Source: Schumannella sp. 10F1B-5-1 (GTDB taxonomy: Bacteria > Actinomycetota > Actinomycetes > Actinomycetales > Microbacteriaceae). Taken from it: a DNA stretch of 64,000 bases. The notes under the pieces were generated by a model. That model was not told where the DNA came from and did no database searches. It was given only the letters and a program-made list of their open reading frames with translations. This document shows, in pieces, positions 1 through 64,000 of the stretch (positions within the stretch are counted from its first letter, which is position 1; the number at the start of each line of letters is the position of its first letter). The stretch is from NCBI RefSeq assembly GCF_006517535.1, contig NZ_VHQH01000036.1, forward strand, positions 16,638-80,637, given 5' to 3'. The position numbers were made by a program, and so were the translations under genes.

Positions 1-101
1 GTCTCGGGGGCGAGGAAGGCCTCCTGGCCCGGCTTGAGGGTCAGACTGTTCGCCGCGGCGATCGTCTGAGCCGACAGCTCCTCGAGTCTCAGCTCAGCCA
101 T
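1..101 (-). CDS. N-terminal fragment of a probable GNAT acetyltransferase (cut by window edge)
   Basis: Only the first 33 codons are in the window. The peptide begins MAELRLEELSAQTIAAANSL and continues LKPGQEAFLAP. This resembles the N-terminus of spermidine/diamine-type GNAT acetyltransferases, where a first strand is followed by a segment like LxVxPxQExFVAP. The ATG at 101-99 is chosen because a TAGTCT -10 box (minus strand, 113-108) lies 6 nt upstream, the spacing of a leaderless transcript. The catalytic part is outside the window, so family and substrate are inferred from a short stretch only. Confidence 0.5.
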   Translation of the reverse strand, partial: MAELRLEELSAQTIAAANSLTLKPGQEAFLAPE

Positions 102-240
102 GCCATGAGACTAACCCGCCGCGACCCCGGGTGCGTAAGCCCTCAGGAGGACATCGGCTGACGCATCGACGGTGCAGTGGATGCGGTGTCCGCCGTTCGG
201 GGGACCGGTCGTCGTCGGCCGCGCATCCGCCCCGGTTTGT

Positions 241-275
241 CTCGATGTCGAGATATCTCGCCGAGGCGGTAGGCT
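241..275 (+). promoter_or_regulatory. icd promoter with overlapping palindromes
   Basis: A -10 box TAGGCT lies at 270-275. Its -35 region is covered by two overlapping palindromes: CTCGATGTCGAG (241-252) and CGAGATATCTCG (249-260). This is the layout of a repressor or activator site. The regulator is not identifiable from this window. Confidence 0.5.
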
Positions 276-313
276 GACCGGCGGCCTCATACGCGAATCA
301 GAAGGACACATCA

Positions 314-1531
314 GTGGCGGAGAAGATCAAGGTCGAAGGCACCGTCGTCGAGCTCGACGGCGACGAGATGACGCGGATCATCTGGCAGTTCATTAAGGAC
401 CGCCTGATCCACCCCTATCTCGACGTGACGCTCGAGTACTACGACCTGGGCATCGAGCACCGCGACGCGACCGACGACCAGGTCACGATCGACGCGGCGC
501 ACGCGATCCAGAAGCACGGCGTCGGCGTCAAGTGCGCGACGATCACGCCCGACGAGGCGCGCGTCGAGGAGTTCGGTCTCAAGAAGATGTGGAAGTCGCC
601 CAACGGCACGATCCGCAACATCCTCGGCGGCGTCATCTTCCGCGAGCCGATCATCATCAGCAACATCCCGCGCCTGGTGCCGGGCTGGAACAAGCCGATC
701 ATCATCGGCCGTCACGCCTTCGGCGACCAGTACCGCGCCACCGACTTCGTCTTCAAGGGCAAGGGCAAGCTCACAGTCGAGTTCGCGCCCGAAGACGGCT
801 CGGAGCCGATGAAGTTCGAGGTCTACGACGCGCCGGATGACGGCATCGCCCAGGTGCAGTACAACCAGGACGCGTCGATCCGCGACTTCGCTCGCGCCTC
901 GCTCAACTACGGCCTGGCCCGCAACTACCCGGTGTACCTGTCGACCAAGAACACGATCCTCAAGGCCTACGACGGCCGCTTCAAGGACCTGTTCCAGGAG
1001 ATCTACGACACCGAGTTCAAGGAGCGCTTCGAGGCTGCCGGCCTCACCTACGAGCACCGCCTCATCGATGACATGGTCGCCTCGGCCATGAAGTGGGAGG
1101 GCGGCTACGTCTGGGCGTGCAAGAACTACGACGGCGACGTGCAGTCCGACACCGTCGCGCAGGGCTTCGGCTCGCTCGGCCTCATGACCTCGGTGCTGTC
1201 GACGCCCGACGGCAAGGTCGTCGAGGCGGAGGCGGCGCACGGCACCGTGACCCGTCACTACCGCCAGCACCAGCAGGGCAAGCCCACCTCGACGAACCCG
1301 ATCGCCTCGATCTACGCCTGGACGCGCGGCCTCGCGCACCGCGGCAAGCTCGACGGCAACCAGCCGCTGATCGACTTCTCGCTCGCGCTCGAGCAGGTCG
1401 TCATCGAGACCGTCGAGAGCGGCAAGATGACGAAGGACCTCGCGCTGCTCGTCGGACCCGACCAGGGCTGGCAGACGACCGAGGAGTTCCTCGAGACCCT
1501 CGACCAGAACCTGCAGGCGAAGCTCGGCTGA
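314..1531 (+). CDS. icd: NADP-dependent isocitrate dehydrogenase
   Basis: TCA-cycle enzyme oxidising isocitrate to 2-oxoglutarate and CO2 with NADP+ in the cytoplasm. The 405-residue length and motifs match the homodimeric subfamily that also includes mitochondrial enzymes, not the roughly 740-residue monomeric type of corynebacteria. The substrate-binding segment KSPNGTIRN (around Ser95) is intact, as are [12 protein letters not shown] and the C-terminal KMTKDLALL. The GTG at 314 is preceded by the ribosome binding site AGAAGGA. The gene is monocistronic: it has its own promoter, and a strong hairpin follows. The palindromes over the -35 region suggest regulated expression. Confidence 0.97.
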
Positions 1532-1548
1532 GGTCCGCCGTACACGAG

Positions 1549-1583
1549 AACGGGCCCGGATGCGCTGCGCATCCGGGCCCGTT
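1549..1583. terminator. Bidirectional terminator between icd and a convergent lipoprotein gene
   Basis: A perfect 17-bp inverted repeat (1549-1565 and 1567-1583, one central base) lies between the stop codons of two convergent genes. There is no clear T-run. It can serve both strands. Confidence 0.75.
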
Positions 1584-1600
1584 CCGTGTCAGGGGTGCAT

Positions 1601-2029
1601 CTACACGGTCGTGCACATCTTGGCGAGGTCCGTGAAGGCCTGCTGGGTCGCCGTCCCGGCATCGGTGACGGCCTGCGTGTCGGCATTCGCCGGGTCGTCG
1701 ACCTGCGCCTGTGCTGCGTCGACGAGATCGCCGATCGAGTCCACGACGTCCTGGGATGCCGTCTTGACCTCGTCGTTCTTGAGCTTGTCGGTCGCCTTCT
1801 GAAGGTCGGACTGGATGCTCGAGAGCGAGTCCAGTGCACCCTGCGGGTCGCTCGCCGAGTTCTGCAGCGCCGTCGAGATCTCGGTCGACTTCTCCTGCAT
1901 CGTCGTCGCGATCGACTTGCAGGCCTCGACCTTGCCGTTGGGGCCGACGAGGCTGCAGCCCGAGAGCAGGGCGGTCGTCAGGGCGGCGACGCCGAGGGCG
2001 GCGGTCAGGGGGCGGCGGATCGAGGCCAC
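1601..2029 (-). CDS. Small secreted lipoprotein of unknown function
   Basis: 142 residues. A basic N-terminus and hydrophobic stretch lead to the lipobox LLSGC (Cys25), so it should be lipid-anchored outside the membrane. The mature part is mostly helical and rich in Ser, Thr, Asp and Gln, with heptad-like spacing (IQSDLQKATDKL) that suggests a coiled coil. Two further Cys residues, one near residue 37 and one at the C-terminus (MCTTV), may form a disulfide. The GTG start follows an AAGGAG ribosome binding site. No enzymatic motif is visible. Confidence 0.75.
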   Translation of the reverse strand: MASIRRPLTAALGVAALTTALLSGCSLVGPNGKVEACKSIATTMQEKSTEISTALQNSASDPQGALDSLSSIQSDLQKATDKLKNDEVKTASQDVVDSIGDLVDAAQAQVDDPANADTQAVTDAGTATQQAFTDLAKMCTTV

Positions 2030-2100
2030 GGGGTCTCCTTGCGATGCGGGTCAGGGCAGGGGGGGTCAGCCTACCCGGCGCGTCGGAACGGCTCGGGTGG

Positions 2101-2185
2101 GAACCATCTCAAGGAGTTGCTGTCACTCGTGGGGCTGGTGAGCAACAGGAACCACTCCCGTCACAGCAACTCCTTGAGACGGTTC
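2101..2185. repeat. 23-bp inverted repeat with a 39-nt loop
   Basis: Arm 2101-2123 and arm 2163-2185 are complementary with one G-T-compatible mismatch. The element sits just downstream of the stop of the minus-strand oxidoreductase gene (stop at 2218), so its transcript would end with this hairpin. No T-run is present. It may be a terminator, an mRNA-end stabiliser or a dispersed palindromic repeat. Confidence 0.7.
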
Positions 2186-2217
2186 GGGCGCAGGCGGGTC
2201 AGAGCTGGGAAGGCGGC

Positions 2218-3828
2218 TCAGTAGCCGAGGAACGCGTCGGTGCGGATGCGCTTGGCGCCCGCGCGGCGGAGCGCGGGACGCAGCGCCGCGATGAGCGCAG
2301 GCGGACCCGAGAGCAGCACCTCGCGGCGCGCCGCATCCGGAACCGCCTCGAGCAGGCGAGCCCCGTCGAGCCGGCCGTCGCCGAGCCACTCCCAGCCCTG
2401 CGGCATGCGCGGCATCGGCTGCGGCGACACGAGCAGCACGCGGGCGCCGCTGCGCCCCAGCTCGGCGGCGTAGGCGATCTCGTCGAGCGACGAGACGGCG
2501 TAGACCAGCACGACGTCGCGCGCGGCGGCGGCGCCCTGCGGGTCGGCCTCGGCGGCATGCCGCAGGTGCTCGAGCTGGGCGATGAAGGGCGTGATGCCGA
2601 TGCCGCCGGCGACGAGCAGCAGCGGCCGCTCGCCCGAGCCCGGCAGGGTGAAGTCGCCGCCGACGCTCGATCCGCTCAGCTTCGCGCCGATCGGCAGCTC
2701 GAGCAGCGCGCGCTTGTAGGTCGAGGGGCGCTCGTCGGGCACGCGGAGTCCGAGACGGATGCCGGCCTCGGGATGCGGGGGAGACGCGATGCTGAAGGTG
2801 CGGCGGGTGCCGCGGCTGTCGGCGCGGCGGTGCGGCACGTCGAGCTCGAGGAACTGCCCGGCCGCGAACGGCACGGCGGCCGCCGGCGTGAAGTGGAACT
2901 CCCAGCTCGTCGGCGTGAGCTGACGACGGTCGACGAGCTCGAGGCGGATGCCGCGACGGCGGGCGAGCAGGAAGGCCAGCACGTTGCCCACGAGCAGCCA
3001 CAGCTCGGGCGTCGCGTAGAGACCCAGATTGAAGGGTCCGACCGTTCCGCCGGGCAGCGAGAACGGCACGGCGAACAGCACGCCGACGACCGCGGCCACG
3101 AGCAGCTGCTGCCAGCGGCGGGGCGGCAGCGTGAGCGGCTCGGTGATCATGTAGACCGCGAAGAAGATCACGGGCGAGCTGACCAGGGCCAGGTTCACGG
3201 CGTCGCCGAGCGGCACGGCCGAGGTCGCGAAGCGCACCGTCACCGAGATCGCGGCGACGACGGCGAAGGTCAGCATCACGAGGCCGCGGCGGGTGCGGAT
3301 CGCGATCGCCAGGCCGATGACGATCAGGAACGGCAGCAGCGGAGCGCTCGCCGCCCACCAGGCGCTCGCGACCGTGCCGCTGCCGGTCGCGATGCCGAGC
3401 AGTCCGACCATGAAGGCGCCGAACGCGGCCGGGTTGAGCAGGTGCCGACCGTGCGGCGCGATGAGCCACTTGCTCGCCGAGGCGATGACGGCGGCGAGGG
3501 CGATTCCGAGAAGTCCGATCGGGTCGAGCGTCGGCGGCAGGATGAAGAACAGCAGCAGTCCGGTGATCACGCTCGACTCGCTGTGGAAGCGGGCGCGGAA
3601 GAGCGCCGCCAGCGCGATGTTCGCGAGCGAGGCCCACACCACGGCCACGGCGAGGCTGGCGAGCATCGCCAGGACGCGCATCCCGCCGACATAGGCGCCC
3701 GTGCCGATCGGCACGTAGACGCCGGTCGCCGCGAAGACCGCCGCGACGACGGCCAGCGCGGTCAGGCTGATCGCGACCAGGCGGTACATCGTGACGCGGC
3801 CGAACACGGCATCCAGGCGCGCGATCAT
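2218..3828 (-). CDS. NqrB/RnfD-like membrane domain fused to ferredoxin-NADP reductase-type domain
   Basis: 536 residues. About the first 290 form a multi-spanning membrane domain; the segment FFAVYMITEPLTLPPR resembles the MATDPxTxPxR signature of NqrB/RnfD subunits. The C-terminal 240 residues are an FAD/NAD(P)H reductase fold: GQFLELDVP, RTFSIASPP (FAD-binding RxYS-like) and the nucleotide motif LLLVAGGIGITPF. It probably takes electrons from cytoplasmic NAD(P)H to a membrane flavin and on to an outside acceptor. Start ATG 3828 has a GGAGG site 7 nt upstream. It is the last gene of a minus-strand operon after the FMN lipoprotein and apbE genes, which encode the expected partners. The final acceptor is unknown. 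Confidence 0.8.
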   Translation of the reverse strand: MIARLDAVFGRVTMYRLVAISLTALAVVAAVFAATGVYVPIGTGAYVGGMRVLAMLASLAVAVVWASLANIALAALFRARFHSESSVITGLLLFFILPPTLDPIGLLGIALAAVIASASKWLIAPHGRHLLNPAAFGAFMVGLLGIATGSGTVASAWWAASAPLLPFLIVIGLAIAIRTRRGLVMLTFAVVAAISVTVRFATSAVPLGDAVNLALVSSPVIFFAVYMITEPLTLPPRRWQQLLVAAVVGVLFAVPFSLPGGTVGPFNLGLYATPELWLLVGNVLAFLLARRRGIRLELVDRRQLTPTSWEFHFTPAAAVPFAAGQFLELDVPHRRADSRGTRRTFSIASPPHPEAGIRLGLRVPDERPSTYKRALLELPIGAKLSGSSVGGDFTLPGSGERPLLLVAGGIGITPFIAQLEHLRHAAEADPQGAAAARDVVLVYAVSSLDEIAYAAELGRSGARVLLVSPQPMPRMPQGWEWLGDGRLDGARLLEAVPDAARREVLLSGPPALIAALRPALRRAGAKRIRTDAFLGY

Positions 3829-3872
3829 GCGCGCCCTCCGGTCGAGTGCGCGGTGGATGTGCGGATGCTCAT
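3825..3872 (-). CDS. 15-codon linker ORF coupled at both ends
   Basis: Encodes MSIRTSTAHSTGGRA. Its ATG (3872-3870) overlaps the apbE stop as ATGA, and its own TGA (3827-3825) overlaps the oxidoreductase ATG, again as ATGA. The ribosome binding site of the oxidoreductase lies inside it. It may carry ribosomes across the gap between the two genes. Its product is not expected to have a function, and its translation is unproven. Confidence 0.35.
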   Translation of the reverse strand: MSIRTSTAHSTGGRA

Positions 3873-4834
3873 GCGAAGACCTCTCCCCGGAAGCCGGCAG
3901 AGCGCGCCACGCGCCCGTCTGCCGTGATTCTGACCCACTCGAACGCGCCCGACGCCGCGAAGGCGGAGGGCGGCGCGAAGAACAGTCCCGTCGCGAGCGC
4001 GTCGGCCGTCATCGCGGGCCACTCCGTCTCGGGCGGGACGACGACCCAGGTGGCCACGACCTCGCGGGTCGGCTCGCCCGTGAGCGCGTCGATGATGTGG
4101 TGCTGACCGGCCCAGGCGCGGCGGTTGGCGGCGCTCGCCGCGACCGCACCGGTCGCCAGCTCGGCGACGCCGATCGCCTGCGCCGGGTCGGCCGGGTGCT
4201 CGAGGGCGATCCGCTCGGGATGCGCGGCCCACGCCGATCCGGGCGTCGCGCCGCGCACGAGATCGCCGCTGCCGTCGACCACATGGTCGGGCTCGCCCGC
4301 GTCGCGCAGCAGTCGCGACACGAGGTCGACGAGCATCCCCTTGCCGGCGGCGCCGACGTCGAGCAGCGCCGGACGCAGCAGGGTGAGGTGCTCGCCGTCC
4401 CAGGCGAGAGCGTCGTCCCAGCGCGGCGTCGCCCGCCGCGTGGCGGCCGGCGTCAGGCGGTACTGCGCGTCGTAGCCGAGATCCTCGAGCGCGTGCCCGA
4501 CGAGCGGACTCACCCGCCCGCCGGTCGCCTCGAACAGCAGCCGGTACATCCCGAGCAGCGGTGCGGCCTCGGCGGGAAGACGCCATCGCCCCGGCTCGCG
4601 CGCCATGCGGCTCACGAGCGAATCGGGCCGGAAGCGCGACCAGTCGCAGTCGACGGCGTCGATCAGCGCGCCGACCGCGGCGCGGGTGCCCGCATCCAGG
4701 GGATCGGGCGTCTCGATGCTCCAGGCGGTGCCGATCGCCTCGAATCGCCACACCGCGCGGTCGACGGCGCCCGGGCGCTCGACGGATGCGGCGTCGCCGT
4801 CGTCGGACGGGGCGGGAGCGGAGGAGGCGGCCAC
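3869..4834 (-). CDS. apbE: ApbE-type FAD:protein FMN transferase
   Basis: About 321 residues. ApbE enzymes attach FMN from FAD covalently to a Thr or Ser of extracytoplasmic or membrane flavoproteins, using Mg2+. The usual segments are present: an early FEAIGTAWSIE strand, DVGAAGKGMLVDLV (family DxGAxxKGxxVD), VDGSGDLV, HIIDALTGEP and the metal-site region MTADALATGLFF. No signal peptide is evident, so the site of action is unclear. No ATG lies near the N-terminus; GTG at 4834 is the best-placed start but has no strong ribosome binding site, so the exact start is uncertain. It sits between its likely substrate (the FMN-binding lipoprotein) and a membrane oxidoreductase. Confidence 0.85.
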   Translation of the reverse strand: MAASSAPAPSDDGDAASVERPGAVDRAVWRFEAIGTAWSIETPDPLDAGTRAAVGALIDAVDCDWSRFRPDSLVSRMAREPGRWRLPAEAAPLLGMYRLLFEATGGRVSPLVGHALEDLGYDAQYRLTPAATRRATPRWDDALAWDGEHLTLLRPALLDVGAAGKGMLVDLVSRLLRDAGEPDHVVDGSGDLVRGATPGSAWAAHPERIALEHPADPAQAIGVAELATGAVAASAANRRAWAGQHHIIDALTGEPTREVVATWVVVPPETEWPAMTADALATGLFFAPPSAFAASGAFEWVRITADGRVARSAGFRGEVFA

Positions 4835-4854
4835 GGCCGGAGAGGATGCGCCGC

Positions 4855-5313
4855 TCAGAGCTCGGAGAGGTGCTTGATCTGGTCGACGGCGTCGTTGAAG
4901 CCGCGCGAGGTGAGCGACGAGCCCGAGACGCGGGTGACCGACAGCTCGTCGAGCGACTTGCCGACGACCTCGCCCGAGATGCCCTCGCTGAACTGGGTCT
5001 GGTACTGCTTCGCGTTGCCGCTCGAGGCGTGGGGCACGACCTCGGCCTTCGTGACCTTGCTGTCGGCGAGCGTCAGGGTGACCTCGATCGACTCGTTGCC
5101 GCCGGGCGACTGGTACTCGCCGGTGGCCGTGTACGAGCCGTCCTTGTAGCCGGCCGACGAGGTCGAGCCGCTGTCGCTCGACGAGTCGGACCCCGAATCC
5201 GAGCCCGAGGATCCGGTGTCGGTCGAGCCGGTCGTGGTCGCGCAGCCGGCGAGGGCCCCGGCGAGGCCGAACGCGGCGACGCCGAGCACGAGGGGGCGGG
5301 GAAGGGCGGTCAT
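4855..5313 (-). CDS. FMN-binding domain lipoprotein (flavinylation substrate)
   Basis: 152 residues. Lipobox LAGC at Cys24, then a Ser/Asp-rich linker (about residues 28-50), then an FMN-binding domain beginning YKDGSYTATGEYQSPGG. The segment VSGSSLTSRG near the end matches the flavinylation motif in which FMN is joined to the Thr by a phosphoester; here that is Thr135. It is therefore a surface-anchored flavoprotein that passes electrons outside the membrane. Start ATG 5313 has a GGAGGA site. It is the first gene of the minus-strand operon with apbE and the NqrB/RnfD-like fusion. Confidence 0.85.
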   Translation of the reverse strand: MTALPRPLVLGVAAFGLAGALAGCATTTGSTDTGSSGSDSGSDSSSDSGSTSSAGYKDGSYTATGEYQSPGGNESIEVTLTLADSKVTKAEVVPHASSGNAKQYQTQFSEGISGEVVGKSLDELSVTRVSGSSLTSRGFNDAVDQIKHLSEL

Positions 5314-5526
5314 GGGTCCTCCAGAAGGGGGCGGATGGTCGTCCTCGGGCGAGGGTGCGCGGGGTCGGTACGCGCGGACGCGCGGCTCCACCGAAGCGGA
5401 ATCGGCTGTGCGACATCTGCAACGAGCCTGTGCGTACATCCATTCCAACGCATCGAAGCGGCGGCAGGTTCATCCGATCGAGAAGAAAGCTGCGCGATGG
5501 ATGTCGAAAAGATTCCGCAGGGGTCT

Positions 5527-5558
5527 ACCCCCATTCAGGGGTGATCCTCAGCTAGGTT
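5527..5558 (+). promoter_or_regulatory. Subtilase gene promoter with inverted repeat
   Basis: A -10 box TAGGTT is at 5553-5558. An inverted repeat ACCCC-N6-GGGGT (5527-5542) covers the -35 region. This resembles an activator or repressor site. The 300-bp gap between 5314 and 5621 otherwise shows no coding potential. Confidence 0.45.
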
Positions 5559-5621
5559 GAAGCATCGGCGCAGACCCGACTGCCTCGTGATCCGCATCCC
5601 TGATCGAAAAGGACGTCATCA

Positions 5622-8600
5622 GTGAGAACGACAACGGACCCCTCGGGCCGTCGCGCACGCGGCGCCAGAACGGCCGCCGCGGCGCTCGCCGCGGCCGCTC
5701 TGGTCGCCGGCGGACTGCTCGCGGCCAGCCCGGCCGGCGCCGCCCCCGCACCCGTGCAGAACTCGACGCTGCCCACGGGAATCGGCGGCCAGACGCACCT
5801 CGAGGCCGGGCGCTACATCGTCACCCTCAAGGGCGACCCCGCCGCCAGCTACACCGGCGGCGTGAACGGCTACGCCGCCACGGCGCCCAAGCAGGGCCGT
5901 CAGCTGCTGGCCGGCCAGGCGCCCGTCGCGAACTACTCGAAGCACCTCGAGAGCGAGCAGAAGAGCGTGGCGAAGGATGTCGGGGCCACCGTCGACTACA
6001 GCTACAGCCTCACCGTGAACGCCTTCGCCGCCGACCTCACCGCCCAGCAGGCGGCGGAGCTGCGTGCCGACAAGCGTGTCGCGGCCCTCGATCTCGATGA
6101 CGTGCACCACCTGACCAAGGCCGTGCCGAGCACCGACTTCCTCGGGCTCTCGGGCGACGACGGCGTGTGGGCGGAGCTCGGCGGAACCGACAGGGCCGGC
6201 GAGGGCGTCGTGGTCGGCGTGATCGACTCCGGCATCGCCCCCGAGAACCCGTCGTTCGCCGGGGATGCGCTGGCCGGGTCGGCGGGTGCGAAGCCCTGGA
6301 CCGCGGGCGGCAGCATCCTCTTCCAGAAGGGCGACGGCGACCTCTACTCCGGCGTCTGCCAGCCGGGCAAGAACGCCGACCAGCAGTGGACCGGGAACGA
6401 GTGCAACACCAAGCTCGTCGGCGCCCGCTACTACATCAACGGCTGGACCGAGGCTCGCGCGGGCACGCCCGACATCGGCGAGTACATCTCGCCGCGCGAC
6501 GGCGACGGCCACGGCTCGCACACCGCGTCGACCGCGGCGGGCAACGCCGACGTCGCCGCGAGCGTCTCGGGCCGCGACTACGGCACGATCAGCGGCGTCG
6601 CCCCGGCGGCGAAGGTCGCCATGTACAAGGCGTGCTGGTCGGGACCAGATGCCGCCTCCGAAGACGACGACGGCTGCGCATCCAGCGACCTGATCGCCGC
6701 GATCGAGCAGGCCACCCGCGACGGCGTCGACGTGATCAACTACTCGATCGGCGGCGGCTCGGCCACCACCACGGTCTCGCCGACCGACATCGCCTTCCTC
6801 GGCGCGGCCTCGGCCGGCATCTTCGTCGCGGCCTCGGCCGGCAACGACGGCCCCGGCGCCTCGACGCTCGACAACGCGGCCCCCTGGGAGACCACGGTCG
6901 CCGCGTCGACCATCCCGACCTACTACGCCACCGCGACCTTCCCCGGCCAGCCGACGCCGAACGCCTTCGCAGGCGCCTCGGTGACCGTCACCGAGAAGGT
7001 GGAGGCCGAGGTCGTCTACGCGGGCGACATCGGGGCGGCCGGCGTGGCCGATCCGACCCTCTGCCAGCCGGGCGATCTCGACCCGGCGAAGGCGACGGGC
7101 AAGATCGTCGTCTGCGACCGCGGCGTCAACGCCCGCGCAGAGAAGTCGCAGGTCGTGAAGGACGCCGGCGGTGTGGGCATGATCCTCGTGAACGTCGTCG
7201 AGGGCTCGATCGACGCCGACGACCACGCCGTGCCGAGCGTGCACCTCGACGCCCAGTACCGGGATGCGGTGCTCACCGCCGCCCGCACGCCCGGCCAGAC
7301 GGCCGTGCTGACGCCCGACAACACGACCGAGACGCAGATCCCCACGCCCCAGCTGGCCGGGTTCTCGTCGCGGGGCCCCGTGCTCGCCGACGGCAGCGAC
7401 ATCCTCAAGCCCGACGTGGCGGCCCCCGGCGTGGCGATCCTCGCCGACGGCGCCAACGCGCAGGGCGAGGAGCCGACCTGGGAGTTCCTCTCCGGCACCT
7501 CGATGGCCTCGCCGCACGTGGCCGGCCTCGCCGCGCTCTACCTGGGCGCGCACCCGCTGACCACCCCGGCCGAGATCAAGTCGGCGCTCATGACGACGGC
7601 CTACGACACGGTCGACGAGACGGGCGCGAAGTACGAGGATCCCTTCGGTCAGGGCGCCGGTCACGTCGACCCGACGAAGATGTTCTCGCCGGGCCTCGTC
7701 TACCTCAACGGACCGGACGACTGGGCGGCCTACATCGAGGGCATCGGCTACGAGCTCGGCGACGACGTGAACCCGATCGACCCGAGCCAGCTCAACCTGG
7801 CCTCGATCGCGATCGGTCAGCTGACCGCCCCCGAGACGATCACCCGCACGGTGACGGCCCGCACGGCCGGCACCTACACGGCCGACGTCAACGGCCTCGC
7901 CGGTGTGGATGCGACGGTCTCGCCGTCGAGCTTCACGGTCGCCGAGGGCGAGTCGATCAGCTACACGATCACCTTCGACCGCACCACGGCGCCGGTCGAC
8001 GAGTGGAGCACCGGCTACCTGAGCTGGACCAGCGGCGACACCGTCGTGCGCAGCCCGCTCGCGGTCAAGCCCGTCTCGATCGTCGCTCCGGCGACGGTGA
8101 CCGGAACCGGCACGTCCGGCTCGGTCGACGTCGAGGTCACGCCGGGCGCCGACGGCCCGCTGTCGCTCACGACCACCGGTCTGAGCAAGGGCGCACTGCT
8201 GCCCGACCCGACCGGCGCCGACCCCGAGCACTCGGGAACCGGCTCGACGGGCGACAGCTACACCTACGACACCTCGGTGCCCGAGGGAGCCGGCTTCGCG
8301 CGCTTCGACCTCGATGCGCTCGACGACGCGGTCGACCTCGACCTGACCGTCTACCGACTCGAGGGCGGCGAGCCCGTCGAGGGCTGGCAGTCGGCCACGG
8401 CATCCGGTGACGAGCGGGTCGATCTGGATGCGCCCACCGCGGGCGACTACCAGGTGATCGTCGACGTCTACGACTCGGCCGGGGCTCCGACCTCGTTCGA
8501 TCTGACCGTCACCTCGGTCGTGCCCGCCGGCGCGGCGCCGCTGACGCTCGACCCGTCGACGATCCAGGGGGTGCAGGGCGAGAAGACCAGCTACCGCGCA

Positions 8601-9263
8601 TCCTGGAGCGGTCTCGACGCGCAGAGCCACTACCTCGGCATCGTGAGCTACGGCGACACCGGCGTGAGCACGGTCGTCGACGTGGCCACGGGCGAGGGCG
8701 GCGGCGAGGAGCCGGGTGCTCCGCAGAACACGGAGCCGCCGACGATCACGGGCACGCCGGTCGTGGGCTCGAAGCTCACCGCCGACCCGGGCGCGTGGGA
8801 TGTCGACGGGCTCGAGTTCGCCTACCAGTGGCAGAAGGACGGCGCCGACATCGCCGGCGCGACGACCGCGACCTACACCCCGAAGAAGGCGGATGCGGGG
8901 GCGGCGCTGACCGTCGTCGTCACCGCCACGAAGGCCGACCTGCCCCCGGGCACGGCGACGAGCGCGCCGGTCACGGTGCTCGCGAAGTCGTCGACCAAGG
9001 TCGACCTGTCGAGCTGGAGCGCCTTCTCGTGGAGCCAGGTGAAGGCGACCGTCAAGGTCACCGGCGCCGCGGGCGGCACCGTGCAGCTGAAGGTCGACGG
9101 CAAGGCCGTCGGCGCTCCGCTCGCGGTCGGCCCGAACGGCAAGGTCGCGACCAAGCTGCCGAAGCTGAGCCGCGGCATCCACAAGATCACGGCCGCGTAC
9201 TCGGGCTCCGACGGCGTCGCGCCGTCGACCAGCCCGGTGGCGTATCTGGTGATCTGGTTCTGA
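5622..9263 (+). CDS. Large secreted subtilisin-family (S8) serine protease
   Basis: 1213 residues. A signal peptide (Arg-rich N-terminus, hydrophobic core, cut near the ASPAGAAPA segment) is followed by an inhibitor I9-like propeptide (about 57-166). The catalytic triad is complete: Asp202 in GVIDSGIAP, His297 in GDGHGSHTAST, Ser627 in SGTSMASPHVAG. A PA-type insert lies about 440-560, before the Ser motif. C-terminal to the catalytic domain are Fn3-like and PPC-like beta domains, then Ig-like modules (about 1030-1120 and 1125-1213) often used for surface or substrate binding. It should degrade extracellular protein. The GTG at 5622 follows AAAAGGACG. It is monocistronic and followed by two hairpins. 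Substrate preference cannot be read from sequence. Confidence 0.95.
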   Translation: MRTTTDPSGRRARGARTAAAALAAAALVAGGLLAASPAGAAPAPVQNSTLPTGIGGQTHLEAGRYIVTLKGDPAASYTGGVNGYAATAPKQGRQLLAGQAPVANYSKHLESEQKSVAKDVGATVDYSYSLTVNAFAADLTAQQAAELRADKRVAALDLDDVHHLTKAVPSTDFLGLSGDDGVWAELGGTDRAGEGVVVGVIDSGIAPENPSFAGDALAGSAGAKPWTAGGSILFQKGDGDLYSGVCQPGKNADQQWTGNECNTKLVGARYYINGWTEARAGTPDIGEYISPRDGDGHGSHTASTAAGNADVAASVSGRDYGTISGVAPAAKVAMYKACWSGPDAASEDDDGCASSDLIAAIEQATRDGVDVINYSIGGGSATTTVSPTDIAFLGAASAGIFVAASAGNDGPGASTLDNAAPWETTVAASTIPTYYATATFPGQPTPNAFAGASVTVTEKVEAEVVYAGDIGAAGVADPTLCQPGDLDPAKATGKIVVCDRGVNARAEKSQVVKDAGGVGMILVNVVEGSIDADDHAVPSVHLDAQYRDAVLTAARTPGQTAVLTPDNTTETQIPTPQLAGFSSRGPVLADGSDILKPDVAAPGVAILADGANAQGEEPTWEFLSGTSMASPHVAGLAALYLGAHPLTTPAEIKSALMTTAYDTVDETGAKYEDPFGQGAGHVDPTKMFSPGLVYLNGPDDWAAYIEGIGYELGDDVNPIDPSQLNLASIAIGQLTAPETITRTVTARTAGTYTADVNGLAGVDATVSPSSFTVAEGESISYTITFDRTTAPVDEWSTGYLSWTSGDTVVRSPLAVKPVSIVAPATVTGTGTSGSVDVEVTPGADGPLSLTTTGLSKGALLPDPTGADPEHSGTGSTGDSYTYDTSVPEGAGFARFDLDALDDAVDLDLTVYRLEGGEPVEGWQSATASGDERVDLDAPTAGDYQVIVDVYDSAGAPTSFDLTVTSVVPAGAAPLTLDPSTIQGVQGEKTSYRASWSGLDAQSHYLGIVSYGDTGVSTVVDVATGEGGGEEPGAPQNTEPPTITGTPVVGSKLTADPGAWDVDGLEFAYQWQKDGADIAGATTATYTPKKADAGAALTVVVTATKADLPPGTATSAPVTVLAKSSTKVDLSSWSAFSWSQVKATVKVTGAAGGTVQLKVDGKAVGAPLAVGPNGKVATKLPKLSRGIHKITAAYSGSDGVAPSTSPVAYLVIWF

Positions 9264-9280
9264 TGGACTAGGCCGACGGT

Positions 9281-9340
9281 GACGGGCTGAGGCCCGTCGC
9301 GACGAACGAGGCCCGCGCGACTCCGTGTTGCGCGGGCTTT
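9281..9340 (+). terminator. Tandem hairpins ending the subtilase transcript
   Basis: A first hairpin GACGGGC-N4-GCCCGTC (9281-9298) is followed by GCCCGCGC-N11-GCGCGGGC ending in TTT (9311-9340). The second has the form of an intrinsic terminator and abuts the operator of the next gene. Confidence 0.75.
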
Positions 9341-9362
9341 GTTCGTACGCTTTACTAACAAA
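9338..9362 (+). promoter_or_regulatory. ROK-type operator at the start of the ROK regulator gene
   Basis: Inverted repeat with 10-bp arms, TTTGTTCGTA and TACTAACAAA, separated by 5 nt, one mismatch. It ends 1 nt before the ATG at 9364. Position and symmetry suggest autoregulation by the ROK repressor it precedes. Confidence 0.55.
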
Positions 9363-9363
9363 C

Positions 9364-10518
9364 ATGTCGACGTCGGATGCAACCGGAGCCACCGCCCTCG
9401 GGCGCGCGCTGCGTCCGCGCACGAAGCTCCTGCCCGAGCACGCCCGCGGCCACAACCGCTCGCTCGTGCTGCAGACGCTGTTCCGCGAGGGCGCGCGCAG
9501 CCGCGCCGACCTCGCCCGTGACACCGGTCTCACCCGCGTCACGGTCTCCGACCTCGTCGCCGAGCTCATCGCCGACGGCTACGTCGTCGAGCTCGGCCAG
9601 CGCGAGGACCCGCGGCCCGGCAAACCCGCGACGCTGCTCGACATCGCCCGCGACGCCCACCAGATCATCGGCGTCGACCTCAGCCAGCACGACTCCTTCC
9701 GCGGCGCCGTGCTCAGCCTCGACGGCGAGGTCGTGCACCGTCGCGAGGTGCCGCTCGACGGCGCCACCGGCGACGACGCGCTCGCCAAGGCGACCGCGCT
9801 GACGCGCGAGCTCGTCGGCCTCGCCGCCGTGCCGGTGCTCGGCATCGGCGTCGGCAGCCCCGGCATCGTCGACCCGGCCGGACGCGTGCAGAGCGCCCCG
9901 AACCTGGGATGGGCGGGCGTCGACCTGCAGGGCGCGCTCGCCGCCGCGACCGACCTGCCCGTCGTCGTGGCCAACGACGCCAACGTCGCGGCGCTCGCCG
10001 AGCACAGCTTCGGGGGCGCATCCAGCGACGTCATGCTCGTCAAGATCGGCCACGGTGTCGGCGCCGGCCTCGTGATCGGCGGCATCGCGCTGCACGGCAG
10101 TCGCTGGGCCGCCGGCGAGATCGGCCACGTCGTCGTCGGCACCGACGGCGGCCCCGAGTGCGTCTGCGGCAAGCGCGGCTGCCTCGAGACCTGGCTGGCC
10201 GCCCCGCGCCTCGACGCCGCGCTCGACGCCGCGGCCGACGACGCCGCGCGCTCCGAGGTGCTGGCGCAGGCAGGCCGCCGCCTCGGCATCGCCCTCGCGC
10301 CCGTCGTGGGCGCCCTCGACCTGGCGGAGATCGTGCTCAGCGCGCCCGCCCACCTGCTTGACGGGCCGCTCCCCGCGGCCACGCTCGAGACCCTCCGCAG
10401 TCGCACCATGGCCGAGTTCCACGACCATGTCGCGCTGCGGGGGAGCGGCCTCGGCGAGGACATCGTGCTGCGGGGATCCGCCGCGCTCGTCCTGGCCGGG
10501 CGCCTCGGGGTCAGCTGA
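9364..10518 (+). CDS. ROK-family transcriptional regulator
   Basis: 384 residues. Residues about 30-75 form a winged helix-turn-helix (SRADLARDTGLTRVTVSDLV), followed by the sugar-kinase-like ROK fold with GIGVGSPGIV, VANDANVAAL, GEIGH and the zinc motif CVCGKRGCLE. Members such as NagC, XylR and Mlc bind sugars or sugar phosphates and release DNA. The ATG at 9364 is chosen because translation above it would run through the previous terminator. The neighbours (importer, GH3, kinase, nagB) suggest it controls amino-sugar uptake. Confidence 0.88.
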   Translation: MSTSDATGATALGRALRPRTKLLPEHARGHNRSLVLQTLFREGARSRADLARDTGLTRVTVSDLVAELIADGYVVELGQREDPRPGKPATLLDIARDAHQIIGVDLSQHDSFRGAVLSLDGEVVHRREVPLDGATGDDALAKATALTRELVGLAAVPVLGIGVGSPGIVDPAGRVQSAPNLGWAGVDLQGALAAATDLPVVVANDANVAALAEHSFGGASSDVMLVKIGHGVGAGLVIGGIALHGSRWAAGEIGHVVVGTDGGPECVCGKRGCLETWLAAPRLDAALDAAADDAARSEVLAQAGRRLGIALAPVVGALDLAEIVLSAPAHLLDGPLPAATLETLRSRTMAEFHDHVALRGSGLGEDIVLRGSAALVLAGRLGVS

Positions 10519-10681
10519 CCCCGCCGCCCTCGGCACCGCATCCCGGCGCCGTCGGCGGCATCGCACCACCGCACCTGCACCACCCGCACCACACCTGCAC
10601 CACCGCACCACCACCCGCACCGTCGCGGACTCGGCACTCCCGACCCCGCACGGCACATCGCCCTAGGAAAGGAACTACGAG
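10519..10681 (+). promoter_or_regulatory. CA-rich leader before the first sugar-binding protein gene
   Basis: This gap holds a low-complexity run of GCACC/CCACC units (about 10561-10622) nearly free of T and poor in G on this strand. Then come the 14-mer CATCGCCCTAGGAA (10656-10669) and the ribosome binding site AGGAAAGGAA. The 14-mer recurs exactly at 12003-12016. Confidence 0.4.
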
Positions 10682-11950
10682 ATGCGGAAGTTCAGCATCG
10701 TCGCGGCCACGGCACTCGTCGCGGCCGCCGGACTCGTGCTCTCCGGCTGCGCTGCCGGAGGCAGCGGCGGAAGCGACAAGGCCGAGATCCGGGTCTGGCT
10801 CAACGGCACGGACACCCCCAAGGAGGCGCGCGAGTACCTCGTGAAGACCTTCGAGAAGCAGAACCCCGGCTCGACCCTGAAGATCGAGGAGCAGAGCTGG
10901 ACCGGACTGGTCGACAAGCTCACCACCTCGCTCTCGGGCAGCGACAGCCCCGACGTCGTCGAGGTCGGCAACACCCAGTCGCCCGCCTTCACCTCGGTCG
11001 GCGCCTTCATGGACCTGACCGACAAGAAGGATGAGCTCGGCGGCGACGACCTGCTGCCCGGCTTCGTCGAGGCCGGCAGCTACGACGGCAAGTTCTACGC
11101 CGCGCCGTACTACTCGGGCGCCCGCCTGGTCTTCTACCGCAAGGACATGTTCGCCGCGGCCGGCCTCGAGGCGCCGAAGACGCTCGACGAGTACGTCGCC
11201 GACGGCGAGAAGCTCGCGAGCGCGAACGCCGGCGTCTCGGGCATCTACGCCCCCGGCAAGGACTGGTACAACGCCCTGCCCTACATCTGGGAGAACGGCG
11301 GCGAGATCGCGACCGAGAAGGGCGGGAAGTGGACCTCGCAGTTCTCGAGCGCCGAGTCGGTCGCCGGAATCGAGCAGCTGCAGCAAGTCTATGAGAAGGC
11401 CTCCCTCGCCCCGAAGGACGGCGACGAGACCAACCCGCAGGTGCCCTACTGCGCCAACCAGGTCGCTCAGCTGAGCGCCCCGAGCTGGGTCAAGTGGTCG
11501 ATCCTCGCGGCCGCCGACAGCGACACCCCCGGCTGCCCCGACCAGGAGGCCAACCTCGGCGTCTTCGCCCTGCCGGGCAAGGACGGCGGCGCGGCTCACG
11601 TGTTCGCCGGCGGATCGAACATCGCCATCTCGAACAAGTCGGCCCACAAGGACCTGGCCTACGACGCGCTCAAGATCATGCTGAGCGACGACTACCAGAC
11701 GATCCTCGGCAAGAACGGCCTCGTGCCCGCCAAGCAGTCGCTCGCGTCGACCCTCGGCACCGACGAGGTCGCGAAGGCCACGGCCGAGGCGGCCGCGAAC
11801 GCCAAGCTCACCCCGGCCTCGCCGAAGTGGGCCGATGTCGAGTCGAGCCAGCTGCTGCAGGACTTCTTCTCGGCTGTCGCGCAGGGCGGCGACGTGAAGA
11901 GCCTCGCGACGGAGCTCGACAAGAAGATCGACGACATCCTCAACAAGTGA
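10682..11950 (+). CDS. Sugar ABC transporter substrate-binding lipoprotein (importer 1)
   Basis: 422 residues, extracytoplasmic solute-binding protein family 1. Lipobox LSGC at Cys23. The fold is recognisable from AEIRVWLNGTD, the clamp region VFYRKDMFAAAGLEAPKTLDEY and the late KSLATELDKKIDDIL. It captures a sugar or oligosaccharide for the MalFG-type permease genes that follow. The adjoining GH3 hexosaminidase and Nag genes point to GlcNAc oligosaccharides or muropeptide sugars, but the ligand is inferred. A strong intercistronic hairpin follows, which typically keeps binding-protein mRNA more abundant than permease mRNA. Confidence 0.9.
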   Translation: MRKFSIVAATALVAAAGLVLSGCAAGGSGGSDKAEIRVWLNGTDTPKEAREYLVKTFEKQNPGSTLKIEEQSWTGLVDKLTTSLSGSDSPDVVEVGNTQSPAFTSVGAFMDLTDKKDELGGDDLLPGFVEAGSYDGKFYAAPYYSGARLVFYRKDMFAAAGLEAPKTLDEYVADGEKLASANAGVSGIYAPGKDWYNALPYIWENGGEIATEKGGKWTSQFSSAESVAGIEQLQQVYEKASLAPKDGDETNPQVPYCANQVAQLSAPSWVKWSILAAADSDTPGCPDQEANLGVFALPGKDGGAAHVFAGGSNIAISNKSAHKDLAYDALKIMLSDDYQTILGKNGLVPAKQSLASTLGTDEVAKATAEAAANAKLTPASPKWADVESSQLLQDFFSAVAQGGDVKSLATELDKKIDDILNK

Positions 11951-11955
11951 CCCCA

Positions 11956-11990
11956 CCGAGTGGGCGGTGGTTCCATCACCGCCCACTCGG
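11956..11990 (+). promoter_or_regulatory. Intercistronic hairpin after the binding-protein gene
   Basis: A perfect 14-bp stem (11956-11969 with 11977-11990) and a 7-nt loop, without a T-run. It probably protects the upstream mRNA or partly stops transcription before the permease genes. Confidence 0.65.
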
Positions 11991-12056
11991 CCTGACCGTG
12001 GCCATCGCCCTAGGAAGGTGAGGTCACGCGGCCCACAGTAGTAGGAGCCCCTCCCC

Positions 12057-12974
12057 ATGTCTCTCGTCGCCAAGACGAAAACCCCCCGTCGCGTCGGCTT
12101 CGCCCCCTTCGCCCTGCTCGTGCCGGGCACCGCGGTGCTCGCCGTCGTGGTCGGCTGGCCGCTCATCCAGCTGCTCATCCAGTCGTTCCAGGAGTACGGC
12201 CGCGCCCAGGTCTTCGGCGCCCCGGCCCCCTTCATCGGCCTCGGCAACTACGTCGAGGTGCTGACGGACCAGAAGTTCTGGAACGTGCTCGGCCGCAGCG
12301 TGCTGTTCTGCCTCGTCTGCGTCGTCGTCACGATCGTGCTCGGCACCCTCGTGGCGCTGCTGATGCAGCGGCTCAACAAGTTCTTCCGCACCCTGGTGTC
12401 GATCGGCCTGCTGCTCGCCTGGGCGATGCCGCCGCTGTCGGCGACCTTCGTCTGGGGATGGGTCTTCGACACCCAGTACGGCATCGCCAACTACCTGATC
12501 ACCCAGGTCTCCGGCGTCGACTTCATGGGCCACTCCTGGCTCATCTCGGCGCTCGGCTTCTTCTTCGTCGCCGGCATCGTGGTCGTCTGGGGCGCCGTGC
12601 CCTTCGTCGCCTTCACGGTCTACGCCGGCCTCACCCAGGTGCCGGACGAGGTCATCGAGGCGGCGCAGCTCGACGGCGCCGGCGCGGTCGCGCGCTTCCG
12701 CCTCATCGTGCTGCCCTATCTGCGCTCGATCTTCCTGGTGCTCATCGTGCTCAGCGTCATCTGGGATCTGCGCGTCTTCGCCCAGATCAAGGCGCTGCAG
12801 ACGATCGGCGGCTCCGTCGCCGACACCTCCACGATCGGCGTCTACATCTACGAGACCTCGCTCGCCAACGGCGAGTACGGCACGGGCGGCGCGATCGCGG
12901 TCATCCTGGTGCTGATCCTCATGGCGGTCTCGTTCGTCTACATCCGCCAGAGCCTGAAGGAGGACGAGGCATGA
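12057..12974 (+). CDS. Sugar ABC transporter permease, MalF type (importer 1)
   Basis: 305 residues with six predicted membrane helices. The EAA loop that docks the ATPase reads EAAQLDGAGAVARFRLIVLP, close to the family EAAxxDGA-x8-IxLP. It forms a heterodimeric channel with the next gene product, whose ATG overlaps this stop (ATGA at 12971). No ATPase gene is present in the operon, so it probably uses a shared MsiK-like ATPase encoded elsewhere. Confidence 0.92.
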   Translation: MSLVAKTKTPRRVGFAPFALLVPGTAVLAVVVGWPLIQLLIQSFQEYGRAQVFGAPAPFIGLGNYVEVLTDQKFWNVLGRSVLFCLVCVVVTIVLGTLVALLMQRLNKFFRTLVSIGLLLAWAMPPLSATFVWGWVFDTQYGIANYLITQVSGVDFMGHSWLISALGFFFVAGIVVVWGAVPFVAFTVYAGLTQVPDEVIEAAQLDGAGAVARFRLIVLPYLRSIFLVLIVLSVIWDLRVFAQIKALQTIGGSVADTSTIGVYIYETSLANGEYGTGGAIAVILVLILMAVSFVYIRQSLKEDEA

Positions 12975-13927
12975 CCGCCGTCGTCTCGACCCCCACGCGC
13001 CCCGACTCGGCGTCGCCGTCGGCGCCGAAGTCCGCCCCGCCCTCCGGCCGCGCCACCACGGCGGCCGGCGGGCGGGTGGCCCGGCGCCGCCGCATCCGGC
13101 CCTCGTCGATCGTGCTCAGCGCGGTCGCGGTGATCGTCTTCGTGCTCTCGGTGTTCCCGGTCTACTGGATGGTCAACTCCTCCTTCCTGCCGAACAACCT
13201 CGTGCGCGGATCGGTGCCGCACTTCTTCCCCGACGAGTTCACGCTGCGCAACTACGCGCTCGTGCTCTTCGGCGACACCCGCACGCCGTTCCTGCCGGCG
13301 CTGCTGAACTCGATCGGCACGACCGTCATCACGGTCGGCGTCGCGCTCGTGTTCGCGTTCCTCGCGGCGCTCGCCGTGACGCGCTTCCGCTTCCGCGGCC
13401 GCCGTTCGTTCGTCATCGCGATCCTGGTCGTGCAGATGATCCCGGGCGAGGCGATGATCATCTCGACCTACCGCCTGCTCGAGGGCTGGAACCTGCTCAA
13501 CTCGATCATCGGCCTGAGCCTGGTCTACGTCGCGACCGTGCTGCCGTTCACGATCTGGACGCTGCGCGGCTTCGTCAACGGCGTGCCCGCCGAGCTCGAG
13601 GAGGCCGCCATGATCGACGGCTGCTCGCGCACCGGCGCGTTCTGGCGCATCACCTTCCCGCTGCTCGCTCCCGGACTCATCGCGACCGGCGTGTTCGGCT
13701 TCATCCAGGCCTGGAACGAGTTCGTGTTCGCGCTCGTCGTGATGAGCGACGACAGCGCGCACACCCTGCCCGTCTGGCTGCGCACCTTCGTGCAGGCCAA
13801 CACGACGACGAACTGGGCGGCGATCATGGCCGGCTCGACGCTCGTCGCGATCCCGGTGGTCGTGTTCTTCCTCATCGTGCAGGGCCGCATGACGAGCGGC
13901 CTCGTCTCCGGGGCGGTGAAGGGATGA
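12971..13927 (+). CDS. Sugar ABC transporter permease, MalG type (importer 1)
   Basis: 318 residues. A Pro/Ser/Ala-rich cytoplasmic N-terminus precedes six membrane helices. The EAA loop is EEAAMIDGCSRTGAFWRITFPLL. The ATG at 12971 overlaps the previous stop, and its own stop overlaps the GH3 start (ATGA at 13924), so the genes are translationally coupled. Confidence 0.92.
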   Translation: MTAVVSTPTRPDSASPSAPKSAPPSGRATTAAGGRVARRRRIRPSSIVLSAVAVIVFVLSVFPVYWMVNSSFLPNNLVRGSVPHFFPDEFTLRNYALVLFGDTRTPFLPALLNSIGTTVITVGVALVFAFLAALAVTRFRFRGRRSFVIAILVVQMIPGEAMIISTYRLLEGWNLLNSIIGLSLVYVATVLPFTIWTLRGFVNGVPAELEEAAMIDGCSRTGAFWRITFPLLAPGLIATGVFGFIQAWNEFVFALVVMSDDSAHTLPVWLRTFVQANTTTNWAAIMAGSTLVAIPVVVFFLIVQGRMTSGLVSGAVKG

Positions 13928-15417
13928 GCGTGCTCGGCACCCTGCTGCCCGGCTTCGTCGGCACGACCCTGCCCGATTGGCTGGATGCGCGACTGCGCGA
14001 CGGTCTCGCCGGCGTCTGCCTGTTCGGCGAGAACATCGTCGATCCCGCCCAGACGCGCGCGCTCACCGACGCGATCCGCGCCGCCAACCCGCGCGCGATC
14101 ATCGCGATCGACGAGGAGGGCGGCGACGTCACCCGGCTGCACGCCGCGACCGGGGCGCCGTTCCCAGGCAACGCCGTGCTCGGCCGGCTGGATGACGCCG
14201 ACCTCACTGGCGCGGTCGGCGCGGCCGTCGCCCACGAGCTCGCCGCCGCCGGCGTGAACCTCAACTTCGCGCCCGACGTCGACGTCAACTCCAACCCCGA
14301 CAACCCGGTGATCGGCGTGCGCAGCTTCGGGGCGGATGCGCCGCTCGTGTCGCGGCACAGCTCCGCCTGGATCGCCGCGCACGAGGCCGCGGGCGTCGCC
14401 GTGAGCGCGAAGCACTTCCCCGGCCACGGCGACACCGCCCAGGACTCGCACCTGGCGCTGCCGATCGTCGAGGCGACCCGCGACGAGCTCGACGCCCGCG
14501 AGCTGCCGCCCTTCGTGGCGTCGATCGCCGCCGGCGCGCGCACGATCATGAGCTCGCACATCGTCGTGCCCGCCCTCGACGGGCCCGAGACCCCCGCGAC
14601 CTTCTCGCGGGCCGTGCTCGACGACCTCCTGCGGAGCCGCCTGGGCTTCCAGGGGGTCGTCGTGTCCGATGCGCTCGACATGGCGGGCGCGAGCGGCGAG
14701 GTCGGCATCCCGCGGGCCGCCGCTCTGGCTCTCGACGCCGGCTGCGACCTGCTGTGCATCGGCACCCGCAACACCGATGAGCAGCTGTCGCTGATCGCGG
14801 CGGCCGTCGATGCGGCGATCGCCCGCGGCGAGCTCGACCGTACGCGCGTCGACGACGCGGCCGCACGGGTCGCCGCGCTCGGCACGGCGCTCGCTGCGAC
14901 CGTTCCCGGCGGCGCGGAGCTGCCGGCCGAGGGCGGCTGGAGCGCCGCCGCCCCGCCCGTGCCGGCCGAGCGCATCCGCGACGCCTTCGAGGTGAAGCCT
15001 GGTGTGCGACCCGCCGAGGGTGCGACCCTGGTGAGCATCGAGACCACCGTGAACATCGCCGTCGGTCACTCCCCGTGGGGGGTCGCCGCGGCCGGGGGCG
15101 CGGTCACGCCGGTGTCGGCGGCGGGGCTCGGCGCGGGTGCGGATGCGGGCTCGGCTGCGGCGTCGACTGCGGCGTCGACCGCGGTTCGGGATGCGCTCGC
15201 CGCGCTGCCTGACGGACCGCTCGTGCTGATCGGCAAGGACAACCACCGGCACGAGGGCGTGCGCGAGCTGATCGACGCCGCCCGCGCCGAGCGTCCGGGC
15301 ACGATCGCGATCGACATGGGGTGGCCGTCGCCCGACCGGGCCTATGCCGACGTCGCCACCTTCGGCGCCTCGCGCATCGTCGGGGCCGCGCTGCTCGACT
15401 GGCTGGCCGCGCCGTGA
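13924..15417 (+). CDS. Glycoside hydrolase family 3, beta-N-acetylhexosaminidase (NagZ-like)
   Basis: 497 residues, no signal peptide, so cytoplasmic. It carries the NagZ-type motif KHFPGHGDTAQDSH (residues 163-176), whose last His is the general acid/base in bacterial GH3 N-acetylglucosaminidases, and the nucleophile Asp249 in VVVSDALDMAG. It should release GlcNAc from imported beta-linked oligosaccharides or muropeptides. The C-terminal roughly 150 residues form a second domain with an Ala/Gly-rich insert. It is coupled by overlapping codons to the permease before it and the kinase after it. Confidence 0.88.
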   Translation: MSVLGTLLPGFVGTTLPDWLDARLRDGLAGVCLFGENIVDPAQTRALTDAIRAANPRAIIAIDEEGGDVTRLHAATGAPFPGNAVLGRLDDADLTGAVGAAVAHELAAAGVNLNFAPDVDVNSNPDNPVIGVRSFGADAPLVSRHSSAWIAAHEAAGVAVSAKHFPGHGDTAQDSHLALPIVEATRDELDARELPPFVASIAAGARTIMSSHIVVPALDGPETPATFSRAVLDDLLRSRLGFQGVVVSDALDMAGASGEVGIPRAAALALDAGCDLLCIGTRNTDEQLSLIAAAVDAAIARGELDRTRVDDAAARVAALGTALAATVPGGAELPAEGGWSAAAPPVPAERIRDAFEVKPGVRPAEGATLVSIETTVNIAVGHSPWGVAAAGGAVTPVSAAGLGAGADAGSAAASTAASTAVRDALAALPDGPLVLIGKDNHRHEGVRELIDAARAERPGTIAIDMGWPSPDRAYADVATFGASRIVGAALLDWLAAP

Positions 15418-16349
15418 GGATCGGCATCGACATCGGCGGCACCAAGACCCACGCGGTGCTCGTCGGCGACAACGGCGCCGTGATCGCCGAGAGCCGCAAG
15501 CCCACCGGCTTCGGGGCCGACGAGGTCATCACGACCGCCGCGGCGGTCGTCGCGGAGCTGGCCGAGGCCGAGCCCGAGGGGGTCGCCGCGGCGCGCTCGG
15601 TCGGCGTCGGCATCCCCGGCGCCGTCGACGACCTCGGCCGCGTGCGGCACGCCGTCAACCTCGGTCTCGAAGGTCTCGACCTCGGCGCGCGCCTCGGTGC
15701 CGCCCTCGGCCGGCCGGTGCGCGTCGCCAACGACGTCAACGCCGCCGCGCTCGGCGTCTACTCGCTCGTCGAGCACGGCCCCAGCCACTCGATGGCCTAC
15801 CTCAACCTCGGCACCGGACTCGCGGCGGGCCTCGTGCTCGACGGCCGGCTCTGGCGCGGCTCGCGCGGCGTCGCGGGCGAGATCGGGCACATCCCGGTCG
15901 ACCCCGACGGGCCCGTCTGCCCCTGCGGCCAGCGCGGCTGCCTCGAGCTCAGCGCCTCCGGCTCGGCCGTCGCCCGCCTCTGGCCGAGCGACGACCCCAA
16001 GCCCGTGCGCGCGCTCTACCTCTCCGCCGACGACGGGGATGCGCAGGCCATCGCCGTGCGCGACAAGCTCGAGACCAATGTGGCGGCGGCGGTGCGCATC
16101 CTGGTGCTGACCGTCGACGTCGACCGCGTCGTGATCGGCGGCGGCGTCAGCTCGCTCGGCGACCGGCTGCTCGAGGGCGTGCGCGGCGTGCTCACGCGCT
16201 GGGCCGACGCCTCGCCGTTCCTGCGCATGCAGGATCTGCCCTCGCGCGTCGACCTGCTGCCGCGCGGATTCCCGGCCGCGGCCGTCGGCGCGGCGCTGAT
16301 CGGCGTCGAGCCGCAACACCTCCCCACCCCCGAGAACGGAGGCCGCTGA
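15414..16349 (+). CDS. ROK-family sugar kinase, probable N-acetylglucosamine kinase
   Basis: 311 residues. It starts with the phosphate-binding motif IGIDIGGTKTHAVLV and has no DNA-binding domain, unlike the two ROK regulators nearby. It keeps VANDVNAAAL, GEIGH and the zinc motif CPCGQRGCLE. The GTG at 15414 overlaps the GH3 stop (GTGA). Between a hexosaminidase and nagB it most likely phosphorylates GlcNAc to GlcNAc-6-phosphate, the NagA substrate. Glucose or another hexose remains possible. Confidence 0.85.
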   Translation: MRIGIDIGGTKTHAVLVGDNGAVIAESRKPTGFGADEVITTAAAVVAELAEAEPEGVAAARSVGVGIPGAVDDLGRVRHAVNLGLEGLDLGARLGAALGRPVRVANDVNAAALGVYSLVEHGPSHSMAYLNLGTGLAAGLVLDGRLWRGSRGVAGEIGHIPVDPDGPVCPCGQRGCLELSASGSAVARLWPSDDPKPVRALYLSADDGDAQAIAVRDKLETNVAAAVRILVLTVDVDRVVIGGGVSSLGDRLLEGVRGVLTRWADASPFLRMQDLPSRVDLLPRGFPAAAVGAALIGVEPQHLPTPENGGR

Positions 16350-17119
16350 TGGCCGAGATCGCGATCGTCGCCGACGCCGAGGCGGCCGGCGAGCTCGCCG
16401 CCCAGCAGATCGCCCGCGTCGTCGCGAGCCGACCCGACGCCGTGCTCGGGCTCGCGACCGGCTCGACGCCGCTCAGCACCTGGGCCGCGCTGAAGGGCCG
16501 CGGCCTCGACCTGACCGGCGTGCGCGGCTTCGCCCTCGACGAGTACGTCGGCCTGCCCGACGGGCACCCCGAGAGCTACCGCGCCGTCATCACCCGCGAG
16601 GTCGTCGAGCCGCTCGGGCTCACCCCGTCGCTCGTGCACGTGCCCGGCGACGACGGCGGTCCGCTCGACGGGGCGGGGGAGCGCTACGAGGCCGCGATCG
16701 CCGCGGTCGGCGGGGTCGACCTGCAGATCCTCGGCATCGGCCGCACGGGCCACATCGGCTTCAACGAGCCCGGCTCGTCGCTCACCAGCCGCACGCGCAT
16801 CAAGACCCTGACCGAGCAGACCCGCGCCGACAACGCGCGCTTCTTCGACAGCCCGGATCAGGTGCCGCGCCACTGCCTCACGCAGGGGCTCGGCACGATC
16901 CTGGATGCGCGGCAGCTCGTGCTGCTCGCCTTCGGCGAGGGCAAGGCCGCCGCGGTCGCCGCCGCGGTCGAGGGGCCGCTGAGCGCGTCGATGCCGGGGT
17001 CGGTCATCCAGCTGCACCCGCGTGTGCTCGTGATCGTCGACGAGGCGGCCGGGTCGCAGCTGCGGCACGCCGACTACTACCGCTTCGCCTGGGACAACCG
17101 CCTGCCGTTCGAGGTCTGA
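16349..17119 (+). CDS. nagB: Glucosamine-6-phosphate deaminase
   Basis: 256 residues, the usual NagB length. Converts glucosamine-6-phosphate to fructose-6-phosphate and ammonia. Motifs: LGLATGSTPLSTW, FALDEYVGL (catalytic Asp in the DEY segment) and GIGRTGHIGFNEPGS. The ATG overlaps the kinase stop (TGATG). Last gene of the importer-1 operon, facing nagA convergently. Confidence 0.96.
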   Translation: MAEIAIVADAEAAGELAAQQIARVVASRPDAVLGLATGSTPLSTWAALKGRGLDLTGVRGFALDEYVGLPDGHPESYRAVITREVVEPLGLTPSLVHVPGDDGGPLDGAGERYEAAIAAVGGVDLQILGIGRTGHIGFNEPGSSLTSRTRIKTLTEQTRADNARFFDSPDQVPRHCLTQGLGTILDARQLVLLAFGEGKAAAVAAAVEGPLSASMPGSVIQLHPRVLVIVDEAAGSQLRHADYYRFAWDNRLPFEV

Positions 17120-17152
17120 TCGCGCCGTATCGGCCGGCGTGGTCGGCCGGCT

Positions 17153-17167
17153 GCCCTGCTGCAGGGC
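17153..17167. terminator. Possible terminator between convergent nagB and nagA
   Basis: Short hairpin GCCCTG-CTG-CAGGGC within the 84-nt gap between two convergent stops, with further GGCCGG repeats around it. No T-run. Confidence 0.35.
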
Positions 17168-17203
17168 TGGCTGCACGACCGGCTGCCCGGCGGCGGCGGC
17201 GCG

Positions 17204-18349
17204 TCAGCTCGCGTTGACCTCGGCGCCCGCGGCCCAGACCCGGGCGACACGATCGTCGTCGTCGAGCACGACCACGTCGGCGGCGTGGCCGGCGGCCAGC
17301 AGCCCGTAACGCGCGTCGAGGCCGAGCGCACGCGCCGGCGTCAGCGACAGGGCGGTCGCCGCGTCGACGAGCGAGAGGCCGAGCTCGTGCACGGCCAGCC
17401 TCAGCGCCGTGTCCTGCGTGAGGGTCGAGCCGGCGATCGTGTCGGTGCCGGCGATGCGGGCGACCCCGCCGCGCACCTCGACGTCGAGCGAGCCGAGGCG
17501 GTAGTCGCCATCGGCCGAGGCGGCGGCGGCCATCGCGTCCGTGACCAGGGCGACGCGTCCGGGCGCGCTCGCGAACAGCATCCGCGCCACCGAGGGATGC
17601 ACGTGCGTGCCGTCGAGGATCAGCTCGAGCACGACCCGCTCGTCGTCGAGCGCCGCCACGACCGGGCCGGGGGCGCGGTGGTGGATGGGTCGCATGGCGT
17701 TGAAGGCATGCGTCAGCAGGCGCGCCCCGCGGGCGAAGGCCTCGCGCACGAGATCGGCGTCGGCGTCCGTGTGCCCGACAGCGACGGCGACCCCGGCGTC
17801 GGCGAAGCGCGCGATGGCGTCGAGCGCGCCCGGCAGCTCCGGGGCGATCGTGATCTGACGCAGCGTGCCGTCGGCCGCGGCCAGCAGGCGGTCGACCGCC
17901 GCCGGCTCCGGGGCGATCAGGAAGTCGGGGTTGTGCGCGCCCTTGTGCGCGGGCGACAGGAACGGCCCCTCCAGGTGCGAGCCCAGCACCCGCGGGTCAC
18001 GGCGGCTCAGCTCGGCGATGCCGGCGAGGCTTCCTTCGAGCTCGTCGAGGGGGTTCGCGACGAGGCTCACGACCTGCCGCGTCGTGCCGTGCGGGCGGTG
18101 CGCGGCGAGCGCGCGCTCCAGCTCCTCGCCCCCGGCGTCGTAGGCCGCGGCCCCGCCGCCGTGCCCGTGGATGTCGACGAACCCCGGCAGCATCCGCGCG
18201 CCGTCGAGATCTATGCTCTCGTCGGCATACGGGGCCGTGGACGCGCCGCGCGCGGTGCTCGTGATGCGCTCGCCCTCGAGCAGCAGCCAGGCGTCGTCGA
18301 CCTCGCCGCGGGCGTCCACCCGCCGCGCCGAGTGCAGCAGGATGCTCAT
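17204..18349 (-). CDS. nagA: N-acetylglucosamine-6-phosphate deacetylase
   Basis: 381 residues, amidohydrolase superfamily. Removes acetate from GlcNAc-6-phosphate to give the NagB substrate. Visible motifs: GFVDIHGHGGG (metal His pair), HLEGPFLSPAHKGAHN (metal Glu), VGHTDADAD, THAFNAMRPIHHR and VTDAMAAA (catalytic Asp). A TAGGGT -10 box lies 6 nt before the ATG, so the mRNA is probably leaderless. It is divergent from a ROK regulator gene that likely controls it. Confidence 0.96.
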   Translation of the reverse strand: MSILLHSARRVDARGEVDDAWLLLEGERITSTARGASTAPYADESIDLDGARMLPGFVDIHGHGGGAAAYDAGGEELERALAAHRPHGTTRQVVSLVANPLDELEGSLAGIAELSRRDPRVLGSHLEGPFLSPAHKGAHNPDFLIAPEPAAVDRLLAAADGTLRQITIAPELPGALDAIARFADAGVAVAVGHTDADADLVREAFARGARLLTHAFNAMRPIHHRAPGPVVAALDDERVVLELILDGTHVHPSVARMLFASAPGRVALVTDAMAAAASADGDYRLGSLDVEVRGGVARIAGTDTIAGSTLTQDTALRLAVHELGLSLVDAATALSLTPARALGLDARYGLLAAGHAADVVVLDDDDRVARVWAAGAEVNAS

Positions 18350-18463
18350 GGCTGAACCCTACCCGCGGGCGTCGGAGCGGCATACTGTGCAGCGACGCCG
18401 GGTCGGCCGCCGCCCGGCAGGCACGGCCACCGACCACCACGAGACACGACGAGAGGGGACGCC

Positions 18464-19774
18464 ATGCGCCGCGGCACCAACCTCGTCGCCGTCGGCGGCT
18501 TCAACCAGGCCGTCGTGCTCGACCTGATCCGCCGCGCGCCCGAGGGCCTCAGCCGCGTCGAGCTGGCGCACGCCTCGGGGCTCAGCCCGCAGACGGTGAG
18601 CAACGTCGCCCGCCGGCTGATCGACGACGGGCTCGTGCTCGAGGCCGGCAAGCAGGTCAACGGCCGCGGCAAGCCGCGCACGATCCTGCAGCTCGACGCC
18701 CAGGGCGGCTTCGCGATCGGCGTGCACCTCGACCCCTCGCTGATCGCGTTCGTGATCACCGACCTCGACGGCGCCGTCGTGGCCCGCCGCATCCAGCGCA
18801 CCCCCGTCGCCGCGTCGCCGACCCAGGTGCTCGACGCGATGCAGACCTCGATCGACGAGCTGCTGGCCGACTCGCCCGAGGTGCCGCGCGATCGCGTGCT
18901 CGGCGTCGGCATCGCGGCTCCGGGTCCGATCGACCGCGAGCGCGGCGTGATCGTGAACCCGCCGCTGCTGCCGGGCTGGGATGCGGTGCCCCTGCGCGAC
19001 GAGCTCGCGCGCCGGCTCGGGGTTCCGGTCGTGCTCGAGAAGGACGTGACCGCCGCCGCCGCGGCCGAGCTCTGGTCGGCGACCGGGCACGACGGCGACG
19101 ACTTCGCGTTCTTCTACTACGGCTCGGGCGTCGGGCTCGGCATCGTGCTCGACCACACCGTGCTGCGCGGCGCCTCGGCGAACGTCGGCGACGTCGGTCA
19201 CACGGTCGTGCGCGCCGCGGGGGCCGGGGGAGTGCCGTGCCAGTGCGGCATGGCCGGCTGTCTGGGCGTGCAGACGAGCCCGCTGCGGCTTGTGCGCCAG
19301 GCCGCCGAGGAGGGCGTGATCGGCGGGCCGGGCGGAGCGGGCGGAGCAGCCGGGCCGGGCGGAGCCGACGGCGTCGACGGGCGCGCGGATCTCGACGACC
19401 TCGAGGACCCCGAGACGCTCTTCGCCGCTTTCCGCGAGCTCGCCGACCGCGTCGAGCAGGGCGATCCGCGGGCGCAGGCGCTGTTCGGCGCGCTGGCCGA
19501 CGACGTGGCGACGGCGCTCGTGCGCTTCGCCGACCTGCTCGACGTCGATCGCATCGTCTGCGGCGGCCCGTTCTGGGAGCCGGTGGGGCGGCTCATGCTC
19601 GGCCGGGTCGAGCGCGCGGTGCGCACCTCGCCCGCGCTCGTGACCCCGCATCCCGTGCGCATCGGCTCGAGCGCGGCGGGCGACGACGTCACCGCGATCG
19701 GCGCGGCCTGCCAGGTGCTGGATGCGCTCTACTCGCCGCGCCCCGCGAACCTGCTGCTCGCCGCCGGCGCCTGA
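18464..19774 (+). CDS. ROK-family transcriptional regulator (second)
   Basis: 436 residues. Winged HTH about residues 10-60 (SRVELAHASGLSPQTVSNVARRLIDDG), then the ROK fold with GVGIAAPGPID and the zinc motif CQCGMAGC. The kinase motif GEIGH is altered to GDVGH, fitting a sensor rather than an enzyme. A Gly/Ala-rich insert follows the zinc site (about 286-305). Divergent from nagA and upstream of the importer-2 operon, so either could be its target. Confidence 0.87.
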   Translation: MRRGTNLVAVGGFNQAVVLDLIRRAPEGLSRVELAHASGLSPQTVSNVARRLIDDGLVLEAGKQVNGRGKPRTILQLDAQGGFAIGVHLDPSLIAFVITDLDGAVVARRIQRTPVAASPTQVLDAMQTSIDELLADSPEVPRDRVLGVGIAAPGPIDRERGVIVNPPLLPGWDAVPLRDELARRLGVPVVLEKDVTAAAAAELWSATGHDGDDFAFFYYGSGVGLGIVLDHTVLRGASANVGDVGHTVVRAAGAGGVPCQCGMAGCLGVQTSPLRLVRQAAEEGVIGGPGGAGGAAGPGGADGVDGRADLDDLEDPETLFAAFRELADRVEQGDPRAQALFGALADDVATALVRFADLLDVDRIVCGGPFWEPVGRLMLGRVERAVRTSPALVTPHPVRIGSSAAGDDVTAIGAACQVLDALYSPRPANLLLAAGA

Positions 19775-19826
19775 CGCGCATCCCGCTCGCCGCGCGATCC
19801 CGCACCCCCAGCGCGATCGATCGTGA

Positions 19827-19862
19827 TTAAGTCTTGACAAGCGTTAAGTCCATCGTTTTTAG
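19827..19862 (+). promoter_or_regulatory. Promoter and operator of the importer-2/alpha-mannosidase operon
   Basis: A consensus -35 TTGACA (19834-19839) is followed at 17 nt by TTTTAG (19857-19862). A 21-nt near-palindrome, TTAA-N2-CTTG-A-CAAG-N2-TTAA (19827-19847), overlaps the -35, so a bound repressor would block polymerase. A ROK regulator gene lies just upstream. Confidence 0.6.
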
Positions 19863-19969
19863 TTATTGCACCCCCGCCCGCGGCGACGACGAAGCCACCG
19901 CACACCAGCATCACCATCAGCTCACGCTGACTCCTCGCCGACGGGTGCCGTGCACACCGAGGAGTTTCG

Positions 19970-21361
19970 ATGATGAGACCTGCACCACGCACGACAGCCC
20001 TGGCCCGGCGAGCGCCGAAGAAGCGCGTTCTGGCCACCCTCGCCGCCATCGCCGGAGCCGCGCTGCTGCTCTCCGGCTGCGCCGGCGGCTCCGGCGACGA
20101 CGGCAAGACCATCAAGGTCGCCTACCAGAAGTTCGGCAACTTCATCCAGCTCGACAAGCACATGAAGAAGGTGAAGGCCGAGTACGAGAAGGCCAACCCG
20201 GGCATGAAGGTCGAGCTCGTTCCGATCGCCGCCCAGGAGACCGACTACTTCACCAAGCTCGCGCTCATGAACAAGTCGAGCTCGACCGCCCCCGACGTCA
20301 TGTACGAGGACACCTTCCAGGTGAAGTCGGATGTCGACGCCGGCTACCTCGCCCCGCTCGACAGCTACATCGACAAGTGGGATGAGTGGGACCAGTTCTT
20401 CGACAACGCCAAGCAGGCCGGCCTCGGCGACGACGGCAAGACCTACGGCATCTCGATGGGCACCGACACCCGCGCCCTCTGGTACAACAAGCAGCTGTTC
20501 GAGCAGGCCGGCATCGCGGTTCCGTGGGAGCCGAAGAGCTGGGACGAGGTGCTCGACACCGCGAAGACGATCAAGCAGAAGCTGCCCGACGTCATCCCGA
20601 TGAACGTCTACTCGAGCACCGCCCAGGGCGAGGCCGCGTCGATGCAGGGCTTCGAGATGCTGCTCTACGGCACGAAGGACACGCTCTACGACACCGACAG
20701 CAAGAAGTGGGTGACCGGCTCGAAGGGCTTCACCGACTCGCTGCAGTTCATCAAGGACCTCTACGGCGGCGGCCTCGCCCCGAGCCCCGACCAGGCCCTC
20801 GACAAGAACGTCGGCACCAAGGTCGGCGCCGAGTGGCTGCCCCAGGGCAAGCTCGCGATCGCGCTCGACGGCTCGTGGATGAGCGGCACCTGGCTCGAAG
20901 ACGGCAGCGCGCCGTGGCCCGAGTGGAACGACGTCATGGGCCAGGCTCCGATGCCGACGCAGGACGGCGACGACCCGGGCTCGGTGAGCATGTCGGGCGG
21001 CTGGACGCTCGCGATGGGCTCGAAGAGCAAGAACAAGGATGCGGCGTGGGACTTCATCGCGCTCGCCCTGAACAAGGAGAACTCGAAGTCGTACGACATC
21101 GCGGCGAGCCAGATCGCGGTACGCGACGACGTCTCGAAGGACCCGGAGTACGCCGACGCGAACCCCTCGTTCGCGTTCTTCAGCTCGATCGTGCCGGTCA
21201 CGCACTTCCGCCCGGCCACGTCGGACTACTCGAAGATCTCGCTCAACATCCAGGTCGCCATGGAGGCGGTGCTGACGGGCCAGCAGAGCCCGAAGGAGGC
21301 CGCGGCCGCCTGGGATGAATCCGTCGTCGGCATCGTCGGCGAGAAGAACACCACGAAGTGA
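19970..21361 (+). CDS. Sugar ABC transporter substrate-binding lipoprotein (importer 2)
   Basis: 463 residues, solute-binding protein family 1. Lipobox LLSGC at Cys37 after an Arg/Lys-rich N-terminus. Conserved features include TDTRALWYNKQLFEQAGI and SWDEVLDTAKTIKQKLP. Two ATGs stand in tandem at 19970 and 19973 behind GAGGAG. The operon continues into two permease genes and a GH38 alpha-mannosidase, so the ligand is probably an alpha-mannosyl oligosaccharide (inferred). Confidence 0.9.
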   Translation: MMRPAPRTTALARRAPKKRVLATLAAIAGAALLLSGCAGGSGDDGKTIKVAYQKFGNFIQLDKHMKKVKAEYEKANPGMKVELVPIAAQETDYFTKLALMNKSSSTAPDVMYEDTFQVKSDVDAGYLAPLDSYIDKWDEWDQFFDNAKQAGLGDDGKTYGISMGTDTRALWYNKQLFEQAGIAVPWEPKSWDEVLDTAKTIKQKLPDVIPMNVYSSTAQGEAASMQGFEMLLYGTKDTLYDTDSKKWVTGSKGFTDSLQFIKDLYGGGLAPSPDQALDKNVGTKVGAEWLPQGKLAIALDGSWMSGTWLEDGSAPWPEWNDVMGQAPMPTQDGDDPGSVSMSGGWTLAMGSKSKNKDAAWDFIALALNKENSKSYDIAASQIAVRDDVSKDPEYADANPSFAFFSSIVPVTHFRPATSDYSKISLNIQVAMEAVLTGQQSPKEAAAAWDESVVGIVGEKNTTK

Positions 21362-22296
21362 CGGCCACCGCCGCCACGCCCGACGCGCTGCGCGGCGGTC
21401 CCTCCGGGGACCGCCGCCGGCGCGGCCGGCTCGGCCGGGATCTGCTGCGCAGCACGCCGCTGCTGCCGGCGGTCGTTCTGCTGGCGATCTTCCTGCTCGG
21501 CCCGGTGATCAGCGCCTTCTACGGCGCCTTCACGAACTCGGCGCTCAGCGGCGCCGCCGCCCAGGGTGCGGAGTTCATCGGCTTCAAGAACTTCACCGAC
21601 CTGTTCGCCGACCCCGACTTCCCGAAGTCGGTCGTGCTGACCTTCGTCTTCCTGTTCTTCTCGGCGGTCGTCGGGCAGAACGTGCTGGGCCTGGCGCTGG
21701 CGCTGCTCATGCGCTCGGCGAACAAGGTCGTGCGGGCCATCGTGTCCACGATCGTCGTCGGCGCCTGGATCCTGCCCGAGATCGTCGCCTCGTTCGCCGC
21801 CTACGCGTTCTTCACGAAGGAGGGCACGCTCAACGGGATGCTCGCCGCGATCGGCATCACGGGCCCCACCTGGCTCTACACCTTCCCGATGCTCGCCGTG
21901 ATCCTGGCCAACATCTGGCGCGGCGCCGCGTTCTCGATGCTCGTCTACTCGGCGGCCATCAACGATGTGCCGCCCGAGATCACCGAGTCGGCCGAGGTGG
22001 ATGGCGCGACCGGCTGGCAGCGCCTGGTGCGCATCACGATCCCCATGATCCGCCGCAGCATCTCGACCAACCTCATGCTGACGACCCTGCAGACCCTGTC
22101 GGTGTTCACGCTCATCTACGTGATGACCGGCGGCGGACCGGGCACGAACTCGTCGACCCTGCCGCTCCTGGCCTACAAGGAGGGAATCGCCTTCGGCCAG
22201 CTCGGCTTCGGAACCGCGATCGCGCTCATCCTGCTCGTCGTCGGGGCCCTGTGCTCGATCGTGTACATCCGCGCGCTGAAGCCGGAGGTGGACTGA
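21358..22296 (+). CDS. Sugar ABC transporter permease, MalF type (importer 2)
   Basis: 312 residues, six membrane helices. The EAA loop reads TESAEVDGATGWQRLVRITIPMI. The GTG at 21358 overlaps the binding-protein stop (GTGA). Pairs with the next gene product; no ATPase gene in the operon. Confidence 0.92.
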   Translation: MTATAATPDALRGGPSGDRRRRGRLGRDLLRSTPLLPAVVLLAIFLLGPVISAFYGAFTNSALSGAAAQGAEFIGFKNFTDLFADPDFPKSVVLTFVFLFFSAVVGQNVLGLALALLMRSANKVVRAIVSTIVVGAWILPEIVASFAAYAFFTKEGTLNGMLAAIGITGPTWLYTFPMLAVILANIWRGAAFSMLVYSAAINDVPPEITESAEVDGATGWQRLVRITIPMIRRSISTNLMLTTLQTLSVFTLIYVMTGGGPGTNSSTLPLLAYKEGIAFGQLGFGTAIALILLVVGALCSIVYIRALKPEVD

Positions 22297-22297
22297 C

Positions 22298-23137
22298 ATG
22301 TCCCTCGCCCTGACCTCGCCGCGCGGCCGCGGCCTGCGCGTGGTGTCGAACCTCGTGCTCGTGCTCATCGGGGTGGCGTTCCTGCTGCCGATGGTGTGGC
22401 TCGTGCTCGCCTCGCTCGACACCCGCGCCACCCTGACGGCGAAGCTGCCCGAGTTCACGCTCGACAACTTCACGCAGGTGCTCACGCCCGAGAACGCGTG
22501 GATCCCGCTCGGCAACAGCCTGATCATCTCGGCGGGCACCGCCCTCGTGACGGTCGTCGTCGCCGTGCTGGCGGCCTACCCGCTCTCGCGCTACACGCTG
22601 CGCGTGAACCGGCCCTTCCTCTACGGGGTGCTGTTCGGAACCTGCCTGCCGATCACGGCGATGATGGTGCCGGTCTACGGCCTGTTCGTCGCTCTCGACC
22701 TGCTCAACTCGTTCCCCGGCATCATCCTGTTCCTCGCCGCCACCAGCCTGCCGATGGCGATCTGGATGGCGAAGAACTTCATGGACTCGGTGCCGATCTC
22801 GATCGAGGAGGCCGCCTGGACCGACGGGGCCTCGATGCTCTCGACGCTGACCCGCGTGGTCGTGCCGCTCATGCGGCCCGGCATCGGCGTGGTGTTCATC
22901 TTCGTGTTCATCCAGGCCTGGGGGAACTTCTTCGTCCCCTTCATCCTCGTCACCGACCCGACGCAGATGCCCGCGGCCGTCACGATCTACAACTTCTTCG
23001 GCGCCTACGGGGCCGTCGCCTACGGGCAGCTGGCGGCGTTCTCGCTGCTCTACTCCGTGCCCGTGCTGGCGCTGTACGTGCTCGTGCAGCGCTTCTCGGG
23101 CGGCTCGTTCGCGCTCGCGGGGGCCGTGAAGGGCTGA
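22298..23137 (+). CDS. Sugar ABC transporter permease, MalG type (importer 2)
   Basis: 279 residues, six membrane helices, EAA loop EEAAWTDGASMLSTLTRVVVP. The start lies one base after the MalF-type stop. Last transporter gene before the alpha-mannosidase gene, with a 90-nt CA-rich leader between. Confidence 0.92.
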   Translation: MSLALTSPRGRGLRVVSNLVLVLIGVAFLLPMVWLVLASLDTRATLTAKLPEFTLDNFTQVLTPENAWIPLGNSLIISAGTALVTVVVAVLAAYPLSRYTLRVNRPFLYGVLFGTCLPITAMMVPVYGLFVALDLLNSFPGIILFLAATSLPMAIWMAKNFMDSVPISIEEAAWTDGASMLSTLTRVVVPLMRPGIGVVFIFVFIQAWGNFFVPFILVTDPTQMPAAVTIYNFFGAYGAVAYGQLAAFSLLYSVPVLALYVLVQRFSGGSFALAGAVKG

Positions 23138-23227
23138 GCCGCGCATCCACCGACCCGACCTGACTCGGTCCGATCCGATCCACCACCGCTCCACACCACC
23201 GCTCCACCACATCCGGGAGAGACACCC

Positions 23228-26200
23228 ATGCACGACACCGCCGCGCTCATCGAGGCGCGCATCCGCCGCAGCTACCGCGAGCGCATCCTGCCCGCGGCCT
23301 ACCGCGACACCGCTCCCGTGGAGGTGACGGCCTGGGAGGCGCCGGGCGAGCCGGTGCCCTTCGCCGAGGCCGTCGGGCAGAGCTTCACGCCCTTCGAGAC
23401 CGGCGTCATGTGGGGCCGGCCGTGGGGCACGACCTGGCTGCGCATCACCGGCACCGTGCCCGCCGACTGGCCCGTGGATGCGGTGGAGCTGGTCGTCGAC
23501 CTCGGCTTCCTGCCCAGCGGTCCCGGCTTCCAGAGCGAGGGGCTGATCTGGTCGGAGGACGGATGTCTAGTCAAGGGGCTCGAGCCGAAGAACACCTTCG
23601 TGCCCGTGCCGGTCGGGCCCGGCGGCAGCTTCACGCTGTACGTCGAGGCGGCGTCGAACCCCGACGTGGGCAGCGACTGGAGCCACGCGCCGACCCCGAT
23701 GGGCGATCTCGAGACCGCGCCGCGCGATCCGCTCTACCGCTTCGCCGGCGCCCACCTCGGCGTCTTCGACCGCGAGGCCTTCGGGCTCGAACGCGACGTC
23801 TGGACGCTCATCGGCGTGCTCGAGAACCTGCCCGACAACTCGACCCGCCGCGCCGGCATCCTGCGTGCGCTCGAGCGGGCCGTCGACGTGCTCGACCCCG
23901 ACGACGTCGCCGGCACCGCCGCCGACGCCCGGGCGCAGATCGCCGGCGTGCTCGCCGACCGCGCCGCCGGCAGCACGCACCGCACGATCGCGGTCGGGCA
24001 CGCGCACATCGACTCCGCCTGGCTCTGGCCGGTGCGCGAGACGCGCCGCAAGGTCGCGCGCACCTTCTCGAACGTGCTCGAACTGATGGACCGCTACCCC
24101 GACTTCGTGTTCGCCGCATCCAGTGCGCAGCAGTACGCGTGGATGAAGGAGGGCTACCCCGAGCTGTTCGAGCGCATCGCGGCCCGGGTGAAGGAGGGGC
24201 GCTTCGTGCCCGTCGGCGGCATGTGGGTCGAGAGCGACACGAACATGCCCGGCGGCGAGGCGATGGCGCGCCAGTTCGTGGCCGGCAAGGGCTTCTTCCT
24301 GCGCGAGTTCGGCGTCGAGACGAAGGAGGTGTGGCTGCCCGACAGCTTCGGCTACTCGGCCGGCCTGCCGCAGATCGTCGCCGCGTCGGCGAGCGACAAC
24401 TTCCTCACGCAGAAGATCTCGTGGAACGAGACCAATGTGATGCCGCACCACACCTTCCTCTGGGAGGGCATCGACGGCAGCCGGGTCTTCACGCACTTCC
24501 CGCCGGTCGACACCTACAACTCCGACCTCTCGGGCGCCGATCTGGCCCGCGCCGAGAGCCAGAACCGCGAGCGCGGCGTCAGCGACCTCTCGCTCGTGCC
24601 CTACGGCTACGGCGACGGCGGCGGCGGACCCACCCGCGAGATGATCGAGACCGCGCACCGCAAGCACGACCTCGACGGCTCGGCGCGCGTCGACCTGCGG
24701 CGTCCGGACGAGTTCTTCGCCGAGGCGCGCGCGTCGCTGCCGCACCCCGCCGTCTGGTCGGGCGAGCTCTACCTCGAGTTCCACCGCGGCACCTACACCT
24801 CGCAGTCGCGCACCAAGGAGGGCAACCGCAAGAGCGAGCACCTGCTGCGTCAGGCCGAGCTCTGGGCGGCGACCGCGGCCGTGCGCACCGGGGCCGAGTA
24901 CCCCGTGGATGCGCTGCGCCGGGCCTGGGAGACGGTGCTGCTGCAGCAGTTCCACGACATCCTGCCCGGCTCGTCGATCGCCTGGGTGCATCAGGAGGCC
25001 GAGCGCAACTACGCGGCCGTCGCCGAGAGCCTCGAGGGGCTGATCGGGTCGGCGATCGCGGCGCTGGGCGGGTCGGCCGGTGCCGGATCGGATGCGGACG
25101 CGGGCTCGGGGGCGACCGTCGCCTTCAACGCGAGCCCCTTCGCCGTGGACGGGGTGCCCGCGCTCTCGGCCGGAACGCCGCGGCGCGCATCCACCCGGAT
25201 CACCGCCGTCGAGGGCGGGGGAGCGGAGCTCGCGAGCGACGCCCTCACCGCGCGGCTCGACGCCGACGGGCACCTCGTGTCGCTCGTCGACGCCCACGGC
25301 CGCGAGGCCATCGCGCCGGGCGGGCTCGGCAACGAGCTGCAGTTCTTCCGCGACACCCCGAACCAGTGGGATGCGTGGGACATCGACGCCGCCTACCAGC
25401 GCATGCCGCTCGATGGGGTGCGCATGACCGGGCTCGAGATCGACGGCGACGCTGTGGTCGTGCGCCGCGAGGTCGGCGCGTCGACCGTGGTGCAGCGCAT
25501 CCAGCTGACCGGCGACGGCACGGGAATCGCGATCGAGAGCGACATCGACTGGCACGAGCGGCAGAAGCTGCTCAAGCTCGCGTTCCCCTTCGACGTGCAC
25601 GCCGCGACCGCCGCGAGCGAGGTGCAGTTCGGGCACGTGCGCCGCGCCACCCACAGCAACACCTCGTGGGACATGGCCCGCTTCGAGACGAGCGCGCACC
25701 GCTGGGTGCACGTCGACGAGCCCGGCTTCGGCGTGACCGTCGCGAACGACCGCGTCTACGGTCACGACATCACCCGCACGACCCGCGACGACGGCGGAGC
25801 CACGACCCTCGTGCGCGAGTCGCTGCTGCGCGCACCCACCTTCCCCGACCCGCACGCCGACCAGGGCCGGCACGTGTTCCGCCACATCGTGGCGCCCGGC
25901 GCGCTGCTCGACGGCGTGGCCGCGGGCTACCGCGTCAACCTGCCGCTGCGCGAGGTCGCGGCGCCTGAGGGGCACGTGGTCGAGCCGCTCGTCGCGGTCG
26001 TCGGCGCGGGCTCGGGTGCCGGCTCGGGTTCCGGCGGCATCGGGGGCGTCGGCTCGGAGTCGATCCTCATCGAGGCGGTCAAACTGGCCGAAGACGGCTC
26101 GGGGGATGTCGTGGTGCGTCTCTACGAGGCGCGCGGCGGTCGCGCATCCGGTCGCCTGCAGCCCGGCTTCGCGGCCGGCGCGGCGGTGCGCACCGACCTG

Positions 26201-26296
26201 CTCGAGCGACCGCTCGAGGGGGGAGCGCACGGCGACGCGCTCGCGCTCGACCTGCGCCCCTTCGAGCTGGTGACGGTGCGCATCCCGCGGGCCTGA
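23228..26296 (+). CDS. Alpha-mannosidase, glycoside hydrolase family 38
   Basis: 1022 residues, no signal peptide, so cytoplasmic. The GH38 zinc motif GHAHIDSAWLWP is present with His258, His260 and Asp262, and the probable nucleophile Asp372 in WLPDSFGYSAGLPQI. The length matches bacterial GH38 enzymes with a central three-helix bundle and large beta domains. It should remove alpha-linked mannose from oligosaccharides brought in by importer 2. Two low-complexity Gly/Ala/Ser inserts (about 616-634 and 922-938) are unusual and lie outside the catalytic domain. GGGAGAG precedes the ATG. Confidence 0.95.
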   Translation: MHDTAALIEARIRRSYRERILPAAYRDTAPVEVTAWEAPGEPVPFAEAVGQSFTPFETGVMWGRPWGTTWLRITGTVPADWPVDAVELVVDLGFLPSGPGFQSEGLIWSEDGCLVKGLEPKNTFVPVPVGPGGSFTLYVEAASNPDVGSDWSHAPTPMGDLETAPRDPLYRFAGAHLGVFDREAFGLERDVWTLIGVLENLPDNSTRRAGILRALERAVDVLDPDDVAGTAADARAQIAGVLADRAAGSTHRTIAVGHAHIDSAWLWPVRETRRKVARTFSNVLELMDRYPDFVFAASSAQQYAWMKEGYPELFERIAARVKEGRFVPVGGMWVESDTNMPGGEAMARQFVAGKGFFLREFGVETKEVWLPDSFGYSAGLPQIVAASASDNFLTQKISWNETNVMPHHTFLWEGIDGSRVFTHFPPVDTYNSDLSGADLARAESQNRERGVSDLSLVPYGYGDGGGGPTREMIETAHRKHDLDGSARVDLRRPDEFFAEARASLPHPAVWSGELYLEFHRGTYTSQSRTKEGNRKSEHLLRQAELWAATAAVRTGAEYPVDALRRAWETVLLQQFHDILPGSSIAWVHQEAERNYAAVAESLEGLIGSAIAALGGSAGAGSDADAGSGATVAFNASPFAVDGVPALSAGTPRRASTRITAVEGGGAELASDALTARLDADGHLVSLVDAHGREAIAPGGLGNELQFFRDTPNQWDAWDIDAAYQRMPLDGVRMTGLEIDGDAVVVRREVGASTVVQRIQLTGDGTGIAIESDIDWHERQKLLKLAFPFDVHAATAASEVQFGHVRRATHSNTSWDMARFETSAHRWVHVDEPGFGVTVANDRVYGHDITRTTRDDGGATTLVRESLLRAPTFPDPHADQGRHVFRHIVAPGALLDGVAAGYRVNLPLREVAAPEGHVVEPLVAVVGAGSGAGSGSGGIGGVGSESILIEAVKLAEDGSGDVVVRLYEARGGRASGRLQPGFAAGAAVRTDLLERPLEGGAHGDALALDLRPFELVTVRIPRA

Positions 26297-26310
26297 TCGG
26301 CGATCGGACG

Positions 26311-26349
26311 GCGCGAGCCCGGGTACCTGCGGGGGTCCCGGGCTCGCGC
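26311..26349. terminator. Bidirectional terminator between GH38 and purU
   Basis: A perfect 13-bp stem (26311-26323 with 26337-26349) and a 13-nt loop between convergent genes. Confidence 0.75.
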
Positions 26350-26385
26350 TCTGTTCGCGGTGCGGCGCGTCGGCGCCAGGTGGCG

Positions 26386-27246
26386 TCAGCGGAAGATGAT
26401 CGTGCGCGCGCCGTCGAGCAGCACGCGGTGCTCCGAGAACCACTTGACCGCCTGGGTCAGGGTGCGGCTCTCCTCGTCCTGCCCGATCGCGACGAGCTGC
26501 TGCGGGGTGCGGGTGTGGTCGACGCGCACGATGTTCTGCTCGATGATCGGGCCCTCGTCGAGGTCGCTCGTGACGAAGTGCGCCGTCGCGCCGATGATCT
26601 TCACGCCGCGCGCGTGCGCCTGCTTGTAGGGGTTCGCGCCCTTGAATCCCGGCAGGAAGGAGTGGTGGATGTTGATCGCCCGCCCGGCGAGACGCTCGCA
26701 CAGCTCGGGCGAGAGGATCTGCATGTAGCGCGCCAGCACGACCAGCTCGATGTCGTGCTCGTCGACGACCTCGAGGATGCGCCGCTCGAACGCCGCCTTC
26801 TCCTCGGGGCTCGTCACGGCGAGGTGCTCGAACGGCACCCCGTAGAACTCGGCGAGCGAGCCGAGCTCGGCGTGGTTCGCGAGCACGAGCGGAACCTCGA
26901 CGGCGAGCTGGCCGGCGCGCTCGCGGAACAGCAGGTCGTTGAGGCAGTGCCCAGCCTTGGATGCCAGCACCAGCGTGCGCAGCGGCCGGTCGACGACGTC
27001 GAGCACCCAGTCCATGGCGTAGCGCTCGGTCACCGGAGCCAGCGCGGCGACGAACTCGTCGCGGCTCGCCTCCGACTCCACCTGCAGGCGCATGAAGAAG
27101 CGGCCGGTGTCGTCGCTCGAGAACTGCTGCGACTCGGTGATGTTGCCGCGGGCCTCGACCACGGCCCCGCTGATGGCGTGCACGATCCCGGGGCGGTCGT
27201 CGCAGACCAGGGTCAGGATCCAGTGCGTCGCGGTGCCGGTGCTCAC
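26386..27246 (-). CDS. purU: Formyltetrahydrofolate deformylase
   Basis: 286 residues. Hydrolyses 10-formyl-THF to THF and formate. An N-terminal ACT domain (about 8-85, WILTLVCDDRPGIVHAISG) is followed by the formyltransferase-like domain with NHAELG, INIHHSFLPGFKGANPY and the catalytic Asp in HFVTSDLDEGPII. The GTG at 27246 has a TAGAGT -10 box 7 nt upstream, so the mRNA is probably leaderless. Its role in one-carbon balance connects with the riboswitch-controlled glyA-folD genes at 45.7-47.9 kb. Confidence 0.95.
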   Translation of the reverse strand: MSTGTATHWILTLVCDDRPGIVHAISGAVVEARGNITESQQFSSDDTGRFFMRLQVESEASRDEFVAALAPVTERYAMDWVLDVVDRPLRTLVLASKAGHCLNDLLFRERAGQLAVEVPLVLANHAELGSLAEFYGVPFEHLAVTSPEEKAAFERRILEVVDEHDIELVVLARYMQILSPELCERLAGRAINIHHSFLPGFKGANPYKQAHARGVKIIGATAHFVTSDLDEGPIIEQNIVRVDHTRTPQQLVAIGQDEESRTLTQAVKWFSEHRVLLDGARTIIFR

Positions 27247-27272
27247 CCGAGCAACTCTAGGGGCGCGGGGGC

Positions 27273-28082
27273 TCAGCGCCCGGCGGCGACGATGCGCACG
27301 TCGAGTCCGGCCGCGCGCAGGGCGGCCACCGCATCCTCGTCGGCGCTGTCGTCGGTGATCAGCAGGTCGACCTCGTCGATCGTCGCGACCGGGGCGAGCG
27401 CGGCGCGGCCCAGCTTCGAGCCGTCGGCGACCACGATCACGCGCTGCGCGTGCTGCACCATGGCCGTGTTCGTGCGGGCCTCGGTCTCGTCGTGGGTCGT
27501 GATGCCGCCGGCGGCGCTGACGCCGTCGGCTCCCAGGATGGCCATGCCGAGGTTGATCGCCTTGAAGGTGTTCTCGGCCAGCACGCCCACGAGCTCGAGC
27601 GACTCGTGCCGCAGGGCGCCGCCGGTCATGATCACCTTGAGCTGCGGATGCGTCGTCACGAGCTGCGCGATCGTCAGCGAGTTGGTCACGATCGTCAGCT
27701 CGCCGTGGTTCGCCAGCGCGCGGGCGACCGAGGCGGTCGTGGTGCCGCCGCTGAGCGCGACGGCGTAGCGCTGCTTCGGCACGAGCCCTGCGACGGTGGC
27801 GGCGATCGCGCGCTTGGCCTCCTGGTTGCGGCTGTCGCGCAGGCTGACCGGCACCTCGGTGCGGCTCTCGAGCAGGCGCGCGCCGCCGTGGGTGCGCAGC
27901 AGCAGGCGCTGATCGGCGAGGTCGGCCAGGTCGCGGCGGGCGGTCGCCGGCGAGACCTTCAGCTCGTCGGCCAGGGTCTCGAGCTCGACGCTCTCGCGCT
28001 CGGCGAGCAGCTCGAGGATCGCGAGCATGCGCCGCGATCGCTTGCCCGAGGCGGCGGGGCGCTCGGGCGGGCTCAGGGTCAT
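27273..28082 (-). CDS. DeoR/AgaR-type transcriptional regulator
   Basis: 269 residues. DeoR-type HTH at about residues 20-70 (ESVELETLADELKVSPATARRDLADL) and a DeoRC sugar-phosphate sensing domain with VALSGGTTTASVARAL and VVADGSKLGRAAL. Such proteins usually repress and respond to sugar phosphates. It is divergent from the GH4-aldolase genes. The ATG at 28082 overlaps the stop of a 19-codon upstream ORF, so its translation may depend on that ORF. Confidence 0.88.
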   Translation of the reverse strand: MTLSPPERPAASGKRSRRMLAILELLAERESVELETLADELKVSPATARRDLADLADQRLLLRTHGGARLLESRTEVPVSLRDSRNQEAKRAIAATVAGLVPKQRYAVALSGGTTTASVARALANHGELTIVTNSLTIAQLVTTHPQLKVIMTGGALRHESLELVGVLAENTFKAINLGMAILGADGVSAAGGITTHDETEARTNTAMVQHAQRVIVVADGSKLGRAALAPVATIDEVDLLITDDSADEDAVAALRAAGLDVRIVAAGR

Positions 28083-28138
28083 CGCGCCGCGTCCGTGCGG
28101 GCGGCCGACGCGGCGCGTCGAGGCAAGCGAGCAGTCAT
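28079..28138 (-). CDS. Leaderless 19-codon upstream ORF coupled to the DeoR gene
   Basis: Encodes MTARLPRRAASAARTDAAR. A TAATAT -10 box (minus strand, 28151-28146) lies exactly 7 nt before the ATG at 28138, the spacing of leaderless mRNAs in this window. The TGA overlaps the DeoR ATG (ATGA at 28082-28079). It may drive coupled translation of the regulator. The alternative, an in-frame extension of DeoR, would need a frameshift. Confidence 0.45.
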   Translation of the reverse strand: MTARLPRRAASAARTDAAR

Positions 28139-28157
28139 GGTGCTCATATTAGGTGGA

Positions 28158-28186
28158 TTCGCGCAGAATGTTGCGCGAAATGATCA
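28158..28186. promoter_or_regulatory. Putative DeoR/AgaR operator, copy 1
   Basis: TTCGCGCA (28158-28165) and its inverse TGCGCGAA (28172-28179) run into CGAAATGATCA (28176-28186, overlapping). The same two blocks, TTCGCGCA and CGAAATGATCA, recur with nearly the same spacing at 31901-31928. Here the site lies between the divergent DeoR and GH4 genes, next to the DeoR -10 box. Confidence 0.6.
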
Positions 28187-28206
28187 GTCGTGCCGATCAT
28201 CGAGCC

Positions 28207-29523
28207 ATGACTCGTGTTGTCTTCCTCGGCGCCGGCAGCGTCGTCTTCACCCGTCAGCTCGTCGCCGACCTCATGTCGTACGACGACCTGCCGCCCCTCA
28301 CCCTCGTGCTGCACGACATCGACGCCGAGCGCCTCGACGTCGCCGTCGACACGGCGCGCCAGGTCGCCGAGCGCCGCGGCCGCACCCTCGAGGTCGTGCC
28401 CGCGCTCGACCGCCGTGAGGCGCTCGCCGGGGCCGACTTCGTCGTGAACATGATCCAGGTGGGCGGCATCGACGCCACCCGCATCGATCTCGAGCTCCCG
28501 GCATCCCGGGGCCTGCGCCAGACGATCGGCGACACCACGGGCATCGGCGGCGTCTTCCGCGCGCTGCGCACCTTCCCCGTGCTGTCGGGCATCGCCCGCG
28601 ACATGCTCGAGCTGTGCCCCGACGCCTGGTTCCTGAACTACACGAACCCGATGGCCATGAACATCTGGTGGATGGCGACGGTCGCCCCCTCGATCAAGGC
28701 CGCCGGCCTCTGCCACAGCGTCTACTGGACGGTCAACGACCTCTGCGAGCTCGTCGGCGTGCCGCTCGAGGGCACGACCTTCCGCGCCGCCGGCGTCAAC
28801 CACCAGGCGTGGCTCTACGAGTGGTCGCGCGACGGCGAGTCGCTCTATCCCGCGCTGCGCGACAAGATCGCCGCCGACCCCGAGCTCGAGCGCCGCGTGC
28901 GCGTCGAGATCTTCCGTCGCATCGGCTTCTACCCGACCGAGACGAGCGAGCACTCGAGCGAGTACCTGTCGTGGTTCCTGCGCGACGACGCGCAGATCGA
29001 GCGCTTCCGCCTGAAGCCGCTGGAGTACATCGGCATCTCGGAGCAGAACGTCGCCGAGTTCCACCACGCCCAGGAGGCCCTGGCCTCGGGCGCGCCCCTC
29101 GAGCTCGAGGAAGGCGCCGCGGAGTACGCGCCCCAGATCATCCACTCGATGCTCACCGGCACCGAGCGCCAGATCCACGCGAACGTCGTCAACCGCGGCC
29201 TGATCGACAACCTGCCCCCGGGCGCGGTCGTCGAGGTGCCGTCGCGGGTGGATGCGGCGGGCGTCACCCCGCTCGCGGTCGGCGCGATCCCCGCGCCGGG
29301 CGCCGCCCTCAACCGCACCTACCTCTCGGTCGCCGAGCTCACGATCGAGGCCGCGCGCACCGGCTCGCGCGAGCTCGTGCACCAGGCCGTGCTCGTCGAC
29401 CCGAACGCGTCGTCGTCGCTCACGCCGGCCGCGCTGGCCTCGCTCGTCGACGAGATGCTCGTCGCCCACCGGGCCGTGCTGCCGGCCTCGCTCGGCGGCG
29501 ACATCGAGCTGGTCCTTCCGTGA
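28207..29523 (+). CDS. Glycoside hydrolase family 4, probable alpha-galactosidase type
   Basis: 438 residues. GH4 enzymes use NAD+ and a divalent metal in a redox-elimination mechanism. Visible: the Rossmann motif FLGAGSVVFTRQL, the metal ligands Cys169 (GLCHS) and His199 (NHQAW), NYTNPMAMN and GIGGVFRALRT. The last two resemble MelA-type alpha-galactosidases more than phospho-beta-glucosidases; alpha-galactosaminide or glucuronide activity cannot be excluded. ATG 28207 is the start that opens the Rossmann strand. The stop overlaps the aldolase start (GTGA). Confidence 0.87.
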   Translation: MTRVVFLGAGSVVFTRQLVADLMSYDDLPPLTLVLHDIDAERLDVAVDTARQVAERRGRTLEVVPALDRREALAGADFVVNMIQVGGIDATRIDLELPASRGLRQTIGDTTGIGGVFRALRTFPVLSGIARDMLELCPDAWFLNYTNPMAMNIWWMATVAPSIKAAGLCHSVYWTVNDLCELVGVPLEGTTFRAAGVNHQAWLYEWSRDGESLYPALRDKIAADPELERRVRVEIFRRIGFYPTETSEHSSEYLSWFLRDDAQIERFRLKPLEYIGISEQNVAEFHHAQEALASGAPLELEEGAAEYAPQIIHSMLTGTERQIHANVVNRGLIDNLPPGAVVEVPSRVDAAGVTPLAVGAIPAPGAALNRTYLSVAELTIEAARTGSRELVHQAVLVDPNASSSLTPAALASLVDEMLVAHRAVLPASLGGDIELVLP

Positions 29524-30434
29524 CGCTCGCCCGCTCGGGCGATCTGGTCGCGGCCGCCGCCGCGCGCGGGGGAGCCGTGGCCGCGGTCAACGCGATCATG
29601 CTCGAGCACGTCGAGGCGATCGTCGCCGGCGCGACCGAGACGGGTCGCGGCGTGATCGTGCAGCTCAGCGAGAACGCCACCACCTACCACGGCGGCGACC
29701 CGGTTCCGCTGCTCTCGGCGGCGCAGGCGCTCGCCGCGGCGGCGCCCGTTCCGGTCGCGCTGCACCTCGACCACGTGCAGGACGACGCGCTGCTCGCTCG
29801 CTCGCTCGAGATCGCCGCAGCCGTCGGGCTGTCGTCGGTCATGGTGGATGCGGCCCGCCTCGACTACGCCGACAACGTGGCCGCCACGGCGCGCTTCGCC
29901 GAGGCCGCGCACGCGGTCGACCTGGGAGGGGTGCGGTTCGGGGCGGGTGCAGGGGCGGGCGACGCGGGTTCCGCATCCACGGGCTCGGGGCTCTACGTCG
30001 AGGCCGAGCTCGGCGAGGTCGGCGGAAAGGACGGCGCCCACGCGCCCGGCGTGCGCACCGACCCCGACGAGGCGGCGGCGTTCGTCGCGGCGACGGGCGT
30101 GGATGCGCTGGCCGTCGCCGTGGGCAGCTCGCATGCCATGACGTCCCGCACGGCGGCGCTCGACGTCGACCTGATCGCGCGTCTGGCGTCGGCCGTTCCG
30201 GTGCCGCTCGTGCTGCATGGTTCGAGCGGCGTGCCCGACGACGCGCTCGTCGCGGCGGCGCGGGCCGGCATCCGCAAGATCAACGTGGGCACCGCGCTCA
30301 ACGTGGTCGGCACGGCCGCCGTGCGCGCCGAGCTCGCCGCGCGCCCCGACGCCGTCGACCCGCGCAAGCCCTGGGCCGCCGCCCGTGCCGCGATGACGCG
30401 CGAGGTCGCCCGCCTGCTCGCCCTTCTGCCCTAG
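29520..30434 (+). CDS. Class II ketose-bisphosphate aldolase (GatY/FbaA family)
   Basis: 304 residues. Zn-dependent aldolase with Asp84-His85 in HLDH, His205 in VGSSHAM and His233 in LVLHGSSGVPDD. These match the catalytic Asp and three Zn ligands of the family. KINVGTALN is the C-terminal phosphate loop. It cleaves fructose- or tagatose-1,6-bisphosphate. With the SIS isomerase and PfkB kinase under the same apparent operator, tagatose-1,6-bisphosphate is the better guess. A Gly/Ala-rich insert (about 138-158) just before YVEAELGEVGG is odd for so conserved an enzyme. Confidence 0.88.
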   Translation: MTLARSGDLVAAAAARGGAVAAVNAIMLEHVEAIVAGATETGRGVIVQLSENATTYHGGDPVPLLSAAQALAAAAPVPVALHLDHVQDDALLARSLEIAAAVGLSSVMVDAARLDYADNVAATARFAEAAHAVDLGGVRFGAGAGAGDAGSASTGSGLYVEAELGEVGGKDGAHAPGVRTDPDEAAAFVAATGVDALAVAVGSSHAMTSRTAALDVDLIARLASAVPVPLVLHGSSGVPDDALVAAARAGIRKINVGTALNVVGTAAVRAELAARPDAVDPRKPWAAARAAMTREVARLLALLP

Positions 30435-30489
30435 CGTCGTCCGCGTCCCGTCCTGCCGACCAGCCCCGCATCCGCTCCCTCCCGCATCC

Positions 30490-30620
30490 GAGGGTGGCCG
30501 CGTCTGCCCGGCACGCACGGCGTGTCGCGTGCGTTTGTGGCCACCCTCGGGAATGCGCCGGGTGAGGGTGGCCACGTCTGCACGCCGTGGGCGGCGTGTC
30601 GCGGGCATTCGTGGCCACCC
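30490..30620. repeat. Tandem pair of 57-nt palindromic repeats, locus 1
   Basis: Two units (30490-30546 and 30564-30620), each beginning GAGGGTGGCC and ending GTGGCCACCC, separated by 17 nt, so the period is 74 nt. The ends of each unit are inverse complements and can form a long hairpin. The pair lies in the 237-nt gap between convergent aldolase and amidohydrolase genes. An equivalent pair is at 48002-48132. No coding function is seen in this gap. Confidence 0.85.
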
Positions 30621-30671
30621 GCGGCTGCGCTCGACGCTAGGGATGGGATGGTCCGCGAACCGGCGGGCGGC

Positions 30672-31841
30672 CTACAGGCCGAGCACGCGCCGCGCGTTGC
30701 CGCGGTAGATGCGCTCGAGCAGCTCGGGCGGCAGGCCCAGCGCCGAGACGGTCCAGCGTCCCTGGGGCGGGATGTCGGCGTCCGGCGCGTAGGTGAAGGC
30801 CTCGTCGAGCGTCTCGAGGAAGCGGAAGTGCAGGCGGTACTGCTCCAGCGTCGCCGGGTAGATGTCGGTGCCGAAGTGCACGCGGTCGCCGAAGCGATCG
30901 AGCAGCACGCGCAGGCGGCGCGGCTGGCGGCCCAGCTCGGCCATGCGGCCGGCGATGTCGACGGTGTAGTTGGGGGATGCGGCCAGCATCCGCTCGACCA
31001 GGTCGAGGTCCTCGGCGGCGCAGCCGAAGTGCGCGCCGATGAAGCGCGTGCCCGGGCAGGCGGCCACGAGGGCCGCGTGCGAGGCCAGCAGCTGGTCGAA
31101 GGTCGGGTAGACGGCGGCGTCGCCGAACCACCACTCCTTCATGACGAGCAGCTCGTCGAGGCGCTCGTTGCGCTCGTCGAGCGGGGCGAAGAACGCCTTC
31201 GGGTCGGCGGTGTGGATGAGCACGGGCAGCCCGAGCTCGCCCGCGTGCCGCAGCACGGCGATCACGCGCGGGTCGTCGGGCTGCACCAGCACGCCGTCGG
31301 CGTCGCGGAACGTGAGGCCGAGGCTCTTCCAGACCTTCACGCCGCGGGCGCCGCGGGCGGCGCTGTCGTCGAGCGAGGCGATCAGCTGCTGCACGACGGG
31401 GTCGGCGAGCGGGTCGGATGCGGCGGGCGAGCCGTCAGCACCAGCACCGACACCAGCACCAGCACCAGCAACAGCACCGACACCGTCGCCGCCACCCCCG
31501 TGCGACCCCTCGAGCAGCTTCCAGTCGAGCTGGCAGAACGTGAAGAACCGCCCGGGATAGGCGCGGTCGTAGCGCTCGACGTTCGCGGTGACCTCGTCGC
31601 CCCACATGCCGTCGAGGTTGACGACGGCCTCGACGTTCGCGGCGTCCATGGTCGCGACGAGCGCGGCGACGTCGTCGATCATCCAGTCGCCGTCGTCGGT
31701 CAGCCAGCGGCCGAGGTGGTTGTGGATGTCGATCGCGGGCACCGCGGCGCGCTCCACCTCGGTGACGGGCGGCTGCAGCTGCTGCTGCGGCGTCCAGTCG
31801 ATGAGGGGCAGCTCGCGGAGCTCCTCCCAGCTGCGTTCCAT
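30672..31841 (-). CDS. Amidohydrolase-family (PF04909-like) metal hydrolase
   Basis: 389 residues. TIM-barrel amidohydrolase: AIDIHNHLGRW near the N-terminus gives the HxH metal pair; later come LIHTAD, FIGAHFGC and the catalytic Asp in VHFGTDIYP. A low-complexity Gly/Ala/Val insert (about residues 113-140), encoded by CAGCAC-like repeats at about 31437-31490, interrupts an otherwise ordinary protein. Relatives hydrolyse lactones or decarboxylate; this substrate is unknown. It is divergent from the SIS isomerase gene across a putative DeoR operator, which suggests co-regulation with the sugar genes. Confidence 0.75.
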   Translation of the reverse strand: MERSWEELRELPLIDWTPQQQLQPPVTEVERAAVPAIDIHNHLGRWLTDDGDWMIDDVAALVATMDAANVEAVVNLDGMWGDEVTANVERYDRAYPGRFFTFCQLDWKLLEGSHGGGGDGVGAVAGAGAGVGAGADGSPAASDPLADPVVQQLIASLDDSAARGARGVKVWKSLGLTFRDADGVLVQPDDPRVIAVLRHAGELGLPVLIHTADPKAFFAPLDERNERLDELLVMKEWWFGDAAVYPTFDQLLASHAALVAACPGTRFIGAHFGCAAEDLDLVERMLAASPNYTVDIAGRMAELGRQPRRLRVLLDRFGDRVHFGTDIYPATLEQYRLHFRFLETLDEAFTYAPDADIPPQGRWTVSALGLPPELLERIYRGNARRVLGL

Positions 31842-31900
31842 CTCGTCATCCCAGCACCCGCATCCCGTCGGCGCACCGTCCGATCAGTCCGAATGCGCGT

Positions 31901-31928
31901 TTCGCGCAATCGAATGACGAAATGATCA
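31901..31928. promoter_or_regulatory. Putative DeoR/AgaR operator, copy 2
   Basis: TTCGCGCA (31901-31908) and CGAAATGATCA (31918-31928), spaced by 9 nt; the same blocks at 28158-28186 are 10 nt apart. It lies between the divergent amidohydrolase and SIS isomerase genes and probably serves the importer-3 operon. Confidence 0.6.
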
Positions 31929-31994
31929 TTCCGCCGCACACTGGCTCCACCGCGGAGGTCCTCCCGCGCCAGCTTGAGAAAGACCGGAGTCCCC

Positions 31995-32873
31995 ATGAGC
32001 ATCACCGACGACGAGATCGCCACCCAGCCCCGCCTCTGGCGCGAGGTGCTGAGCGGCCTCGAGCAGGCCCGCGACCTGCTCGCCGCCCCCGGCGAGCGCA
32101 TCCTCGTGATCGGCTGCGGCACCTCGGCGTTCGTCGCCGAGTCGCTCGCCTTCCTTCGCGAGGAGGCCGGCCACGGCGTCACGGATGCGGGCTACGCCTC
32201 CGAGCCGCGGGTGTGGCGCGACTGGGACCGCGTGGTCGCGATCACCCGCTCGGGCACCACGACCGAGGTCATCGCCGCGCTGCGCGACGTGCCCGCCGGC
32301 GTGCGCCGCATCGTCGTCACGGGCGTCGTCGACTCGCCGGTCGCCGAGTTCGCCGACGACATCATCGACCTCAGCGCCGCCGACGAGCAGTCGGTCGTGC
32401 AGACCCGGTTCCCGACGACCTTCCTCACCCTCGCCCGCGCCGCCCTCGGCTACGACGTCGAGCGGTCGATCTCGCTCGTCGAGGAGGCGCTGGCCCTGCC
32501 GCTTCCGGTCGACCTGAGCGGTCTCGACCACTTCGTCTACCTCGGCACCGGCTGGACCCACGGCCTCGCCCAGGAGGCGGCGCTCAAGATCCGCGAGTCG
32601 GCGCAGGCGTGGTCGGAGTCGTACCCGCTGCTCGACTACCGTCACGGACCGCTCGCGGTCGCGCATCCCGGATCGCTCGTCTGGATCTTCGGCGCCGACG
32701 ACGCGAGCCTCGTCGACGACATCCGCCGCACCGGCGCCACCGTGCTCGTCGGCGGACCCGAGCCGCTCGTCGAACTCGTGCAGGCGCAGCGCCTCGCCGT
32801 CGAGATCGCCGCCCAGCGCGGGCTCGACCCCGACCAGCCGCGCCACCTGACCCGCTCGATCATCCTGGGCTGA
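31995..32873 (+). CDS. SIS-domain sugar-phosphate isomerase/deaminase (AgaS/GlmS-C-like)
   Basis: 292 residues with two SIS domains. ILVIGCGTSAFVAESLA and AITRSGTTTEVI are the phosphosugar-binding loops of the first, and YLGTGWTHGLAQEAALKIRES with YRHGPLAV marks the second, as in the GlmS isomerase domain. It could deaminate or isomerise galactosamine-6-phosphate to tagatose-6-phosphate, or act as a deglycase. ATG 31995 is preferred over the upstream TTG because of the GGAG site. It heads the importer-3 operon. Confidence 0.8.
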   Translation: MSITDDEIATQPRLWREVLSGLEQARDLLAAPGERILVIGCGTSAFVAESLAFLREEAGHGVTDAGYASEPRVWRDWDRVVAITRSGTTTEVIAALRDVPAGVRRIVVTGVVDSPVAEFADDIIDLSAADEQSVVQTRFPTTFLTLARAALGYDVERSISLVEEALALPLPVDLSGLDHFVYLGTGWTHGLAQEAALKIRESAQAWSESYPLLDYRHGPLAVAHPGSLVWIFGADDASLVDDIRRTGATVLVGGPEPLVELVQAQRLAVEIAAQRGLDPDQPRHLTRSIILG

Positions 32874-32933
32874 GGCCCCCGCACCACTCCCCATCCGCAC
32901 CGCACTGCACCGCACAGCACCGAGGAGAACCCC

Positions 32934-34244
32934 GTGACCGCACGCACCCGCCTCATCCGCACCGCCGCCGCCCTCGCGGTCGGCGCGCTCGGCCTGGCCG
33001 GCCTCGCCGGCTGCGCCGGGCAGACCGGCGCGACGAAGCTCGACACCAAGGCCGATGTGAAGCTGACCTGGTGGACCGGCCAGGACGCCGATGCCAGCAA
33101 GCTGCTGCAGAAGCTCGCCGACGAGTTCGAGAAGGACCACCCGAACGTCACGATCGACGTCTCGCCCGGCGCCTCGTCGACCGAGGAGCTGCTGCAGAAG
33201 CTCAGCGCGGGCTTCGCCGGCAACAGCTACCCCGACATCTCCTACAGCTTCGGCTCGTGGGCGAGTCAGCTCGAGGGCTCGGGCCGCACGCTCGACATCA
33301 CCGACCAGGTGAGCGACCCCGACGTGAAGTGGGACGAGTTCTCGGAGGCGGCGCGCAAGACCGTGCAGCCCAGCGGCGAGAAGACGATCGGCTTCCCGGC
33401 GATCGTCGACAACATCTCGCTCATCTACAACACGAAGCTGTTCGAGGATGCCGGCGTCGCGCTGCCGACGGAGGACTGGACCTGGGACGACTTCCGCGAC
33501 GCCGCGAAGAAGATCACCGACGCCTCGACTGAGACGTACGGCTACGCCTACTCGGTGTCGGGCTCGGAGGAGACGACCTGGCAGTTCTGGCCGCACCTGT
33601 GGCAGAACGGCGGCGAGATCCTCGACGGCGACAAGGCCGCGTTCGACTCGGCGGCCGGCGTGAAGTCGCTCGAGTTCCTGAAGGGCATGGCCGTCGACGA
33701 CAAGAGCGTCTACCTCGACCAGACCGACACCAAGTTCGGCCAGCTCTTCGCCGCGGGCCGCATCGGCATGATGACCTCGGGCCCCTGGCAGCTCTTCGAC
33801 CTCAAGAAGGCCGGAACCCCCTACGGCGTCGTGCAGCTGCCCGGCACCGACGGCAAGCACACGACCGTGTCGGGCCCGGACATCTGGGCGCTGTTCGACC
33901 ACAAGGACGTCAACCGCGCTCACTGGGCCTACGAGTTCACGAAGTGGCTGACGAGCGCCGAGCAGGATGAGCGCTGGAACGTCGAGATCGGCAACCTGCC
34001 GCTGCGCAGCTCGGAGATCGACTCGGCCGCGTTCCAGAAGCAGGTGGAGACCTACCCCGGCCTCGACATCATGGCCGCGAACGCCGAGAACGCCACCGTC
34101 GCCCGCCCGACCGTGAAGGGCTACGTCGGACTCTCCGAGGCCGTCGGCTCCGCCATCTCGCACGTGCTGCAGGGCGACGGGGATGCGGAAGACGAGCTGA
34201 AGAAGGCCGCCGAGAAGGCCGACAAGGCGCTCGCCGACTCCTGA
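32934..34244 (+). CDS. Sugar ABC transporter substrate-binding lipoprotein (importer 3)
   Basis: 436 residues, solute-binding family 1. Lipobox LAGC at Cys27. Typical opening VKLTWWTGQDADASKLLQKL and later YNTKLFEDAGVALPTEDWTWDD. The GTG at 32934 follows GAGGAGAA after a CA-rich leader. Ligand unknown; gene context suggests a galactoside or amino sugar. Confidence 0.9.
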   Translation: MTARTRLIRTAAALAVGALGLAGLAGCAGQTGATKLDTKADVKLTWWTGQDADASKLLQKLADEFEKDHPNVTIDVSPGASSTEELLQKLSAGFAGNSYPDISYSFGSWASQLEGSGRTLDITDQVSDPDVKWDEFSEAARKTVQPSGEKTIGFPAIVDNISLIYNTKLFEDAGVALPTEDWTWDDFRDAAKKITDASTETYGYAYSVSGSEETTWQFWPHLWQNGGEILDGDKAAFDSAAGVKSLEFLKGMAVDDKSVYLDQTDTKFGQLFAAGRIGMMTSGPWQLFDLKKAGTPYGVVQLPGTDGKHTTVSGPDIWALFDHKDVNRAHWAYEFTKWLTSAEQDERWNVEIGNLPLRSSEIDSAAFQKQVETYPGLDIMAANAENATVARPTVKGYVGLSEAVGSAISHVLQGDGDAEDELKKAAEKADKALADS

Positions 34245-34246
34245 TC

Positions 34247-35188
34247 ATGACCGCATCCACTCTTCCCACGCGGGCCGGGCGACAGCGCCCGGCCCAGCGA
34301 CCCGGCGCGCGACTGCGGCGCTGGAAGAACGACTTCGGCGGCTGGGCCTTCGTGCTGCCGGGCTCGCTGCTCGTGCTCGGGCTCTCGCTGTTCCCGGCCG
34401 GGTGGGCCCTGCTGCTCAGCTTCCAGAAGTGGGACGGCTTCAGCCCGCCGGAGGCGATCGGCGGCGGCAACTACGCCGAGCTCGTCGGCGACAGCGAGTT
34501 CTGGGATGCGGTCACCCACACCGGCGTCTACACGGCGCTGTTCGTGCCGATGTCGGTGCTCGCGGGGCTCTTCCTGGCCGTGGCGCTGAACCGCCGCATC
34601 CGCTTCATCGGGTTCTACCGCACCGCGATCTTCGTGCCCTTCGTGGCCTCGGCGGCCGCGACCGGCATCCTGTCGACCTACCTGTTCAACCCGCAGTTCG
34701 GCCTCGTCAACAACGTGCTGCGCGTGCTGGGCCTGCCGCAGCAGGGCTGGCTCGAAGACCGCAACGAGGCCATGTTCGTCATCGCGATCATGTCGCTGTG
34801 GGGGCAGGCCGCATTCACGACCGTCATCTACCTGGCCGCGCTGCAGGATGTTCCGGTCGAGCTGCTCGAGGCGGCTCGGCTCGACGGCGCGAACCGCTGG
34901 CAGTCCTTCTGGCGGGTCGTGTGGCCCCAGCTCAGCCCGGTGACCGTGTTCACCACGATCTGGCAGGTGATCCAGTCGATCCAGCTGTTCGATCTGGTCT
35001 ACACCTCGACCCGGGGAGGGCCGCTCGACTCGACGCAGACGATCGTCTACTACCTCTGGGAGAAGGCGTTCCGCGAGCTGCGCTTCGGCTACGGCTCGGC
35101 CGTCGCCTACGTGCTGTTCGGCATCACCCTCATCATCACCATCGTGGTCGTCGTCGACGGGCGCCGTCGCGGACAGGAGGCGTTCTGA
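34247..35188 (+). CDS. Sugar ABC transporter permease, MalF type (importer 3)
   Basis: 313 residues, six membrane helices, EAA loop LEAARLDGANRWQSFWRVVWP. The ATG is two bases after the binding-protein stop. It forms the channel with the following gene product. Confidence 0.92.
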   Translation: MTASTLPTRAGRQRPAQRPGARLRRWKNDFGGWAFVLPGSLLVLGLSLFPAGWALLLSFQKWDGFSPPEAIGGGNYAELVGDSEFWDAVTHTGVYTALFVPMSVLAGLFLAVALNRRIRFIGFYRTAIFVPFVASAAATGILSTYLFNPQFGLVNNVLRVLGLPQQGWLEDRNEAMFVIAIMSLWGQAAFTTVIYLAALQDVPVELLEAARLDGANRWQSFWRVVWPQLSPVTVFTTIWQVIQSIQLFDLVYTSTRGGPLDSTQTIVYYLWEKAFRELRFGYGSAVAYVLFGITLIITIVVVVDGRRRGQEAF

Positions 35189-36123
35189 TGGCGATCACCA
35201 CCGCATCCCGCTCGGTTCTCGAGGTCGCCGGCTCGTCGGCGCGGGTCGCCGAGCGCGACGCCGCCGAAACGGCGGGCGGGCGCCTCGCCGCCGTCACCCG
35301 GGCCCGCAAGCGCCGGCTGCCGAGCGCCTGGCACCTGTTCCTGCTGCCGGTGTCGTTGCTCTTCCTGCTGCCGTTCCTGCAGATGTTCCTCGCCTCGGTC
35401 TCGCCCGAGAAGGAGCTCGTCAGCTTCCCGCCGCCGTTCATCCCGTCGCGCATCGACTTCGGCGGCTACGTCGGGCTGTTCACCGAGTCGAACATCCTGC
35501 TCTGGCTGCTCAACACCGTGATCGTGTCGGTGACGGGCATCGTGTCGCACCTCATCCTGTGCTCGCTCGCCGGGTACGGCTTCGCGCGGCTCAAGTTCCG
35601 CGGGCGTCAGGTGGGCATGTTCGCGATCCTCGCGACGATCATGATCCCGACACAGCTGCTGATGATCCCGACCTACATCCTGTTCTCTCAGCTCGGGCTC
35701 GTGAACGGGCTCGGCGCGGCGATCGTGCCGTGGCTGTCGAGCGCCTTCGGCATCTTCCTCATGCGCCAGTTCTTCCTGTCGCTGCCCACCGAGCTCGAAG
35801 AGGCCGGGATGATCGACGGCGCGAACCGCTGGCAAGTGTTCGTGCGCATCATCCTGCCGCTGGCGAAGCCGGCGCTCACGACGCTCGCGATCTTCACCCT
35901 GCTCGGCTCGTGGAACGACCTGGTCTGGCCGCTCATCGCGATCAACGACGACCACGCCTTCACGCTGCAGCTCGGGCTCGCGAACTTCCAGGGCACGCGC
36001 CGCACCCAGTGGTCGCTGCTCATGGCGGGCAACGTGGTCGCGACGATGCCGCTGATCCTGTTCTTCCTGTTCGCGCAGAAGCAGTTCGTGCAGACGATGA
36101 CCCTGTCGGGCCTGAAAGGCTAG
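35188..36123 (+). CDS. Sugar ABC transporter permease, MalG type (importer 3)
   Basis: 311 residues with a roughly 45-residue cytoplasmic N-terminus and six membrane helices. The EAA loop reads LEEAGMIDGANRWQVFVRII. The start overlaps the MalF-type stop (TGATG). Again no ATPase gene follows; the next gene encodes a sugar kinase. Confidence 0.92.
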   Translation: MAITTASRSVLEVAGSSARVAERDAAETAGGRLAAVTRARKRRLPSAWHLFLLPVSLLFLLPFLQMFLASVSPEKELVSFPPPFIPSRIDFGGYVGLFTESNILLWLLNTVIVSVTGIVSHLILCSLAGYGFARLKFRGRQVGMFAILATIMIPTQLLMIPTYILFSQLGLVNGLGAAIVPWLSSAFGIFLMRQFFLSLPTELEEAGMIDGANRWQVFVRIILPLAKPALTTLAIFTLLGSWNDLVWPLIAINDDHAFTLQLGLANFQGTRRTQWSLLMAGNVVATMPLILFFLFAQKQFVQTMTLSGLKG

Positions 36124-36127
36124 GTGC

Positions 36128-37156
36128 ATGACCCTCATCGCGCTCGCGCCGAGCCCCGCCCTCGACGTGACGCATCGGGTCGTCGCGCTCGAACCCGGTG
36201 AGATCCACCGCCCGACCGAGGTCGTGCGGCTCGCCGGGGGCAAGGCCCTCAACGTCGTGCGCGCCGCCGGGGTGCTCGGGCTGCCGGCACGGGCGGTCGT
36301 GCCGCTCGGCGGCCGGATGGGCGTCGTCGTCGCGGGACTCGCGATCGACGAGGGCCTGGATGTGCGGGCGGTGCCGATCGCGGCCGAGGCGCGGCAGTGC
36401 CTGTCGCTCGTGCCCGACGAGGGCGCGCCGACCGAGTCGTACGAGCCGGCGCCGGTGCTGAGCGAGCGCGAGGCGCGGTCGCTCGCGTCGGCCGTGGGAG
36501 AGGAGCTCGCGGGGGCGCTGGCCGGCGAGGCGATCGGATCCGTCGCCGCGGCGGCTGACGCCGGCGACGCGCCGGTCTGGCTCGCGATCTCGGGCAGCCT
36601 GCCCGCCGCGCTCGTCAGCGCGCTGCTGCCGGTCGTCGAGCAGGCGACCGCGGCGGGCGTGCGCGTCGCCGTCGACAGCTCGGGCGACGGGCTCGCCGCG
36701 CTGCTGGATGCGCGACCCCACCTGGTCAAGGTGAACCGCGCCGAGGCGGCCGGGGTCGTGGGGGCTGCGTTCGGTGCGGCCGGCGCCGCGGCCGGCGAGG
36801 ACAACGCGACCGACGCGCCGCTGCTCGAGCTCGCGACGGCGCTGCGCGACCGCGCGGGACGCGACGACGGCCTCGTCGTCGTGACCGACGGGGCGCACGG
36901 CGCGCTCGCGCTGAATTCCGCCGGGGCGTGGCTCGCGCATCCCGACCCCGAGCCGGGCCGCTTCGCCGTTGGCAGCGGCGACAGCTTCCTCGCGGGCTTC
37001 GTCGCCGGTCTCGTCGCGGGCGAGCCGACCGAGAGCGCCCTGGCCCGGGCGAGCGCCGCGGGCAGCGCGAACACGCGCTCGCTCGGGGCGGCGCGTCTCG
37101 CGGTCGCCGACCTCGACGCCGCGGCGTCGCGCATCCGGGTCGAGAAGCTCGGCTGA
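36128..37156 (+). CDS. PfkB-family sugar-phosphate kinase (LacC/FruK type)
   Basis: 342 residues. It starts TLIALAPSPALD and has GGKALNVVRAAGVLG, the glycine-rich start of LacC/FruK-type kinases. The C-terminal signature reads GSGDSFLAGF with catalytic Asp285 (most relatives have GAGDS). Ser for Ala in that motif is unusual but tolerable. Expected reaction: phosphorylation of tagatose-6-phosphate or fructose-1-phosphate. Placed 4 nt after the importer-3 genes and under the same control as the isomerase, it supports the tagatose route. Confidence 0.83.
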   Translation: MTLIALAPSPALDVTHRVVALEPGEIHRPTEVVRLAGGKALNVVRAAGVLGLPARAVVPLGGRMGVVVAGLAIDEGLDVRAVPIAAEARQCLSLVPDEGAPTESYEPAPVLSEREARSLASAVGEELAGALAGEAIGSVAAAADAGDAPVWLAISGSLPAALVSALLPVVEQATAAGVRVAVDSSGDGLAALLDARPHLVKVNRAEAAGVVGAAFGAAGAAAGEDNATDAPLLELATALRDRAGRDDGLVVVTDGAHGALALNSAGAWLAHPDPEPGRFAVGSGDSFLAGFVAGLVAGEPTESALARASAAGSANTRSLGAARLAVADLDAAASRIRVEKLG

Positions 37157-37213
37157 CGCATCCCGTGCGAGTGCGTCATCTCCGCGTCATCGACCGCGCC
37201 GCACACTGACACC

Positions 37214-38992
37214 GTGACCACCGCACGACGCCGCCTCGCCGCCACCCTGTTCGCCGGGCTGACCGCCCTCGTGCTGGCGGCCTGCACGGGCGCATCGGCG
37301 CCGAAGCCCGCGAGCGAAGGCCACGCCGCCGCCGCGTCCACCCGCACCGACGACACGAGCGGCGTCGACGACGGCGGCACGGGCCTGACGGTGCACGGCG
37401 GCCCGCAGTACGAGCTGCTCGGCGCCGGCCCTGACGGCGTGACCGTGCGGAAGGGCGACGACTGGAGCCTTCCGGGCTGGGCGCGACCCGCATCCAACTC
37501 GGGCTTCTTCAGCGAGACCGGGGCGCCCGACTGGGGCGTGGGCGTGCGCAGCGTCGACGTGAGCTGGCGGCAGATCGCGCCGAGCTCCGACGCGGCGATC
37601 GACGGCGGCCGCGCCGGGAAAGCCCAGGGCATGGACTTCGAGTCGCTGGATGCGCAGCTCGCCGCCGCGCGCGCGACCGACGGCGGCTACTGGATGCGCA
37701 TCTTCGCGAGCGGCACGACGTGGGCGCCGAAGCGCGTCGCCGCCGACTGCGGGGTGTCGAGCTACGGCCCCGACTACGACGGGCAGCGGCACCTGCCGAT
37801 CTGGGACGAGTGCGTCTGGTCGCACCTTCTGGCGACCTACCGGGAGCTGTTCCGCGACCAGGGGCTCGCCGCCGATCCGAAGCTGCGCTTCGTCTACGTG
37901 CCCGGCGCCTTCACCTGGGCCGAGTTCGACTACGACATCATCGGCGACGCCGCGGAGTCGGGCGACCTGACGTGGAAGCAGTACAGCTCCTGGTACTCGC
38001 ACGCCTGGAGCGACCTGGTCGAGATCTTCGGCCCGAACGCGAACAAGCTGGTCTTCACGGGCGAGGACTACCCGTGGGGCCCCTTCGGCGCGAAAGACGA
38101 CCTGCTCGCGAAGCAGGCGGTGGATGCGGGGCTCGGCATCCGCACGGGCATCACCGAGCTGTCGAACTTCCACCTCAGCGAGGCGCCGGCCTACGGCTCG
38201 CACCGGCAGGACGACGGGCATCTCGTGGTCGACGAGACCCTGCCCATCCACGACGGCATCCGCATCGTCGCGACCGAGAACGAGTGCTACACGGCCTGCG
38301 GCTACGCGACCGACGACCCGTACTACGCGGTGCGGCAGTCGAACCTCAAGGGGCTGCAGCTGCGCATGAACTGGATCTACGTCGTGCCCGGCGACTCCTA
38401 TCTCGGGCCGTTCGCGAAGCACTGGGACTGGGTGCGCCTGTCGATCGGGCAGACCGCGTCGACCTCGGCCGACGCCTGGGCCGACCTGCGCACGGCCGAC
38501 GACACGGCGATCGGAGCGAAGGTGCGCAACCTCGAGCGCTGGCTCGTGCAGGTCGACGAACCCGGCTCGGTCGCCCACCGCAGCACGGCCGACGTGCACC
38601 GGAACGTGTTCGAGAAGGACAACGGCACCGCGTGGGAGGGCCTGACCACGAAGGTCGATTCGGGTGATACCGGCTTCGTCTTCGACGTGGATGCGCGCTT
38701 CGCGGCCGCGGCCGCCGCCTCGGATGCCGCGGGCACCACCCTGCTCAAGGTCACCTACCTCGACGAGGGCTCGGGCGACGTGACGGTGACGACCCCGGCG
38801 GGCGACGCGGCGGCGCGCATCCCGCGCACCGACTCGGGGGAGTGGGTGACGGCGACGGTCGCGCTGCCCGCGGGCGCGCTCGGCGCGGGCTCGGGCGCGG
38901 GCGACGCCGCCGGCGCGCACCGCCTGCGATTCGGCGTGGCCGACGACGCCGACGACCTCACCGTGCGCTTCGTGCGCGTCATCCGCGTCTGA
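37214..38992 (+). CDS. Lipoprotein with a probable TIM-barrel glycan-active domain (family not recognised)
   Basis: 592 residues. Lipobox LAAC at Cys24. The central part has the build of a beta/alpha-barrel glycosidase-like protein: VDVSWRQIAPSS, then a strand-loop YWMRIFASGTTW, LPIWDECVWSHLL, FVYVPGAFTWAEF with a Glu near the strand end, and VFTGEDYPWGPF with another Glu. The two Glu residues at strand ends could be a catalytic pair. The C-terminal 110 residues look like a beta-sandwich. I cannot assign a family. Surface location and neighbours (importer 3, GH92) suggest it works on external glycans. Confidence 0.6.
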   Translation: MTTARRRLAATLFAGLTALVLAACTGASAPKPASEGHAAAASTRTDDTSGVDDGGTGLTVHGGPQYELLGAGPDGVTVRKGDDWSLPGWARPASNSGFFSETGAPDWGVGVRSVDVSWRQIAPSSDAAIDGGRAGKAQGMDFESLDAQLAAARATDGGYWMRIFASGTTWAPKRVAADCGVSSYGPDYDGQRHLPIWDECVWSHLLATYRELFRDQGLAADPKLRFVYVPGAFTWAEFDYDIIGDAAESGDLTWKQYSSWYSHAWSDLVEIFGPNANKLVFTGEDYPWGPFGAKDDLLAKQAVDAGLGIRTGITELSNFHLSEAPAYGSHRQDDGHLVVDETLPIHDGIRIVATENECYTACGYATDDPYYAVRQSNLKGLQLRMNWIYVVPGDSYLGPFAKHWDWVRLSIGQTASTSADAWADLRTADDTAIGAKVRNLERWLVQVDEPGSVAHRSTADVHRNVFEKDNGTAWEGLTTKVDSGDTGFVFDVDARFAAAAAASDAAGTTLLKVTYLDEGSGDVTVTTPAGDAAARIPRTDSGEWVTATVALPAGALGAGSGAGDAAGAHRLRFGVADDADDLTVRFVRVIRV

Positions 38993-39005
38993 CCGAGTCC
39001 GCCCC

Positions 39006-42000
39006 TCAGCCCTGCACGGGTGTCCGGGTCGTGCGGCGGTCGGCGGCGGGCGCGCTCACGCTGATCGGCACGGTGGCGCTCGCCCGCACCCCGTCGGCGT
39101 CGGCGACCGTGATGGTCGCGGTGACGACGCCCGGCTTCGCGTAGGTGTGCGCGCCCGAGACGGCGTAGGTCGGCGAGCCGTCGTCGGCGGTGCCCGCGGG
39201 CGCGACCGTGCCGGGCTCGGCGGCTGAGCCGTCGCCCCAGTCGATCGTCGCCGTGTACGAGCCGGCCGAGGTCGCCGCGCCGTGCGCGACGGTCGCGAGC
39301 ACGCCCTCGAAGACCGCGCCGGGCGTCGCGGCGAGACCCGTCGCGGCCGTCACGGTCACGGGCGGCACGGCGCGCTGCAGCGCCACGTCGTCGACCCAGC
39401 CGCGCAGGTAGCCCGTCGCGTCGCCGTCGCCGCCGTGCGTCTGCGGGGCGAACGACAGCAGCAGCGCATCCACCGTCTTGCCGACGGCGGAGGCGGGCAG
39501 CTCGGCCGTCACGTGGTTCCAGCTGTCGGACTTCAGCGCCGACCCCTGCTCGGCCGCCGTCAGCGCGGCGCCGTTCGAGGCGGTGGGCGCGTCGGCGCTC
39601 AGCAGGGTGCCGTCGGTGAAGCGCACGTCGACCGCGACATCGCCGCTGGCATCCTGCACGTAGTCGGCGAACGGGCCGCCGTCCTTCTGCGGACGGATCC
39701 AGTACGAGATCGTGTCGCCCTCCGCGACCGTCGGCGCGGCGCCGGTCGCGGTCACGTCGAGCAGCAGGTTGGATGCGGTGGCTCCGGCCTTCGTGCCGCG
39801 CCCCGAGTAGACGAGCGACTGGCTGCCGTCGTGCGGGTCGCCCGCCTGCACCTTCGTCTCGGCCGCCGGGATGTCGCAGCAGTAGCCGCCGACGCCGTCG
39901 TTCGTGACCGCGACGCTGGGCGCGGGCTGCGGCTGACCCTGCTCGAAGCCGGTCGCGATCAGGTCGCTGACCTGTGCCGCGATGGCCACCGTGACTTTCT
40001 GGCTCACGAGCGTGTCGGATCCAGCCTTCACCGTCACCGTGACGACGTGGTCGCCGACCGCGGTGTCGTCGGCGGCGCGCAGCGTGACGGCGGCGTCGCC
40101 GGCTCCGGTCTCATCGAGCGCGATCGTGCCCGAGGCCGGGTCGGCGGTGATGCCGTCGGCGCCGTCGACCGACCAGGTGATCTTCGCCCCGCCGGCCGCG
40201 TTGTCGGAGGCGGCGACGCGCTGCACATGCAGCTTCACCGCATCCGTCACGCCGCCCGGAACCGCGGACACGTTCGCCGGGGCGACCGAGGCGAGGTGCG
40301 AGCGCTCGCCGTCGCGCACCGAGGGCGGCGCATCCGACTCGGCCGTGCCGCGCGTCGTGTTCGGAGTCGACGAGAGCTTGTAGTCGACCTGGGTGTCGCG
40401 GGTGATCGCGTCGGCGGCCAGGTAGACCTTCGAGGTCGACTTCCCATCCACCTTCATCGACTGGATGTACGGCTTGTCGAGCCCGGCGCCCGGCGACGAG
40501 AGGTGCAGCACGGGGCCGTCGGCGCGGTGCAGCACGATCTCGGGGAACAGCGGGGTCGCCGTCGCGAGCTCGGCGCGCGAGGGGTTCTGCGGGTAGAGGC
40601 CCATCGCCGAGAACACGAGCCATGACGACATCTGCCCGAGGTCGTCATTGCCCGGGATGCCGTCGGGACCGTTCGGCGAGCCGTCCTCCGTGTCGATCCA
40701 CAGCTGGCGGATCGTCTCGCGCACGGTCTGCTGCGTCTTCCACGGCTGACCGGCGTAGTCGTAGAGCCACGGCGTCGCGATCGAGGGCTCGTTGTCGACG
40801 TTGGCGTGCAGGTTGGTGTCCCACGAGCCGCCCGCGAGCGTCCACTCGTTGGGCACGCCGTTGCCGTTCTCGTCGCCGACCTCGCGGAAGAAGGAGTCGA
40901 GGCGCTCGGCGGCCTTCTCGCGGCCTCCCATCGCGGCGAAGAGTCCCGCCGGGTCGTGCTGCACCATCCACACGTACTGCGCCGCGGTGCCCTCGACGAA
41001 GCCGTCGCTCGACGCCGGGTCGAAGCCCGACTTCCACGAGCCGTCGGCGTTGCGGCCCTGGATGTAGCCGCCCTCGGGCGTCGCCTGCGGGTTGAACTGG
41101 TTCTGCCACGACTGAGAGCGCGCGGTGAACTCGGCGTAGTCGTCCTCGTTGCCCAGGTACTGGGCCAGCTGAGCGAGCCCGGCATCCGCGACGCCCATCT
41201 CGAGCGTCTCGTTCGGGCAGCCCCAGGCGTTGCAGCCCTCGGGGTAGTAGCCGTGCTCGAGGAACTGGTCGAGCGAGGGGCGCTGGCCGACGACGGCGAT
41301 GTTCCAGCCGGCGCGCGACAGGTCGTCGTCGGTCGGCACGCGGGCGGCCTGGGCGAGCGAGGCGTAGGCGCCCTTGACGTCGAAGTCGGTGCCGCCGAAG
41401 GCGACGATTCCCGCGATCGCGGCGGCCGAGGGGTCGCCGACCATCACATGCGTCGTGCCGGAGTTGTGGGTCCAGCGATCCCACACGCCGCCGTTCTGGT
41501 TCGCCTGGTTCAGCAGCGACTGGCCGATGTCCGAGCCGCGCTTCGCGTCGAGCAGGGTGACCAGCTGCACCTGGGATCGATAGACGTCCCAGCCGGAGAA
41601 GGTCTGGTACTGCGCATCCTGACCCTTGGTGAGCTTGTGCGCCTTCAGGTCCATGCCCGTGTACTTCCCCGTCACGTCGTTCGCGATCGAGGGGTGCAGC
41701 AGCGCGTGGTACAGCGCCGAGTAGAACGTCGTGCGCTCGGCGTCGGTGCCGCCGCCGGTGCGGATGCGCGTCAGCTCGGTGTTCCAGGCGGCCTTCGTCT
41801 GCTTCGCGACCTGCGCGCGGGTCGTGCCGACCGGGTTCTCGGTCGCCAGGTTCTTCTTCGCGCCCGCCAGGTCGACATAGCTGATGCCGACGCGCATGTT
41901 CACCGAGCGGCTCTTCGACGTGTCGAAGCTCACGTAGCCGCCCGAGCCCTTCCCTGCCGGCGGGTAGCCGCCGGGGTAGGTCGTGCCGCCCTCGGCCGTC

Positions 42001-42857
42001 GTCGCACCGGGGGTGAGCGTCGCATCCTGCCAGGTGCCCGTCGTGGCGAAGGCGGTGTCGAACTCGGCCACGAAGTGCACGGTGTAGTAGCTCTTCTGCA
42101 GGATGCCGTCGCCGGTGAACCCGCCGCAGAAGTTGCCGCTCGTGACCGAGCCGGTGATGCGGCGGTTCTTCGCGTCGATCTGGATGTCGGCATCGCTCGA
42201 CCCGACGAGCGAATCGGAGGTGCGCACCAGCAGCGTCGCGGGGGAGCCCTTCGGATAGGTGAAGGTGCCCGAGCCGGTGCGGGTCGTGGCGGCGAGCTTC
42301 ACGCCGACGCCGTTGTCGAGATCGACGCCGTAGCTGCCGGGGGTCGCGCTCTCACGAGCGTGCGAGAAGGTGGAGGTCATCGGGGTGCCGGCCGCGTCGG
42401 CGGCGAGCGGCGAGGTCGTGACCTGCTGGGCGAGCGGCATGATCGGGATGTCGCCGCTGAGGCCCGCGCATCCGGCGCCCGAGACGTGGGTGAGCGAGAA
42501 GCCGCGGACCGTGTTCGAACCGTACTCGTAGCCGCTCGGGCTCGGCGTGCGCACGGTGCCGTCGCTGCGCACGGTGCTCTGGTCGGGGCTCCAGGCGAGC
42601 ATGCCGAAGGGGGCGACCGCGCCGGGGAAGGTGTTGCCGGCGTTCGACGATCCGATCAGCGGGTCGACCGTCGCAGCCGGGTCGGTGATGAGCGTCGTCG
42701 CGGCGTCGGCCGGGGCCGGCGCGGTGGCGAGGGCGCCGGCGGCCGCGAGGGCCAGCGCGAGGCCTCCGGCGAGGGCGACGCGGGCCGCGCGGGGCCTGCG
42801 GGCTCCGCGGCTGCTGGCGGGGGATGACGTGGGGGATGCCTGCACGACCTGCTCCAT
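39006..42857 (-). CDS. Secreted alpha-mannosidase, glycoside hydrolase family 92, with PKD domain
   Basis: 1283 residues with a long signal peptide (hydrophobic core about 27-47). The GH92 signature VDPLIGSSNAGNTFPGAVAP is at residues 64-83. Further conserved stretches are DVYRSQVQLVTLL, WDRWTHNSGTTHVMVGDP and GNDDLGQMSSWLVFSAMGLY. GH92 enzymes are Ca2+-dependent exo-alpha-mannosidases acting on N-glycans or yeast mannan. After the catalytic part come a roughly 300-residue beta-rich region and a PKD-like domain (about 1195-1265). A perfect LacI-type palindrome lies upstream. Convergent with the lipoprotein gene at 37214. Confidence 0.95.
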   Translation of the reverse strand: MEQVVQASPTSSPASSRGARRPRAARVALAGGLALALAAAGALATAPAPADAATTLITDPAATVDPLIGSSNAGNTFPGAVAPFGMLAWSPDQSTVRSDGTVRTPSPSGYEYGSNTVRGFSLTHVSGAGCAGLSGDIPIMPLAQQVTTSPLAADAAGTPMTSTFSHARESATPGSYGVDLDNGVGVKLAATTRTGSGTFTYPKGSPATLLVRTSDSLVGSSDADIQIDAKNRRITGSVTSGNFCGGFTGDGILQKSYYTVHFVAEFDTAFATTGTWQDATLTPGATTAEGGTTYPGGYPPAGKGSGGYVSFDTSKSRSVNMRVGISYVDLAGAKKNLATENPVGTTRAQVAKQTKAAWNTELTRIRTGGGTDAERTTFYSALYHALLHPSIANDVTGKYTGMDLKAHKLTKGQDAQYQTFSGWDVYRSQVQLVTLLDAKRGSDIGQSLLNQANQNGGVWDRWTHNSGTTHVMVGDPSAAAIAGIVAFGGTDFDVKGAYASLAQAARVPTDDDLSRAGWNIAVVGQRPSLDQFLEHGYYPEGCNAWGCPNETLEMGVADAGLAQLAQYLGNEDDYAEFTARSQSWQNQFNPQATPEGGYIQGRNADGSWKSGFDPASSDGFVEGTAAQYVWMVQHDPAGLFAAMGGREKAAERLDSFFREVGDENGNGVPNEWTLAGGSWDTNLHANVDNEPSIATPWLYDYAGQPWKTQQTVRETIRQLWIDTEDGSPNGPDGIPGNDDLGQMSSWLVFSAMGLYPQNPSRAELATATPLFPEIVLHRADGPVLHLSSPGAGLDKPYIQSMKVDGKSTSKVYLAADAITRDTQVDYKLSSTPNTTRGTAESDAPPSVRDGERSHLASVAPANVSAVPGGVTDAVKLHVQRVAASDNAAGGAKITWSVDGADGITADPASGTIALDETGAGDAAVTLRAADDTAVGDHVVTVTVKAGSDTLVSQKVTVAIAAQVSDLIATGFEQGQPQPAPSVAVTNDGVGGYCCDIPAAETKVQAGDPHDGSQSLVYSGRGTKAGATASNLLLDVTATGAAPTVAEGDTISYWIRPQKDGGPFADYVQDASGDVAVDVRFTDGTLLSADAPTASNGAALTAAEQGSALKSDSWNHVTAELPASAVGKTVDALLLSFAPQTHGGDGDATGYLRGWVDDVALQRAVPPVTVTAATGLAATPGAVFEGVLATVAHGAATSAGSYTATIDWGDGSAAEPGTVAPAGTADDGSPTYAVSGAHTYAKPGVVTATITVADADGVRASATVPISVSAPAADRRTTRTPVQG

Positions 42858-42897
42858 CGACGATGACGAACGCGAACCCGGTCATCAGATCACAGAT

Positions 42898-42911
42898 TGA
42901 CAGCGCTGTCA
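42898..42911 (-). promoter_or_regulatory. LacI-type operator before the GH92 gene
   Basis: The 14-bp perfect palindrome TGACAGCGCTGTCA matches the general LacI-family operator form with a central CG step. It lies 41-54 nt upstream of the GH92 start. No LacI-family gene is present in the window. Confidence 0.65.
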
Positions 42912-42920
42912 CCCCCAAAA

Positions 42921-42941
42921 GGGGGACACGCGTCGTCCCCC
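42921..42941. repeat. Short hairpin in the GH92 upstream region
   Basis: GGGGGAC-N7-GTCCCCC; an overlapping CCCCC-AAAA-GGGGG hairpin starts at 42912. Position suggests an upstream terminator or regulatory structure. Confidence 0.4.
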
Positions 42942-42971
42942 GTCGCGGGCATCCCTCGCCCATGCCGTTGT

Positions 42972-43048
42972 CTGCGGCAGGGGTTTCCGGCGACACGCCG
43001 CCGCGAGGTCGCGGCGTCGCGGCGTGTCGCCGGAAACCCCTCACGCAG
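42972..43048. repeat. Very long inverted repeat between the MurA-like and GH92 genes
   Basis: Arms 42972-43001 and 43019-43048 are 30 nt long with two mismatches; the inner 22 bp (42980-43001 with 43019-43040) are perfect. The 17-nt spacer is itself GC-rich. It lies 20 nt after the stop of the minus-strand MurA-like gene and could end that transcript; it could also form a cruciform. Confidence 0.75.
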
Positions 43049-43068
43049 AGATCACGGGATGCGGCGGG

Positions 43069-44685
43069 TCAGTCGCGGAAGGTCTCGATCGACGCGCCCA
43101 GCGAGACCAGGCGCTCCTGCAATCCCTCGTATCCGCGGGCGATGATGTCGACGTTGCGCAGCACGCTCTCGCCCTTCGCCGCGAGCATCGCGAGCAGGAT
43201 CACGACCGCCGGACGCAGGGCCGGCGGGCAGCTGACCTCGGCGCCCGAGAGGTGCGCGGGGCCGCTCACGTCGAGGCGGTGCGGGTCGCGCAGCGTGACG
43301 CTCGCGCCCAGGCGGGTCAGGTCGAGCAGGTGGATGGCCCGCCCCTCGTAGACCCAGTCGTGCACGAGCGTCGTGCCCTCGGCCATCGCGGCGATGATCA
43401 CGAAGAACGGCAGGTTGTCGATGTTGAGCCCGGGGAACGGCATCGCGTGGATCTTGTCGATCGGCGCGCGCAGCTGCGAGGGGTGCACCGTGATGTCGAC
43501 GAGGCGGGTGCGGCCGTTCGCGGCGGGGTACTCGGAGCTCACGTCGAAGCGCAGCCCCATCTCGGCGAGCGTCGCGAGCTCGATCTCGAGGAACTCGATC
43601 GGCGCACGGGTCACGGTCAGCGTCGACTCGGTGACGATGCCGGCGGTCAGCAGGCTCATCGCCTCCACCGGGTCCTCGCTCGGCCAGTAGTCGACCTCGG
43701 CGCTGATCTCGCGCTGTCCGGTGATGCGCAGCGTCGTCGTGCCGATCCCCTCGATGCGGATGCCGAGCAGCTCGAGGAAGAAGCAGAGGTCCTGCACCAT
43801 GTAGTTCGGGCTCGCGTTGCGGATGACCGTCTCGCCCTCGTGCGCCGCCGCGGCGAGGATCGCGTTCTCGGTCACGGTGTCGCCGCGCTCGGTCAGCACG
43901 ATCGTGCGGGTGCTGCGGCCGTCGCGCGCGACGGCGACGTCGTACCAGCCGGCCTGCGCATCCACCCCGACGCCGAAGGGGCGCAGCGCGATGAGGTGCG
44001 GCTCCACCGTGCGGGTGCCGAGGTCGCAGCCGCCGGCGTAGGGCAGGCGGAAGCTGTCGAAGCGACCCGAGAGCGGGCCGAGGAACATGAGCACGCTGCG
44101 GGTGCGGCGGGCCGCGTCGGCGTCGATCGCGTCGAGACGCAGCTCGGCCGGCGCGACGATCTCGAGCGTCTCGCCGTCGTTCAGCCAGGTGACGCGGGCG
44201 CCGAGGCTGACCAGCACGTCGATGATGCGGTCGACCTCGACGATGCGGGCGACCTTGTGCAGGCGGGTGACGCCGCGGTTCAGCAACGAGGCGCAGAGCA
44301 GGGCGACGGCGCCGTTCTTGCTCGAGTTGACGGCGATCGATCCGCTGAGCTTGCGGCCGCCCTGCACGCGCAGGTGCGAGCGCTGGGGTGCGCCGCCGAT
44401 CGAGACGAGCTGCTGGTCGAGCGCGCCGCTGATGCGGGTGAGCAGCTCGAGGCTGAGGTTCTGGCCGCCCTGCTCGATGCGGTTGATCGCACTCTGGCTC
44501 GTGCCGACGCGCTCGGCGAGCTGGGCCTGGGTCAGGCCCTGGTTCTGACGGGCGCCGCGGATCAGGGCGCCGACCTCGCGCAGCGGCGCGGTCGGGGTCG
44601 CGGGGGTGACGGCGATCGAGCCGGTGGGGGTGGTGTCGAGCGGGGTCGCCGTGGGGGAGCTGGTGAGCGTGGTGGTGTCGGTCAC
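43069..44685 (-). CDS. XRE DNA-binding domain fused to MurA-like enolpyruvyl transferase
   Basis: 538 residues. Residues about 36-90 are an XRE helix-turn-helix (LTQAQLAERVGTSQSAINRIEQG). The rest is an EPSP-synthase fold like MurA, which transfers enolpyruvate from PEP to UDP-GlcNAc. Active-site features of MurA are kept: Lys123-Asn124 (SSKNG) and Cys220 in GGCDLGTRTVEPH. It may therefore be a working enzyme, a regulator that senses UDP-GlcNAc, or both. GTG 44685 is chosen because a TACGAT -10 box lies 7 nt upstream (leaderless). An 8-bp-arm palindrome sits further upstream. Confidence 0.85.
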   Translation of the reverse strand: MTDTTTLTSSPTATPLDTTPTGSIAVTPATPTAPLREVGALIRGARQNQGLTQAQLAERVGTSQSAINRIEQGGQNLSLELLTRISGALDQQLVSIGGAPQRSHLRVQGGRKLSGSIAVNSSKNGAVALLCASLLNRGVTRLHKVARIVEVDRIIDVLVSLGARVTWLNDGETLEIVAPAELRLDAIDADAARRTRSVLMFLGPLSGRFDSFRLPYAGGCDLGTRTVEPHLIALRPFGVGVDAQAGWYDVAVARDGRSTRTIVLTERGDTVTENAILAAAAHEGETVIRNASPNYMVQDLCFFLELLGIRIEGIGTTTLRITGQREISAEVDYWPSEDPVEAMSLLTAGIVTESTLTVTRAPIEFLEIELATLAEMGLRFDVSSEYPAANGRTRLVDITVHPSQLRAPIDKIHAMPFPGLNIDNLPFFVIIAAMAEGTTLVHDWVYEGRAIHLLDLTRLGASVTLRDPHRLDVSGPAHLSGAEVSCPPALRPAVVILLAMLAAKGESVLRNVDIIARGYEGLQERLVSLGASIETFRD

Positions 44686-44757
44686 GTCGGCGATCGTAAC
44701 TCGCGTGTGAGATACGCGCCGGGCGAAACGCGCGATCTCCGAGCTGGCACTCAGTCT

Positions 44758-44779
44758 CGAATCTCGGATATGAGATTCG
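44758..44779 (-). promoter_or_regulatory. Palindrome upstream of the XRE-MurA gene
   Basis: CGAATCTC-N6-GAGATTCG (44758-44765 and 44772-44779) lies about 60 nt before the -10 box of the XRE-MurA-like gene. It is a plausible binding site for the protein's own HTH domain. Confidence 0.45.
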
Positions 44780-44807
44780 ACGGGGTTCGAGGCCCCGAGG
44801 TCGCGCC

Positions 44808-44933
44808 TCAGAAGAGCAGGTGCGCGACGGCGGTCACGGAGATCACCAGGATGCCCAGCGCGAGCGGCACGAGCATCCACGTCGGGTCGCCCTCGGCGTC
44901 GATGCGGCGCAGCTGGGCGAGCAGGCGGGTCAT
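44808..44933 (-). CDS. 41-residue single-span membrane protein
   Basis: Starts MTRLLAQLRRIDAEGDPTWM and continues into one hydrophobic helix (about 20-40) ending HLLF. The ATG overlaps the stop of the upstream lipoprotein gene (ATGA at 44933-44930), so it is translationally coupled to it. The basic, Arg-rich N-terminus would stay in the cytoplasm. No family recognised; coupling suggests it partners with the lipoprotein. Confidence 0.6.
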   Translation of the reverse strand: MTRLLAQLRRIDAEGDPTWMLVPLALGILVISVTAVAHLLF

Positions 44934-45487
44934 CGGTCGTCACCCGTCTCGGTCGCGCCGGTCGACGCGCCCGTGAACGTCCCCTCGGGAGCGCCCGTCA
45001 TCGGGCTCACCGGAACGGCGCCCGGCGAGGGCTTCGCGCCCTCCGACCGCGCCGAGTACCAGCCGATCCACGTGCCGTCCTGCTTCACGACCTCGTAGTC
45101 GCCGCAGCGCTCGACGCGCTCGGGCAGGCCGACCTCGCCGAAGCGGGTGTCGAAGGGCAGACCCTGCCGCGGCATCTCGACGCACCAGTCGGGCAGGTCG
45201 CCGCCGGTCGCCGTGATGACGGCGTTGGTCTCGTCGTTCGTGGCGACGTTGCCGATCTCCGTCGCCTTCGCGGGGATCCACTCGGGGGTCTGCACCCCGA
45301 CCCAGCCCTTCGCCGCGGCGGCGTGGTCGTCGAACGACTCCTCGTGCACCTTGTGCACCGTGTTCATGATGGCCGTGCAGCCGGTGAGCAGCAGGGATGC
45401 GGCGGCCAGCGCCCCGAGGCCCGCGACGAGGGCGGTGCGCCGCAGCGCGGTGCGGTGCGGGGCGATGGATGCGGTGGTCGAGGTCAT
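44930..45487 (-). CDS. Lipoprotein of unknown function
   Basis: 185 residues. Lipobox LLLTGC at Cys37. The mature part contains WVGVQTPEWIPAKATEIG and a later pair of Cys residues (PDWCVEMP and VERCGDYE) that could form a disulfide. The Thr/Pro/Gly-rich C-terminal tail looks disordered. ATG 45487 follows a GGAGG site and opens the signal peptide. First of a two-gene unit with the 41-residue membrane protein. Confidence 0.75.
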   Translation of the reverse strand: MTSTTASIAPHRTALRRTALVAGLGALAAASLLLTGCTAIMNTVHKVHEESFDDHAAAAKGWVGVQTPEWIPAKATEIGNVATNDETNAVITATGGDLPDWCVEMPRQGLPFDTRFGEVGLPERVERCGDYEVVKQDGTWIGWYSARSEGAKPSPGAVPVSPMTGAPEGTFTGASTGATETGDDR

Positions 45488-45600
45488 GCCTCCATCCCAG
45501 CCGCCCCGACTCGCGCGGGCGTCGGCGCGCGGGCTGAACCCCGTCATCCCGGCGACTGATCCGGCCTCATCCACGGGTCGCATCGCGGCCGTTCACGCCC

Positions 45601-45710
45601 TAGACTCGCCGTGTCGCGACTGGCGTTCGGATGGGCTCACCATCAGGGAGCGACTGACACAAGGGACCTGCTCGATCATCGGGCGGGACGGCCGTCCGCC
45701 TGGGCCGTGA
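45601..45710 (+). ncRNA. ZTP (pfl) riboswitch with its promoter
   Basis: A -10 box TAGACT (45601-45606) is followed by GTCGCGACTGGCG and, after a hairpin (GGATGGGCTCACCATC), GGGAGCGACTGACAC, then CCGCCTGGGC at 45698-45707. These are the conserved blocks of the pfl/ZTP aptamer in the right order, with pairing GTGTCGC/GCGACTGACAC. It senses ZMP/ZTP, which signals 10-formyl-THF shortage, and usually turns on one-carbon genes. It directly precedes glyA-folD. Confidence 0.88.
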
Positions 45711-45739
45711 CCGACATCCCGTATCAGTTGAGGAGCCCC

Positions 45740-47026
45740 GTGTCCGACGTGTTCAACTCCCCCCTGTCCGTCGTCGATCCCGAGGTCGCCGCGGCGCTCG
45801 AGCAGGAGCTCGATCGCCAGCGCACGACGCTCGAGATGATCGCGAGCGAGAACTTCGTGCCGCGCGCCGTGCTCGAGGCGCAGGGCTCGGTTCTGACCAA
45901 CAAGTACGCCGAGGGCTACCCCGGCCGTCGCTACTACGGCGGCTGCGAGTTCGTCGACATCGTCGAGCAGCTCGCGATCGACCGCGCCAAGGCGCTGTTC
46001 GGCGCCGAGTTCGCGAACGTGCAGCCCCACTCGGGCGCCTCGGCGAACGTCGCCGTGCTGTCGGCGATCGCGCAGCCTGGCGACCGCATCCTGGGCCTCG
46101 AGCTGGCCCACGGCGGCCACCTGACCCACGGCATGAAGCTGAACTTCTCGGGCAAGCTCTATGAGGCGCACGCCTACGGCCTCGACCCCGAGACCGAGCG
46201 CATCGACATGGATGTGGTGCGCCAGCGGGCTCTCGAGGTCAAGCCGCAGGTCATCATCGCCGGCTGGTCGGCCTACAGCCGTCAGCTCGACTTCGCCGCA
46301 TTCCGGGCGATCGCCGACGAGGTGGGCGCGAAGCTCTGGGTCGACATGGCCCACTTCGCCGGCCTCGTGGCCGCGGGCCTGCACCCGTCGCCGGTGCCGC
46401 ACGCGCACATCGTGTCGTCGACCGTGCACAAGACGATCGGCGGTCCGCGCTCGGGCTTCATCCTGACCAACGACCCCGACATCGCGAAGAAGATGAACTC
46501 CAACGTCTTCCCGGGTCAGCAGGGCGGCCCGCTCATGCACGTGATCGCGGCGAAGGCGACCGCGTTCAAGCTGGCGGCCGAGCCGGAGTTCACAGAGCGC
46601 CAGGAGCGCACCGTGCGCGGTGCCGCGATCCTCGCCGAGCGCCTCACCCAGCCCGACGCGAAGGCGGCCGGCATCGACGTGCTGACGGGCGGCACCGACG
46701 TGCACCTCGTGCTCGTCGACCTGCGCACCTCCGAGTTCTCGGGCCAGGAGGCCGAGAACCGCCTGCACGAGGCCGGCATCACGGTCAACAAGAACTCGGT
46801 GCCGAACGACCCGCGCCCGCCGATGGTGACCTCGGGTGTGCGCATCGGCACCCCGGCGCTCGCGACCCGCGGATTCGGCGACGCCGAGTTCACCGAGGTG
46901 GCTGACATCATCGCGCTCGCGCTGCAGAAAGATGCAGACATCCCGGCCCTGCGCGCCCGCGTGACCGCGCTGGCCGACCGTTTCCCGCTCTACCCCGGCC
47001 TCAGCTCGCCGACCACCTGGAGCTGA
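45740..47026 (+). CDS. glyA: Serine hydroxymethyltransferase
   Basis: 428 residues. PLP enzyme interconverting serine plus THF with glycine plus 5,10-methylene-THF. The PLP Lys is Lys231 in [18 protein letters not shown]; also [15 protein letters not shown] and [13 protein letters not shown]. The GTG at 45740 follows TTGAGGAG. Reading further upstream in frame would run through the riboswitch and is rejected. Followed after 4 nt by folD, so both are under ZTP control. Confidence 0.97.
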
Positions 47027-47030
47027 GCGC

Positions 47031-47918
47031 GTGACCGCCATCCGCCTCGACGGCGTCGCGACCGCGGCCGCCATCAAGTCCGAGCTGAAGACCCGAGTGG
47101 ATGCGCTGCGCGAGCGCGGCGTCGTGCCCGGCCTCGGCACGCTGCTGGTGGGCGCCGACGGCGCCTCGGTCAGCTACGTCAGCGGCAAGCACCGCGACTC
47201 GGCCGAGATCGGCGTGGAGTCGATCCGCGTCGACCTGCCCGCCGACGCGACCGAGGCCGAGGTGCACGCCGAGATCCAGCGCCTCAACGCCGACCCCGCC
47301 GTGACCGGCTACCTGGTGCAGCTGCCGCTGCCGAAGGGCATGGACGAGCACGCCGCGATCACGGCCGTCGACCCGGCGAAAGACGTCGACGGCCTGCACC
47401 CGGCGAACCTGGGCGAGCTCGTGCTGGGCGTCGAGGGCGAGCTGACGACGCCGCTGCCGTGCACGCCGGCGGGCGTGGTCGAGCTGCTGCGCCGTTACGA
47501 CGTGCCGCTCTCGGGCAAGCACGTGGTCGTGATCGGCCGTGGTCTCACGGTCGGCCGTCCGCTCGGCCTGCTGCTCACCCGCAAGGGCATCGACGCGACC
47601 GTCACGCTGACGCACTCGCGCACCGCCGACCTGGCCGCCGAGGTGCGCCGGGCGGATGTGGTGGTCGCCGCCGTCGGCCAGCCGCACCTGGTGAAGCCCG
47701 ACTGGATCAAGCCGGGCGCCGCGGTGCTGGATGTGGGCGTGACCCGCGTCGGCGTGACCGAGTCGGGCAAGGCGAAGCTCGCGGGCGACGTCGACCCCTC
47801 GGTGATCGACGTGGCCGGCTGGCTCTCGCCCAACCCGGGCGGCGTCGGGCCGATGACCCGCGCGATGCTCATGCAGAACGTGGTGCTGGCGGCCGAGCGC
47901 GCCGCCGGGCTGGTCTAG
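47031..47918 (+). CDS. folD: Methylenetetrahydrofolate dehydrogenase/cyclohydrolase
   Basis: 295 residues. Bifunctional NADP-dependent enzyme converting 5,10-methylene-THF to 10-formyl-THF. Motifs: [13 protein letters not shown] (catalytic Lys), [39 protein letters not shown] and the Rossmann segment [17 protein letters not shown]. Start GTG 47031. Second gene of the riboswitch-controlled operon, making 10-formyl-THF when ZTP reports its shortage. Confidence 0.96.
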
Positions 47919-48001
47919 CCGGCTTCCGCTTCCGCGCCCTCGTGCCGACGAGCCCGTCGAGGTGTCACTCTGGGCGGCGTTCCCTTCGCCCCGCCCGTGG
48001 C

Positions 48002-48132
48002 GAGGGTGGCCACGAAAGCACACCGCTGACGGCGTTTCGCGTGCATTCGTGGCCATCCTCGGGCTGCCTGGGCTTGAGGGTGGCCACATCTGCTCGTTGC
48101 GCGCGGCGTGTCGAGTGCATTTGTGGCCACCC
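48002..48132. repeat. Tandem pair of 57-nt palindromic repeats, locus 2
   Basis: Units 48002-48058 and 48076-48132, with the same 57-nt length, 17-nt spacer and 74-nt period as the pair at 30490-30620, and the same GAGGGTGGCC and GTGGCCA-C ends. It lies in the 349-nt gap between convergent folD and galK. The rest of the gap shows only a small CGGCAT-type hairpin near 48248 and no coding potential. Confidence 0.85.
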
Positions 48133-48267
48133 CGTCGGCACGACCAACGGGGGGGACGTGAACGCGAGGCGCCACGCGTACGGTGCCGACCTTCGTCGAC
48201 GCGACCGGCGAGTACTGCTCGCGCCGCGGTCCGAATTGCCCAACCCATGCCGCGCACGGCATGCGCC

Positions 48268-49428
48268 TCAGCGGTCGCGCTGAGCCCCCAGCGACGGCCG
48301 CACCACGAAGGTCGTCGGCGCCGTGAAGCCGTGCTCGGCGAAGGCGCCGTCGATCGCGACCTGCAGCAGCGACACCGACTCGAGCGGCACGAGGGCGATC
48401 GCCGATCCGCCGAAGCCGCCGCCGGTCATCCGGGCGCCGACCGCGCCGTTCGCCTGGGCGACCTCGACCGCGAGGTCGAGCTCGGGCACCGAGATCTCGA
48501 AGTCGTCGCGCATCGAGCGGTGCGAGGCGTCGAGCAGGTCGCCGATGGCGCGCGGGCCCTCCTCGCGCAGGGTGCGCACGGTGTCGAGCACGCGCTGGTT
48601 CTCGGTCACGATGTGCCGCACCCGGCGGAAGGTCTCGTCGTCGAGGGTCTGCTGCGCGCGCGGCAGGTCGTCGACGTCGAGCTCGCGCAGCGTCGCGACG
48701 CCCATCTCGCGGGCGCCCTTCTCGCAGGAGGCGCGGCGATCGCGGTAGCCGCCCGAGGCGTGCTCGTGCTCGACGTGCGTGTCGATCACGACGACGGCGA
48801 GGCCCGCATCCGCGAACCCGAGGGGGAGGACCTCGGCGTCGAGGCTGCGGCAGTCGAGGAAGACGCCGGAGTCGGCGCGGCCGAGCAGCGAGGCCGACTG
48901 GTCCATGATCCCGGTCGGGGCGCCGACGGCGTCGTTCTCGGCCTTCTGGCCGACCTTCGCGAGCGTCTCGGGGCTGAGGCCGAGCTGCCAGACGTCGTTG
49001 AGCGCGACCGCGACGGCCGACTCGATCGCGGCCGACGACGACAGGCCGGCGCCGACGGGAACGGTCGACTCGATGAAGATGTCGACGCCGGGCACGCCCT
49101 GCAGGTCGGCGCCGAACTGGCCGAGCGCCCAGGCGACGCCGAGCGGGTAGGCCGACCAGCCGGAGAGCGACTCGGGATCGAGGTCGTCGAGGGAGTGCTC
49201 GGCCAGCTCGTCGCTGAACGCCGAGGCGATGCGCAGCATCCGGTCGTCGCGCGCGCCGAGCGCGATCACCGTGCGGCGGTCGATCGCGAAGGGGAAGACG
49301 AAGCCCTCGTTGTAGTCGGTGTGCTCGCCGATCAGGTTGACGCGGCCGGGGGCCGACCAGATGCCGTCGGGCTCGCGGCCGGTGAAGGCGAGGAAGGCGT
49401 CGGCGACGTCGTCGCGGATGTCGGTCAT
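48268..49428 (-). CDS. galK: Galactokinase
   Basis: 386 residues, GHMP kinase family. Phosphorylates galactose to galactose-1-phosphate. The galactose-binding signature GRVNLIGEHTDYNEGFVFPF is at the N-terminus, the ATP loop PVGAGLSSSAAIE in the middle, and MTGGGFGGSAIALV near the C-terminus. ATG 49428. It is downstream of galT in the same orientation with an 80-nt gap. Confidence 0.96.
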   Translation of the reverse strand: MTDIRDDVADAFLAFTGREPDGIWSAPGRVNLIGEHTDYNEGFVFPFAIDRRTVIALGARDDRMLRIASAFSDELAEHSLDDLDPESLSGWSAYPLGVAWALGQFGADLQGVPGVDIFIESTVPVGAGLSSSAAIESAVAVALNDVWQLGLSPETLAKVGQKAENDAVGAPTGIMDQSASLLGRADSGVFLDCRSLDAEVLPLGFADAGLAVVVIDTHVEHEHASGGYRDRRASCEKGAREMGVATLRELDVDDLPRAQQTLDDETFRRVRHIVTENQRVLDTVRTLREEGPRAIGDLLDASHRSMRDDFEISVPELDLAVEVAQANGAVGARMTGGGFGGSAIALVPLESVSLLQVAIDGAFAEHGFTAPTTFVVRPSLGAQRDR

Positions 49429-49508
49429 GGCGGGGCTCGTCTCGGAGTGTCAGGTGGTTCGGATGCGCGGCCGGCGCGTGCGGCGCGGCCGCGCGGGAGG
49501 GGAGCGGC

Positions 49509-50645
49509 TCAGACGGAGGCGGGGATCGCCGCCCGGATCGTCTCGGCGGCGGCCTCGGGTCGGATGTCGCCGATCCAGGCTCCCATAGCGGCTTCCGATC
49601 CCGCCGTGTACTTGAGCTTGTCGGCGCCGCGGCGAGGCGAGGTGAGCTGCAGGTGCAGGCGGGCTCCGGCGCGGCCGACGTTCACGGGAGCCTGGTGCCA
49701 GGCGGCGATGTAGGGCGTCGGGTCGCCGTAGATGGCGTCGATGCCGCGCAGCAGGCGCAGGTAGAGGCGGGCCAGCTCGTCGCGCTCGGCCTCGGTGGTG
49801 GCGGCGAAGTCGGGCACGTGGCGGTGCGGCACCAGATGCACCTCGAGGGGCCAGCGCGCGGCGAAGGGCACGAAGGCGGTCCAGTGCTCGCCGGCGAGCA
49901 GCATCCGCTCGGAGTCGCGCTCGCGCTCGAGGATGCGATCGAACAGATCGTCGCCGAGCTGGTCGAGCGAGGCGAGCAGCCGCTGCGTGCGCGGCGTGAC
50001 ATAGGGGTAGGCGTAGATCTGCCCGTGCGGGTGCGGCAGCGTGACGCCGATCGCGGCGCCGCGGTTCTCGAAGGGGAACACCTGCTCGACGCCGGGCAGC
50101 GCCGACAGCGCGGCCGTGCGGTGCGCCCAGGCCTCGATCACGGTGCGTGCGCGGCTCGGCGTCTGGGTGCCGAACGAGCCCTCGTGCTCGGGGCTGAAGC
50201 ACACGACCTCGCAGCGGCCGACCGACGTGCGGGTGCGGTCGAGGTCGAGGCGGGCGAGGTCGGCGAGCCCCTGCGGTGCATCGATGGGCTCGCCGTCGTG
50301 ACCGGTCGCGGCGTCGGCCAGCGCGGGGCCGAACGAGGGGGAGCGGTTCTCGAACACGGCGACGTCGTAGATGTCGGGGATCTCGCTCGGGTTGTCGTCG
50401 CTCTGCGGGGCGAGCGGGTCGAGCGCGGCGCTCGGGTTGACGACGCGGTTCTGACGCGCGGCGGCGATCGAGACCCAGTCGCCGGTGAGCACGTCGAGTC
50501 GCATGGTGGCGGTGGCGGGCCGCGCATCCAGGTCACGGGTGTCGACGCGGCGCTCGGGTCCGAGCGCGGTGTCGGCGTCGTCGAAGTAGATGAGCTCGCG
50601 GCCGTCGGCGAGACGCGTGGGGTGGATGGCGATGCCCGTGGTCAC
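49509..50645 (-). CDS. galT: Galactose-1-phosphate uridylyltransferase
   Basis: 378 residues. Transfers UMP between UDP-glucose and galactose-1-phosphate. The active-site HPHGQIYAYPY holds His205 and nucleophile His207; also PFAARWPLEVHLVPHRHVPDF. The GTG at 50645 has a TATCGT -10 box 6 nt upstream, so it is probably leaderless, and the -10 overlaps the first TATCGAAAG operator repeat. No galE is seen in the window. Confidence 0.95.
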   Translation of the reverse strand: MTTGIAIHPTRLADGRELIYFDDADTALGPERRVDTRDLDARPATATMRLDVLTGDWVSIAAARQNRVVNPSAALDPLAPQSDDNPSEIPDIYDVAVFENRSPSFGPALADAATGHDGEPIDAPQGLADLARLDLDRTRTSVGRCEVVCFSPEHEGSFGTQTPSRARTVIEAWAHRTAALSALPGVEQVFPFENRGAAIGVTLPHPHGQIYAYPYVTPRTQRLLASLDQLGDDLFDRILERERDSERMLLAGEHWTAFVPFAARWPLEVHLVPHRHVPDFAATTEAERDELARLYLRLLRGIDAIYGDPTPYIAAWHQAPVNVGRAGARLHLQLTSPRRGADKLKYTAGSEAAMGAWIGDIRPEAAAETIRAAIPASV

Positions 50646-50651
50646 CGCATT

Positions 50652-50695
50652 ACGATATCGAAAGCTGGTCTTTCGTTTTCGACAGTTATCGAAAG
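50652..50695. promoter_or_regulatory. galT/DeoR divergent promoter with TATCGAAAG repeats
   Basis: Two direct copies of TATCGAAAG (50656-50664 and 50687-50695), 31 nt apart (about three helical turns), with inverted CTTTCG (50670-50675) and TTTTCGA (50676-50682) between. The first copy overlaps the galT -10 box and the second covers the DeoR ribosome binding site. This is the array type bound by DeoR/GlpR-family repressors. Confidence 0.65.
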
Positions 50696-50702
50696 GATGC
50701 GC

Positions 50703-51524
50703 ATGCCTCCGAGCGACCGCGTCGACCCCGCCTCGCGCCCCGTCACGGCTCGCCGCGAGCAGCTCACCGCGCTCGTCGCCGAGCGCGGCTTCGTGCGGGT
50801 CGCCGACGCCGCCGACGAGCTCGGCGTCAGCACCGTGACCCTGCGCGGCGACCTCGAGGCGCTCGCCGCCGAGGGGCTCCTTCGGCGCGTGCACGGGGGA
50901 GCCATGCCACCCGTGCCCGAGCATCGCGAGTCGTCGGTCGAGCTGTCGAGCGAGCGCGAGAGTGCGGTGAAGCGCGCGATCGCGCGCCGCGCCGCGGCCC
51001 TCGTCGCGCCGGGCACGAGCGTGCTGCTCGACGTCGGCTCGACCACGCTCGCGGTCGCCGAGGCGCTCGTCGAGCGCACCGAGCTGGCGGATGTCGTCGT
51101 CATCACGAACGGGCTCTCGGTGGCGCTCGCGCTCGAGCGGGCCATCCCGCGCTTCGACGTGATCGTGACCGGCGGCACCCTGCGCCCGCTGCAGCACTCG
51201 CTCGTGAACCCGGTCGCCGCATCCACGCTCGCCGGGCTGCACGCCGACCTGGCGATCATCGGCTGCACGGGCGTCGACCGCTCCGGCCGCGTGACGAACG
51301 TGAACCTGCCTGAGGCCGAGGTCAAACGGGCCATGCTCGGCGCCGCCGACCGCGCCGTGCTCGTCGCCGACGGCTCCAAGCTCGGTGTGACCCATCTCGG
51401 CCGCGTCGGCGACCTGGGCGAGTTCGCGACGGTCGTGACGGGCGGCGCCCCCGCCGACCCTGGCGTGCTCGAGAGCGTGCGCGTCGCGGGCTGCCGGCTG
51501 ATCGAGGTGGATGCGCGGGGCTGA
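50703..51524 (+). CDS. DeoR-family transcriptional regulator of the gal locus
   Basis: 273 residues. N-terminal DeoR HTH (about 15-65, FVRVADAADELGVSTVTLRGDLEAL) followed by RRVHGGAM, the usual linker, and the sensor domain with VLLDVGSTTLAVAEAL, VITNGLSVALAL, LRPLQHSLV and VADGSKLGV. It probably represses galTK and itself until a galactose-derived phosphate binds. ATG 50703 is preferred to the in-frame ATG at 50697 because of spacing from GAAAGG. Confidence 0.88.
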   Translation: MPPSDRVDPASRPVTARREQLTALVAERGFVRVADAADELGVSTVTLRGDLEALAAEGLLRRVHGGAMPPVPEHRESSVELSSERESAVKRAIARRAAALVAPGTSVLLDVGSTTLAVAEALVERTELADVVVITNGLSVALALERAIPRFDVIVTGGTLRPLQHSLVNPVAASTLAGLHADLAIIGCTGVDRSGRVTNVNLPEAEVKRAMLGAADRAVLVADGSKLGVTHLGRVGDLGEFATVVTGGAPADPGVLESVRVAGCRLIEVDARG

Positions 51525-51555
51525 GTCGCCGGCCGCGGCGATCTACTCTGGCCGC

Positions 51556-52578
51556 ATGTCCGTGAGCGCCCGTCCTCGTCCGTCGTCCGATGCCCCTGCT
51601 CCGGTGAGCGGGCCGCGCTTCGAGATCCGCCACGGCGGGGCGCGCGCGGTGGTCGGCTCGGTCGCCGCAGTGCTCTGCGAGCTCGAGGTCGACGGGCACG
51701 CGCTCACCGAGACGGTGCCGACCGAGAGCCTGCCGCCGCAGGGCTGCGGCATCGTGCTCGCGCCGTGGCCGAACCGGGTGCGCGGGGCGCGCTGGCAGCT
51801 GACCGAGCCCGACGGGTCGACGAGCATCCAGCTGCTCGATCTGACCGACCCGAGGTGGGGTGCTGCCTCGCACGGACTGCTGCGCAACACCGCCTACCGG
51901 CTCGTCGAGCACACGGAATCGTCGGTCGAGCTGGCGGCGCTCATCCCGCCGCAGCACGGGTGGCCGTTCCTGCTCGAGACGAGCGTGCGCTACGAGGTCG
52001 AGCCCGACGGACTGGTCGTGACGCATCACGCCCGCAACCTCGGCACGCGGCCGGCGCCGTGGGCGGTCGGGGCGCACCCCTACTTCCGGGTCGGTGCGAC
52101 GCCGGTCGCCGACCTCGAGCTGCGGATGCCGGCCCCGGTCGCGCTCGACGTCGACGACAAGCTCATCCCGGTCGGGTCGCATCCCGTCGCCGGCGGCGAG
52201 GACCTGCGCGCGGGGCTCCGCGTCGGCGACCTCGACCTGAACACGACGTTCGCGCTCGACGGTGCGGGCGCCGACGAGAGCGGGGACGGCGACGGGGACG
52301 CCGGCGGCGCCACGGCCCCGGATGCGCGCCGCGAGATCGCCTGCCTGACCGGCCCCGACGCATCCACCGTGCTCTGGGCCGACCCCGCGTTCGCCTGGGT
52401 GCAGGTGTTCACGCCGGGCGACTTCCCTCGGCCGCTGGGGTCGGCCGAGCCGACCGGCACGGCGGTCGCGATCGAGCCGATGACCGCGCCGCCGAACGCC
52501 CTGAATTCGGGTGAGGGACTGGCTTGGATCGAGCCCGGGGCGAGCTGGTCGGGGTCGTGGGGCGCGCGGCGCGCGTGA
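51556..52578 (+). CDS. Aldose 1-epimerase family protein (first)
   Basis: 340 residues. Galactose mutarotase fold: NRVRGARWQL, SHGLLRNTAYRLV (His near the substrate), VGAHPYFRVG and the late Glu in AIEPMTAPPNALNSGEGL. A TACTCT -10 box lies 6 nt before the ATG, so it is probably leaderless with its own promoter despite following the DeoR gene. It interconverts alpha and beta sugar anomers, supplying the form galK needs. A short Gly/Asp/Ala-rich insert (about 236-255) breaks the beta domain. Confidence 0.88.
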   Translation: MSVSARPRPSSDAPAPVSGPRFEIRHGGARAVVGSVAAVLCELEVDGHALTETVPTESLPPQGCGIVLAPWPNRVRGARWQLTEPDGSTSIQLLDLTDPRWGAASHGLLRNTAYRLVEHTESSVELAALIPPQHGWPFLLETSVRYEVEPDGLVVTHHARNLGTRPAPWAVGAHPYFRVGATPVADLELRMPAPVALDVDDKLIPVGSHPVAGGEDLRAGLRVGDLDLNTTFALDGAGADESGDGDGDAGGATAPDARREIACLTGPDASTVLWADPAFAWVQVFTPGDFPRPLGSAEPTGTAVAIEPMTAPPNALNSGEGLAWIEPGASWSGSWGARRA

Positions 52579-52650
52579 TCGCCGGATCGGACGCCGCCGG
52601 TTCCGGACAGGGTTGCGGGCGCCCCGGCGCTCCCTCCTAGACTCGGCGCC

Positions 52651-53679
52651 GTGACGAGCGAGCAGCCCAGCGTCGGGCCGACCACCACCACCGCCACGGC
52701 GACCACGACCGAGTCGGGCCCGCGCGGGCCGATCGGCACGCGCATCCACCTCGCCAGCGGCGGCGTCGAGGCCGTGATCGGCACGATGGCCGCCACGCTC
52801 GCCTCGCTGCGCGTCGACGGCGTGCAGCTGACGGAGCCGATCGCCGACGCCGCCTGGCCGGCGTACTGCAACGGCATCTACCTCGCGCCCTGGCCGAACC
52901 GCGTGCGCGACGGCCGGTGGATGCTCGACGGCGCCGCCCAGCAGCTCGACCTGACCGAGGTCGATCGCGGCAACGCCCTGCACGGGCTGCTGCAGTTCAC
53001 CGAGCACGAGATCCGCGAGCAGACATCGAGCTCGGTCACGCTCGGGGCGCTCATCCCGGCGCAGCACGGCTGGCCCTTCGCCCTCGACAGCTGGGTGCGC
53101 TACGAGCTCGTTCCGGGCGGCATCCGCGCGACGCACGGCGTGCGCAATCTGTCGACGGCGGTCGCGCCCTACGCGACGGGCGTGCACCCCTACCTGCGTC
53201 TCGGCGAGTGGCCGGTGCGCGAGCTGACCGTCACGGTTCCGGCGGCGAGCTACGTCGAGGTGGATGACCGCCTCAACCCACTCGGGGTGAAGAGCGTCGA
53301 GGGCACCCCGGTCGACCTGCGCACCCCGCGCCGCTTCGACGAGCTCGACCTCGACACCGCCTACGCCGACCTGGAGCCCGTCGACGGCGCGACCGCCTGG
53401 ATCGAGGCACCCGACGGCGCGCGGCTCACCCTGCTGCAGGATCCGGACTGGCGCTGGGTGCAGGTCTTCACGACCTCGGTCTTCCCCGCGGGCGGCTGGA
53501 CCGGCGTCGACCCGACGAGCCCCAGCGGCTGGGCGGGCGGGCCGCTCGGCGACGCGATCGCGATCGAGCCGATGACCGCGCCGCCGGATGCGCTGAACTC
53601 GGGTGAGGGCCTCATCCAGCTGCAGCCCGGCGCCGAGTGGTCGGGCTCGTGGGCGCTGCGCTACACGCCGGCGCCCTGA
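52651..53679 (+). CDS. Aldose 1-epimerase family protein (second)
   Basis: 342 residues, a paralogue of the preceding gene. Same order of motifs: NRVRDGRWMLDG, LHGLLQFTEHEI, ATGVHPYLRLG, AIEPMTAPPDALNSGEGL. A TAGACT -10 box (52638-52643) is 7 nt before the GTG, another leaderless start. Two adjacent, separately promoted mutarotases suggest different sugars or conditions; which sugar each handles is not visible. Confidence 0.88.
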   Translation: MTSEQPSVGPTTTTATATTTESGPRGPIGTRIHLASGGVEAVIGTMAATLASLRVDGVQLTEPIADAAWPAYCNGIYLAPWPNRVRDGRWMLDGAAQQLDLTEVDRGNALHGLLQFTEHEIREQTSSSVTLGALIPAQHGWPFALDSWVRYELVPGGIRATHGVRNLSTAVAPYATGVHPYLRLGEWPVRELTVTVPAASYVEVDDRLNPLGVKSVEGTPVDLRTPRRFDELDLDTAYADLEPVDGATAWIEAPDGARLTLLQDPDWRWVQVFTTSVFPAGGWTGVDPTSPSGWAGGPLGDAIAIEPMTAPPDALNSGEGLIQLQPGAEWSGSWALRYTPAP

Positions 53680-53764
53680 TCGCCGGCGCCCGTGTCGCCG
53701 GCGCCGCCGGCGCCCGCGTCGCCGACATCGCCCGCATCGCCGCACTCGTGAGAGAGTCGGCGCC

Positions 53765-54856
53765 GTGAGCATCCCCGCCGCCGTGCCGACCGAGCGCCAG
53801 CTGCGCCGCTGGCGCGGCTACCTTGCCGACGAGCGCGTCGAGGCGGCGCTCTACCAGCAGCTGGCCCAGCGCAAGACGGGTGAGGAGCGCGAGATCCTGC
53901 TGGGGCTCGCCGAGGCCGAGAAGCGGCACGAGTCGCACTGGCTCGATCTGCTCGGCGACCGGGTCGGGCGTCCGCGCGCGGGCAGCGTGCGCACGCGGCT
54001 GCTCGTGCTGCTCGCGCGGCGCTTCGGGTCGGTGTTCGTGCTGGCGCTCGCGCAGCGGGCCGAGGCGCGCAGCCCCTATGACGACGACGCCGACGCGACC
54101 GATCGCATGGCGGCCGACGAGCGCATCCACGGCGAGGTGCTGCGCGGGCTGGCGGCGCGAGGTCGCGAGCGTCTCGCCGGAACCTTCCGCGCGGCCGTGT
54201 TCGGCGCGAACGACGGCCTCGTGTCGAACTTCGCGCTCGTGCTCGGCGTCGGCGCGATCGGCGTCCCTCCGGCGACCGTGCTCGCCACCGGCATCGCCGG
54301 CCTCCTCGCCGGAGCGCTCTCGATGGGCGCGGGGGAGTTCGTGTCGGTGCGGTCGCAGCGCGAGCTGCTCAGCGCATCCCGCCCCGACCCCGAGGCGAAC
54401 GCGGCCGTGCCGCACCTCGACGTCGACGCGAACGAGCTCGCCCTCGTCTACCGCGCCCGCGGCGAGACGCCCGAGGAGGCCGCGGCGCACGCCCGCCGCA
54501 CCTTCGCCCGGCTCTCGGCGACCGAGCCCGCCATCGCGACCACGAGCCTCGAGACCGTCGCCGACGAGCACGAGGCCGTCGGCTCGCCCTGGCGCGCGGC
54601 GCTGTCGAGCTTCCTCTTCTTCGCGAGCGGGGCCATCATCCCCGTGCTGCCCTACCTGTTCGGCGCGACCGGCATCCTCGCCGTCGTCGTCGCGGCCGTG
54701 CTGGTCGGCGTCGCCCTGCTCGGCACCGGTGCGGTCGTCGGACTGCTCTCGGGCGGCTCGCCGCTGCTGCGAGCGCTGCGCCAGCTCGGCATCGGCTTCG
54801 GGGCGGCGATCGTCACCTACCTGCTCGGGCTGCTGTTCGGTGCATCCGGCATCTGA
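53765..54856 (+). CDS. VIT1/CCC1-family Fe/Mn transporter with N-terminal ferritin-like domain
   Basis: 363 residues. The first about 140 residues form a rubrerythrin/ferritin-like helical domain with Glu residues spaced for metal binding (DERVEAALYQQLA, EREILLGLAEAEKRHESHW, ADERIHGEVL). The rest is a VIT/CCC1 membrane domain with AVFGANDGLVSNFALVLG and GLLAGALSMGAGEFVSV, then C-terminal helices. It probably exports or stores iron or manganese, the ferritin-like part acting as metal sensor or oxidase. GTG 53765. Confidence 0.87.
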   Translation: MSIPAAVPTERQLRRWRGYLADERVEAALYQQLAQRKTGEEREILLGLAEAEKRHESHWLDLLGDRVGRPRAGSVRTRLLVLLARRFGSVFVLALAQRAEARSPYDDDADATDRMAADERIHGEVLRGLAARGRERLAGTFRAAVFGANDGLVSNFALVLGVGAIGVPPATVLATGIAGLLAGALSMGAGEFVSVRSQRELLSASRPDPEANAAVPHLDVDANELALVYRARGETPEEAAAHARRTFARLSATEPAIATTSLETVADEHEAVGSPWRAALSSFLFFASGAIIPVLPYLFGATGILAVVVAAVLVGVALLGTGAVVGLLSGGSPLLRALRQLGIGFGAAIVTYLLGLLFGASGI

Positions 54857-54903
54857 CCTCGCGGCCGGGCTGAGCGCCGGTGGCCGGGTCTAGCGTGGAT
54901 GCC

Positions 54904-55377
54904 GTGCACACGATCATCCTGTGGGTCGGCTTCCTCGGCGGCTGGCTTCTGGTCGCCGGGCCCGTCTTCCAGGCCGCGGTCGAGCTGCGCGACGAGGAGA
55001 TCGACCGCGAGAGCATGGCCGCGGCGCACGAGAGCGTGCCCGAGCCGCGCCGCATCTCGCCGTGGTGGTGGCTGCTGCCGCCCGTCGCGTACCTCCGGAT
55101 CCGGCGCGACCAGCGCGAATACCGCCGGGTGATCTTCGACGCGATGCCGCTCGCGACACGGCGCCAGTTCGCGAGCTTCGTCGACAAGGCCACCGGGTGG
55201 ATGTTCGTGGCCGGCGGCGCCGCGCTCATCGCGCTCAAGGAGACGTGGGAGCTGGTCGAGCACTACGAGTGGCCGCTGTGGGTGTGGATCGTGCTCGTGC
55301 TGGTCATGGCCGCGCTCGCGGTCGTCAACACGGCCGTGCGGATGGCGCGCACGCGCGAGCTCGTCGGCGAGAGCTGA
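54904..55377 (+). CDS. Membrane protein of unknown function
   Basis: 157 residues. A first membrane helix (HTIILWVGFLGGWLLVAGPVF), a charged cytoplasmic stretch, a WWWLLPP segment, and two C-terminal helices (MFVAGGAALIAL and WVWIVLVLVMAALAVVNT). The GTG at 54904 is chosen because a TAGCGT -10 box is 7 nt upstream (leaderless). No family recognised. Confidence 0.7.
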   Translation: MHTIILWVGFLGGWLLVAGPVFQAAVELRDEEIDRESMAAAHESVPEPRRISPWWWLLPPVAYLRIRRDQREYRRVIFDAMPLATRRQFASFVDKATGWMFVAGGAALIALKETWELVEHYEWPLWVWIVLVLVMAALAVVNTAVRMARTRELVGES

Positions 55378-55395
55378 ATCGAGCCCGGACGCGAC

Positions 55396-55428
55396 GATGC
55401 CCGGAACGATTCGGGCGCTCCGGGCATC
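55396..55428 (+). terminator. Hairpin after the membrane protein gene
   Basis: GATGCCCGGA (55396-55405) pairs with TCCGGGCATC (55419-55428), 10-bp perfect stem, 13-nt loop, 19 nt after the stop. No T-run. Confidence 0.6.
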
Positions 55429-55549
55429 GAAGACCGTGGTGGAGTCCGCTGCGATCAGGGAGACAGCGTCATCCGGTTCGGGTTTGGGCGGTAACCAGCC
55501 GCCTCGCCGAACGATAGCGGAACGGGACGTGAGGAAAGAACTAGAACGT

Positions 55550-55798
55550 TCAGTCCACGGAACGATCTCTGCCGGCCGCGGCGGCGGGACGACGACCCGA
55601 GACGCGCAGCTGCTCGCGCGCGACGCGCTCGGTGACGGCGGCCACGATCGTCGGCCCGATGATGTCGCCGGCCGGGGTGCCGACGATCAGATCGTGCTCT
55701 TCGAAGACGATGCCGGCGATCGCGCCGGGGGAGACCCGCGGGTGCGTCGCCGAGAGGCGGATGACCAGCTGCTCGAAGGTCTCGGCGGCATCCGTCAT
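55550..55798 (-). CDS. Small hypothetical protein, three-helix-bundle type
   Basis: 82 residues. Helical segments TFEQLVIRLSATHP, SPGAIAGIVFEEHDL and IVAAVTERVAREQLR resemble short three-helix dimerisation proteins common in actinobacteria (ATHPxVxPxxI...). An Arg/Ala-rich tail follows. A TAATGT -10 box lies 7 nt before the ATG at 55798, so leaderless. The assignment to a fold is tentative. Confidence 0.6.
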   Translation of the reverse strand: MTDAAETFEQLVIRLSATHPRVSPGAIAGIVFEEHDLIVGTPAGDIIGPTIVAAVTERVAREQLRVSGRRPAAAAGRDRSVD

Positions 55799-56158
55799 GC
55801 CGCACACATTACGCGCGAGCGGCGAGATGCGCGACGGATGTCGAGAGATCTTCCGGCGATGTCCAGCCGCGCATCCACGTCGCTGAGATCACTCCGAGGT
55901 GATCGGCGCAAGCCCTTTCGCGCACGGATCGGGCGACGTACCCTGAGCTCGCTCCCGAGGTGGCCCGGCGATTCTGACGCCCGCCGCCAGAGCACGCGAC
56001 TCATCCCCCCGCGCGCACGAGAGTAGGGCGCCCGCGTCAGAGACGACGCGGGCCGCCCGTCCAAAGCGGCCGTCCCGCCAGCCGCCCCGCTGCTCTGCCG
56101 CCCCGAGTGTTCACCCGTCTCGCGCCGAGACGTCACCTCCCGCTCGTAGCGTCACGCC
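55799..56158. other. 360-bp gap between divergent small genes
   Basis: No credible gene is seen. It holds the leaderless promoters of both flanking genes, a GATCAC-N6-GTGATC palindrome (55887-55904) that could be an operator, and a hairpin GCCCGCGTC-N6-GACGCGGGC (56030-56053). Confidence 0.5.
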
Positions 56159-56302
56159 ATGGCCCATTGCCCGATGTGCGGATCCGGTGTCGTCTACCGC
56201 TACGACACCTCGCGTCGCTCCGGCTCGCTCTACGCCTGGTTCTGCCTGAACCACCCGCACGTCGTCGCCGACCCGCGCACGACGATCAGCGACCGCCCCT
56301 GA
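56159..56302 (+). CDS. 47-residue Cys-rich small protein
   Basis: Starts MAHCPMCGSGVVYRYDTSRR and ends ISDRP. CPMC plus FCLNHPH give a possible Cys/His metal site of zinc-ribbon type with few ligands. A TAGCGT -10 box (56147-56152) is 6 nt before the ATG, supporting a leaderless gene. No family recognised. Confidence 0.6.
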   Translation: MAHCPMCGSGVVYRYDTSRRSGSLYAWFCLNHPHVVADPRTTISDRP

Positions 56303-56369
56303 GCCGGGGAGCCCGCTGAGCCGGCGGACCGCTGAGCCGCCGCGCACCCCGTCGTGTGCACCCGCCCGG

Positions 56370-56482
56370 TAGGCTGGATGCGGAGCGCCGGGAAGTCTGG
56401 TCGGCCCGCAGGTCACGACGTGGCCGCGGTGGCAGTTCGTCGTCCGGTCGTCATCGTCGGACGCTTCACCGACTGGGGTCGC
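56370..56482 (+). promoter_or_regulatory. Promoter and roughly 100-nt structured leader of nhaA
   Basis: A -10 box TAGGCT (56370-56375) starts transcription about 100 nt before the ATG, unlike the leaderless neighbours. The leader contains GCCG-N11-CGGC (56387-56405) and CGTCCG-N11-CGGACG (56441-56463) hairpins. Length and structure fit a cis-regulatory RNA; nhaA genes in other phyla carry cation-sensing RNA motifs, but identity with these is not shown. Confidence 0.4.
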
Positions 56483-57666
<1,184 letters not shown>

Positions 57667-57670
<4 letters not shown>

Positions 57671-58560
57671 TCGGCGAGGTCGCGCGCCGCCGACGTCGCG
57701 CTGTGGCCGCGCGGATGCGCGCCGCGCGCAGCCGCGCCGAGCACGCCCAGCAGTGCCAGCGCATCCGCGTCGGGCGAGCCGACCGGGGCGCTGTAGAGCA
57801 CGAGGTGCTGGTCGCGCTCGGCCAGGGCGAGCGAGTCGCAGTCGACGGTGACAGGGCCGACGACGGGATGCCGGAACGTCTTGGTCAGCATCGGCGCCGA
57901 CCGCACGTCGTGCTGCTCCCAGAGCCGGGCGAACGTCGCGCTGTCGGTCCGCAGTTCGTCGATCAGCTCGGCGACCGAGGCGTCGTCGGGGTAGCGGGCC
58001 TGCGTCTGGCGCAGCTCCGAGACCGCGTGATGGCGGAACTCGGCCCCGTCGGAGATGCCGTAGAGCGGGCTCGACTCCGGACCCGGATCGAGGAAAGCGC
58101 GGCGAGCGAGATTGCGCTCACGTGGCGCGACCGCACCGAAGTCCTCCATCAGCGCCGCGGTGAGGTCGTTCCAGGCGAGCACCTCGAACGCGGCCGACAT
58201 CACGAATCCGGCCGTGTTCGGCAGGCGCTCGAGCAGCGCGAGGATGCTCGGCCGCACATCGCGCCGCACCTGCTGAGCGCGGATCGGGGCGGTGCCGGCG
58301 AGGGTGTGCAGGTGATCCGACTCCTCGGGCGTCAGCCGCAGCGCGCCGGCGATGCCGGCGAGCACCTCGGCAGACGGACGCGGCGCGCGACCCTGCTCGA
58401 GCCGCACGTAGTACTCGGTCGAGATGTGCGCGAGCACCGCGACCTCTTCGCGACGCAGCCCCGGAGTGCGGCGACGCGGACCGGCCGGGAGCCCGACATC
58501 CTCGGGGTTCCGCCGTTCGCGGCGACCGCGCAGGAAGGCCGCGAGCTCCTGTCTGTCCAT
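57667..58560 (-). CDS. XRE-family regulator with MmyB-like ligand-binding domain
   Basis: 297 residues. HTH about 35-80 (GLRREEVAVLAHISTEYYVRLEQGRAPRPS), then the MmyB-like domain (SAAFEVLAWNDLTAALMEDF, PVTVDCDSLALAERDQHLVLYSA), which may bind a hydrophobic ligand. Such genes commonly stand divergent to SDR genes, as here, and are thought to regulate them. GGTAC-N5-GTACC (58596-58610) in the shared promoter is a candidate site. Confidence 0.9.
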
Positions 58561-58595
58561 GCCACCAGTGTGCGCGCCCGCGCTCGCCGCAGCCT

Positions 58596-58610
58596 GGTAC
58601 CGGCTGTACC
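58596..58610. promoter_or_regulatory. Candidate operator between MmyB-like regulator and SDR genes
   Basis: Inverted repeat GGTAC-CGGCT-GTACC in an 86-nt divergent intergenic region. Confidence 0.4.
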
Positions 58611-58646
58611 TGAATGGGATGCGCGAGCCCGGTGACGCTCGGTGGC

Positions 58647-59426
58647 ATGACGAATCACGACATCCAGCCCGCCGGCCTGCTCGCCGGCAAGGTCATCTTC
58701 ATCAGCGGCGCGAGCCGCGGGATCGGCGCCGCCGCGGCGCGGCTCTTCGCCGCCGAGGGCGCCGCCGTCGTGCTCGGCGCCCGTGGCGCTGACGCGCTCG
58801 ACGGCGTCGTCGCCGGCATCCGCGAGCACGGTGGCACGGCCGATGCGGTCGCCCTCGACCTGGCCGACGACGAGAGCATCCGCGCGGCGATCGCCCGAGT
58901 CGATGAGCTGCACGGACGCCTCGACGGGGCCTTCAACAACGCCGCCGTCGTGCAGCAGCCGGGCGCGCTCGACCAGACGAGCGACGACGACATCCAGCAG
59001 CAGTTCGCCGTCAACTTCCGCGCGCACTGGGTCGCGATGAACGCCGAGGCGGAGCTCATGCGCCGGTCGGACGGCGGCGCGATCGTCAACACCTCGAGCA
59101 TCGGCGCGCGTCGCGCCAACCCGGCGTTGCCGGCCTACGGCGCCATGAAGCGCGCGCTCGACAGCATCACCGAGACGGCCGCCGTGACCTGGGCGCCGGC
59201 CGGCATCCGCGTCAACGGCCTGCACCCGGGCGGCACCGCGACCGACATGATCACCGAGTGGGAATCGGCGACCCCCGGCGTGACCGCGCAGATCAGCGCC
59301 TCGATCCCGATGGGACGCATGGCCGAGCCCGTCGAGGTCGCCCAGGTCGCCGCGTTCCTGCTCAGCGACCGGGCGTCGATCGTGACGGGCGCGATCGTTC
59401 CGGTCGACGGCGGGGCGGGCGCCTGA
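58647..59426 (+). CDS. Short-chain dehydrogenase/reductase
   Basis: 259 residues, classical SDR. The NAD(P)-binding GASRGIG is near the N-terminus, then NNAAVV, Ser in NTSSIGARR, and the catalytic Tyr164-x3-Lys168 in YGAMK. The C-terminal end GAIVPVDGGAGA is typical. Substrate unknown; divergent regulator suggests inducible expression. Confidence 0.92.
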   Translation: MTNHDIQPAGLLAGKVIFISGASRGIGAAAARLFAAEGAAVVLGARGADALDGVVAGIREHGGTADAVALDLADDESIRAAIARVDELHGRLDGAFNNAAVVQQPGALDQTSDDDIQQQFAVNFRAHWVAMNAEAELMRRSDGGAIVNTSSIGARRANPALPAYGAMKRALDSITETAAVTWAPAGIRVNGLHPGGTATDMITEWESATPGVTAQISASIPMGRMAEPVEVAQVAAFLLSDRASIVTGAIVPVDGGAGA

Positions 59427-59502
59427 GCCGATCCGATGTAGGCGCGTCCGGCGCGCCCGCCGCGGATGCCCCGGCGTCTTCAGGGGAGCGAGAGGGAGCG
59501 GT

Positions 59503-59575
59503 GGGCCCGGTGGGGCTCGAACCCACGACCCGCGGATTAAAAGTCCGATGCTCTGCCAACTGAGCTACAGGCCCG
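59503..59575 (-). tRNA. tRNA-Lys (anticodon UUU)
   Basis: On the minus strand it begins GGGCCTGTAGCTCAGTTGG. The anticodon loop is CTTTTAA, giving UUU, with the GTGGGTTCGAGCCCCAC T-arm and acceptor pairing GGGCCTG/CGGGCCC with discriminator A. CCA is not encoded. Confidence 0.97.
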
Positions 59576-59794
59576 ATCGGTTCCCAGGGTACTTCGCTGG
59601 GCGGGCCGCCCGCGCCACGCGCGTCCGCCGTTGCGGACGAGGTGGGCCGCCGAGCCAGGAGGGGGCTTCGCGGTCGGCCTCATCCGCACCGCGACACCGA
59701 GACGCGAGCGGATGCGGACCGGCACGCGGGCGAGCCCACGCGCGGCCGCGGCTCGCGTCGGCGGAGCCGCCTCTCACCGTCCTACGCTGGAGGG

Positions 59795-60424
59795 ATGGCG
59801 GAGCGCTTTCACAAGCCCGCGCGCATCCCGAACGACCACTTCGAGTACCACGTGGGCGGCGAGGATCCGGCGGTCACCCTGCGCCGCGCGCACGAGTCGG
59901 CGGCGGCCCTTCTGGCGCGCGCCCGCAACGCGACCGACGAGGGCGTGGTCGAGCGGCTGCTGACGCACACCGACGAGCACGGCCTCGACCTGGTCGCGCA
60001 GCTCTGGGCGGCCGCCGGTCCGCACACGCTGCCCGGCGCGCTCTGGCGGCTGTATCTGCTGCGGGCCGCGATCCGCGAGGACCCGACGGCGTCGAGCCTG
60101 GCGTTCCGCACGGGCAGCGCCGCGCTCAGCACGATCGATCCGGTCGTCGCCGGCGCAGCCGACCCGACCGGCCCCGACGAGCTCAGCGCGCTCGCCGACG
60201 AGATCCTGCGTGGCGTGTTCCAGGGCGACCTCGGCATCGCGCTCGAGCGCGCCTCGGCCTACTGCCGCATCTGCGCGGCCGGCTGGGTCGAGCTGGCGGA
60301 TGCGCGGGATCCCGCCGACCCGCAGCACGCCACCGCCCTGACGGCCCGCGCGGCGCGCTTCGACAGCTTCGCCGACGACCTCGACCAGTGCGCGCGGCTG
60401 GAGCGCCGGGAGGCGCTCGTGTGA
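59795..60424 (+). CDS. Hypothetical protein, conserved actinobacterial type
   Basis: 209 residues, mostly helical and soluble. It starts MAERFHKPARIPNDHFEYHV; later PGALWRLYLLRAAIREDP and DELSALADEILRGVFQGDLGIALERASAYC look conserved-type segments. I recall similar actinobacterial proteins but no function. ATG 59795 has both a GGAGGG site and a TACGCT -10 box 6 nt upstream. The 219-nt stretch between the tRNA gene and this start shows nothing else. Confidence 0.72.
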   Translation: MAERFHKPARIPNDHFEYHVGGEDPAVTLRRAHESAAALLARARNATDEGVVERLLTHTDEHGLDLVAQLWAAAGPHTLPGALWRLYLLRAAIREDPTASSLAFRTGSAALSTIDPVVAGAADPTGPDELSALADEILRGVFQGDLGIALERASAYCRICAAGWVELADARDPADPQHATALTARAARFDSFADDLDQCARLERREALV

Positions 60425-60474
60425 GGCGCAGCCGCCGGGACGCGCTCGTCTGAGGCGTTCCGTGCCCGGACATG

Positions 60475-60558
60475 AGAAAACCGGGCCGCAGAACGCCTCT
60501 CGGCGCAAGGCCGCTCGAAGCGGCTGAATTTGGAGCCCGGGGTTACTGCGGCCCGGCG
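60475..60558 (-). ncRNA. Candidate small structured RNA with intrinsic terminator
   Basis: On the minus strand, a TACACT -10 box (60570-60565) would start RNA near 60558. The RNA closes with an 11-bp stem (60556-60546 with 60491-60481) directly followed by TTTT. Inside are two hairpins, GCCGCT-TCG-AGCGGC (60524-60510) and a GCC/GGC-type hairpin (60505-60494). No ORF fits. Rfam identity unknown. Confidence 0.5.
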
Positions 60559-60843
60559 TCAGCCAGTGTAACGAGAGCCCGGCATCCGTCGCTGACCGTC
60601 CGCTCCCCGCGGAACGACCGGGCGTGTCGCTCGGCAGAGGGCACGAGCCGCAGCAGGGACGACTGGCAGGGGGCGCGAGCAGATCCGGCTGAAGATCCGC
60701 CCAAACCGCCGGGCCGCGCATCCCGAACCCCTTGCTGACATCGCGACCCGAGCGATGCCCGCAGACCCGGTGCGGGGCCACCTCCCAGTGGCTGGCCCCG
60801 CACCGCACCCCGTCACACGGGCCGGACAGGAAGGAGCAGAGCG
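60559..60843 (+). promoter_or_regulatory. Upstream region of sigK with a strong hairpin
   Basis: About 285 nt without a credible gene. It contains a perfect 13-bp stem (60768-60780 with 60793-60805) with a 12-nt loop, about 40 nt before the sigK start and so probably in its leader, and the ribosome binding site AGGAAGGAG. No clear -35/-10 pair was found. Confidence 0.5.
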
Positions 60844-61491
60844 ATGACCGCATTCCTGGTGTCGCCCTCCACGTCCCCCGCATTCGCAGATCGACGTGCG
60901 AGGCTGGACCACATGGCCGACGACGCGACCCCCGACTCGCGCGCCGACATCAGCTCCGAGGAGCTTCTCGAGCAGATCGCCGGCGGCGATCGCACCGCCT
61001 TCGCGGCGTTCTACGACCGCATGTCGTCGCGGGTCTTCGGACTCGTGAAGCGCCTGCTGCGCGACCACGCGCAGTCGGAGGAGGTCACGCAGGAGATCTT
61101 CCTCGAGATCTGGCAGGGCGCCTCGCACTACGACGCAGCCAAGGGCGGCGCCGTCTCGTGGGTGCTCACCATGACCCACCGCCGCGCCGTCGACCGCGTG
61201 CGCGCCTCGCAGGCCAGCCGTGACCGCGACAGCCGGATCGGCATCCGCGACTGGGAGCCCGACGTCGACGTCGTGGCCGAGAACGTCGAGGTGCGCGTCG
61301 AGAACGAGCGCGTCAAGGTCGCGCTCGGCCGACTCACTGACCTCCAGCGCCAGGCCGTGGTGCTCGCCTACTACGGCGGCTACTCTCACCGCGAGGTGTC
61401 GGAGATGCTGCACATCCCGCTGGGAACCGTGAAGACCCGACTGCGCGACGGCATGATCCGTCTGCGCGATGAGATGGGGGTGACCTCATGA
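60844..61491 (+). CDS. sigK: ECF RNA polymerase sigma factor, SigK type
   Basis: 215 residues. Region 2 (AFAAFYDRMSSRVFGLVKRLLRDHAQSEEVTQEIFLEIW) and region 4 (LQRQAVVLAYYGGYSHREVSEMLHIPLGTVKTRLRDGMIRLR) are typical of SigK-group factors. ATG 60844 has a strong AGGAAGGAG site; an in-frame ATG at 60913 is the alternative start and would remove a non-conserved N-terminus. The stop overlaps the anti-sigma start (ATGA). Confidence 0.92.
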   Translation: MTAFLVSPSTSPAFADRRARLDHMADDATPDSRADISSEELLEQIAGGDRTAFAAFYDRMSSRVFGLVKRLLRDHAQSEEVTQEIFLEIWQGASHYDAAKGGAVSWVLTMTHRRAVDRVRASQASRDRDSRIGIRDWEPDVDVVAENVEVRVENERVKVALGRLTDLQRQAVVLAYYGGYSHREVSEMLHIPLGTVKTRLRDGMIRLRDEMGVTS

Positions 61492-62315
61492 CCACCGACG
61501 ACCGTCGTCGCGACGAGCTCGCCGCCCTGACCGGAGCATGGGCTCTGGATGCGCTGGACGATGCCGAGCGCGCGGAGTTCGAGCGCTTCCTGGCCGACGC
61601 CGACGAGGTGCGGTCCGAGGCGACCGAGCTCGCCGACACCGCCGTGTACCTCGGCCTCGCCATCGAGCCGGAGCAGCCGCGCCCCGAGCTGCGCGCGAGC
61701 ATCCTGGATGCGATCGCCGACCTGCCGCAGCAGGCCCGGCCCGCCGAGACGGCCCCGAGCGTCGACCCCGTCGCGCCCGTCGCCGTTCCCGCGGTCGGTG
61801 CCGTGCCGGTCACCGCGGTCGAGACCCCGGCCGAGCCGACTCCGGCTGAGCTGAAGGCCCGCTCCCGCTGGGGCGGACTGCGCTCGACCCTGGTGTCGGT
61901 CGCGGCCGGCCTGGTCGTGATCGGCGGCGTCGTGGGCGGCGTGGCAGGCCTTCCGGTGCTGCAGCGCGGCCAGGAGATCAGCGCGGTCACGAGCGCCGCC
62001 GACGTGCAGCGCGCCTCGGCCGATGTGGTCGGCGGCGGTACCGCCGAGCTCGCCTGGTCGCCCTCGGAGAAGCGCTCGGTGCTGACCACGCGCGACCTCA
62101 GCGGACTCTCGGCCGATGAGATCTATCAGCTCTGGTACATCGACGGCAGCGGCGCCGCGACGTCGGCGGGAACCTTCCGCGCCGGGCAGGACGCGACGAC
62201 CACGCCGCTCTCGGGCAGCTGGTCGAAGGGCGACACGATCGGCGTCACGGTCGAGCCCGATGGCGGTTCGAAGCAGCCGACGACGACCCCGATCGTCGCG
62301 ATCACGACGGCCTGA
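61488..62315 (+). CDS. rskA: Anti-sigma-K factor RskA
   Basis: 275 residues. A cytoplasmic sigma-binding N-terminus (LTGAWALDALDDAERAEFERFL), a Pro/Val-rich linker, one membrane helix (about 130-155, TLVSVAAGLVVIGGVVGGVAG) and an extracytoplasmic RskA domain (YQLWYIDGSGAATSAGTF). It holds SigK until regulated proteolysis. Translationally coupled to sigK. Confidence 0.93.
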   Translation: MTTDDRRRDELAALTGAWALDALDDAERAEFERFLADADEVRSEATELADTAVYLGLAIEPEQPRPELRASILDAIADLPQQARPAETAPSVDPVAPVAVPAVGAVPVTAVETPAEPTPAELKARSRWGGLRSTLVSVAAGLVVIGGVVGGVAGLPVLQRGQEISAVTSAADVQRASADVVGGGTAELAWSPSEKRSVLTTRDLSGLSADEIYQLWYIDGSGAATSAGTFRAGQDATTTPLSGSWSKGDTIGVTVEPDGGSKQPTTTPIVAITTA

Positions 62316-62319
62316 CCGC

Positions 62320-62892
62320 GTGCCGGGCACCGGCCGCGGCGCGCGGCTCGTCGCCCGCCTGGGCGCCTTCGGCGTCGTCGGCGCGATCGCGTTCGTCGTC
62401 GACGCGGGCCTGTTCAACCTGCTGAGGGCCACCGTGCTCGCCGATGAGGTCGTCGTCGCGAAGATCCTTGCGGCGACGGTCTCGATCGCGGTGGCCTGGA
62501 TCGGGCACCGCACGCTCGTGTTCCGGCGACGGCGTCAGCAGCCGATCGGCCGCGAGCTGCTGCTGTTCGTGCTCGCGAACGTGGGCGGGCTGCTGATCGC
62601 CGCCGGCTGCCTCGGCATCTCGCACTACCTGCTCGGATTCCGCAGCGTGGTGGCCGACAACATCTCGGGCAACGTCATCGGGGTGGCTCTGGGCACCGCG
62701 TTCCGCTTCGCCTGCTACCAGCTGATCGTGTTCCGTTCCGGGCCCGAGGAGGAGACCGCCGACGGTCCCGTGGAGGGCGTCGCGCGCGACGCGGTCACGG
62801 GCGACGCCGCTCAGCCGAAGTCGCCGTCGGCGAAGCGCCGCGCGAACCCGCTCATAGGCGCATCCAGCACCTCGGCGAGCGACCCGGCCTGA
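62320..62892 (+). CDS. GtrA-family membrane protein
   Basis: 190 residues, four membrane helices: FGVVGAIAFVVDAGLFNLL, ILAATVSIAVAWIGHRTLVF, LLLFVLANVGGLLIAAGCL, ISGNVIGVALGTAFRFACYQLIVF. GtrA proteins help move lipid-linked sugars or cell-wall polysaccharide parts. GTG 62320 is 4 nt after rskA. The 3' end overlaps the convergent ABC ATPase gene by 82 nt; the tail lies after the last helix and is probably dispensable. Confidence 0.88.
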   Translation: MPGTGRGARLVARLGAFGVVGAIAFVVDAGLFNLLRATVLADEVVVAKILAATVSIAVAWIGHRTLVFRRRRQQPIGRELLLFVLANVGGLLIAAGCLGISHYLLGFRSVVADNISGNVIGVALGTAFRFACYQLIVFRSGPEEETADGPVEGVARDAVTGDAAQPKSPSAKRRANPLIGASSTSASDPA

Positions 62893-63539
62893 CTCACCCG
62901 ACCCCCGTCGAGCACGACGGCGTCGGCGGCCAGCGCGACCGCGTCGGCGCGGCTGTGGGTGATCACGATCGCCGGGCCGGCGAAGCGCGCGAGATGGCCG
63001 GCGAGCTCGTCGCGCATGTCCACCCGCGTCTCGGCGTCGAGCGCCGCCAGAGGCTCGTCGAGCAGGAGCAGATCCGGCTCGCTCGCGAGCGCGCGCGCGA
63101 CAGCGACCCGCTGCGCCTGGCCGCCCGAGACCTGATCGGGATGCCGGTCGGCCGCCTCGGCCAGGCCGACGCGGTCGAGCCAGTCGCGGGCCCGCGCGCG
63201 CGCCTCCCGCCGCCCTAGCCCTCGGGAGCGCGGCCCGAACGCCACGTTGTCGAGCACGGTCAGGTGCGGGAACAGCAGGTAGTCCTGGAACACCACGCCC
63301 ACCCGGCGCTCGGCGATCGGCGTCTCCCGCCCGGTCGCGGCGTCGGCGAGCGTTCGGTCGCCGACGGCGACGCGGCCCGCGTCGAGAGGCAGGATGCCGG
63401 CGATCGCCTGCAGCAGGGTCGACTTGCCCACGCCGTTGGCGCCGAGCAGCGCGAGCGTGGTGCCGCCGGGCGCCGTCAGCCGCGCATCCACGGTGAAGGC
63501 GCCGCGGGAGGCGACGACCTGCGCCTCGAGCCCGCTCAC
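62811..63539 (-). CDS. ABC transporter ATP-binding protein, molybdate-type (ModC-like)
   Basis: 242 residues. Walker A GANGVGKST, Q-loop VFQDYLLFPHLTV, signature VSGGQAQRVAVARAL, Walker B LLLLDEPLAALD and H-loop VITHSRADAVAL. No C-terminal TOBE/MOP domain, so shorter than E. coli ModC. The GTG at 63539 overlaps the permease stop (GTGA). With the ModB-like permease it likely imports molybdate, tungstate or sulfate. Confidence 0.85.
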   Translation of the reverse strand: MSGLEAQVVASRGAFTVDARLTAPGGTTLALLGANGVGKSTLLQAIAGILPLDAGRVAVGDRTLADAATGRETPIAERRVGVVFQDYLLFPHLTVLDNVAFGPRSRGLGRREARARARDWLDRVGLAEAADRHPDQVSGGQAQRVAVARALASEPDLLLLDEPLAALDAETRVDMRDELAGHLARFAGPAIVITHSRADAVALAADAVVLDGGRVSQAGSLAEVLDAPMSGFARRFADGDFG

Positions 63540-64000
63540 GACGACAGCCCGGGGATCCAGCGGTCGCGCAGGCTCACCAGCACGACCAGCGACACGGCCA
63601 TCAGCACCAGCGCGAGCGCGATCGCGGCGTCGGGATCGGTCTGCATCTGCAGGTAGGTGGCCAGCGGCAGCGTCTGCGTCACGCCCGGGAAGCTGCCCGC
63701 GAAGGTGACCGTGGCGCCGAACTCGCCGAGGGCGCGCGTGAAGCAGAGCAGCGCCCCGGCGCTGAGGCCGGGCCAGATCAGCGGCAGGGTCACGCGGCGC
63801 AGGATCGTGAGCGGGCGGGCGCCGAGTGTCGCCGCCGCGATCTCGACCCGGCGGTCGGAGGCGCCCAGCGCGCCCTCGACCGCGAGCACCAGGAACGGCA
63901 TCGAGACGAAGACCTGCGCGATCACCACGGCCGTCGTGGTGAACGGGATCGTGATGCCGAACGCGGAGTCGAGCAGCGATCCGATGAGGCCGCGTCGCCC
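63536..64000 (-). CDS. ModB-like oxyanion ABC permease (5' part outside window)
   Basis: The last 154 codons of a permease read from the edge. The segment GRRGLIGSLLDSAFGITIPFTTTAVVIAQ and the loop EIAAATLGARPLTILRRVTLPLIWPG are typical of ModB/CysTW permeases, followed by ALGEFGATVTFAGSFPG. Translationally coupled to the ATPase gene. The binding protein is presumably just outside. Confidence 0.88.
   Translation of the reverse strand, partial: GRRGLIGSLLDSAFGITIPFTTTAVVIAQVFVSMPFLVLAVEGALGASDRRVEIAAATLGARPLTILRRVTLPLIWPGLSAGALLCFTRALGEFGATVTFAGSFPGVTQTLPLATYLQMQTDPDAAIALALVLMAVSLVVLVSLRDRWIPGLSS

Follow-up and report, generated by a model that had tools for sequence, protein, structure and literature searches.

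A REP-like palindromic element in 74-nt arrays and a DUF559-type protein as its probable partner

Described palindromic repeats and the paired units of the window

Arrays of palindromes between genes are familiar from the BIMEs of Escherichia coli. A second point of comparison is offered by the EDxHD or Vsr-like homing endonucleases, including I-Bth0305I (PDB 3r3p). REP elements are described, in the available portions of PMC2817692 and PMC3733652, as short extragenic palindromes of 20-40 bp with lineage-specific stems that occur in many copies and in clusters. In the same portions, REP palindromes are associated with the enzyme RAYT, RAYT genes are reported to be always flanked by inverted REPs (PMC2817692), and other palindrome superfamilies are left without a known enzyme; the CGTC-tagged REPs, for example, are dispersed palindromes with no dedicated transposase known (PMC3733652). 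The word Actinobacteria is absent from the text of PMC3733652.

We analyzed a stretch of 64,000 nt from a Schumannella genome (hereafter the window), in which two pairs of hairpin units each lie between convergent genes. Locus 1 consists of unit 1 (30489..30549, minus strand) and, 74 nt downstream, unit 2 (30563..30623, minus strand), separated by a 13-nt spacer (30550..30562) whose length is kept among arrays while its sequence is not. It follows a class II fructose-bisphosphate aldolase family gene (29520..30434, plus strand; PF01116) and faces a convergent amidohydrolase family gene (30672..31841, minus strand; PF04909). Locus 2 has the same layout, with units at 48001..48061 and 48075..48135 (both minus strand), a 13-nt spacer at 48062..48074, a FolD-type gene upstream (47031..47918, plus strand; PF00763/PF02882) and a convergent galactokinase-type gene (48268..49428, minus strand; PF10509, GHMP). 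The units are asymmetric in that a motif, GACACGCCG, read on the minus strand, occupies one side of the loop; it is exact in three of the four units, and unit 1 of locus 2 carries it with one change, as GAAACGCCG.

The first-pass annotation had described two-unit pairs at 30490-30546/30564-30620 and 48002-48058/48076-48132, and these pairs are real, with a start-to-start distance of 74 nt in both. Its unit of 57 nt and spacer of 17 nt were correct in being equal at the two loci, but the true palindrome is about 61 nt long and the spacer 13 nt. The proposal that inverse-complementary unit ends allow a long hairpin was borne out by folding z-scores against dinucleotide shuffles, which were -6.15, -2.33, -6.18, and -3.81 for single units and -5.84 and -8.04 for the two whole pairs. 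The short arm alone (GGGTGGCCAC, one mismatch) showed no excess in the window, with 11 matches against a shuffle mean of 7.8. Rfam matches at gathering score in the window were limited to tRNA and a ZMP-ZTP riboswitch, and the hairpin units matched no Rfam family. The riboswitch (45606-45712) stands directly before the gene that precedes folD.

The resemblance to REP/BIME elements suggested by the first-pass annotation holds for genome-wide copies (62 units in 28 arrays in the window's own genome), palindromy, a mostly extragenic location at gene 3' ends (2 of 101 arrays examined lie inside a called gene), lineage-specific stems, and a bracketed enzyme gene; it fails for RAYT. A REP-type transposase, which that annotation proposed to look for, did not appear: PF01797, the RAYT fold, has no match in the window's own genome (G000) or in its congeners G003, G004, and G002, and an Escherichia coli control was positive. 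We therefore rejected RAYT as the partner in the window's genus, given the absence of PF01797 from the unit-rich genomes G000, G003, and G004; the single PF01797 match, in G001, contains a stop, and that genome has only weak unit matches. Like REPs with RAYT in the available portions of PMC2817692 and PMC3733652, the present units flank, as two copies, the gene of a DNA-cutting enzyme, here a putative one. Unlike REPs, they measure about 61 nt instead of 20-40 bp, show no GTAG tag, keep a loop motif, and form head-to-tail arrays; the partner is of DUF559 type, and the bracketing copies have no fixed orientation, in contrast to the inverted REPs of the available text of PMC2817692. Across 24 aligned units the ends show no invariant, unpaired GTAG, and only the GACACGCCG loop positions are invariant. 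Because the three defining features that we tested (RAYT, GTAG, and length) are absent, this is a REP-like system yet not a member of the REP (GTAG/RAYT) family. The CGTC-tagged REPs differ as well, since the present units show no CGTC tag and do have a candidate enzyme. With BIMEs, compared here by description and not by sequence, the units share the form of intergenic palindrome arrays but differ in a constant 74-nt head-to-tail period with unlike spacers. Among the matches listed in open-licence PMC text, we found nothing on the GACACGCCG motif or on DUF559 with palindromes.

Taken together, the window probably holds four enzyme-less copies of a REP-like palindromic element whose partner is a DUF559/REase_MTES_1575-type protein and not RAYT, a reading to which we assign a probability of roughly two in three.

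Copies in related genomes and a hairpin with a changing stem

The window's own draft genome (3.28 Mb, 324 contigs) contains the exact two-arm pattern at 8 places, against 0 in the reversed control. A covariance model (R1) built from 23 ungapped units returned 130 matches at E 1 in this genome (both strands counted; 150 candidates scored), and a weight matrix over the fetched loci gave the total of 62 units in 28 arrays of 1-4 units, so the genome search that the first-pass annotation had called for yielded many further copies. Units within one array share orientation. Of 34 adjacent spacings, 31 are exactly 74 nt and the remaining three are 73, 72, and 64 nt; two further neighbours, recognized by the covariance model only, stand at 90 and 73 nt. 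Between arrays, the letter identity of the 31 spacers of 13 nt is 0.294, compared with 0.279 when shuffled, and that of the units is 0.746, indicating that spacer length is kept where spacer sequence is not. A coding repeat was rejected because 74 is not a multiple of three. In one four-unit array (L123:3140-3226), two adjacent spacers do not differ at all, which suggests that a 74-nt unit was recently duplicated in tandem.

In G003, a congener with a complete genome, 21 array loci score E 3e-4 or better; many of its units measure 62 nt by the model, and the 74-nt period is mostly kept, with one pair at 85 nt. Positions are largely common to G000 and G003: by reading of the loci, the equivalent G003 gap also contains units for 13 G000 loci, with differing unit numbers at corresponding places, and two further comparisons (L101-L132 and L106-L135) have neighbours in common but not the gap. 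At one of the 13, a single unit lies within a coding Cons_hypoth698 gene at the same place in both species (L107:2086-2146 in G000, L136:2095-2155 in G003) and adds a peptide to the protein. The congener G004 has fewer units than G003, G002 has no convincing unit, and G001 has weak unit matches only.

In the family, 398 genomes from 85 genera were surveyed with model R1 at E 0.001, and 34 genomes in 17 genera gave matches; in the order, model R2 at E 1e-4 matched 20 of the 396 genomes surveyed, from 16 of 110 genera; with 13 candidates scored per genome, true numbers may be higher, and chance matches are included in these counts. Some survey matches are without GACACGCCG and look like chance or other palindromes. 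In one wider search, 9 of 11 stretches were single matches from other genera of several phyla, and we set them aside as probable chance. Units outside the window's genus are mostly single, with the exceptions of L202 and L225, at 73 and 83 nt. The former (L202:1429-1562, in G458 of another family) comprises two nearly identical units with array-like spacing.

Across these genomes, the unit consists of a stem of about 23 bp and a loop of about 13-17 nt that begins with GACACGCCG, for an overall length of about 59-63 nt. In other genera and families the stems are wholly different yet paired, and GACACGCCG is kept in most retrieved units. An alignment of 24 units (A5), whose rows were found partly with pairing as a criterion, has 87.9% of cells paired; both partners have changed in 22 of 23 pairs, giving 118 such cells where shuffles give 38.8 (0 of 500), and the signal collapses in slid controls. 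One-side changes occur in only 9 cells and G-U pairs hardly at all; so few one-side changes are expected of a DNA palindrome rather than of an RNA helix.

Three units of G072 that lie apart from one another agree letter for letter over exactly 61 nt, the variable half of the loop included, and their flanks are unlike, which points to the 61 nt as the unit copied. The suggestion that the pair is the mobile unit was not upheld, given these 61-nt copies, the mostly single units of other genera, and the arrays of 1-4 units in G000. A search for empty sites at g67 loci against G245 stretches gave no usable pair, and the site after folD in G003 holds another palindrome and an extra gene instead of an empty site. 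Flank complementarity lends weak support to insertion into terminator stems (g67, 4/300 swaps; g76, 41; g1, 194; the rest, 48).

A DUF559-type gene bracketed by units

In both G000 and G003, a DUF559 gene lies between two arrays (in G000 at C13:314338-315762, L111), and a bracketed DUF559 gene is likewise present in G004 and in G245, a genome of another genus. Three more genomes joined the list when we fetched further close pairs: G473 and G053, which represent two other families, and G327, from a different genus of the window's family. With g1 counted once, the bracketed DUF559/REase_MTES_1575-type gene is found independently at five loci, which span five genera and three families; most bracketed loci were fetched because units were near. 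At all seven bracketed loci the gap between unit and gene is at most 180 nt on both sides, and the bracketing units follow no fixed orientation. Outside g1, the loci have no close neighbour gene in common, the one exception being a weak match (33%) that links L225 with L237.

Among the matches listed, nine model-match pairs, picked by eye, lie 600-1300 nt apart, a distance window set post hoc after the first cases; six of the nine enclose a DUF559-type gene, or four of seven when the three orthologous g1 loci are merged. The other three enclose an NYN protein, an FMN oxidoreductase, and an unknown protein, and one more bracketed DUF559-type case, beyond the six, is found in G327. No DUF559 homologue is enclosed by any of the four pairs 2.0-2.7 kb apart (L221, L222, L227, and L228) or by the scan-found pairs in L054 and L236. 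For comparison, 1.66 Mb of background (evenly spaced samples from four genomes, with about 1229 genes counted in these samples, plus the window) held two full-length and two weak DUF559 homologues.

The DUF559 gene sampled in G245 (L246) stands between palindromes that are nearly identical and belong to a second stem class; it is the only gene of the 1229 with 10/10 matching flanking stems, two others reaching 9. This type of stem recurs elsewhere in G245, in a GACACGCCG unit where a called gene ends (L217). No palindrome flanks the full-length homologue sampled in G327 (L285), and at two weak G245 homologues such palindromes are absent or loose. A weak G245 homologue at L256:7529-8497 lies between loose palindromes with AACCGAGG-type stems and loops of 38-39 nt. 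In G466, a weak DUF559 homologue adjoins one unit.

The seven bracketed proteins (alignment A6) have in common the S and E of an ESPxE-like stretch, a D, an E..GD.HR stretch, and a later D. At E 0.1, Pfam assigns DUF559 to 6 of 7, REase_MTES_1575 to 5, and AbiEi_1 to 1; at the Pfam cut-offs, DUF559 is passed by 4 and REase_MTES_1575 by none. The G473 protein (L225) matches neither Pfam family and was joined to the others via a profile of our own (E 2.7e-33). With PADLOC AbiEi models at most 3 of the 7 proteins give a match, and with NCBIfam none. Profile matches to PDB entries are weak, namely the endonuclease-like 3hrl at E 0.026 and the mobile intron protein 3r3p at E 0.51. The bracketed protein is likely a nuclease, as predicted from its sequence; a DUF559/REase_MTES_1575-type protein is a probable Vsr-like or EDxHD nuclease. 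Its weak match to 3r3p is the likeness to the EDxHD or Vsr-like homing endonucleases, from which the present case differs in that no intron or homing target was seen and that the protein goes with dispersed hairpins. We rejected a phage or plasmid vehicle, because one DUF559 query, from L215, found nothing in plasmids (E 1e-8) or phages (E 1e-5), and viral contigs yielded no stretch with one exact core pattern.

The hairpins may have been spread by the bracketed putative nuclease, which would then have a role in their copying. Such a DUF559-type enzyme would recognize the loop motif together with the stem and cut at the element or its target, after which repair would copy the element; copies would spread and be retained where harmless, behind stop codons. 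In the window's genus, the units would further have multiplied head to tail, the 74-nt spacing (about seven helical turns) might be held by selection and place bound proteins on one face of the DNA, and some copies may now act as two-way transcription barriers. The fullest form of this proposal is tentative, though we take it seriously: in Actinobacteria, DUF559-type endonucleases would copy a new class of mobile palindromes by cleavage and repair, each enzyme lineage would have its own stem and all would have a one-sided loop code in common, and in one genus the copies would have been domesticated as helically phased arrays (74 nt) in the origin region.

Gene context, chromosomal position and rival explanations

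Gene context was evaluated with a home-made gene caller for 101 arrays (28 from G000, 22 from G003, and 51 from other genomes); some loci are orthologous or were fetched twice, so the counts are not fully independent, and at L122 the first unit runs into the start of a called gene. The arrays comprise 58 in tandem gaps, 27 in convergent gaps, 11 in divergent gaps, 2 inside genes, and 3 at edges, and the 177 background gaps of at least 90 nt comprise 94 tandem, 24 convergent, and 59 divergent. The expectation that copies map to convergent intergenic regions was right as to enrichment (27/96 arrays against 24/177 background gaps), but tandem gaps hold the majority (58/96). This distribution is what gives weight to the idea that the units are bidirectional transcription terminators or protectors of mRNA 3' ends, that is, GC-rich hairpins past stop codons that end the transcription of both neighbours, the DUF559 link being incidental. 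Divergent gaps are avoided (11/96 against 59/177), tandem-gap arrays begin a median of 36.5 nt past the upstream stop and end 120.5 nt ahead of the next start, and the flanks of g67 and g76 are C/T-rich before the unit and A/G-rich after it. We nevertheless judge this explanation unlikely, since neither window locus has a terminator-like T-run site, G-U pairs are nearly lacking, in two species a unit sits within a coding gene at a matching position, and the 74-nt period is left without explanation. Moreover, the loop strand is random with respect to the gene (25 same, 33 opposite) despite the one-sided motif, which also disfavours a loop function at the RNA level.

Exact phasing over unlike spacers would, on the other hand, suit arrays that bind a protein organizing or anchoring the origin region, for which the RacA ram and MatP matS sites provide a comparison. 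The third of the chromosome nearest dnaA contains 18 of 21 G003 arrays, 28 of 52 G245 units, and 6 of 9 G327 units (KS p 6.4e-06, 0.001, and 0.045), so that clustering at the origin is seen in three of the four complete genomes tested. In the fourth, G407, only 5 of 27 units are so placed; the window's counterpart in G003 is about 1.15 Mb away from the origin, the congener G002 has no convincing unit, and the bias could reflect older, better conserved DNA. A chromosome-domain role like that of those sites appears quite improbable, and the origin bias is not general. Least credible to us is that the units are ordinary debris of an unknown transposon, with the DUF559 bracketing a by-product of sampling near units. 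The manner of sampling speaks for it, as bracketed loci were mostly fetched near units, the distance window was post hoc, and A5 rows were partly chosen by pairing; against it stand the DUF559 rate in close pairs relative to background genes, the palindrome control on random genes, stems that covary while half of the loop is kept across families, and a spacing that is kept where sequence is not.

If a DUF559/REase_MTES_1575-type partner is the correct reading, DUF559 would be a second palindrome enzyme, unrelated to RAYT, which would give a role to a Pfam family of unknown function, explain repeats of a large group of soil bacteria, and open the origin of orphan REPs to testing. A phasing fixed at 74 nt over spacers of free sequence provides a clean natural experiment on spacing selection in repeat arrays. 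Other palindrome classes, with stems of GAGTTGCCCACTTC and GAGCGCGGGGTTCC types, also occur in the window's genus (L136:2492-2555, L049:168-223, and L085 at about 19270-19350). In the G000 draft, three contigs end within about 0.7 kb of arrays (C2:635-769, C13:435511-435719, and C321:462-596), and the genes at the starts of C2 and C321 match one single place in G003; the arrays may have broken the assembly.
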